A stretch of 33,603 nt of DNA. Origin: Terriglobales bacterium (GTDB lineage: Bacteria; Acidobacteriota; Terriglobia; Terriglobales; Acidobacteriaceae). The notes beneath the pieces were generated by a model, which searched no databases, was not told the DNA's origin, and saw nothing but the letters and a program-made list of their open reading frames with translations. A program made the translations under genes and the position numbers. Shown piece by piece: positions 1-33,603 of this stretch. The stretch spans positions 1 through 33,603 of the forward strand of contig JANWKU010000020.1 of NCBI GenBank assembly GCA_025451215.1. Direction: 5' to 3'. Every line of letters starts with the position of its first letter. Position 1 is the stretch's first letter.

Positions 1-495
1 CAGATCAGCCTGGCGGCGGAAACCGACATGGCCATTTTGCAGGATTTGATCGTTAGCGTGCGTAATCTGCGGGCGGAGTTGAAAGTGGAGCCCAGGGAGA
101 AAGTTCCGGCGCAGATCTTCGCTGCGGATTCTGGTGTGCGATCTTTAATGCAGCAGAACCAGACCGCGATTGAGCGGCTGGCAAATGTTGGGAGTCTTCA
201 ATTTTCCGAGACTTCACTGGCGAAATTGCCGAGCACGCGCAGCACGGCGCGGTTTGATGTCCACGTGGTGTATGAAAAGAAAATTGATGTGGCTGCGGAG
301 CGGGATCGGTTGAAAAAAGAGCTTGAAAAGTTTGATAAAGAAATTGCAAGTTTAAATCGCCAGCTTAACAATACAGAATTTGTTGCGAAAGCTCCAGCGC
401 AAGTTGTCGACAAAATGCGGAAACGGCATGAAGAATTGCAAGTTTTGCGCGACAAGGCACGAAGTAAACTAGACGAACTTGATGGTAAGCAATAA
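1..495 (+). CDS. valS: Valine-tRNA ligase, C-terminal fragment
   Basis: The reading frame is open from base 1, so the 5' part of the gene lies outside the window and only about 164 C-terminal residues are present. ValS charges tRNA-Val with valine in the cytoplasm. The visible part begins in the end of the anticodon-binding domain (the LRAELKVEP stretch is typical of ValS). It finishes with the charged, heptad-rich C-terminal coiled-coil arm that contacts tRNA (AAERDRLKKELEKFDKEI, then NTEFVAKAPAQVV and a second helix ending KLDEL). That order and the FVAKAPAQVV turn are characteristic of ValS. nadC follows after 45 bp on the same strand. Nothing suggests truncation other than the window edge. 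Confidence 0.93.
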   Translation, partial: QISLAAETDMAILQDLIVSVRNLRAELKVEPREKVPAQIFAADSGVRSLMQQNQTAIERLANVGSLQFSETSLAKLPSTRSTARFDVHVVYEKKIDVAAERDRLKKELEKFDKEIASLNRQLNNTEFVAKAPAQVVDKMRKRHEELQVLRDKARSKLDELDGKQ

Positions 496-540
496 ATTTT
501 GAGATAGAGCATCGACGTTAGCTAATGTGATCACAAAGTT

Positions 541-1419
541 ATGGACTGGAATAGCCGCCGCATCACCGCAGTTTTAGAGAACGCGCTGCTCGAAGACCGG
601 GCTACGCATGACGCGACAAGTTACGCCTGCATTGATTCCAACCAGAGGGCCACGGCCACTGTGCTGGCCAAACAGGACTGCATTCTTGCCGGCATTGGAG
701 CGATCGCGCGCATTCTCGACGTTTATGCGGCACTGGATAACGCCGTGACCAGCCATTACGAGGTGACGACGCATCCGGAAATTTTTGATGGAGTGCGTTT
801 GCATAAACGGCAATCGGTGGCGGTGATTCGCCACAATGCGCGGGTCATTCTTTCCTGCGAGCGGGTCATCCTGAATTTTTTGCAGCGTATGAGCGGCATT
901 GCGACGGTCACGCGGCAGTATGTGGAGGCAATTTCAGGAACGAAGGCGCGGATTCTGGATACGCGCAAGACCGTGCCGGGCCTGCGCGCGATTGAGAAGT
1001 ATGCGGTCCGCTGCGGCGGCGGGCAGAACCATCGACTGGATCTTTCGGACGGGGTGCTTATCAAGAACAACCACATTGCGCTGGCGGGTGGGATCGCGCC
1101 GGCATTGGAGCGGGCGCACAAGAACCGGCGGGGCACGCAGCCCATTGAAATTGAAGTCCGCAGCCTGCAGGAACTAGAGGAGGCGCTGACTCACGGCGCT
1201 GAGGCGATCCTGCTGGACAACATGAGCGTCGAGGAAGTGAAGAAGGCGGTGGAGTTTTGTTCCGGGCGTGAGCGGCGCATTCCGCTGGAATCCTCGGGCG
1301 GCATTACGCTGGAGAATGTCCGCGCCTACGCGCAAACAGGAGTGGACTTTATTTCCGTCGGCGCCCTTACGCATTCGGTGCAGGCCGTGGACATGAGCCT
1401 GCGCGTGGTCCCGGCCTGA
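541..1419 (+). CDS. nadC: Nicotinate-nucleotide pyrophosphorylase (carboxylating)
   Basis: This 292-aa protein is a full-length NadC (quinolinate phosphoribosyltransferase). It converts quinolinate and PRPP to nicotinate mononucleotide, CO2 and pyrophosphate in de novo NAD synthesis. The N-terminal half has the family's open-sandwich features (LLEDRATHDATS, LAGI). The barrel half carries ILNFLQRMSGIAT, the substrate-binding ILDTRKTVPGLR, KYAVRCGGGQNHR and LSDGVLIKNNHI, then IEIEVRSLQE, AILLDNMS and the phosphate-binding ESSGGI / ISVGALTHS. All expected Arg/Lys/His active-site motifs are present. No nadA or nadB is visible, so the gene is apart from the rest of the pathway. The ATG at 541 gives the usual family length. 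Confidence 0.97.
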   Translation: MDWNSRRITAVLENALLEDRATHDATSYACIDSNQRATATVLAKQDCILAGIGAIARILDVYAALDNAVTSHYEVTTHPEIFDGVRLHKRQSVAVIRHNARVILSCERVILNFLQRMSGIATVTRQYVEAISGTKARILDTRKTVPGLRAIEKYAVRCGGGQNHRLDLSDGVLIKNNHIALAGGIAPALERAHKNRRGTQPIEIEVRSLQELEEALTHGAEAILLDNMSVEEVKKAVEFCSGRERRIPLESSGGITLENVRAYAQTGVDFISVGALTHSVQAVDMSLRVVPA

Positions 1420-1427
1420 CGTTGTAA

Positions 1428-1540
1428 TTCCCTCAGGGGCTAAATCCCGCTGTATTGTGGGTGCTTGGCGGCACCCTTCGGCTTTGCTCGGGGCAGGCTA
1501 TAAACTGAAGCCGGGCCCTTCCCGAAAACTATTCGAACCA
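1428..1540. repeat. Candidate intergenic repeat with hairpin between nadC and the DUF1272 gene
   Basis: The spacer holds a perfect hairpin, GGGTGC-(6 nt)-GCACCC, at 1459-1476. Around it are short palindromic phrases of the type GGGGCTAAATCCC and CTGAAGCCGGGCCC. From memory, similar phrases (GGCTAAAGCC, GGCTGAAGCCGTGCCC) recur between genes in acidobacterial genomes, so this may be one copy of a dispersed palindromic element. No second copy is present in this window, so the repeat nature is inference. The hairpin is not followed by a T-run, so it is at best a weak terminator for nadC. Confidence 0.35.
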
Positions 1541-1547
1541 TAAAGGA

Positions 1548-1871
1548 ATGATGAAAATGCCGCCACTTGAACTGCGTCCCAACTGCGAACTCTGCGATCG
1601 CGACCTCCCGCCGCAATCGTACGACGCTCGAATCTGCTCAAACGAATGCACCTGGTGTGCCGACTGTGCCGACCGCATCCTTGGGAACGTGTGCCCCAAC
1701 TGTGGCGGCGAAATGGTGCGGCGGCCCATTCGACCGCTGGAAGCCTACCGGCCGGGTGAAGGTCTCCGGCTAAACCCCGCGAGCACCACAAGGCGGCATC
1801 CGAAATACTCGCGAGAAGATATTGCGGCACTCACGGCCAAGCTCCGGGATGTCCCAGCACATCGGCGCTAA
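1548..1871 (+). CDS. DUF1272 domain protein, small Cys-rich (zinc-ribbon-like)
   Basis: A 107-aa protein matching the DUF1272 family, whose members start LELRPNCE.CDxDLPP and carry several Cys pairs. Visible Cys motifs are CELCDRDLPP near residues 14-23, ICSNECTWCADC in the middle and CPNCGG near residue 51, followed by the conserved RRPIRP. The spacing suggests bound zinc, but the molecular function of the family is not known. Residues after about 65 form a polar tail (HPKYSREDIAALTAKL) longer than the core domain. The start is set by AAAGGAA just upstream; ATG at 1548, 1551 or 1557 would all be possible. It is probably transcribed alone, since its neighbours are housekeeping genes. Confidence 0.88.
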   Translation: MMKMPPLELRPNCELCDRDLPPQSYDARICSNECTWCADCADRILGNVCPNCGGEMVRRPIRPLEAYRPGEGLRLNPASTTRRHPKYSREDIAALTAKLRDVPAHRR

Positions 1872-2201
1872 GGAGATTCAAAATGTTTGAGAGACCAGAA
1901 TGTCGGGAATGACCTCGAATAGCTCCCAGGCGAAGGAGATGGCCCACCAGTCGATGGTCCGAAACCTGGCCGCCACGCTGCGGTTTAGCACATGAGAAAT
2001 CCTCCCTCCCGGTGCCTGTCGGCCTCCGCGCGGCAATGCGCTCCCTTCTCTTTCAAAGCGAACTGTTATTGGAGTGAGCGTAGAGGGGCCGTACCCCTCA
2101 AACCTCGTGCCCCCTGGAATGCAACGCTACCATGCCTTCCCAAACCAGCTCATGAGATAGTTTGCCACGCCTGCGGAAATTTTGGCGGCTTTCCAGAACC
2201 T
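1872..2201. other. 330-bp gene-poor stretch with possible gene remnants
   Basis: This lies between the convergent DUF1272 and NtrC-type genes. A good Shine-Dalgarno (AAGGAG, 1870-1875) precedes an ATG at 1883, but that frame stops after nine codons. A second short frame at 1900-1995 (31 aa, SSQAKEMAHQSMVRNLAATL) looks protein-like and ends abruptly. Together they could be the decayed start of a former gene, but I cannot name it. A small hairpin, GAGGGG-CCGTA-CCCCTC at 2083-2099, has no T-run on either side and may only weakly act as a terminator. Nothing else is supported here. Confidence 0.3.
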
Positions 2202-3590
2202 TTAGGCATTTGAACCCGTTGCATCTTCTCCCCGCCGCGTTTTCTGGATATCAATTCCCAATTGCTCCGCCTTTTTGTAAAGATGGCTGCGCTCCACGCC
2301 GAGCGCACGGGCGGTATTGGTGATGTGATAGTTCTGCTGTTTCAGCTCAGCGAGAATGGCTTCGCGCTCGAAGTTCTGGACGCGGTCGGCAAGCGGCCCG
2401 GCGGTCACTATTGAAGCCGTGGCAATAGACGTCCGTGGAAGGGCGCTTTCGACGGTTTCAATAGTGATGGCGTTTCCGGTCGTTAAAAGTAAAAGACGCT
2501 CCACCACGTTGCGCAGTTCGCGGATGTTTCCGGGCCACGAATAATTTTGCAGGAGTTCTACCGCTTCCGGCCGGAACGTGATCGGCTTCCAGTTATTTTG
2601 GCTGCAAATTTGTTGGGCAAAATGGGCCACGAGCGCGGGGATATCGTCGCAACGCTCGCGCAGCGGCGGCAGCACGACGGGAAAAACATATACGCGATGG
2701 AACAAGTCCTGGCGGAATTTTCCGTCGCGCACCAGGGTTTCAAGATTGCGGTGCGTGGCGACGATTACGCGGACGTCCACGGCGACGGGTTTGTCGCCGC
2801 CAATCCGTTCCACTTCATTTTCTTCCAGCACGCGCAGCAGCTTCGCCTGCATAGCCAAGGGCATATCGCCGATTTCATCAAGAAAGATGGTGCCGCGCTC
2901 CGCCTGCTCGAATTTTCCGACGTGCCGCCCCGCCGCTCCGGTGAATGAACCTTTTTCGTGGCCGAATAATTCTGATTCGATCAGCTCCGCAGGGACTGCC
3001 GCGCAATTGAGCGCGATGAATGGCCCGGAGGCGCGCGCGCTGCGTTCGTGCAGTGTGCGCGCGATTAATTCTTTGCCTGTGCCCGTTTCCCCCAAGATGC
3101 ACACGCGCGTATCGCTCGCGGCCACGCGCTCCAGTTGAGCCATGATTTTTTTCATGGCTTCGCCGGTCCAGATGATTTCGTGTTTGCCCAGTCGCTGTTT
3201 AAGCTGCCGGTTTTCTGATTCCAGGCGCTGGAGTTTTAGCGCGTTCTCGACTGTCAGCAAGAGTTTTTCCGAAGAGATTGGTTTTTCCAAGAAATCGAGC
3301 GCGCCAAGTTTAGTGGCGCGGACGGCCTTTTCGATGTCTGCCTGACCCGACATCATGACGACTGGAACGGAGATGCCCTGGGAACGGATCTCTTCCAGAA
3401 ACGCGAGGCCATTTTTCCCGGGCATGACGACGTCAGAAAAGATCAAGTCGAAGTTTTGCGATTTCACCAACTGCAAGGCGCGCTCGGCATTATCGGCGAC
3501 TGTGACTTCATGGTTCGCCAGGCGGAAGGCGCGAGAGAGCGAGGCAAGCGTGTTGGCCTCATCATCCACAATCAACAAATGCGCTTTCAT
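2202..3590 (-). CDS. NtrC/NtrX-family sigma-54-dependent response regulator
   Basis: A 462-aa cytoplasmic transcription activator of sigma-54 promoters. The N-terminal receiver (1-120) has the acidic pocket DDE at 9-11, phospho-acceptor Asp53 (FSDVVMPG) and Lys103 (LEKP). The AAA+ domain (about 140-375) has Walker A GETGTGKE at 167-174, the sigma-54 contact loop as GSFTGA at 214-219 (most relatives have GAFTGA), Walker B FLDEIGD near 236-242, and a downstream arginine-finger region. The C-terminus has a Fis-type helix-turn-helix (NTARALGVERSHLYKKAEQLG). The ATG at 3590 is preceded by GAGGAGG. It starts 25 bp after the kinase stop and is its cognate regulator by context. Targets are unknown; I saw no convincing -24/-12 promoter in the window. 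Confidence 0.95.
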   Translation of the reverse strand: MKAHLLIVDDEANTLASLSRAFRLANHEVTVADNAERALQLVKSQNFDLIFSDVVMPGKNGLAFLEEIRSQGISVPVVMMSGQADIEKAVRATKLGALDFLEKPISSEKLLLTVENALKLQRLESENRQLKQRLGKHEIIWTGEAMKKIMAQLERVAASDTRVCILGETGTGKELIARTLHERSARASGPFIALNCAAVPAELIESELFGHEKGSFTGAAGRHVGKFEQAERGTIFLDEIGDMPLAMQAKLLRVLEENEVERIGGDKPVAVDVRVIVATHRNLETLVRDGKFRQDLFHRVYVFPVVLPPLRERCDDIPALVAHFAQQICSQNNWKPITFRPEAVELLQNYSWPGNIRELRNVVERLLLLTTGNAITIETVESALPRTSIATASIVTAGPLADRVQNFEREAILAELKQQNYHITNTARALGVERSHLYKKAEQLGIDIQKTRRGEDATGSNA

Positions 3591-3615
3591 CGTGGCGCCT
3601 CCTCAATCTTCGATT

Positions 3616-5430
3616 TCAAACCTGATTTTCGTTTCGTTGCTCGCGCAGCTTGTCTAGATTACGCGGTAAGACAACTGTAAATGTAGTGCCCTGCGCGGGC
3701 CCACTGCGAACGCTCACCGTGCCACCGTGATCACTCACGATGGACTGCACAATCGCGAGGCCGAGGCCTGTGCCGTGGCCCTTGCTGGTGTAGTAGGGAG
3801 TAAAGAGCCGGGCGCATTCCTCCGGCGTCAATCCCGTACCTGTATCCTGAACCTCGACACTGACGCTATTTTCCTGCGCATGCGTAAGGAGAGTAAGGCG
3901 TCCCGCTTGCGGCATGGCGTCCATGGCATTCAAAACCAGATTGGAAAGTACGCGATGCAGCAATTCCGGATCACCTGCGATTTCACCGGTATCCGCGAGT
4001 TGCATTGTGCATTCAATCGCGGCCCGGTCCGGCCCCTGCAATTGTGCCCGGACTAATTTCACCACATCCCGAACCAGATCGTTGATTTGCAGTGAGTGAA
4101 ATTGCGGTTGCGGCATGCGGGAAAATTCGCTGAAGCGGGAGATGATCGCCTTGAGGTTCGCGATCTCCGCCAGCAGCGTGGTGGAGCTCTCATGAAATAT
4201 TTCGTCAAACTGTTCCGGCGTTTGCTGCCGCGCGCGCACTAGATTTTCCACGGTAAGCTGGAGAGGAAACAGCGGATTTTTCAATTCGTGCGCCAAGCGC
4301 CTGGCAAGTTCCTTCCAGGCGGCGATGCGCTCCACGCGAACCAGATGTTCACGCTGTTCAAGCAATTCGTGGGTCATGTGGTTGAAGGTGTCGGCCAGTT
4401 CCGCGATCTCGCCGGAGGAATGGACGTTCACCCGCGTGTCCCAATTTCCCAAAGCGACTTCCCGCGCAGCTTGGGCAAGTTGCTCTACAGGCCTGGTGAC
4501 GCGCGCCGCTGCCCATCCGCTCAACAAGATGGCAAGCAGCAAACCTGCGCCTCCGGCGAAAAGCGTCGCGGAACGAATCTGTTGCCGCAGTTCCACATAT
4601 TGACGACGGGAACTTCCGACGAGAAGCAGGCCCGCGATTTGATTGTCGAGGCCGCGTAAAGGGATAGCGTGCAGCGTTTCATCCTCGGCAGGATTGGAGG
4701 TCCAATGGATGAGCGTTGTTGATTCCTGTTTCTGCTCGAGCACGTGCTGAACGAAGCTCGCAATCTTTTGCGGATCTTGAGAGGAACCCGAAGGATCAAT
4801 CAGCGATTGCGGCGAAAATCCGCGATTGAAGTTTTCGTAGAACATCGCCCGCATTCCGGCGGGCAGTTCCAAGCCCGAGATGAATTGCTTGTCGAGCCGA
4901 CTGCCTCCGACGACATAGGCTTCATCATGGCCCTCTCCGGCTTCCACGCGGCGAATGGAGAACAAGCCGAGGGCTTCGCCATCAGGCAAATCTTCTTTTT
5001 TTAGAAATGCATTCTGCGGCGGTTGAGACAGCGGGAGAGAGGCGTCCGGGTATCCGAACTTGGCGGGCCATTGCGCCGAGGAAATGATAGTCCCCTGCCC
5101 ATCCACAAATTCCAGGAAATCAAGCTGCTGATTATCGGCGATGGTGCGAGCGTCGCCCAAGAATGGGGCATAGTCTTTGTCTCCGCGGCTGAAGGCATAC
5201 GAAATGCGCGTGGCTGCGTCACTGGCGGCAATCGCAGCGACGCGGGCGGTGATTTCTTCTCCGCGCCGGTTGAATTCATGCTGAAACTGGGCGACCAAAG
5301 CCGCAGTGCGCTCGTCGTCAGCTTTTTCAAATGCTCGCCGGGCAAGCACGGAAACAATAATCGCGACAGTGGCCACGGAAATAAAGACAGTGAGCGCGAA
5401 TATGACGAGCAGCTTGCGGCGGAAGGTCAC
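3616..5430 (-). CDS. NtrY-like membrane sensor histidine kinase
   Basis: I choose the GTG at 5430, which overlaps the stop of the preceding gene as GTGA and follows a GGAGAA ribosome site. That gives 604 aa. A longer frame back to 5553 would run deep into the upstream gene and lacks support. Layout: membrane helix about 6-29, a large extracytoplasmic sensor region about 30-285, second helix about 287-309, HAMP about 305-357, HisKA with phospho-acceptor His381 in LARRLAHELKNPLFPLQLT, then HATPase_c with the N-box NLVLNAMDAM, G1 DTGTGL and G2 GTGLGLAI. The AHELKNPL..LQ pattern is that of NtrY-type kinases. It phosphorylates, by context, the NtrC-type regulator encoded just downstream. The ligand is unknown; the coupled solute-binding protein is the obvious candidate partner. 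Confidence 0.94.
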   Translation of the reverse strand: MTFRRKLLVIFALTVFISVATVAIIVSVLARRAFEKADDERTAALVAQFQHEFNRRGEEITARVAAIAASDAATRISYAFSRGDKDYAPFLGDARTIADNQQLDFLEFVDGQGTIISSAQWPAKFGYPDASLPLSQPPQNAFLKKEDLPDGEALGLFSIRRVEAGEGHDEAYVVGGSRLDKQFISGLELPAGMRAMFYENFNRGFSPQSLIDPSGSSQDPQKIASFVQHVLEQKQESTTLIHWTSNPAEDETLHAIPLRGLDNQIAGLLLVGSSRRQYVELRQQIRSATLFAGGAGLLLAILLSGWAAARVTRPVEQLAQAAREVALGNWDTRVNVHSSGEIAELADTFNHMTHELLEQREHLVRVERIAAWKELARRLAHELKNPLFPLQLTVENLVRARQQTPEQFDEIFHESSTTLLAEIANLKAIISRFSEFSRMPQPQFHSLQINDLVRDVVKLVRAQLQGPDRAAIECTMQLADTGEIAGDPELLHRVLSNLVLNAMDAMPQAGRLTLLTHAQENSVSVEVQDTGTGLTPEECARLFTPYYTSKGHGTGLGLAIVQSIVSDHGGTVSVRSGPAQGTTFTVVLPRNLDKLREQRNENQV

Positions 5431-6848
5431 GGCTTCTCCGGGCTCAACCAGACATTTGGTAAATTCCAGCTTCCATCCTGGGCTTCGCTCCATCCGTGAA
5501 CGTTGCGAGCCAGGGCCACGGAGGTGCGGAGGTGCAACAGCGGAATCACGCACTGGGTTTGCAGGAAGGTATTCTCGACGGCGTACAAATCCGCAGTGGA
5601 CGGGCTGGATGTCATTTGCGAAGAGGCCCTCTGAGAACCCGGCGTCGCGAGGTTGAGCATGAGGGCCAGATGAGAGAGCGCGACTTGAGCATCGCGTGAG
5701 ACCAATCGTATACGCACCAGTTGCGCGTCGGGTGAGGCAGCCGGATTGGGTCTTATATTGATTCCGGCATCCTGAGCATTCAACACAATTCTCTCGGCAA
5801 TCACGCGCGCGGCTGGGTCGGTTTGATCATAACCGAGGCTCCAGGCGGATGACTGATTGATACCTTCATGGATCTGCCGGGCGCGTTGTGAATCCGGCGA
5901 TCTGGGAAAAAGAAATTCGTATCCTGTCATCCAGTTCGGAAGCAAGCCTCCCGCCGGTTCTCCAGCGGAGTGCAGGACCACGGTGTTCAACAGATTGCGA
6001 TCTATCGCAAGGCCAAGCGCCTGGCGCAGGCGACCCTCTTCGGGCGACTGCACACCGCGGCTGAAAACAATGGCGAGCAATTCATCCGGAGCGGAGTTCA
6101 CCACTCGGCCGCCAGCAACCGCGCCAGACGCCTGTTCCGCCGCAAGTTCGACTCCATCCAACCTGCCGAGTTCGAAAGAAAGCATCTGATCCCGCGGGGA
6201 GCGGCCGATGGCAATTTCAACTGAGTCCACAAAGGGACGCCCGGCCCAATAGTCGTCCCGCGCGCTGAGGACAAGGCTTTTGCCTGGGCCCCATTGAGCA
6301 GCGGTGAACGGCCCGCTGCCAATAAGTTTGCCGCCCTCTCGCAGCACGATGCTGTTGCTAGAGAGCGCCAGTTCCGCGGGAAGTTCCGGAGTCGCGGCAT
6401 CGCTCTGAATGATCACCGAATCGCCCTGTGGCGAAACATTCCACCGTGGATTCGCCACCCGCAGCGACGCGGCTACAGCATTCGCCGTCAGCAATGTTCC
6501 GTCAGAGAATGTAATTCCGGGCCGCAGTTGAAGCTCCCAGCGTTGCGAACTAAAGTCCGACTTCCAAGCTAGTGCCAATGACGGCTGAGCCTCGCCGCGC
6601 TCATCCAGTGTGGTGAGGGTATTAAAAAGCAAAGGCGCAATGCGCTGGATGGCGGTCTGCCCCGAAACATTGGTGGCGTCGGCAGGATCGAGCGAGGGAA
6701 CCGGCCCGGCAATCGCCAACCGCAGAACGCCGCCGTAGTGAGGGCGCGTAGCCGCCCGCGCGACAGTCGTTATCATGAGACTCGCCACCGCCAGGCCCGC
6801 CAGCGCGAGGCTATTGATCGCAAGCCAGAGTAAGCTGGTACGCTTCAT
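5427..6848 (-). CDS. Extracellular solute-binding protein, SBP_bac_5 type, in a sensor operon
   Basis: A 473-aa exported protein of the peptide/nickel-type ABC solute-binding family. The start is the ATG at 6848 with GGGAG just upstream; longer frames only add residues from inside the preceding gene. A signal peptide (MKRTSLLWL, hydrophobic to about residue 27, likely cut after ARA) is followed by the family's first strand YGGVLRLAIAGPVPSLDPA, then IAPLLFNTLTTLDERG, LALAWKSDF, LRPGITFSDGTLLTANAVAAS and the later RQALGLAIDRN. No permease or ATPase gene is nearby. It overlaps the upstream gene by 38 bp and the kinase by 4 bp, so it is produced together with the sensor. I infer a role in ligand presentation to the kinase rather than import. 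Transport with a distant permease remains possible. Confidence 0.88.
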   Translation of the reverse strand: MKRTSLLWLAINSLALAGLAVASLMITTVARAATRPHYGGVLRLAIAGPVPSLDPADATNVSGQTAIQRIAPLLFNTLTTLDERGEAQPSLALAWKSDFSSQRWELQLRPGITFSDGTLLTANAVAASLRVANPRWNVSPQGDSVIIQSDAATPELPAELALSSNSIVLREGGKLIGSGPFTAAQWGPGKSLVLSARDDYWAGRPFVDSVEIAIGRSPRDQMLSFELGRLDGVELAAEQASGAVAGGRVVNSAPDELLAIVFSRGVQSPEEGRLRQALGLAIDRNLLNTVVLHSAGEPAGGLLPNWMTGYEFLFPRSPDSQRARQIHEGINQSSAWSLGYDQTDPAARVIAERIVLNAQDAGINIRPNPAASPDAQLVRIRLVSRDAQVALSHLALMLNLATPGSQRASSQMTSSPSTADLYAVENTFLQTQCVIPLLHLRTSVALARNVHGWSEAQDGSWNLPNVWLSPEKP

Positions 6849-8028
6849 ATTCTCCCTTGCTGGAATCGTGTAACACGGCGACTGCGCTGGCACCGTCCGT
6901 CTGCGGCCACAGCGCGGTAATTTCTCCGCGAAATTCCGTGGGCTGGCCAATCAAAAAAGGTTCGCGGTCGGGGACCTCGAAAATCCGCAGGCTGTCGTTT
7001 TTACTATCATCACTGTCTTGCGCGGTTGCCAGCACCTGCCATCCTGATCCGCAACCGCTATGCACGCTGGCAATTTCACTGCCCCAATCGGTAGCGGCGG
7101 ACTGGTCGGTAAAACCGTCCAGCAAATGCAATTGGCCATCGGTTGTGGTGAACAGCCACAGCGTATAACGATCGCGCGGCAAAGGCGCGGCCGCGAAAAA
7201 AGCCGGCGCCGATGTCTGCTTTCCTACGCCGGGAGTGAGCGCTCCAGTAAAGAAGTTTCGCGACGACGCGAAAAATGCGTTCAATGGCGGGTCCGCGACG
7301 CCGAGCGGCCAGGGATCGTCACTCTCGTGGCACGTTAGCGAGATGCCCGCCGCCGTCGTACAAAACACTCCGGGCAGATATGCGTCCAGCAGATGGTCCT
7401 TCCTAAGCACGAGCCTTCCGCGAAGATCGCGCGGCCAAGGCCGTGAATGCGAGATGGCGAGAGCCTGCTGCGGCTGCCAGCGCCCGGCCAGCATTTGATA
7501 GATGGTGACGCTGTTGGCATCCAGCACGAACAGACGTTGCGGAGTTCCGTTCAGCAAGGCCGCGTCAAGAATGCGGCCGGGCTGCGACCACAGCAATGTT
7601 CGGCGCAAAATGATTGACGGTGTTGCATGACCGGAATCTGTTGCGGAAGTTCGTGGAAGCGAGACTATGACCACGGCAGGTTCATTTTTCCCCTGCGAAA
7701 TTTCGGCGGTCCACACATATTCGCGCAAATTTTCGGAGAGCGAAATGTTTATCGTCGCAGCGGCTTCCTCGGGAGCCACTGAACGCAGCCCCAGAGAAGA
7801 AAGCTCTTGCAGAAGCCCGCGATGGATTTCTTCCGCTTGCGTGCGAGTGAGCGAAGAGCGGTTGGCCAGTTCAAGAGAAATCGCACCCGGACCGGTGACG
7901 GCGGAAATTTTATCCGCCAACTGCTGCTCCGGAACATGCCAATTCGGCGTCTGCGCGGCAGCCCAGCCCGAAACAATTATCAGCAAAAAGGAAAAAAGAA
8001 GTGAGCGGCGAATTGGGCGTGAAGGCAT
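6811..8028 (-). CDS. Exported protein of unknown function, first gene of the SBP/kinase/regulator operon
   Basis: I do not recognise a family. The ATG at 8028 begins MPSRPIRRSLLF with a hydrophobic stretch ending GWAAA, a clean signal peptide, giving 405 aa; ATGs at 8064 and 8076 are alternatives with poorer N-termini. The first mature part (about 25-150) has alternating helices and strands around SSLTRTQAEEIHRGLLQEL. The rest is strand-rich with repeated phrases such as LDAALLNGTPQRLFVLD, LWLFTTTDGQLHLLDGF and GSGWQVLATAQD, which suggest a beta-propeller-like fold (inference). Four Cys in the mature part could form disulfides. Its 3' end overlaps the solute-binding gene by 38 bp. The co-transcription points to an extracytoplasmic accessory of the sensor system. 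Confidence 0.78.
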   Translation of the reverse strand: MPSRPIRRSLLFSFLLIIVSGWAAAQTPNWHVPEQQLADKISAVTGPGAISLELANRSSLTRTQAEEIHRGLLQELSSLGLRSVAPEEAAATINISLSENLREYVWTAEISQGKNEPAVVIVSLPRTSATDSGHATPSIILRRTLLWSQPGRILDAALLNGTPQRLFVLDANSVTIYQMLAGRWQPQQALAISHSRPWPRDLRGRLVLRKDHLLDAYLPGVFCTTAAGISLTCHESDDPWPLGVADPPLNAFFASSRNFFTGALTPGVGKQTSAPAFFAAAPLPRDRYTLWLFTTTDGQLHLLDGFTDQSAATDWGSEIASVHSGCGSGWQVLATAQDSDDSKNDSLRIFEVPDREPFLIGQPTEFRGEITALWPQTDGASAVAVLHDSSKGEYEAYQLTLACDQ

Positions 8029-8044
8029 TCGAGGATTGCGCGAA

Positions 8045-8050
8045 TTATAA
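8045..8050 (-). promoter_or_regulatory. Candidate -10 box of the sensor operon
   Basis: On the minus strand a perfect TATAAT (within GGTTTATAATTCG) lies 16 bp before the ATG at 8028, in the 130-bp gap after the SPFH gene. No recognisable -35 hexamer is found at the usual distance. If used, transcription would begin roughly 10 bases before that ATG, which would exclude the longer starts at 8064 and 8076. The assignment rests on the hexamer only. Confidence 0.3.
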
Positions 8051-8158
8051 ACCGTAGGCTGCATTTTTCCGCGCATGCTTTTGCCTCGTCGAACCCTTCT
8101 TCTATTTCATAGACACCGTACTGCTGCGTGTATCGCCAGACTTATGGCACGCTTTGGC

Positions 8159-9481
8159 CTACTTCTGCTGGGGCTCTTGCGCTTCATCCGCCTGACCGGC
8201 CTGGTTAGCCATGTTCATGCTATGCAGCACGTCATTGGCGAAGAAGAACTTGCCGTCCGAGGGAACCATCATGATCTGCAACTTGTCCGAAAGCCGCTCG
8301 GCGACGATTTTGTTGATCAGCAACGGGTTTTGTTTGAGGATCGCGCCTTCGCTCTTCATCCGTTCGGCATCAGCTACGGCGGTGACCCGGATGCGGTCGG
8401 CCTCGGCGTCGGCCAGCATCTTGCGCCGCTCCATTTCCGCTTTACTGTCAATCACCTTAGCCTGCGCCATGGCTTCGGCGTTCTGCACCGTGGCTTCCTT
8501 GCGGGCTTCTGCTTCGAGTTTCGACTGCTCAATCTGCTTTTGCTTCAAGGGCAATGTATATTGCATGGCGTCGGCTTCGCCCTTGGCTTCCAGAACTTTG
8601 ACCCGCGCCTCACCTTCGGCCTGTTTTACTTGTCGCGCCTTCTCGGCTTCGGCCTCGAGTTCCGCGATCTTCACGTTCTTTTCTTTCAGTTCGGTTTCCA
8701 CTCCCATGCGGTCGTTTTCCTGCTCCTTCAACAGAAGGCTTTCGAGTCCCTGGGCATATTCCGGAGGCAATTGGATGTCTCGGAGCATCACTTCCTTCAC
8801 CAGGATTCCGTCAGCGGCCAGCTTTTGCGTGATGACTTCGGCGGCCCGGCGGCGGACTTCTTCACGTTTGGTGGCGAAGACGTCCCGGACCGTATAGTTG
8901 GGCACCAGCTCGCGCCAGGCGCTGGCAACCACGGCGGGAACAATTTCCCGCTCCACTGGCTGCGGCAGGTTGCTCTGGATGTAGTCCAGATGCGCGGGAT
9001 CGAGGCGGTAGCGAACTGTGATCGCGAGCCCCAGGGTCAGTCCTTCTTTTGCCTGGACGTTGAGCGGCTCGGCTTTCGATTTGTCAGAAAGGGCCTTGCC
9101 ATCTTCCAATTGGCCGGTGGTGAACAACTGATCGCGAGTATCGAAGAGCACGACGTTTTCTACCAGCGGGGTGACGAAGTGCGCTCCGGGATAGAGCGTG
9201 CCAGACAATGTGCCGCTGGTTTGGCTCACACGGATCCCGGCCATGCCGCTGGGTACCACGATAATTCCCACGGCCAGCAGAATCGGTCCCCAGGCCAGCG
9301 CGCCCAGCGCGACTGCCACACGCCAGCGGACTTTCGGTTCGGCAGGAAATGGCTCCGAACCACCGGCGGCAGTCGCCATTTTGTAATTCACTTCCAGATA
9401 AAGATCGTGGGCAAGAGTTCCCATTGCAGCCACGATCATTCCGATGCCACCCCACATGAAGAGATATTTCAGGAACAACAT
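8159..9481 (-). CDS. SPFH/Band 7 (prohibitin-like) membrane protein
   Basis: A 440-aa membrane scaffold-type protein. Two N-terminal hydrophobic segments (about 3-25 and 54-75) are followed by the Band 7 domain: GIRVSQTSGTLSGTLYPGAHFVTP, VQAKEGLTLGLAITVRYRLDP, VREIVPAV-like helix and TREEVRRRAAE. A long Ala/Glu/Lys coiled coil (about 265-390, EAEAEKARQVKQAEGEARVK and similar) leads to a short hydrophobic C-terminal part ending in a Gln-rich tail. This is the prohibitin/HflK-like plan; such proteins form membrane rings that control proteases or membrane domains. The ATG at 9481 has AGGAG 7 bp upstream. The small membrane gene at 9589-9750 precedes it on the same strand. The exact role is unknown. 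Confidence 0.9.
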   Translation of the reverse strand: MLFLKYLFMWGGIGMIVAAMGTLAHDLYLEVNYKMATAAGGSEPFPAEPKVRWRVAVALGALAWGPILLAVGIIVVPSGMAGIRVSQTSGTLSGTLYPGAHFVTPLVENVVLFDTRDQLFTTGQLEDGKALSDKSKAEPLNVQAKEGLTLGLAITVRYRLDPAHLDYIQSNLPQPVEREIVPAVVASAWRELVPNYTVRDVFATKREEVRRRAAEVITQKLAADGILVKEVMLRDIQLPPEYAQGLESLLLKEQENDRMGVETELKEKNVKIAELEAEAEKARQVKQAEGEARVKVLEAKGEADAMQYTLPLKQKQIEQSKLEAEARKEATVQNAEAMAQAKVIDSKAEMERRKMLADAEADRIRVTAVADAERMKSEGAILKQNPLLINKIVAERLSDKLQIMMVPSDGKFFFANDVLHSMNMANQAGQADEAQEPQQK

Positions 9482-9493
9482 ATGCGATCTCCT

Positions 9494-9591
9494 AATTGCT
9501 GCTTGAACTTCTGTCGCTTCATTTCTGCTGCTTGATTTCTACCGCTTCAATACTGCCGCCCAATTTCTGCCGCTTCATTTTCTGTTGCTTA
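9494..9591. repeat. Degenerate 14-bp tandem repeat, about seven units
   Basis: The spacer between the SPFH gene and the small membrane gene consists almost wholly of a repeated unit, consensus TTTCTGCYGCTTSA on the plus strand. Five units run at an exact 14-bp period from 9522 to 9591 (9522-9535, 9536-9549, 9550-9563, 9564-9577, 9578-9591). Two looser units of 13 and 15 bp precede them (9494-9506, 9507-9521). The last unit overlaps the stop codon of the small gene. Units differ by one to five bases, so this is an old or slippage-derived array. It ends just before the Shine-Dalgarno of the SPFH gene, so it lies in its leader if the two genes share a transcript. Confidence 0.8.
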
Positions 9592-9750
9592 GTTCCGGGA
9601 ATCAGACTTCACTAGTACAGGTTGCGTGACCATGCGCCGGGACATGAATCCGAAGACTTTGCCGAACACCAGTTCTTCGACTGAGATAGCGATTGCCAGT
9701 GAAAACGTCATGCCTGCAATTACCGCCAGTGCTGTCATAAAGAGTTGCAT
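9589..9750 (-). CDS. Small single-helix membrane protein (53 aa)
   Basis: The ATG at 9750 is preceded by AAAGGAG at a 7-base spacing, which decides the start over a longer frame from 9828. The protein begins MQLFMTALAVIAGMTFSLAIAISVEELVF, one hydrophobic helix, then a basic segment (GKVFGFMSRRMVTQP) likely in the cytoplasm. I do not recognise a family. It sits 107 bp before the SPFH/prohibitin-like gene on the same strand, separated by the tandem repeat, so it may be co-expressed and could be a partner or modulator of that membrane complex (inference). The clear ribosome site and typical membrane-protein composition argue that it is real. Confidence 0.65.
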   Translation of the reverse strand: MQLFMTALAVIAGMTFSLAIAISVEELVFGKVFGFMSRRMVTQPVLVKSDSRN

Positions 9751-9931
9751 TGCGTTGCTCCTTTGCTGAGGTGCGATTCGCAAGTGAGTTTGCAGGGCAG
9801 AGGCCAACGGGTAAATAACTGAATACAAGCCAGTTAATCAGGCGAGAGACGGATTTTCTGTGTCTTTAAGCTACATTCGTGTCAAAACGAGGACGAAAGC
9901 AAACAAACCAAGAAAGCGGCCCAAGATCATT

Positions 9932-9951
9932 ACTAAGTAGTTACCCGGTAA
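9932..9951. promoter_or_regulatory. Two abutting palindromes upstream of the receiver/TonB operon
   Basis: ACTAAGTAGT (9932-9941) is a perfect 10-bp palindrome, and TTACCCGGTAA (9941-9951) is a perfect palindrome around one central base. They share base 9941 and lie 33-62 bp before the first possible start codons of the receiver gene, in the 233-bp divergent spacer. Their position suits an operator or the binding site of a dimeric regulator. No protein can be assigned from the sequence. Confidence 0.35.
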
Positions 9952-10013
9952 ACCCTGTATAGCTTCGAGCGGCGCAAATTGAAATGATGCTTCTCCCAAC
10001 CTATCCAATGGCC

Positions 10014-10442
10014 ATGAAATGCATACTTTGCGTGGATGACGATGCCTCCGCTTTAGAGCTGCGCAAGTTATTGCTCGGCGCAGCAGGGTACTCGGTCTTA
10101 ACGGCGGGCTCCGGCACCGAGGCGCTGGAAGTGCTGGAGAAGGGCGCCAACGTAGATTTGGCCTTGCTGGACTACATGATGCCGGGAATGAACGGGGATG
10201 AGTTGGCTGAGAAGCTTCGGCGCACGCATCCGGAAATTCCCTTGGTAGCGGTCTCAGCGGTCGGGCAATTGCCGCAGGCGTTCTTGAATATCCTGGACAG
10301 CCGGGTGCAAAAGGGGACAGGACCCCGAGGTCCTGCTTTCGACGGTTTCCAACGTGCTTGCGCGCTCCGGAAAAGATCAGGCCCGGAAAGGCGAGGCCCA
10401 GGCAAACGTTCCGCCAAGAACCATTCTGTGCGTGGAAGATGA
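10014..10442 (+). CDS. Response-regulator receiver domain, first of a tandem pair, frameshifted at its end
   Basis: A CheY-like receiver. From the ATG at 10014 it begins MKCILCVDDD (first strand and acidic pair), with phospho-acceptor Asp in LALLDYMMPGMNG, Ser in VAVSA and Lys in RVQKG. ATG 9984 is an alternative start; neither has a good ribosome site. After QKG at 10311-10316 the frame turns into low-complexity Arg/Gly sequence (GTGPRGPAFDG) that fits no receiver. The expected last helix, GQDPEVLLSTVSNVLAR, is found in the +1 frame and leads straight into the second receiver. Deleting one G from the AAAAGGGG run at 10309-10316 would join both into one protein of about 260 aa. I therefore see either a sequencing or natural indel, or a genuine split. 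Confidence 0.75.
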   Translation: MKCILCVDDDASALELRKLLLGAAGYSVLTAGSGTEALEVLEKGANVDLALLDYMMPGMNGDELAEKLRRTHPEIPLVAVSAVGQLPQAFLNILDSRVQKGTGPRGPAFDGFQRACALRKRSGPERRGPGKRSAKNHSVRGR

Positions 10443-10794
10443 GGAGTGGATTCTTACCCTGCGGGAGAAGCTATTCGAATCAGCAGGATTTGCCGTGCTG
10501 AAAGCGCGCTCTGGGGCCCAGGCGATGGAACTTTTCCGCGCGCACCATGTTGATGCTGTGGTACTGGACTATTTCCTTTCGGGGATGAACGGCACTGCGG
10601 TAGCCACAGAGATGAAGCGTTTGCGTCCTCGAATACCCATTGTGATGATGTCTGGCTTTGCATCCCTGCCCGGCGAAGGAGCGGTTGTAGACGCATGGCT
10701 GCGAAAGGGGGACGTGGAGCCTGAAGACCTTATCAAAGAAGTTTCCCGCCTCATTGAGCCTCGCGCCGGCACTCCACGGAGCGCCAACTTCTGA
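10354..10794 (+). CDS. Response-regulator receiver domain, second of a tandem pair
   Basis: A 146-aa frame from GTG 10354, but its frame is open further upstream and carries the missing last helix of the first receiver. The domain itself starts near RTILCVEDEEW and has phospho-acceptor Asp in AVVLDYFLSGMNG, Ser in VMMSG and Lys in WLRKGDVEPEDL, so all phosphorylation residues are present. It clearly resembles receiver 1 (DYxxxGMNG, RxxPxIPxV), pointing to an internal duplication. No output domain follows: the stop TGA at 10792-10794 abuts the ATG of the TonB receptor gene. It may act as a phosphate sink or relay for the CHASE8 kinase encoded at the end of the operon (inference). GTG 10354 has no good ribosome site, which favours the fused reading. 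Confidence 0.75.
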   Translation: MLARSGKDQARKGEAQANVPPRTILCVEDEEWILTLREKLFESAGFAVLKARSGAQAMELFRAHHVDAVVLDYFLSGMNGTAVATEMKRLRPRIPIVMMSGFASLPGEGAVVDAWLRKGDVEPEDLIKEVSRLIEPRAGTPRSANF

Positions 10795-12804
10795 ATGAAA
10801 AATCTCTGGCGCTGGTTGTACCCGATATTCCAATTGTTCGTTGTGGCGGTTGTGTTGTTCGCGGCTTGCGCTGCGACGGCATCCGCCGATCAATCGCAAT
10901 CCAGCCTGCAAACCAACAATAACCCTGTAAGGGATTTGACCCTGGAACAACTTGGGGACGTGCAGGTGACAACCGTCACCAAGGAACCGGAAGAGGTTTG
11001 GGACACGTCAGCCGCGATCTATGTGATTACGCAGGAAGACATCCGACGATCGGGAGCCACCGACATCGCCGATGTGTTACGGCTCGCTCCGGGAGTGGAA
11101 GTGGGACGGATTGATTCAAATACCTGGGCGGTAGGAATACGCGGCTCTGAAAGCAATTTTTCCAAGGCCGTGCTGGTGCTTATCGATGGGCGCAGCGTGT
11201 ACACGCCATTGTTCGCGGGCGTTTATTGGGATGTGCAGGATGTATTGCTCGAGAACATTGATCGCATTGAGGTGATACGCGGTCCCGGGGCGACAGTTTG
11301 GGGACCGAACGCGGCCGACGGCGTGATCAACATTATTACGAAAAAAGCCTCTGAGACGCAGGGAGTCATGGTTTCCGTGCTGGGCGGAAATGTGGACCAC
11401 ACCGTTGCCGAAGCTCAGTACGGCGGAAGCCGCGGCCAAAACTTTAACTATCGCGTCTATGGCAAAGGTTTTTTGCGAGGCCCCGAATTTCATACCGACA
11501 ATAATAATTTCGACAACTGGAACCAGGCACGCGGCGGATTTCGCACCGACTGGAACATAGATTCGCGTACCGATTTTACTCTTGAAGGAAATATGTACAG
11601 TGGAGATGCACCCCATGAAACCGGCCCAAGCGCATTTGTGGATTCAGTATCGGGAGGAGACATGCTGGGCCGTTGGACACGCACCATGGAAAACGGCTCG
11701 AACCTGTACTTACAGGCCTATTTCGATCGGACCATCCGTATTGGCCCGCTTTCCGGAGAAACTCGAAACACCATCGACATTGATTTTCTCCACCACCTGA
11801 AGTTCGGAGACCGCCAGGACGTCAGCTATGGCGGGGGCCTGCGCTGGAGTCCGAACCGCTACATCCCCGCGACACCGCTCTTGAACGTCTTGCCGGAAAC
11901 GAACACCGACCACATTTACAGTGCTTTTTTTCAGGATGAAATCCACTTCGCAGATGATCGATTTACGCTGACGCTCGGGGCCAAATTACAGCACAACAAT
12001 TTCAGTGGTTTTGATGTGCAGCCGACGGCGCGAGGTTTGTGGAAGTTCAATCAGCATCAAAGCTTCTGGGCCGCGGTCACCCGCGCCGTGACAACGCCTT
12101 CGCGCATTGAAGAAGGGATTCAGATCAACGCAGGAGAAATTTCGGTGGCGCCTCCCATTTTCTTGTTGGTTTCCGGTAATCCGCAATTTCAATCGGAAAA
12201 ATCAGTCGGCTATGAGGGCGGCTATCGTCAACTGCTAACGTCCAAGCTCTATGTGGATTTGGACGTGTTCCACAACAACTACGACAACTTGCAGAGTTTC
12301 GGCACGCCCACTCTCGTCGGGGACGATCTCACCATTTTTTATGAAAATGCGATTGCCGGAACGACCACCGGTTTTGAAATCGCTCCCAATTGGAATCCCA
12401 GACCGTGGTGGAAACTGTCAGGTTCCTATTCGTATGTTGGCATTGACATGCATGCAAACGCGCCGGGATCGGACATCAGTTCTACGGGGTCGGTGCCTAC
12501 GTATGAAGGTTCGAGCCCGGCTCACCAGGTAAAGATCCAATCCCGTTTCGACATTTCCAAAAGATTTGAGTTCGATCAGACGTACGGGTATGAGAGCGCC
12601 CTTCCCGCGCAAAAAGTGCGCGCTTATCAGACCATGGATCTGCGACTGGGCTGGAACCCCACCAAGGAATGGAACCTTTCTCTGGTTGGCCAAAACTTGT
12701 TTCAGCCCTACCACTTCGAATGGGGCACGGGGGATCCGAGTGAACTCCCCATTGGAATTCGCCGGGCAGCTTACGTGAAACTCAGCTGGAGAGCCGAGCG
12801 TTAA
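10795..12804 (+). CDS. TonB-dependent outer-membrane receptor
   Basis: A 669-aa outer-membrane beta-barrel receptor that takes up a ligand using TonB energy. A signal peptide (residues 1-31, likely cut after ASA) is followed by a short segment with VTTVTKEPEEVWDTSAAIYVITQEDI. The plug (about 55-165) contains ADVLRLAPGVEV, VLVLIDGRSVY, IDRIEVIRGPGATVWGPNA and ADGVINIITKK, all classic. The barrel has alternating aromatic strands and ends GIRRAAYVKLSWRAER. There is no carboxypeptidase-like N-domain. The ATG at 10795 directly follows the receiver stop; YfiR and a CHASE8 kinase follow. The ligand cannot be read from sequence; context suggests signalling as well as, or rather than, bulk uptake. Confidence 0.94.
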   Translation: MKNLWRWLYPIFQLFVVAVVLFAACAATASADQSQSSLQTNNNPVRDLTLEQLGDVQVTTVTKEPEEVWDTSAAIYVITQEDIRRSGATDIADVLRLAPGVEVGRIDSNTWAVGIRGSESNFSKAVLVLIDGRSVYTPLFAGVYWDVQDVLLENIDRIEVIRGPGATVWGPNAADGVINIITKKASETQGVMVSVLGGNVDHTVAEAQYGGSRGQNFNYRVYGKGFLRGPEFHTDNNNFDNWNQARGGFRTDWNIDSRTDFTLEGNMYSGDAPHETGPSAFVDSVSGGDMLGRWTRTMENGSNLYLQAYFDRTIRIGPLSGETRNTIDIDFLHHLKFGDRQDVSYGGGLRWSPNRYIPATPLLNVLPETNTDHIYSAFFQDEIHFADDRFTLTLGAKLQHNNFSGFDVQPTARGLWKFNQHQSFWAAVTRAVTTPSRIEEGIQINAGEISVAPPIFLLVSGNPQFQSEKSVGYEGGYRQLLTSKLYVDLDVFHNNYDNLQSFGTPTLVGDDLTIFYENAIAGTTTGFEIAPNWNPRPWWKLSGSYSYVGIDMHANAPGSDISSTGSVPTYEGSSPAHQVKIQSRFDISKRFEFDQTYGYESALPAQKVRAYQTMDLRLGWNPTKEWNLSLVGQNLFQPYHFEWGTGDPSELPIGIRRAAYVKLSWRAER

Positions 12805-12839
12805 CGGCGAATCATTTGGCAACAGATCACGTGGAGAGC

Positions 12840-13478
12840 ATGAATACTGCGGGCCATTGGTTGCATTTCGAGGGTAAATCGTTGGCAGCCCGGATTTCCC
12901 GCGCGCGGCGGTTCCGCTATGTGATTGCCGGTCTTTTGTGGCTATTCTCCCTTTGGTCATTCGTTTCCCTTTGTTCGGCGCAACTGGCGACGCACCCGAC
13001 CGAATTCCAGGTGGAATCCGCTTATCTATATAACTTTGGCAAGTTCGTCCAATGGCCAGCAGGCCGCGTGGCGGCTTCTGACTCGCTGCAAATTTGTTTG
13101 CTGGGCAAAGATCCCTTTGGCGCGATCCTCGATTCGACCGTGGCCGGAGAAAAAATTGACGGCCGCGCTATCACTGTGCGAAGGCTTTCCACCATCGATG
13201 GCTCCTCCGCATGCGGCATTCTGTTCATCAGCTCATCGGAAGAAGCACGGTTAAGCGTCATTTTGGCCAGCGCCGAACGTTCCGGAGCACTGACTGTAAG
13301 CGATATTCCACATTTTGCCGAACGCGGAGGCACAATCGGATTTGTTATACAACAGGGCCGCATCCGTTTTGAGGTAAACCGCGCCGCCGCGGCGCAAGCC
13401 CACTTAACGCTCAGTTCGGAATTGCTCAAGGTGGCAAGCAGGGTCATCAATAAACCCTCGCGGAAAGCGGCGCCATGA
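12840..13478 (+). CDS. YfiR-like (DUF4154) periplasmic protein
   Basis: From ATG 12840 (GGAG close upstream; TTG 12816 is the alternative) this encodes 212 aa. A basic N-terminus and hydrophobic stretch (about 28-47, cut after CSA) export it. The mature part has the DUF4154/YfiR hallmarks: VESAYLYNFGKFVQWP, ICLLGKDPFG, IDGRAITVRRL, CGILFISSSEE, LTVSDIPHFAERGGTIGFV and RIRFEVNRAAAAQAHL. In Pseudomonas, YfiR is the periplasmic repressor of the membrane enzyme YfiN, acting on its CHASE8-type sensor. Here the next gene, overlapping by ATGA, is a CHASE8 kinase, so this protein is its likely periplasmic regulator. I see only one Cys pair candidate (Cys in SSACGI and none near), so the YfiR disulfides are not evident. 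Confidence 0.9.
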   Translation: MNTAGHWLHFEGKSLAARISRARRFRYVIAGLLWLFSLWSFVSLCSAQLATHPTEFQVESAYLYNFGKFVQWPAGRVAASDSLQICLLGKDPFGAILDSTVAGEKIDGRAITVRRLSTIDGSSACGILFISSSEEARLSVILASAERSGALTVSDIPHFAERGGTIGFVIQQGRIRFEVNRAAAAQAHLTLSSELLKVASRVINKPSRKAAP

Positions 13479-14950
13479 GCCGCCCGCGCACACGCTCGAT
13501 TTCCAGCCGCCTGACTGTGATGAACATGATGGTGAGCGGCGCGGCGTTGCTGCTGGCGTGCATCGCCTTCTTTGCCTACGATCAAATCACCTTTCGCGAG
13601 GGTCTGGTGCACACTCTTTCGGCCCAGGCGCAAATCATCGCTTCCAACAGTGTCTCCGCGGTCCTGTTTAACGATCCGCAAACCGCAACGAACACGCTTT
13701 CAGCGCTGAAAAGTTCCAGCAACATCGCCTCCGCGGGCATTTTCACGGTGGACGATCGCCCCTTTGCGCAATATACCCGCACCGGCGAAAGCAAGCTTCT
13801 CACGATTCCCGCGCTTTCTGAAGGTCAGGTGGAGAGCTACCGATTCGGCACCAGTCACGTTCTTCTAGTGCGAAAAATTTTGTCCGAAGGGAAAGTGATT
13901 GGGTTTGTGTATATTCTGGCGGACCTGCACGAAATTGATAAGCGACTGGCGCGCTATGCGTTGATCGCAATCGTAGTGCTGCTGGTTTCATTGTTGTTTG
14001 CGTTGCTGGTCTCATCCGCGTTTCGCAAATCGGTGTCTCAGCCAATCGTGAACCTCGCCGAGATCGCTCGCCGGGTCTCCCGCGACAAGGACTACTCCAT
14101 CCGCGTCGCCGATGTTGGAGAACGCGATGAAGTTTCTGTCTTGATCGAGTCGTTCAACGAAATGCTGCGCGAAATCCAACTACGCGAGGGCGCGTTGCAA
14201 CAGGCGCACAATGAACTGGAAGACCGCGTCTCAGAGAGGACCCGTGAGCTGCTCTCCTCGAACCGGGAACTTGAGGCGTTCTCATATTCGGTTTCGCATG
14301 ATCTGCGCGGGCCGCTCGACGCGCTCAACGGCTTCACAAACCTGCTTATGCAGCAGCACGGAGAAAAGCTGAATGCTGGCGGGCGCGAACTGATTGAGCA
14401 CATTCGTACTGCGGGAAAGCGAATGACCGAACTGATTGAAGATCTGCTCAACCTGTCGCGTGTGAGCACCAGCGTCATGCATATGGAAAAAGTTGACCTC
14501 AGCAAGATTGCACATTCGATCGCAGAGGAACTTTGCCACAGCCATCCCCAGCGAAAAGTTGAATTTGTGATTTCCAACACGGAGAGTGCGCAGGGCGACG
14601 TTCGCCTGCTGCGAATTGTGCTTGAGAACCTGCTGCGGAATTCCTGGAAATATACCTCCGGGCATAAAGAGTCGCGCATTCAGTTTGGCTCAGAGGGAAA
14701 CAAGGGCCGGACTGTGTACTTCGTGCGCGATGACGGCGCTGGCTTCGATCCACGCTCCGCGACCCGTTTATTTCAACCTTTTCAACGGCTGCATTCCAAG
14801 GACGAGTTTCCGGGAAATGGAATCGGGCTGGCAACGGTGCAGAGGATTGTGCGCCGCCACGGAGGCGAGACCTGGGCCGTGGGCGCGGTGGAAAAGGGCG
14901 CGACGTTTTACTTTACCCTGAGCCCGCCGGCGGCGCAGCCACGCGCTTAA
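13475..14950 (+). CDS. CHASE8-HAMP sensor histidine kinase
   Basis: A 491-aa membrane kinase starting at ATG 13475, overlapping the YfiR gene by 4 bp. Layout: helix about 16-36; periplasmic CHASE8-like domain about 37-158 (AQIIASNSVSAVLFNDPQTA, TLSALKSSSNIASAGIF, VIGFVYILADL); helix about 161-183; HAMP about 182-235 (QPIVNLAEIARRVSRDKDYS); coiled coil about 236-268; HisKA with His275 in FSYSVSHDLRGPL; HATPase_c with NLLRNSWKYT, DDGAGFDP and GNGIGLATVQ. The sensory half matches YfiN, in which the output is GGDEF; here it is a phytochrome-type kinase. It ends the operon, whose own receivers are the natural phospho-targets. Confidence 0.94.
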   Translation: MSRPRTRSISSRLTVMNMMVSGAALLLACIAFFAYDQITFREGLVHTLSAQAQIIASNSVSAVLFNDPQTATNTLSALKSSSNIASAGIFTVDDRPFAQYTRTGESKLLTIPALSEGQVESYRFGTSHVLLVRKILSEGKVIGFVYILADLHEIDKRLARYALIAIVVLLVSLLFALLVSSAFRKSVSQPIVNLAEIARRVSRDKDYSIRVADVGERDEVSVLIESFNEMLREIQLREGALQQAHNELEDRVSERTRELLSSNRELEAFSYSVSHDLRGPLDALNGFTNLLMQQHGEKLNAGGRELIEHIRTAGKRMTELIEDLLNLSRVSTSVMHMEKVDLSKIAHSIAEELCHSHPQRKVEFVISNTESAQGDVRLLRIVLENLLRNSWKYTSGHKESRIQFGSEGNKGRTVYFVRDDGAGFDPRSATRLFQPFQRLHSKDEFPGNGIGLATVQRIVRRHGGETWAVGAVEKGATFYFTLSPPAAQPRA

Positions 14951-14963
14951 AGCTATAAGCCCG

Positions 14964-14979
14964 GTTGGTCTAAACCAGC
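14964..14979. terminator. Small hairpin between convergent kinase and xylanase genes
   Basis: GTTGGT-CTAA-ACCAGC can form a six-pair stem (one G-T pair) in the 30-bp gap between convergent stop codons. A second short palindrome, TGACC-GTC-GGTCA, follows at 14988-15000 inside the end of the xylanase gene. Neither has a T-run, so a bidirectional terminator role rests mainly on position. Confidence 0.3.
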
Positions 14980-14980
14980 G

Positions 14981-16195
14981 TCAAACTGACCGTCGGTCAA
15001 AACAATCCCGCATGGCGAAAAATGCTTCTTTGGGCTGGTAGTTGTCATCGAATGGCAGCGCCCGTTGCCGGCGGTTCGGCTGCTTCCTTTTTTGCGTTGG
15101 ACCATTCAACCAGGTATAGCGATCTGTTACGCCCCAGGTGAGCACGGACTTGACGGCGGGATCGGGAAGCACGGTATCTAAATAGTTGCGATAGACTTCG
15201 GCAATCGCGTGATCGCGTTGCGCGACGTCGTTATAAGGCAAATCGTCTTCATTCACATCCAATTCGGTTAAGAAGACCTGCAGGCCAAGGGCGCGAGTAC
15301 CGGCGATGTAATCCTGGATTCCTTTTCCGAACGAAGACGAGGACCCGGCTCTTATGTGGGATTGAATTCCAAGAGCGTCAAGCGGAACATTGTCTGCCTT
15401 CATCCGCCGCAGCAACTGCAATATGAATTCTCGTTTCCGCGCGTCTTCGTCGTTGTCGTATTCAACGCCGTAATCGTTGTAGGTAAGAAGCGCGCCGGGG
15501 TCTGCCTGGCGCGCCGCACGGAAGGCGATATCAATGTAGCCGGGACCGAGCAACTCAAGCCAGGGAGATTTTCGCAGCCCGTCGGGGCGGCCGTCTTTGA
15601 CCTGGATGGCTTCGTTCACTACATCCCAGGAGCGGATTTTCCCTTTGTAGCGGCCCGCGACCGTGGCGATGTGGTCAGTAAGAAATCGCTGCGCATTTTC
15701 TTTATTTACTGTGGCCGCAAACCAGCCCGGCAGGGCCTCATGCCATGCAAGGTTATGGCCGCGGACTTTCATTTTATTTTGCTCCGCGAATGCGACAAGA
15801 GCGTCCGCCTCGTCGAAGAAATACTTGTCGGGCGCCGGACGCAAAGGCCCCCACTTCATGGCATTTTCGGCCACTACAAGGTCGTATTGTTCGCGCAGGA
15901 TGCGAGCGTAATTGGCATCCGAGCGCAAGAGCCTTGTGTTCACCGCAGCTCCAACCAGAAGTTCGTGGGCCGCCGCATGCGCCTTCAAAGAGGCTTTGCC
16001 AGTGATTTCACCGCTGGCAGTTGCTAGCGTGGGATGTGCATGGACCTGATGCGAACATCCCGTAAGTATTCCAGTGGCCGCGGAGGCCACGGCGATGGCG
16101 CCAGTGGTCTGCAATCCGGAGGAGATGAATTCGCGTCGTGTCAGCAAAGTGTTTTCCTTATAGTGGGGAGGATGCCGGACATTTGTCTTTGACAT
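14981..16195 (-). CDS. Endo-1,4-beta-xylanase, GH10, Tat-exported probable lipoprotein
   Basis: A 404-aa GH10 enzyme that cleaves internal beta-1,4 links in xylan. The N-terminus has a Tat motif LTRREFISSG (Arg20-Arg21) and a hydrophobic stretch ending in the lipobox LTGC (Cys47), so it is likely exported folded and lipid-anchored. The (beta/alpha)8 barrel (about 65-395) shows NAMKWGPLRP, VRGHNLAWHEALPGWF, the acid/base Glu195 in WDVVNEAI, LTYNDYGVEYDN, LDALGIQSHI and the nucleophile Glu311 in FLTELDVNEDD, then LTWGVTDRYTWL. Every catalytic landmark is present. It is divergent from the GH28 gene across a 157-bp spacer, forming a plant-polysaccharide locus. Confidence 0.96.
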   Translation of the reverse strand: MSKTNVRHPPHYKENTLLTRREFISSGLQTTGAIAVASAATGILTGCSHQVHAHPTLATASGEITGKASLKAHAAAHELLVGAAVNTRLLRSDANYARILREQYDLVVAENAMKWGPLRPAPDKYFFDEADALVAFAEQNKMKVRGHNLAWHEALPGWFAATVNKENAQRFLTDHIATVAGRYKGKIRSWDVVNEAIQVKDGRPDGLRKSPWLELLGPGYIDIAFRAARQADPGALLTYNDYGVEYDNDEDARKREFILQLLRRMKADNVPLDALGIQSHIRAGSSSSFGKGIQDYIAGTRALGLQVFLTELDVNEDDLPYNDVAQRDHAIAEVYRNYLDTVLPDPAVKSVLTWGVTDRYTWLNGPTQKRKQPNRRQRALPFDDNYQPKEAFFAMRDCFDRRSV

Positions 16196-16352
16196 CTTAA
16201 TTCAAATCAAAGGATTCATTCAGCGCCAGGAGCGCAATCAGGGCAGCGCCGTTCCCACTTATGCCTGAACAAGAATTTTTTTAATCCTGAAACCTGGTAT
16301 TTGAGGTATTTTTGCTGTTCTGGCAGAAGCAAATCTTAATCTAGAGGGAAAC
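16196..16352. promoter_or_regulatory. Divergent intergenic region driving xylanase and GH28/glycosidase genes
   Basis: This 157-bp AT-richer spacer separates the divergent GH10 gene from the GH28/glycosidase pair and must hold promoters for both directions. I see T-rich tracts (GAATTTTTTTAATCC near 16274-16288, TATTTTTGCTG near 16307) but no clear -35/-10 pair or operator. The ribosome site GAGGGA for the GH28 GTG lies at its right end. Confidence 0.4.
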
Positions 16353-17972
16353 GTGTTCTCTAACGGAATAACGCGAAAAGATTTTTTGTCGGCGACTTTT
16401 GCTGCTGGGATTGGCTCTGTATCGGCCTGGGGACAGAGTTCCGCGCCGCAATCACCATCTTCCGGTTCGTCTCATGAGCGTGCGCGTGACATATTCAACG
16501 TGCGGAGTTATGGTGCCACGGGGGATGGTAAAACTTTAGATACTTCGGCAATCAATAAGGCGATTGAAGCAGCCGCAGCTGCGGGCGGGGGAACCGTTCA
16601 CTTCCCTTCCGGAACCTATCTTTGTTATTCCATCCATTTAAAAAGCTCGGTTGCGCTTTTCCTGGATGCGGGCGCCACCATTCTGGCCGCGAGTGTTCCT
16701 CCCGAAGGCACCACCACTGGCGGTTACGATCCGGCTGGTCCGCCGCAGCCCTGGGAAAAATTTCAGGACTTCGGCCACAACCACTGGCACAACAGCCTGC
16801 TTTGGGGCGAAGACCTGCATGACGTGGCGATTCTCGGACCGGGTCTGATCTGGGGCAAAGGATTAAGCCGGGGTGACTCCAACGAGACTCCTCGCGCAGA
16901 AAGCCCCGGCGTGGGCAACAAAGCAATTGCGCTAAAGAATTGCCGTAACGTAATTTTGCGGGATTTCTCCATCCTTCAGGGCGGACACTTCGGCATCCTG
17001 CTCACAGGCGCGGACAATGTCACTATTGATGGGCTGAAGATTGACACCAACCGCGATGGGATGGACATTGATTGCTGCAAGAACGTGCGAGTCTCCAACT
17101 GCACGGTCAATTCTCCCTGGGACGATGCTATCTGTCCTAAGAGTTCTTTCGCCCTGGGTTATCCTCGCGCCACCGAAAACGTCACCATCAGCAATTGTTA
17201 CGTAACGGGAATTTACGACTACGGCACGCTGCTCGATGGAACCTTCAAGCGCATGCAGTATCCGCTGGGCTTCCGCGCTCCGATCGGGCGCATTAAGTGC
17301 GGAACTGAATCGAATGGGGGCTTCAAGAACATCACAATCTCAAATTGCATCTTCGAAAGCTGCCGCGGTCTGGCGCTGGAAACCGTGGACGGCGCGCAGA
17401 TCGAGGACATTGCGATCACCAACATCACTATGCACGGCGTTGTGCATTCCCCTTTGTTTCTGCGGCTCGGAGTTCGAATGCGCGGGCCGCAGGGGATGAC
17501 TCCGGGAACTCTGAAGCGGGTGCTCATCAACAACATTGTCAGTTCAAATGCCGTGGCGGAATATCCTTCCATCATCAGCGGCATTCCCGGCAGTTACATT
17601 GAAGACATCAAGATTGCCGATGTGTATCTGCAGCAAATGGGCGGAGGCACAAAGGAGTGGGCCGCGCTCGATCCACCAGAGAAGGAGAGCGGTTATCCTG
17701 AGGCCTCGATGTTCGGCACGCTGCCCGCGCGAGGATTTTTTATACGGCATGCGCGCAATGTGGAGTTCAGTAATATTGAGATTGCGACGGTACAGCCTGA
17801 CGCGCGGCCGGCCTTCTGGATGCACGATGTTAAAGACGCCGATTTGTTTCGCGTGAAGGCCGGGAAAAATACGGCGGCGTATGCTCTAAGGGATGTTAAA
17901 GACTTCCGCAGCTTCGGCAGCCATGATTTTCCTGACAGGACAGAAGACAACATCAGCAGCCTTGAGTTCTGA
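16353..17972 (+). CDS. GH28-family polygalacturonase-like enzyme, exported
   Basis: A 539-aa right-handed beta-helix hydrolase; GH28 members cut galacturonan or rhamnogalacturonan in pectin. GTG 16353 is chosen because GAGGGA sits just upstream. The N-terminus ITRKDFLSATFAAGIG resembles a Tat signal with Arg-Lys in place of the twin Arg. A pectate-lyase-superfamily start (FNVRSYGATGDGKTLDTSAI, near 48-67) leads to the helix with ILGPGLIWGKG, NCRNVILRDFSI, the catalytic region NRDGMDID (233-240) and SPWDDAICPKSS (Asp257-Asp258), and GRIKCGTES, matching the GH28 N-D/DD/RIK pattern. The usual GHG motif is replaced or not obvious. The next glycosidase follows by 9 bp in one operon. The exact substrate is undecided. 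Confidence 0.88.
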   Translation: MFSNGITRKDFLSATFAAGIGSVSAWGQSSAPQSPSSGSSHERARDIFNVRSYGATGDGKTLDTSAINKAIEAAAAAGGGTVHFPSGTYLCYSIHLKSSVALFLDAGATILAASVPPEGTTTGGYDPAGPPQPWEKFQDFGHNHWHNSLLWGEDLHDVAILGPGLIWGKGLSRGDSNETPRAESPGVGNKAIALKNCRNVILRDFSILQGGHFGILLTGADNVTIDGLKIDTNRDGMDIDCCKNVRVSNCTVNSPWDDAICPKSSFALGYPRATENVTISNCYVTGIYDYGTLLDGTFKRMQYPLGFRAPIGRIKCGTESNGGFKNITISNCIFESCRGLALETVDGAQIEDIAITNITMHGVVHSPLFLRLGVRMRGPQGMTPGTLKRVLINNIVSSNAVAEYPSIISGIPGSYIEDIKIADVYLQQMGGGTKEWAALDPPEKESGYPEASMFGTLPARGFFIRHARNVEFSNIEIATVQPDARPAFWMHDVKDADLFRVKAGKNTAAYALRDVKDFRSFGSHDFPDRTEDNISSLEF

Positions 17973-17981
17973 AAGACTCCC

Positions 17982-19595
17982 ATGAATCGTCGCGATTTTC
18001 TGACGACAGCAGGCGTGCTTGCGGGTGCAGCATCTTTGCGGCCGCTCATCGCCCAAGTGGTGCAATCTTCCAAGACGACCACAAGTCATCCCCATGCACC
18101 GGCGGCCATTTCGTTCGAAACGAGCGATCATCGTTACCAGACCACTTATCGTCACGCGCTCAAGGTGCTGGCTGCCAACGTCGTTACTCTGCCCTCGCAT
18201 CCGCATCCGGTGCTGATCGAAGGCAGCTCGTACCAGGGAATTTGGCAGGAATGCGCCCCGCAGGAAGGGCTGGTTTATTCGCAGATTCGCCCTGACGTCG
18301 CACGAAATAATCATTTTGCTTTTTTTGCCCGGCAACGCGAGGATGGTCAAATTCCCTGCTGGATTAGAGCAAAGGCCACCGGCTTTTCGCAGATTCAAAT
18401 GGTCGTGCCGATCGCCGCCACCGCGTGGGAACTTTCGCAACAGACAGGTGACAGTGAGCTTCTGGAAAAAGGCTATCCCGCTTGCAGCCGCTGGGATGCG
18501 TGGCTGCGCCACTATCGCGACACCCGGCACACCGGACTATGCGAGGGTTTTTGCACGTGGGACACCGGCCATGACAACAGCCCCCGCTGGGCGGGAATGC
18601 CCAATTCTTGTCCTGATCACGATGCTCGCAAATGCCCGACGCTCCCATCTTTGCCGCGGCTGTCTCCGGATCTTTCCGCGACAGTTTTCGGAGGGCGCGT
18701 TGCCCTCGCCGCCATGGCGCGGGCCTTGGGAAAAAATTCCGAGGCGGACCGTTGGCTTGCGGACGCGGAAACCATCCGCACCGCAATTCTAAACAAGTTG
18801 TACTCGCAGGATGATGCCGCTTTTTATGATCTCGATGCGCAGAATAAATTCGTGCACGTTCGCGGAGACGTCATCAGCCGCGTGCTCGGAGAGCATGTGG
18901 TTGACCAGAAATTGTTTGAGACAATTTACAAGCGGCAAATCCACAATCCGCAGGCATTCTGGCCGCCGTATCCCTTGCCTTCCATTGCCATGGACGATCC
19001 GGCATTTGTACGTCCGATTCCGCGCAACTCCTGGGGCGGAGCATCACAGGCGCTCACCGCTCTGCGCGCGCCGCGATGGATGGAACACTATGGCAAGCCC
19101 GCTGATCTCGCCCATCTTATGCAGCACTGGGTGCACGCGATTTCTCGCGCGGGAAAGTTCCTACAGCAGATGGATCCGGCGACCGGCAAATTCACGCCAG
19201 ACAAAGGAGATTATTCTCCTGCCGCACTCGTCTTCCTGGACTTTACCTGGCGGCTCGCTGGCGTGCGGCGAGACGAAAATGGCTTGGAATGGAATTTGCG
19301 GCCCAGCAGTGACGGAAGTATTTCCAGCTATCGCCTGCGGTTGCCCGGAGGCCAGACTGCGGAATTAAAGTACTCGGGAAAGCCGGGCGTGGCGGAGTGC
19401 CTTTTGAATGGCAAATTTTTATTCCGCAGTAGTGAGACAGTTCGTCTTACTACGGATCGCAACGGTCAGTTGCGCGAAGCAATCGGAATTGCTCCTGAAA
19501 AAACGCATGTCACGCTGCACACTTTGAATGGAAAGCGGAAGTTCACCATTGAATTGAACGGACGAATGGAATTTCGGGCGCAACACAGGGTTTGA
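17982..19595 (+). CDS. Tat-exported (alpha/alpha)-barrel glycoside hydrolase, MGH1/GH63-like
   Basis: A 537-aa protein with a classic Tat signal (MNRRDFLTTAGVLAGAASL). The body resembles six-hairpin glycosidases of the MGH1-like/GH63/trehalase kind: SSYQGIWQECAPQEGL, RARNNHFAFFARQREDGQIPCWI-like segment, MVVPIAATAWEL, LEKGYPACSRWDAWLRHYRDT, CTWDTGHDNSPRWAG, RVALAAMARALG, FDLDAQNKF-type, FWPPYPLPSIAMDD, and RNSWGGASQALTALRAPRWMEHY. Acidic residues in the GHDNSPRW and NSW..A regions are typical catalytic neighbours. The last 100 residues look like a beta-sandwich. It starts 9 bp after the GH28 stop. Specificity is not readable; an oligosaccharide from pectin or hemicellulose would fit the context. 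Confidence 0.8.
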   Translation: MNRRDFLTTAGVLAGAASLRPLIAQVVQSSKTTTSHPHAPAAISFETSDHRYQTTYRHALKVLAANVVTLPSHPHPVLIEGSSYQGIWQECAPQEGLVYSQIRPDVARNNHFAFFARQREDGQIPCWIRAKATGFSQIQMVVPIAATAWELSQQTGDSELLEKGYPACSRWDAWLRHYRDTRHTGLCEGFCTWDTGHDNSPRWAGMPNSCPDHDARKCPTLPSLPRLSPDLSATVFGGRVALAAMARALGKNSEADRWLADAETIRTAILNKLYSQDDAAFYDLDAQNKFVHVRGDVISRVLGEHVVDQKLFETIYKRQIHNPQAFWPPYPLPSIAMDDPAFVRPIPRNSWGGASQALTALRAPRWMEHYGKPADLAHLMQHWVHAISRAGKFLQQMDPATGKFTPDKGDYSPAALVFLDFTWRLAGVRRDENGLEWNLRPSSDGSISSYRLRLPGGQTAELKYSGKPGVAECLLNGKFLFRSSETVRLTTDRNGQLREAIGIAPEKTHVTLHTLNGKRKFTIELNGRMEFRAQHRV

Positions 19596-19638
19596 CTTTC
19601 ATACGCGAATGCTGGCGGCGGGGCTTCACTCGCTTTTC

Positions 19639-20778
19639 TTAAAGTACAAGCGACCATCCAATATAAAGCCACAGTAGCCCGAGATTAGCCACCATTAGAA
19701 CCATACATAGGATTCCGAGCCTTGCCTTCAATCGCGGGCCTTCAAAATATTTCTCTACTCCCATGTAGGCAGGGAAAACGATAAGCAGGTAGCGGGCGGT
19801 GCTTTGAAAGGGAGGATTGATATTATTTTTTGTCAGAAACAAGAGGATTGCCGCGTACGCGTAGAGCTTGTATCCCGTGTCCATACGACTAGCCGGCACA
19901 AACCAGAAAAACAAAACCAGAAATAAAAGATTGAATGCCACAATTACATTTGGCGTGCGTGCGAGGCTGAAAACAGTGGTCCATAACGTCATCCAGGGCC
20001 AGGAAAAGGTCACATGCCAATAGCGCGCATAAGCGTCGGTCGGTATTCCGTGTCCAGTCACGCGAAGCCAAAGGAGAAATACCGCTGACCCTGAAGGGGC
20101 CAGCAAAATTGGCCATGCCTTGAAGCTGCGACGACGCCAGGCGATGACTACGAGAGGGATGAGTGCGAGAACGCCCGCCGCTTTTGTAAGGCAGGCGGCA
20201 AATGCTGCAAGGGCTGCGAGCGGCCACCGATTGCGCCGTGCCGCGTAGAGTGACCAGAGAATCAATGCCAGCAGTAAAGATTCCGTGTATCCGGCAAAAA
20301 ATATGAAGCTGGCTGGCCACATGGCGCAGATCAGTAATGCGCGGCGGACTTTATCGGCGGAAAAATCCAAAAGCAGCAACTTCTGCAATCCCCAGAGCAA
20401 AAAGAAAGTTGCCAATGTAGAAATGAATAACGCCGATGCCAGAGCATTCCCAACGACACTCGTAAGCCGAATAAGGATTGGATACAGCGGATAGAAAACA
20501 ATCGAGCCCGTCCGGTCATATCCGAACTGGGCGATGTGCAGATACCACAGAGTGTCGAACCGGAGCCAGGCATCGAGAAATAAGTAATGGAAGGTACGGC
20601 TCGGGAGAGGAAGAGTATCGGTAAAGGCGTTGGAGCGAATCAACTGCAAATTAACGGGAATGACCGCGGCGAAAATCGCCGCGACGCCTGAATAGAACAC
20701 ACGCAAGCCGAGAGTGAGCGCCAGCGCGACGCGCCAGGGAGAGTACGATTTTTCCGGACAGCCGGTAGCATCGTTCAA
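19639..20778 (-). CDS. PIG-V-like membrane mannosyltransferase (GT-C fold)
   Basis: A 379-aa polytopic membrane protein with about nine hydrophobic helices. The first loop contains RFDTLWYLHIAQFGYD, the PIG-V family WD.xWYxxIAxxGY signature (Arg in place of Trp), followed by FYPLYPILIRL, another hallmark, and later FFAGYTESLLLALILWSLYAARR and PFQSTARYLLIVFPAY. Bacterial members are thought to transfer mannose from a lipid-linked donor at the outer face of the membrane. The ATG at 20778 is preceded by GAGGG at a long spacing. It is divergent from the carboxylase operon and convergent with the glycosidase genes, so probably a single-gene unit. The acceptor is unknown. Confidence 0.82.
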   Translation of the reverse strand: MNDATGCPEKSYSPWRVALALTLGLRVFYSGVAAIFAAVIPVNLQLIRSNAFTDTLPLPSRTFHYLFLDAWLRFDTLWYLHIAQFGYDRTGSIVFYPLYPILIRLTSVVGNALASALFISTLATFFLLWGLQKLLLLDFSADKVRRALLICAMWPASFIFFAGYTESLLLALILWSLYAARRNRWPLAALAAFAACLTKAAGVLALIPLVVIAWRRRSFKAWPILLAPSGSAVFLLWLRVTGHGIPTDAYARYWHVTFSWPWMTLWTTVFSLARTPNVIVAFNLLFLVLFFWFVPASRMDTGYKLYAYAAILLFLTKNNINPPFQSTARYLLIVFPAYMGVEKYFEGPRLKARLGILCMVLMVANLGLLWLYIGWSLVL

Positions 20779-20850
20779 TGGCGCTTGTCCCTCAACGAAG
20801 AATGCCGTGCTGGTGCAGAAGAATACACTATGAAACGAAATCTCTTGAAT

Positions 20851-20878
20851 TTGCGCAGCAACACTCGACTGTTATATA
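20851..20878 (+). promoter_or_regulatory. Candidate promoter of the leucine-degradation operon
   Basis: TTGCGC (20851-20856) and TATATA (20873-20878) are spaced by 16 bp in the divergent spacer and lie 18 bp before the ATG of the carboxylase gene. If correct, the mRNA leader would be only about a dozen bases, which agrees with the lack of a ribosome site. Both hexamers are imperfect. Confidence 0.3.
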
Positions 20879-20896
20879 CCGTAACTTCGAGCTGTT

Positions 20897-22597
20897 ATGG
20901 CCGAGCGAATCGAACCGACCGCGGCTTCTCCCTCCACCATCCTACAAACCAAGGTGGATCCCACCTCCGCGCGCTTTGAAGCCAACATGCGCTTCATGGC
21001 GGACTTCATGTCGCAGATCCATAACGAAGAAGAAAAAATTCGTGAAGGCGGCGGAGAGCGCGCGATTGAAAACCAGCACAACAAGGAGCGGCTCACGGCG
21101 CGTGAACGGATTGATCTGCTGGCCGATCCGGAAAGTTTTTTCGAGCTGGGAATTTTTGCCGCCAGCAGCATGTACGAAGAGTGGGGTGGCGCGCCCGCCG
21201 CCGGAGTGATTACGGGCCTTGCGCGCGTGCATTCGCGGCTGGTGATGATCATTGCCAACGATGCCACGGTGAAGGCGGGCGCGTTCTTTCCCATGACTTC
21301 GAAGAAAGTGATTCGCGCTCAGAACATCGCCATCGAGAATCGCATTCCGACGATGTATCTGGTGGATTCAGCGGGAGTATTTTTACCTTTGCAGGAGGAC
21401 GTTTTCCCTGACACGGATGATTTTGGACGCGTCTTCCGCAACAACGCCGTGATGTCGGCGATGGGAATCCCACAGATTGCCGCCATTATGGGTATGTGCG
21501 TGGCCGGCGGCGGATATCTTCCGGTGATGTGCGATCACGTGCTCATGACCGACGGCAGCGGGTTGTTCCTTGCCGGTCCGGCCCTGGTGCAGGCGGCCAT
21601 TGGGCAAAAAGTTTCCGCTGAGGAACTGGGCGGAGCAGCCATGCACTCTGCCATCAGCGGGACCGTGGACTTTCGCGAGGCGAGCGATGAAGCCTGCATT
21701 TCTCGCTTGCGTTCCATCGTGGACAAGTGGGGATACCGCCGTCAATCTCCCTGGGACCGCCGAAAACCCATGGATCCAAAGCTTGCGGCGGAAGAAATTT
21801 ACGGCATCTATGACTCTTCGCCTGCCCGTCCTTATGATGTGAAAGAAATTCTGGCGCGAGTCGTGGACGGCAGCCGCTTCGACGAATACAAAGCGGAGTA
21901 TGGAAAAACTCTGGTATGCGGTTACGCGCGTATCGGCGGCTTTGCCGTGGGAATCGTGGCCAACCAGAAAATCCATGCGCAACAGACCGATCTGGAAGGT
22001 CATAAGCGGGTGGAGTTCGGCGGCGTCATCTACACCGAATCGGCGGAGAAGGCTGCTCGCTTCATTATGGATTGCAACCAGAATTTGGTCCCGCTGGTTT
22101 TCTTTCATGATGTGAACGGCTTTATGGTGGGCCGCGATGCGGAGTGGAGCGGCATCATCAAAGCTGGCGCGAAAATGGTAAACGCCGTTTCCAATTCAGT
22201 CGTGCCCAAGATTACTGTAATCATTGGCGGATCATTTGGCGCGGGGCACTATGCAATGTGCGGCAAAGCATACGATCCGCGATTTGTTTTTGCGTGGCCG
22301 ACGGCGCGCTATGCGGTCATGGGCGGAGACGCCGCCGCCAGCACTCTGGTGGAAATTAAAATTCGCCAACTGGAGCGCGGCGGTAAGCAACTTACCGAAG
22401 ACGAGCGCAAAGAATTGTACGAGTCCACCAAGCGAACGTATGACGAGCAGACGGACCCTCGTTACGGCGCGGCCCGCCTGTGGATTGACAAAATTATTGA
22501 TCCCATGGAAACGCGCGCGGCCGTCACACAGGCGCTGGAAGCGGCGGCGTTGAATCCGGACGTGGCGGAGTTTAAAGTTGGAGTTTTGCAGACATGA
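20897..22597 (+). CDS. liuB: Acyl-CoA carboxylase beta subunit, methylcrotonyl-CoA carboxylase type
   Basis: A 566-aa carboxyltransferase subunit that moves CO2 from biotin to an acyl-CoA. The N-half has the acyl-CoA site ([49 protein letters not shown]), then [19 protein letters not shown] and [33 protein letters not shown], and [24 protein letters not shown], which are closest to methylcrotonyl-CoA rather than propionyl-CoA carboxylase. The C-half carries [29 protein letters not shown] and [17 protein letters not shown]. Downstream HMG-CoA lyase and a LiuC-like hydratase support leucine breakdown. The biotin-bearing alpha subunit is not in the window. Its stop overlaps the ATG of the GxxExxY gene (ATGA). 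Confidence 0.92.
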
Positions 22598-23016
22598 TTG
22601 CAAACCCTTCTCACCACGGAGGCACAGAGACGCGGAGTAAACTTCTTCATGAGGCGCTTACGGAAAATATTATTGGGGCCGCGATCGAGGTGCACAAAAC
22701 GCTCGGCCCGGGTCTCTTAGAGTCGGCTTACGAAGAATGCCTTTGTCACGAATTGCATCTTCGCGGAATTAATTTTCAACGGCAAGTGCCTTTGCCTGTG
22801 CGTTATAAGGAAATCAACCTCGATTGTGGCTATCGTATTGATCTGGTCGTTGAAGATTGCGTTATTTTTGAACTTAAATGCGTTGAGCATGTTCTTCCTG
22901 TTCACGAAGCTCAGCTAATTACATATCTCAAACTGACGGGCAAGAGAGTTGGTCTAATTTTTAATTTCCATGTGGCTGTGCTGATGCGTGGCGGTCTCGT
23001 CAGGAAGATATTATGA
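22594..23016 (+). CDS. GxxExxY protein (PD-(D/E)XK nuclease-like fold)
   Basis: A 140-aa protein of the widespread GxxExxY family. The name motif is Gly40-Leu-Leu-Glu43-Ser-Ala-Tyr46. A PD-(D/E)XK-like core follows: Asp83 in YRIDLVVED, Glu93 and Lys95 in FELK, and Gln107 in [10 protein letters not shown], then GLIFNF. The family's role is not established; the fold suggests nucleic-acid cleavage or binding. The first residues ([10 protein letters not shown]) are the translation of the left inverted repeat and precede the normal family start near [17 protein letters not shown] 22594 overlaps the carboxylase stop, so it is translated as part of the leucine operon although unrelated in function. 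The gene lies tightly between two 30-bp inverted repeats, a sign of insertion as a unit. Confidence 0.92.
22611..22640 (+). repeat. Left 30-bp inverted repeat of the GxxExxY cassette
   Basis: This 30-bp sequence (TCACCACGGAGGCACAGAGA, then CGCGGAGTAA) matches the reverse complement of 23018-23047 at 28 of 30 positions; matching stops sharply at both ends. Internally it is three 8-bp units of the form CCACGGAG / GCACAGAG / ACGCGGAG. It lies in the coding frame of the GxxExxY gene and adds about ten residues to it. Confidence 0.93.
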
Positions 23017-23017
23017 A

Positions 23018-23047
23018 TTACTCCGCGCCTCCGTGCCTCCGTGGTGA
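23018..23047 (-). repeat. Right 30-bp inverted repeat of the GxxExxY cassette
   Basis: The reverse complement of this segment starts TCACCACGGAGGCACGGAGG and ends CGCGGAGTAA, pairing with 22611-22640 with two mismatches. It begins one base after the GxxExxY stop codon and ends two bases before the ATG of the HMG-CoA lyase gene, so it forms the whole spacer and supplies a GGTGA that could act as a weak ribosome site. No target-site duplication is seen outside the repeats. Confidence 0.93.
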
Positions 23048-23049
23048 AC

Positions 23050-23928
23050 ATGCCTGACTCCATCAAACTCATCGAATGTCCGCGCGATGCCTGGCAAGGG
23101 CTCCAAGGACACATCCCCGCGGAAATCAAGGCGGATTACCTGAAAGCCTTGATCGGCGCTGGCTTCAAACACATCGACGCGGTTTCGTTTGTGTCTCCGA
23201 AAGCGGTTCCGCAAATGGCGGATTCCGAAGACGTGTTGAAGGAACTCGATCCGCCCGACGACGTAGAGATCATCGGGATCGTGGTGAACGAGAAGGGCGC
23301 GCAACGTGCCATCAATACAAATGCCGTAAAGACGCTGGGATTTCCTTATTCTTTGTCGCCAACCTTCCTGCGTAATAACCAGAACCAAACCCTGGATGAA
23401 GCGATTGATGAGATGGAAAGAATCAAAGACAAGGGCGACGACGCTGGTCTAGAAACGGTCGTTTATATTTCGATGGCATTTGGAAATCCTTACGGCGACG
23501 AATGGAATGTGGGAGAAGTTGTAGAAGCTGTTGGATTACTCGAAGGCTATGGCATCAAAATGATCTCCCTCGCCGACACGGTTGGCATGGCCAGTCCACA
23601 GCAGATTGGGGAATTGTTTTCGGCGGTGATGCAAAAGTACGACTATCTTGAGATCGGCGTTCATCTACACAGCCGTGGGGAGCAGGCGATTGAAAACGTC
23701 CTCGCCGCTTACGACGCGGGTTGCCGCCGTTTTGATTCCGCAATTGGAGGACTCGGTGGATGCCCGTTCGCGCAAGATGTGATGGTCGGCAATATTCCGA
23801 CTGAAAAAATAATCGAGGCCCTCACGCAACGCGGCGCTGCTCTGCCCGCCCTAAAATCTCTGGACACATTAATGCGAGTTGCAGGCGCATTTGCGGCGCG
23901 ATATACGGAGTCAAGCGCGGCAGATTGA
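23050..23928 (+). CDS. liuE: Hydroxymethylglutaryl-CoA lyase
   Basis: A 292-aa TIM-barrel lyase splitting HMG-CoA to acetyl-CoA and acetoacetate, the last step of leucine degradation. Landmarks are LIECPRDAWQGLQ (metal/substrate Arg-Asp), FKHIDAVSFVSPKAVPQMADSEDV, SPTFLRNNQNQT, ISLADTVGMASP, the metal-binding HLHSRGE and the family signature GGLGGCPFAQD with the catalytic Cys. The IECPRDA form, instead of EVGPRDGLQ, is one I know from Bacteroidetes-type lyases. I choose ATG 23050; GTG 23041 lies within the inverted repeat and would add three residues. The gene starts immediately after the right repeat, so its native upstream sequence has been replaced by, or abuts, the inserted unit. Confidence 0.93.
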   Translation: MPDSIKLIECPRDAWQGLQGHIPAEIKADYLKALIGAGFKHIDAVSFVSPKAVPQMADSEDVLKELDPPDDVEIIGIVVNEKGAQRAINTNAVKTLGFPYSLSPTFLRNNQNQTLDEAIDEMERIKDKGDDAGLETVVYISMAFGNPYGDEWNVGEVVEAVGLLEGYGIKMISLADTVGMASPQQIGELFSAVMQKYDYLEIGVHLHSRGEQAIENVLAAYDAGCRRFDSAIGGLGGCPFAQDVMVGNIPTEKIIEALTQRGAALPALKSLDTLMRVAGAFAARYTESSAAD

Positions 23929-23955
23929 TAATTCGGAACGAATGATTGCTTTCGC

Positions 23956-24738
23956 ATGACTTACCACACCATCCAGCTCGCGCTCGAACCCACATTCGCA
24001 ACGATTATCTTGAATCGTCCGGAGAAGCGCAATGCCCTCAGCTATGAGTTGATCTCGGAGTTGCTGGCTGCTTTAGCTGAAGCTGCGGCGTCAGATTCGC
24101 GGGTATTGGTCATTACTGGCGCAGGCTCGGCCTTCTGCTCGGGAATGGACTTGGATGATCTGAAAGGTTTGCTCGGATGCTCGCCAGAACAAAATCTGAA
24201 AGATTCAGAGACCGTAGCGCAACTCTTTCGCACGATTTACGAATTTTCCAAGCCTAGCATCGCCGCGGTAAATGGCGCGGCCGTGGCTGGGGGCGCCGGG
24301 CTGGCGACCTTATGCGACTTCACGCTAGCCGTGCCGGAGGCGAAGTTCGGCTATACGGAAGTGCGGATCGGATTTATCCCGGCCATCGTTTCCACATTCT
24401 TATTGCGTCAAGTGGGAGAAAAGCAGGCCCGTGAGCTTTTGCTGACGGGAAAACTCATCGGCGCGGATAAAGCATTGCGCATCGGCCTCATCAATGAAGT
24501 TGTGGCGGCGTCCACATTACTTGCGCGAACAACCGAACTGGCGGAGCAATTAGCGGCAAATAGCCCTGCGTCTCTGCTGGCGACCAAACGGCTGTTGCGT
24601 GATTTGGCTGGCAGAGAACTTGACGATCAGCTTCGACTCTCCGTGCGTGAAAATGCGGCCATACGCGCGACCGCCGATTTTCGCGAAGGCATCTCTTCCT
24701 TTCTGGAAAAACGTAAACCCAAGTGGAGCGGCAAGTGA
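23956..24738 (+). CDS. liuC: Enoyl-CoA hydratase family protein, probable methylglutaconyl-CoA hydratase
   Basis: A 260-aa crotonase-fold protein. Features are IILNRPEKRNALSYELI, the oxyanion-hole ITGAGSAFCSGMDLDDL, SIAAVNGAAVAGGAGLATLCDF, and FGYTEVRIGFIPAIVSTFLLRQVGE. The second catalytic Glu (YTEVRIG) is present. The first, usually in GGxELA, is replaced (GGAGLAT), as in LiuC-type hydratases, whose SEVRIGLAPAVIS stretch this also resembles. It should hydrate 3-methylglutaconyl-CoA to HMG-CoA, between the carboxylase and the lyase encoded upstream. It starts 27 bp after the lyase stop and overlaps the thioesterase gene by GTGA. A different enoyl-CoA substrate cannot be excluded. Confidence 0.88.
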   Translation: MTYHTIQLALEPTFATIILNRPEKRNALSYELISELLAALAEAAASDSRVLVITGAGSAFCSGMDLDDLKGLLGCSPEQNLKDSETVAQLFRTIYEFSKPSIAAVNGAAVAGGAGLATLCDFTLAVPEAKFGYTEVRIGFIPAIVSTFLLRQVGEKQARELLLTGKLIGADKALRIGLINEVVAASTLLARTTELAEQLAANSPASLLATKRLLRDLAGRELDDQLRLSVRENAAIRATADFREGISSFLEKRKPKWSGK

Positions 24739-25169
24739 ACGAAGCATTTTCAGAGACCCGCTTACGAGTACGCTACGCGGAAACCGACCAGATGGGCGTT
24801 GTTTACCACGCCAACTATTTCATCTGGTTTGAAATTGGCCGGGTGGAACTGTTGCGGCAACTGGGGTTCTCCTATCGCGACATGGAAAAAGATGATGGAT
24901 GCTTCATCGCCGTCGCCGATGCACGCTGCCGTTATAAAGCGCCCGCACGCTATGACGATGAGCTGATCGTGCGTACTCATTTGAAGAACGTTCGCGAATC
25001 CGTTTTGCACTTCAGTTATAAATTGTTGCGCGAGTCCGACAACGAGTTGCTGGCTGAAGGGGAAACTACCCACGTTGTAACTAATGCAGCAATGAAAGTT
25101 TCCTCCATTCCGCAAAAATATTTGCAGATATTCCGGAACGCGGTCAGCAAGACGGGGCAGGTTCCGTGA
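24735..25169 (+). CDS. YbgC/4-hydroxybenzoyl-CoA-type acyl-CoA thioesterase
   Basis: A 144-aa single hot-dog-domain thioesterase. GTG 24735 is chosen: it overlaps the previous stop (GTGA) and has GGAG six bases upstream; GTG 24723 would lie on that ribosome site. The active-site helix is YAETDQMGVVYHANYFIWFEIGR (the Asp/Tyr-His-Asn of the YbgC group), then CRYKAPARYDDELIVRTHL and LLAEGETTHVVTNAAMK. Such enzymes hydrolyse short acyl- or aromatic acyl-CoA and release free CoA. In this operon it may clear stalled CoA intermediates (inference). Its own stop overlaps the start of hutH by GTGA, so three genes in a row are translationally coupled. Confidence 0.9.
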   Translation: MNEAFSETRLRVRYAETDQMGVVYHANYFIWFEIGRVELLRQLGFSYRDMEKDDGCFIAVADARCRYKAPARYDDELIVRTHLKNVRESVLHFSYKLLRESDNELLAEGETTHVVTNAAMKVSSIPQKYLQIFRNAVSKTGQVP

Positions 25170-26686
25170 AAGCGCTTCACATTAACGGAAATGATCTGAC
25201 GCTTGAAGATGTCCGCAGCATCGCCGATCATCGTCCCGTTTTGCTCGATCCCGACGCCCGCGAGAAAGTCCGCGGGGCGCGTCAAGCCGTGGAAAACCTG
25301 GTCGCAAGCAATCAGACTTCTTACGCCATCACCACCGGCGTGGGCAAATTGAGCGATGTGCGCATTGCCCGCGAACAAATTCTGGAACTGCAACTCAACC
25401 TAATGCGCTCCCACGCGGTTGGCGTAGGCGAACCGCTTACCGTCGCGGAAACCCGGGCCATGATGCTGTTGCGGGCGAACTCATTGGCCAAAGGCTTTTC
25501 CGGAGTTCGGGACGTCATCATTGACACTCTCTGCGAAATGTTGAATCGAAGCGTGACTCCCGTTATCCCCTCTCAGGGAAGTGTCGGCGCAAGTGGCGAT
25601 CTCGCGCCTCTAGCCCATCTTGCGCTTGTGCTGGTTGGCGAAGGCCAGTGCTTCGGCGAGAATGGCGAATTCATTTCCGGCGCGTATGCTTTGAAAAAAG
25701 CTCAAATCTCTCCTTTGCGGCTGGAGGCGAAAGAGGCCATTTCATTGATGAATGGCACGCAAGCGATGCTTTCCGTTGGGACGCTTGCTCTATTGGAAGC
25801 AGAAATTTTCGTAGATTCAGCCGATGTGATCTCCGCGCTTACTCTGGATGCGCTTCGCGGGACCGATGTGGCCTTCGACGAACGAATTCACCGTGCCCGT
25901 CCCCACGCCGGACAACTCAAAACTGCGGCGAACCTGCGCAAAATGCTGGAGGGCAGCGAGATTCGCAAATCTCATGCCGAATGCAACCGCGTGCAGGACG
26001 CCTACTCGCTGCGCTGCATTCCCCAGGTCCATGGCGCAGTGCGCGACACGCTCTCCCATTGCCGGGGAGTGTTTGAGACGGAAGCAAATTCAGCGGTGGA
26101 TAATCCGCTGGTCTTCGTGAGGAACGGAGAAGAAAGCGACATTCTTTCCGGCGGGAATTTTCACGGCGAGCCCGTCGCATTTGCCCTAGATTTTTTGGGG
26201 ATTGCTTTAAGCGCGTTAGCCGGGATTTCCGAGCGCCGCATTGAGCGCCTGGTGAATCCCTCGTTAAACGAAGGCCTTCCGCCGTTTCTCGCAGTGGAGG
26301 CCGGACTGAACTCCGGGTTCATGATGGCCCAGGTCACCGCGGCCGCGCTCGCCAGTGAAAACAAAGTCCTGGCGCATCCCGCATCGGTGGATTCCATCAC
26401 CACCTCCGGCAATAAAGAGGATTATGTTTCAATGGGAATGACAGGCGCGCTAAAACTGCGCAGGATTGTCGCAAACACACGCAACGTCCTGTCCATTGAA
26501 GCGATGGCATCGGCGCAGGCTCTCGACTTTCTCGCGCCCATGAAAACTTCACGGCTCGGTCAATTGGCCTATAAGGAGATCAGGGCATCTTCGGCGCGGC
26601 TGGAGAAAGACCGCGTGATTTCTGAAGATTTCGCCCGGATCGCCGCAGTTATCACCTCCGGCAAGCTTTCCGCGCTGTTGCGTTAA
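25166..26686 (+). CDS. hutH: Histidine ammonia-lyase
   Basis: A 506-aa lyase converting histidine to urocanate and ammonia. The Ala142-Ser143-Gly144 triad in GSVGASGDLAPLAHL forms the MIO cofactor. Tyr53 (YAITTGVGKL) and His83 (SHAVGVGEP) occupy the same numbers as in the Pseudomonas enzyme. Also visible are LMNGTQAM with the conserved Asn, QDAYSLRCIPQVHGA, the FHGEP loop and ENKVLAHPASVDSITTSGNKEDYVSMG. The A-I-T-T-G-V-G variant of the usual YGVNTGFG is a mild deviation; His83 favours histidine over phenylalanine or tyrosine. GTG 25166 overlaps the thioesterase stop. Other hut genes (hutU, hutI) are not in the window, so it travels with leucine genes instead. Confidence 0.92.
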   Translation: MKALHINGNDLTLEDVRSIADHRPVLLDPDAREKVRGARQAVENLVASNQTSYAITTGVGKLSDVRIAREQILELQLNLMRSHAVGVGEPLTVAETRAMMLLRANSLAKGFSGVRDVIIDTLCEMLNRSVTPVIPSQGSVGASGDLAPLAHLALVLVGEGQCFGENGEFISGAYALKKAQISPLRLEAKEAISLMNGTQAMLSVGTLALLEAEIFVDSADVISALTLDALRGTDVAFDERIHRARPHAGQLKTAANLRKMLEGSEIRKSHAECNRVQDAYSLRCIPQVHGAVRDTLSHCRGVFETEANSAVDNPLVFVRNGEESDILSGGNFHGEPVAFALDFLGIALSALAGISERRIERLVNPSLNEGLPPFLAVEAGLNSGFMMAQVTAAALASENKVLAHPASVDSITTSGNKEDYVSMGMTGALKLRRIVANTRNVLSIEAMASAQALDFLAPMKTSRLGQLAYKEIRASSARLEKDRVISEDFARIAAVITSGKLSALLR

Positions 26687-26753
26687 GCTCAACGCTGCGC
26701 GCCAAAAATCCGCGCGCGAATCTGTTACTATTCGCCGCAGCCTCCAGTTTCGC

Positions 26754-27902
26754 ATGCAAAGTTTCTACACCATTCTCGGTATATTTATTTTGGTCGCGGT
26801 GTTGCTCGACGCCTTCGAGACCACGATATTGCCCCGCCGCGTCCAACGCGGCTTTCGGATTACTTCCTGGTTTTACCGCAACACCTGGCGCCCGTGGTGG
26901 ATACTGGCAAAACGAATCCATAGCAAAACCCGTCGAGAAACATTCCTTGGCTACTTCGGCCCGCTTTCGTTGCTCGGCCTTCTCATGGTCTGGGCATTTG
27001 GCTTGATTTTTGGATTCGCGCTGCTTCATTGGGGCGCCGGCGAGCATGTCCAACTGGGGAAAGAAGGCACTCATTTCTGGACGGTCCTTTATCTAAGTGG
27101 ATCAACGTTCTTCACCATCGGTTTCGGCGATGTGTTGCCCACCAGTGGTGTTGAGAGATTTTTGGCGGTCCTCGAAGGCGGTATGGGATTTGCCTTCCTC
27201 GGCATCGTGATTGGATATCTGCCGACAATTTATTCCGCGTTTTCCAAACGCGAAATTCAGATTTCCCTGCTGGACGCCCGCGCAGGTTCTCCGCCAACGG
27301 CCACGGAACTTCTCTTCAGAGTCGGGAAATACCCTCAGGACGCCGGGCTGGACGTAATTTTGCGCGATTGGGAACACTGGGCGGCGGAGGTCCTGGAGAG
27401 TCACATTTCTTATCCCATGCTCAGTTATTTTCGTTCGCAGCACAGCAATCAGTCATGGCTGGGCGCGCTGACCATGATTCTGGACAGCAGCGCGCTGGTA
27501 ATAGCAGGCGTTGACGACATTCGCCCTGAGCAGGCGAAACTGACGTTCGCCATGGCACGGCATGCGGTTGTGGACCTTACGCAGGTGCTTAATGTGCGAT
27601 ACCGGCCGGCGGAGACCGACCGGCTTACTCCAGAAGAGCTAAACAGCCTTCGTGAAAAATTGGCGGAAAAGGGAATTCGCATAAGAAATGATGCTGAGTT
27701 TGAGCAGAAGCTCGCGTACCTGCGCACTCAATATGAACCTTACGCGTTGGCCATAGCTAACCGGCTTTTTATTGCTCTACCGCCGTGGCAGCATACGGAA
27801 AAGAAAAAAGACAACTGGCAGGCGGGACCATGGGACCGAATTATCCAGGCTAAAGGGTTAGGGAGAATCAGCGGGAGGGCGGCGGGGTACGACCATTTCT
27901 GA
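26754..27902 (+). CDS. Two-helix ion channel protein (K+ channel pore type)
   Basis: A 382-aa membrane protein. Helices lie near 5-24 and 69-91, the pore loop near 108-127 and a last helix near 135-158. The pore loop reads GSTFFTIGFGD, a K+-channel-like selectivity filter with Phe in place of the common Tyr (TVGYGD). Residues 165-382 are soluble and mostly helical (LFRVGKYPQDAGLDVILRDWEHWAAEVLESHISYPML and so on); this is not an RCK/TrkA-N domain as no Rossmann GxGxxG is visible. Bacterial relatives with this tail are annotated only as two-pore-domain-like ion channels. ATG 26754 follows hutH by 67 bp; it may be separately transcribed. Ion choice is inferred from the filter alone. Confidence 0.85.
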   Translation: MQSFYTILGIFILVAVLLDAFETTILPRRVQRGFRITSWFYRNTWRPWWILAKRIHSKTRRETFLGYFGPLSLLGLLMVWAFGLIFGFALLHWGAGEHVQLGKEGTHFWTVLYLSGSTFFTIGFGDVLPTSGVERFLAVLEGGMGFAFLGIVIGYLPTIYSAFSKREIQISLLDARAGSPPTATELLFRVGKYPQDAGLDVILRDWEHWAAEVLESHISYPMLSYFRSQHSNQSWLGALTMILDSSALVIAGVDDIRPEQAKLTFAMARHAVVDLTQVLNVRYRPAETDRLTPEELNSLREKLAEKGIRIRNDAEFEQKLAYLRTQYEPYALAIANRLFIALPPWQHTEKKKDNWQAGPWDRIIQAKGLGRISGRAAGYDHF

Positions 27903-27940
27903 CAGCGATTGCTCTCAAGTGAATGCACTTCGGCGATTTT

Positions 27941-27949
27941 TGTTAGTAT
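27941..27949 (+). promoter_or_regulatory. Candidate extended -10 for a leaderless kdsD mRNA
   Basis: TGTTAGTAT has the form TGn-TAGTAT, an extended -10 element, and ends nine bases before the ATG at 27959. There is no purine-rich ribosome site in the pyrimidine-rich interval CCTTCCTTC. The geometry would place the transcript start at or next to the ATG, giving a leaderless message. Sequence-only inference. Confidence 0.3.
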
Positions 27950-27958
27950 CCTTCCTTC

Positions 27959-28948
27959 ATGAACCACAGTGGCGTAAATGTCGTCCGGATTGAAGCCGAA
28001 GCGCTGCGGAAGCTCGCTGATCGCATGGAAGGCCCCATGGCTGCGGACTTCCAGCGAGCGGTTGATTTGATCTTTTCCTGCTTAGGGCGGGTCGTGGTAA
28101 CGGGCATGGGAAAGAGCGGGATCATTGCGCGTAAGGTCGCGGCCACGCTCAATTCGACGGGCACTCCCGCGTTGTTCATGCATCCGGTGGAAGCCGTGCA
28201 TGGGGACCTGGGAATGATCGTGCGAGGAGACGTGGTCCTGGCATTTTCTTCGAGTGGAGAGACTGAGGAGATTTTGAATCTACTGGCAACGATCAAGCGA
28301 TTGCGCGTCCCATTGATCGCTCTGACCTGCGACGAGTTGCACTCTCCCAATCGCAAGAAGACATCCACGTTGGCGTCGTCCGCGGAGATTACTCTGGATT
28401 GCTCGGTCGCGAAAGAAGCTTGCTCGCTTGGACTTGCGCCCACCGCCTCAACGACCACGATGCTGGCCTTGGGCGATGCGTTAGCGGTCGCAATTTCAGA
28501 AAAGCGCGGCTTCAAGGAAGAAGATTTCGCCAACCTGCATCCCGGCGGAAAATTGGGTAAACGCCTGGCCAGAGTAGAAGCGCTCATGCATTCCGACGAC
28601 GCGCTTCCCAAAGTGCTTCCTGACACCAAAATGCCCGAAGTTATTTATGAGATGTCGCGCAAGAAACTTGGTATGACCGCGGTCGTGGATGGCGAAAAGC
28701 TGGTGGGAATCATCAGCGACGGAGACTTGCGCCGCCTGCTGGAAAAAAGCGGCAAAGATGCATTGGATTTGACTGCGGGTCAATGCATGACGCGTGCCCC
28801 CAGGACCATTCTCCCAACCGAATTCGCGGTGACCGCATTGGCGATGATGGAAGAAAAGAAAATCACCTCATTGGCAGTGGTGGACGAAGCTGGAACGCTC
28901 CATGGAATTATCCACTTACATGATTTGTGGGGCATTGATTTGATGTAA
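27959..28948 (+). CDS. kdsD: D-arabinose 5-phosphate isomerase, KpsF/GutQ family
   Basis: A 329-aa cytoplasmic isomerase interconverting ribulose 5-phosphate and arabinose 5-phosphate, the entry to KDO for lipopolysaccharide. The SIS domain (about 35-170) has VVVTGMGKSGIIARKVAATL, PVEAVHGDLGMI and LAFSSSGETEEI; TASTTTMLALGDALA follows, then the LHPGGKLG motif. Two C-terminal CBS domains (about 205-325) include MSRKKLGMTAVVDGEKLVGIISDGDLRR and EKKITSLAVVDEAGTLHGIIHLHDL. It is full length. A Lys replaced by other residues is not seen in the key sites. The start lacks a Shine-Dalgarno but no better in-frame codon exists. It is probably a short unit with the antiporter 68 bp downstream. Confidence 0.95.
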   Translation: MNHSGVNVVRIEAEALRKLADRMEGPMAADFQRAVDLIFSCLGRVVVTGMGKSGIIARKVAATLNSTGTPALFMHPVEAVHGDLGMIVRGDVVLAFSSSGETEEILNLLATIKRLRVPLIALTCDELHSPNRKKTSTLASSAEITLDCSVAKEACSLGLAPTASTTTMLALGDALAVAISEKRGFKEEDFANLHPGGKLGKRLARVEALMHSDDALPKVLPDTKMPEVIYEMSRKKLGMTAVVDGEKLVGIISDGDLRRLLEKSGKDALDLTAGQCMTRAPRTILPTEFAVTALAMMEEKKITSLAVVDEAGTLHGIIHLHDLWGIDLM

Positions 28949-29016
28949 GCAACTGAAGCTGAAGTAGTCGGTGCCTTCTCCATCTAGCCAACCTAAAGAT
29001 AAAGAAAGCATCTTAG

Positions 29017-30327
29017 GTGGGCGAGATTCCCTTGTCCAACGCCGATCTCACGTCAATTATTTTCATCCTTTTGCTGCTGGTTAGTCTGGCCCAGTTGCTG
29101 GGGTATCTTTTCGTAAAGCTACGGCAGCCCAAGGTCGTGGGCGAAATTTTGGCCGGCATCATACTGGGCCCCAGTCTTTTAGGCCGGCTACACTTTGCCT
29201 CTGCACTGACGGATGCTGCGAAACACCAGGGTAATATTCTAAATTTTGTTTACTGGCTCGGCCTTCTGCTGTTGATGTTTCTCTCCGGCGCGGAAACCCA
29301 ACAATTGTTTACCCGGGATGAACGCCGCGAGGTTGGCTGGCTCACGATTGTAGGGACGGGCATACCTTTTCTTTTGGGTCTCGTGTTCGGACCATGGATT
29401 GTCCGCCCAGTACTCGCGGGGCCGAACGGCAACAAAATCTCCCTCACCATTATTCTTGCGGTCGGCGTGGCGGTGACATCTGTTCCGGTGGTTTCAAAAA
29501 TATTCGCCGATCTTAAGATTCTCCACACACGTTTTGCGCGACTGGTTTTAGGGGTGGCCGTGCTCGAAGATATTGTGTTGTGGCTGGCGCTGGCCGTGGC
29601 GACGGCGATGGCAGGCAAGGCAGTGCTGCAACCTCGGCAAATGTCTTATCACCTGGCTCTCACCGTAGGATTTTTCCTGCTGGGCTTGACCATCGTTCCT
29701 CGCCTTGTGAAGCGCATCAATAAGTCGCGATTCAACGTGTTCGCGCAACAATCTCCGGTGGCCTATGCAATCGCAGTTCTTCTGGCTTATTGCGCGGTCG
29801 CGGGGGCCCTTGACGTCAGTTTGGTATTCGCGGCATTTCTCGCCGGCTTTGCCGTAGTCCACAAGAAACGCCGAATCTTCGCCGAAGCCCTTGATGCGAT
29901 TGGAAAAGTGTCATTCGCATTTTTCATCCCGGTGTACTTCGCACTGGTGGGAATGAAACTTGACCTGGTTCAGGGCCTTTCCTGGTGGATGCTCGGCGCA
30001 TTTCTTGTCGGTAGCTGCATTATCAAAATCCTTTCCGTCTCTTTGGCTGGCCGATTCGCAGGATTTCGTGGGCTGGATTTAATCAATCTGGCCATCACCA
30101 CAAACGCCCGTGGCGGCCCGGGAATCGTCCTGGCAAGTGTGGCGTTTGACGCTGGAATCATCAGCCCGAAGTTCTATACCACGCTTGTGTTAGCTGCAGT
30201 GCTCACCTCGCAGGCAGCCGGGGCGTGGCTCGATTACGTTCTGAAAAAGGGCTGGCCCCTCCTAAAGCCCTCACCGACAACCACTTTGTCCGCGGCCGCC
30301 GAGGATCAGCGACCATCTCCTGCCTAG
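29017..30327 (+). CDS. CPA2-type cation/proton antiporter
   Basis: A 436-aa membrane protein with about 12-13 hydrophobic helices, of the KefB/NapA-like monovalent cation:proton antiporter-2 group. Visible motifs are LRQPKVVGEILAGIILGPSLLG in the first helices, LGLLLLMFLSGAE (the family's FxxGLE variant), AVGVAVTSVPVVSKIFADL, LGVAVLEDIVLWLALA with the Glu-Asp pair of the ion site, and FAAFLAGFAV. No TrkA-N or TrkA-C domain follows, so it is not redox-gated like KefB/C. GTG 29017 gives a sound N-terminus; TTG 29032 with GGTGG upstream is an alternative. The gene lies near the ion channel and may take part in K+ or Na+ balance (inference). Confidence 0.9.
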   Translation: MGEIPLSNADLTSIIFILLLLVSLAQLLGYLFVKLRQPKVVGEILAGIILGPSLLGRLHFASALTDAAKHQGNILNFVYWLGLLLLMFLSGAETQQLFTRDERREVGWLTIVGTGIPFLLGLVFGPWIVRPVLAGPNGNKISLTIILAVGVAVTSVPVVSKIFADLKILHTRFARLVLGVAVLEDIVLWLALAVATAMAGKAVLQPRQMSYHLALTVGFFLLGLTIVPRLVKRINKSRFNVFAQQSPVAYAIAVLLAYCAVAGALDVSLVFAAFLAGFAVVHKKRRIFAEALDAIGKVSFAFFIPVYFALVGMKLDLVQGLSWWMLGAFLVGSCIIKILSVSLAGRFAGFRGLDLINLAITTNARGGPGIVLASVAFDAGIISPKFYTTLVLAAVLTSQAAGAWLDYVLKKGWPLLKPSPTTTLSAAAEDQRPSPA

Positions 30328-30385
30328 CTGGATATAGCAGTTCGCAACGTCTTCGTATCCGTACTGGCATTTCAAGTTACCAAAG

Positions 30386-30416
30386 GTATCTCAGACGCAT
30401 GCTGCGTCTCGACACC
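30386..30416. terminator. Imperfect long hairpin after the antiporter gene
   Basis: AGACGCA-TGC-TGCGTCT (30393-30409) is a perfect seven-pair hairpin. The outer bases GGTATCTC and CGACACC extend it imperfectly. It lies 59 bp after the antiporter stop in the 177-bp spacer and lacks a T-run. A terminator is plausible; a protein-binding palindrome is the alternative. Confidence 0.35.
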
Positions 30417-30504
30417 AGAAATCCACGATGCTACTATCCGGGTACTCGGGAACCATTTGTAGATGATTGTTGAGTTTTAGGCTTCTTGGGGCGGTTGGAG
30501 CAGC

Positions 30505-30861
30505 ATGGAAACGTTAAAACTTATTCTTGGCATCGCCGTCATCGTAGCGGTCATTTATCTAGGCATTGAGGTCGTTCCTCCTTACTATTCGAACTACGAA
30601 TTTCAAGACACCATTAGCCGCGAGGCCATGGACAGCACCTACAAGCCAATTTCTGAAGACGACATTCGCGCCCAAATTATCGCGGACGCAAAACAATACG
30701 ACATCCCGATCACCGAGCCCAATGTCAAAGTAGTGCGCTCTGGTGGCATGGGAACTGGATCGGTTTCGATTGACGTCAAATACGATATTCATATCGGTGT
30801 GCCGATCTATCCCTTTGACCTGCATTTCAATCCCTCTTCCACAAATAAGGGTTTTTACTGA
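30505..30861 (+). CDS. Small membrane-anchored protein of unknown function
   Basis: A 118-aa protein. One N-terminal helix (LKLILGIAVIVAVIYLGIEVV, about residues 4-24) is followed by a folded periplasmic-looking part with ISREAMDSTYKPISEDDIRAQIIADAKQYDIPI and then strands (VKVVRSGGMGTGSVSIDVKYDIHIGVPIYPFDLHFNP). The helix-plus-short-domain plan resembles DUF4845-like proteins, but I am not certain of a family. ATG 30505 is preceded by TTGGAG at a four-base gap. It lies between the antiporter and the class A PBP, on the same strand but with spacers of about 180 bp on both sides, so it may stand alone. Confidence 0.75.
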   Translation: METLKLILGIAVIVAVIYLGIEVVPPYYSNYEFQDTISREAMDSTYKPISEDDIRAQIIADAKQYDIPITEPNVKVVRSGGMGTGSVSIDVKYDIHIGVPIYPFDLHFNPSSTNKGFY

Positions 30862-30971
30862 TCTGCGACGGTCATCCAGCGTGGCAACCTGTCACGCATC
30901 TTAATCAGAGAATGCATCTGCATTGCCACCGCTGCGGCGACGGAGCAGAGCAAAAACTCCGATAAAATATC

Positions 30972-30977
30972 TATAAT
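30972..30977 (+). promoter_or_regulatory. Candidate -10 box of the PBP gene
   Basis: A perfect TATAAT lies 63 bp before the GTG start in the 179-bp spacer. No clear -35 hexamer is found 15-19 bp upstream, so this is a single-element call. Confidence 0.3.
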
Positions 30978-31040
30978 CATCTTTCGGATACCTCGCTGAA
31001 GCAAGATCGCCAAGGCGAACCATGCGAGCCGACCGCTACT

Positions 31041-33602
31041 GTGGCCATTAAATTACGAATCCCGAGGAAACAGGACGGCACCGCGAGCACTGGGAAGCGT
31101 GCCTGGTCGCGCGATCCAATTCTAAAAATTGGCGTCGCTGTGTTTTTGGTCCTTGCGGTGTTAGGCGTCGCCTTTTTTTCCTATTTTTACGTCAAGTACG
31201 ACCACATTATTCAGGCCCGCTTCCAGAATCCAATATTCAGCAACTCAGCCAAAATTTATGCGCTTCCCCAGACGGTGCGCCTGGGGGAAGAAGTTTCTCC
31301 AAAGGAGATCGCGGCGGAACTTCGCGGCGCGGGTTATTCAGAAGTTGACGGCCAATCGCAACTGGGAACCTACCGTCTTATCAAAGATGGAATCGTAGTG
31401 TCTCCCGGCCCCCAGTCGTACCACAGCCCCGAACCCGCAACCATCCGCTTTACTGACGAAAAAGTTGCCAGCATCACCGGCAGGGCCGGGGACCTGCAGG
31501 CTTATGAACTCGAGCCCGTGATGATTACCTCCATGTTTGACGCGGGACGTTCCAAGCGTCAAGTGGTGAGGTATAACCAGATCCCCAAACTGATGGTGGA
31601 GGCCGTCGTCTCCATCGAGGACCGGAGATTTTTCGAGCATAGCGGAGTGAATTTCGTGCGCATGGCGGAGGTGGCATGGATTGATCTTGCCCACAAGCGA
31701 TATGCGCAGGGCAGTTCCACTCTGACGATGCAGCTCGCGCGCGGCTTCTTTCTTTCTCCAGAAAAAACCATTAAGCGCAAGCTGACGGAAATGTTGATTG
31801 CCGAGGAACTCGAACAGAAATTCAGCAAGGAACAGATATTCGAGCTGTACGCAAACTGGGTGGATCTGGGCCAGCGGGGATCGTTCACGATTAACGGCTT
31901 TGGGGAGGCGTCACAAGCGTATTTCAACAAAAATCTCAAAGACATTACTTTGCCCGAAGCGGCTTTGATAGCCGGGATTATTCAACGTCCGAGCTATTTG
32001 TCACCCTATCGGCACCCGGAACGCGCGCTAGAACGCCGCAACCTAGTGATTGAAAGCATGCTGGAGACTCATGCCATCACCAGGGAGCAAGCGGAAAAAG
32101 CAAAAGCCACACCATTAAAGCTTGCCCCTCCGAACGTCGAAGCCAGCGATGCGCCTTATTTTGTTGATTTAGTGCGGGACACGGTCGTCAGCAAGGTGAA
32201 CGAGCATGAGATGAACGATCAGCAATACCGCATCTACACGACGATTGATCCCAGCCTGCAAAAGGCCGCGGCCCAGGCTGTGGAAAGCGGCATGAAGCTG
32301 GTAGACCAGTTGGTGAAAAAACGCCGCACCAAACGCGTGCGCGTGGGCAAGAACAAATATGAAACTACAGTGGCGTCCGGTCCGGACGCGCAGGTCGCCC
32401 TGGTGGCAATGGATCCCCACACCGGCGAGGTACTGGCGTTGGTTGGTGGCCGAAATTATGCCTTCAGCCAGTTAGACCATGCCGTGGCGAGCCGCCCCAC
32501 GGGCTCCATTTTCAAGCCATTCGTTTATGCCGCTGCCATCAATACCGGCCTTGACGGAAGCAATCCAGTCTTTACTCCTGCCACCATGCTCGAGGACGAG
32601 CCCACTACCTTCACTTATGGCGACCAGATTTATGAGCCCCGGAATTATGAAGAAAAATATCTTGGTCAGGTAACTGCGCGTTATGCGCTTGCGCTTTCCT
32701 TGAACAATGCCACCGTGAAACTCGCGGAAGAAGTCGGCTATGAGAAAGTTGCCGACCTCGCCCGAGCGGCAGGAATCACATCAGTAAAACCTACTCCCGC
32801 AATGGCGCTTGGCTCCTATGACGCCACCCCACTGGAAATGGCCTCCGCATATACGGTCTTTTCCAATAGCGGAGTCAGGATCACACCTACACTGGTTAAC
32901 TCCGTCCGCACTGCGACTGGGGATTCCGTGCTGGATTTCCATTCTGAGCGAAAAGCCGTGCTCGATCCGCGAGTCGCTTACGTGATGACGAATATGCTGG
33001 AAGGCGTGCTCAATTTCGGCACCGCATACGGAGTTCGGGCTGGTGGGTTTACCGCGCCAGCCGCCGGCAAGACTGGCAGCTCTCACGACGGTTGGTTCGC
33101 CGGATACACCAGCAATTTATTGTGCATCGTTTGGGTCGGGTTTGATGACTATAGCGACCTCCATTTGAGCGGTTCGCAAACGGCCGCGCCCATCTGGGCC
33201 GAGTTCATGAAAAAGGCAATCGCCCTGCCTGAGTATTCCGATGTTAAGCCATTTACCCAGCCAAACGGCGTTGTGGATGTTCAACTCGACAAAGCGACCA
33301 ATCTTCTCGCGACCCCGGCCTGCCCTGACGACTACACAGTGGCTTTCCTTACCGGGACGGAGCCCGGCCAGACTTGCGATCAGCAGGGGGTGAAAGGTTT
33401 CTTTTCAAGGGTTTTCGGTCTTGGCACCCAAAAGCCCTTGCCTCCACCTGGACCTGGGCAGCAGCCTGCCGGCGTTCAAAGCAACGATCCGCAAAAGAAA
33501 AAAGGGATATTGGGCAAAATTGCGGATATCTTTAAAGACGACAAGTCATCTAACCCTTCATCCAAGCCCTCAAAGGACGGTGGGAATAACCCACCGCAAT
33601 AA
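31041..33602 (+). CDS. Class A penicillin-binding protein, PBP1B-like (transglycosylase/transpeptidase)
   Basis: A complete 853-aa bifunctional peptidoglycan synthase anchored in the inner membrane. Layout: cytoplasmic tail, helix about 28-50, a UB2H-like domain (about 65-155, KIYALPQTVRLGEEVSPKEI, as in PBP1B), GT51 transglycosylase with catalytic Glu193 in VSIEDRRFFEHSGV and SSTLTMQLARG, then the transpeptidase. Its motifs are Ser489-x-x-Lys492 (TGSIFKPF), Ser553-x-Asn555 (LSLNNATVK) and Lys677-Thr-Gly (AGKTGSS). The last 65 residues are a Pro/Gly/Lys-rich low-complexity tail. GTG 31041 starts MAIKLRIP; no strong ribosome site is visible. The stop is the last codon before the window end. 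Confidence 0.95.
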   Translation: MAIKLRIPRKQDGTASTGKRAWSRDPILKIGVAVFLVLAVLGVAFFSYFYVKYDHIIQARFQNPIFSNSAKIYALPQTVRLGEEVSPKEIAAELRGAGYSEVDGQSQLGTYRLIKDGIVVSPGPQSYHSPEPATIRFTDEKVASITGRAGDLQAYELEPVMITSMFDAGRSKRQVVRYNQIPKLMVEAVVSIEDRRFFEHSGVNFVRMAEVAWIDLAHKRYAQGSSTLTMQLARGFFLSPEKTIKRKLTEMLIAEELEQKFSKEQIFELYANWVDLGQRGSFTINGFGEASQAYFNKNLKDITLPEAALIAGIIQRPSYLSPYRHPERALERRNLVIESMLETHAITREQAEKAKATPLKLAPPNVEASDAPYFVDLVRDTVVSKVNEHEMNDQQYRIYTTIDPSLQKAAAQAVESGMKLVDQLVKKRRTKRVRVGKNKYETTVASGPDAQVALVAMDPHTGEVLALVGGRNYAFSQLDHAVASRPTGSIFKPFVYAAAINTGLDGSNPVFTPATMLEDEPTTFTYGDQIYEPRNYEEKYLGQVTARYALALSLNNATVKLAEEVGYEKVADLARAAGITSVKPTPAMALGSYDATPLEMASAYTVFSNSGVRITPTLVNSVRTATGDSVLDFHSERKAVLDPRVAYVMTNMLEGVLNFGTAYGVRAGGFTAPAAGKTGSSHDGWFAGYTSNLLCIVWVGFDDYSDLHLSGSQTAAPIWAEFMKKAIALPEYSDVKPFTQPNGVVDVQLDKATNLLATPACPDDYTVAFLTGTEPGQTCDQQGVKGFFSRVFGLGTQKPLPPPGPGQQPAGVQSNDPQKKKGILGKIADIFKDDKSSNPSSKPSKDGGNNPPQ

Positions 33603-33603
33603 C

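Follow-up and report, generated by a model that had tools for sequence, protein, structure and literature searches.

Response regulators with two receiver (REC) domains in tandem are a recognised class, the FrzZ-like proteins (PMC4618731, where the FrzZ study of Inclan 2007 is cited). Proteins of this type carry the two REC domains with no other output domain, and the same layout, compared by layout alone, is found in intact orthologues of the gene described here. That gene is located in a window of 33,603 nucleotides, this being the whole stretch of DNA that was analysed, and all features of the window given below are on the plus strand. Within the window the FrzZ-type layout is obtained only if one base is skipped. 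The locus differs from the FrzZ type also in its partners, which are a TonB receptor, a YfiR-like protein and a CHASE8 kinase as opposed to the Frz chemosensory (CheA-like) set.

Programmed frameshifting is associated with genes such as prfB and dnaX. The present locus resembles these in that the change of frame occurs within an otherwise open coding region, but differs in that the break is not conserved in orthologues, nor is there a conserved slip site or stimulator. The likeness to frameshifted pseudogenes and to consensus errors in draft assemblies is closer, comprising an indel of one base within a short run, intact orthologues, the lack of decay and the presence of other examples in the genome; indeed, no feature was found that distinguishes the break in the window from these.

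Results

Position of the break and reading frames

A frame break in the receiver gene was confirmed. The frame of receiver 1 starts at ATG 10014 (or 9984) and encodes the in-frame part of the first receiver domain, from beta1 to the conserved Lys (10014 to 10313; PF00072, 5.3e-18), ending with RVQK at 10313. The break is situated at AAAAGGGGA (10309-10317), in which AAAAGGGG (10309-10316) is followed by an A at 10317, and where GGGGA contains one surplus base with respect to the orthologous frame. Past 10313 the receiver 1 frame continues as GTGPRGPAFDGFQRAC (GTGPRGPAFDG...), an unrelated tail of 42 residues that is like nothing in the orthologues, and then terminates at TGA 10440-10442 (tail and stop, 10314 to 10442). 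From 10315, the next frame encodes GQDPEVLLSTVSNVLAR, the linker and receiver 2, with no stop before that at 10792-10794. Skipping one base gives a single frame of 259 residues from ATG 10014, in keeping with the protein of about 260 residues that the earlier note had expected upon removal of one G, although the surplus base may equally be A10317. Since dropping either a G or A10317 restores the frame, and since the glycine codon at the site varies in orthologues (GGG in G243, GGC in G349 and GGA in G388), the surplus base is not assignable to the G run.

Both receivers belong to PF00072, scoring 65.6 and 62 bits where the curated cut-off is 30.2, and the acidic pair, Asp, Ser and Lys are present in each. 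The active-site motifs of receiver 1 are complete (CVDDD, LLDYMMPGMNG, AVSAV and QK), and its in-frame part is 49-58% identical to five fused orthologues. Receiver 2 (10417 to 10794; PF00072, 7.4e-17) is intact, with motifs CVEDEE, VVLDYFLSG, MMSGF and LRK, and shows 52-64% identity to the same proteins. A complete beta1-alpha5 fold in one frame is found in receiver 2 but not in receiver 1, the helix 5 of which is out of frame. This displaced helix (GQDPEVLLSTVSNVLAR, 10315 to 10365, in the frame of receiver 2) comprises 17 residues with 47-71% identity to orthologues, the match including GQDP, and leads into an inter-receiver linker (10366 to 10416) of only 10-27% identity. It had been claimed from the letters alone that the missing helix lies in the other frame and runs without a stop into receiver 2, and this was confirmed from 10315 to 10794. 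Conservation of helix 5 is on a par with that of the remainder of receiver 1, and hence no decay is apparent after the break.

The reading frames were also compared using a three-periodic coding model trained on 263 long ORFs from the window's own genome. Scores were positive for the receiver 1 frame over most of 10020-10319 and for the receiver 2 frame from 10320, and a Viterbi pass with seven states set the frame switch at base 10314. When single-base indels were introduced into long ORFs, the same procedure detected 233 of 300, with the position off by a median of 5 bases; among 200 unaltered ORFs it showed a switch in 9. Homology together with the codon statistics rules out a chance open frame downstream of the break. 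The main claim of the earlier note, namely that a tandem two-receiver gene is split by a one-base shift, is thus borne out by orthologues and codon statistics alike.

Orthologues of the receiver pair

Searching 398 genomes within the family recovered five unbroken fused orthologues of approximately 260 residues (in genomes G007, G243, G349, G388 and G313), all of which belong to one neighbouring genus within the family and not to the genus of the window. PF00072 is the only domain above cut-off in the G007 protein. The motif QKGQDP is identical in G243, G349 and G388, exactly at the point at which the gene in the window is broken. No further fused copies were found in order-wide (397 genomes) or class-wide (399 genomes) searches. 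The only congener, G001, gave no match comparable to this receiver pair, its best receiver being 33% identical, and consequently the change is not assignable to a particular branch within the genus. A scan of genome contigs with receiver 2 returned distant single matches only (35-40%).

Two relatives have a different arrangement. In G041 only the second receiver is present, ahead of its TonB receptor. In G127, which belongs to another genus, the receivers are encoded by two genes (L045 1400-2400, minus strand); receiver 1 retains helix 5 (KGHDPERLLSAITEALSRLEPEE, then a stop), and the GTG start of receiver 2 overlaps the stop of receiver 1 (GTGA), such that the split falls at the domain border and not inside the helix. 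This layout is either a natural fission or a pre-fusion form of the protein in the window. The break in the window was seen in no other genome searched, and no relative is split at that place; with the fused orthologues unbroken there and G127 split elsewhere, the break is unique to the window's assembly. The frame break and slip site are likewise not conserved among orthologues, five being unbroken at this place and one split elsewhere. A unique break, with neither a slip site nor a receiver 2 start conserved, counts against programmed frameshifting as well as a natural two-gene layout.

Conserved cassette

The receiver gene is followed by three intact genes: a TonB-dependent receptor (10795 to 12804; PF00593, PF07715), which starts directly after the receiver 2 stop, a YfiR/HmsC-like protein (DUF4154; 12816 to 13478; PF13689, 1.3e-43) and a histidine kinase with CHASE8-HAMP-HisKA-HATPase architecture in Pfam (13475 to 14950). 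The order of receiver, TonB receptor and YfiR-like protein is kept in all seven relatives compared, with the CHASE8 kinase coming next in the six whose contig extends far enough. The cassette kinase may be the one that phosphorylates the receivers. Within the cassette the receiver pair takes three forms, being fused, encoded by two coupled genes, or represented by the second receiver alone. A paralogous second cassette in the window's genome (L057, G000:C53) comprises a TonB receptor, a YfiR-like protein and a kinase at 44-53% identity, and carries a receiver protein of another type.

A frame-broken gene was observed in three of the eight cassettes inspected, which may reflect either the quality of the drafts or loss of the cassette. 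In cassettes other than that of the window the broken genes are different ones: in G007 the CHASE8 kinase (L063 8090-8125), and in G041 the TonB receptor, where the break is at a T6 run (L069 near 10445). Separately, a two-N assembly join in the TonB receptor of G349 (L065 13250) drops a plug stretch and shifts the frame.

Other frame breaks in the genome

A frame-switch scan of sampled stretches, totalling 436 kb of the window's genome, revealed at least two further genes that are broken. In L081, near 4313, a gene for a glycosyl hydrolase 16 appears to have been split by a frameshift in a T6 run. An OmpA-domain gene (L084 6089-6788, minus strand) likewise appears to be broken; it has a TGA in frame immediately ahead of GINFDFNSD, and its frame changes upstream of this. 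Given that these two genes are also broken, frame breaks are part of the background in this genome. Several other switches were dismissed by eye as natural gene overlaps, including those at L074, which resembles two adjacent trehalose-type glycosidases, and L086, which resembles fliF/fliG.

Discussion

It is very likely, from the orthologues and the coding statistics, that the break is an isolated event, and not a programmed one, in what was formerly a single REC-REC gene. The ancestral gene would have encoded a single REC-REC protein of approximately 260 residues at the head of the conserved cassette, and a one-base insertion in GGGGA (10313-10317) would then account for the broken gene in the window's assembly. 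The alternatives of a recent event or an assembly error, both of which had been put forward in the earlier note, fit a break that is unique, shows no decay around it and has intact orthologues. A recent mutation is considered to have a slightly better than even chance of being correct, whereas a consensus error has a substantial chance, somewhat short of even.

A tolerated or programmed slip, in which the ribosome or RNA polymerase skips a base at AAAAGGGGA with the aid of a hairpin, yielding both short and full-length proteins, is highly improbable. Coding constraint is still apparent in both frames, and the site does have a four-A plus four-G run, directly after which there is a perfect 7-bp stem with a 4-base loop (CAGGACC CCGA GGTCCTG, 10318 to 10335). 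However, four Gs make a short run, of which the window contains 59, and the hairpin is itself one of 18 stems of this type there. A stimulator would be expected to include a hairpin adjacent to the run, but the fold energy of this one is unremarkable relative to shuffles (z of -0.58 for 81 nt and -1.37 for 37 nt), and the stem is absent from the orthologue DNA inspected at the corresponding site. Moreover, none of the five fused orthologues changes frame at this position; indeed, every full-length orthologue found is single-frame there, which counts against the tolerated slip site suggested in the earlier note. One might speculate that the hairpin instead helped the indel to arise, either in replication or in sequencing.

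A natural two-gene layout, with receiver 1 bearing an altered tail and receiver 2 starting at GTG 10354 (10354-10356), appears similarly improbable. The coupled but separate receivers of G127 indicate that the family can do without a covalent link. G127, however, retains helix 5 and has a start that overlaps the preceding stop, whereas the window has helix 5 outside the receiver 1 frame and an overlap of 89 bases between the two frames. Upstream of receiver 2, its frame offers no ATG, GTG or TTG other than this GTG, which has no clear Shine-Dalgarno sequence and is a helix 5 codon that corresponds to Val or Ile in orthologues; it is not a conserved start. Orthologues split at the same break and with a conserved second start, which the earlier note had envisaged as the contrary case, were not encountered, the one split relative being broken at the domain border. 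Less probable still is a lineage-specific slip at AAAAGGGGA that, together with the hairpin, sets the ratio of single to fused receivers, as a state between the fused and two-gene forms. A phase-variable repeat was rejected, since four Gs in a row make a short tract of a common kind (59 in the window).

The one-off event in a formerly single gene would, if the break is real, have direct consequences for the receiver pair. Receiver 1 would be made without helix 5, although its phosphorylation pocket would be intact, and would probably be unstable or inactive. Receiver 2 could start only at the weak internal GTG and, being limited to this start, the cassette would lose most of its receiver output, such that the break would presumably entail a loss of function.

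The frame break observed here is an ordinary event and not a new recoding device, and has little significance beyond annotation, where an automatic caller would give two truncated receiver proteins in place of the one found in relatives. A by-product of the analysis is the conserved cassette itself, comprising the receiver pair, the TonB receptor, the YfiR-like protein and the CHASE8 kinase.
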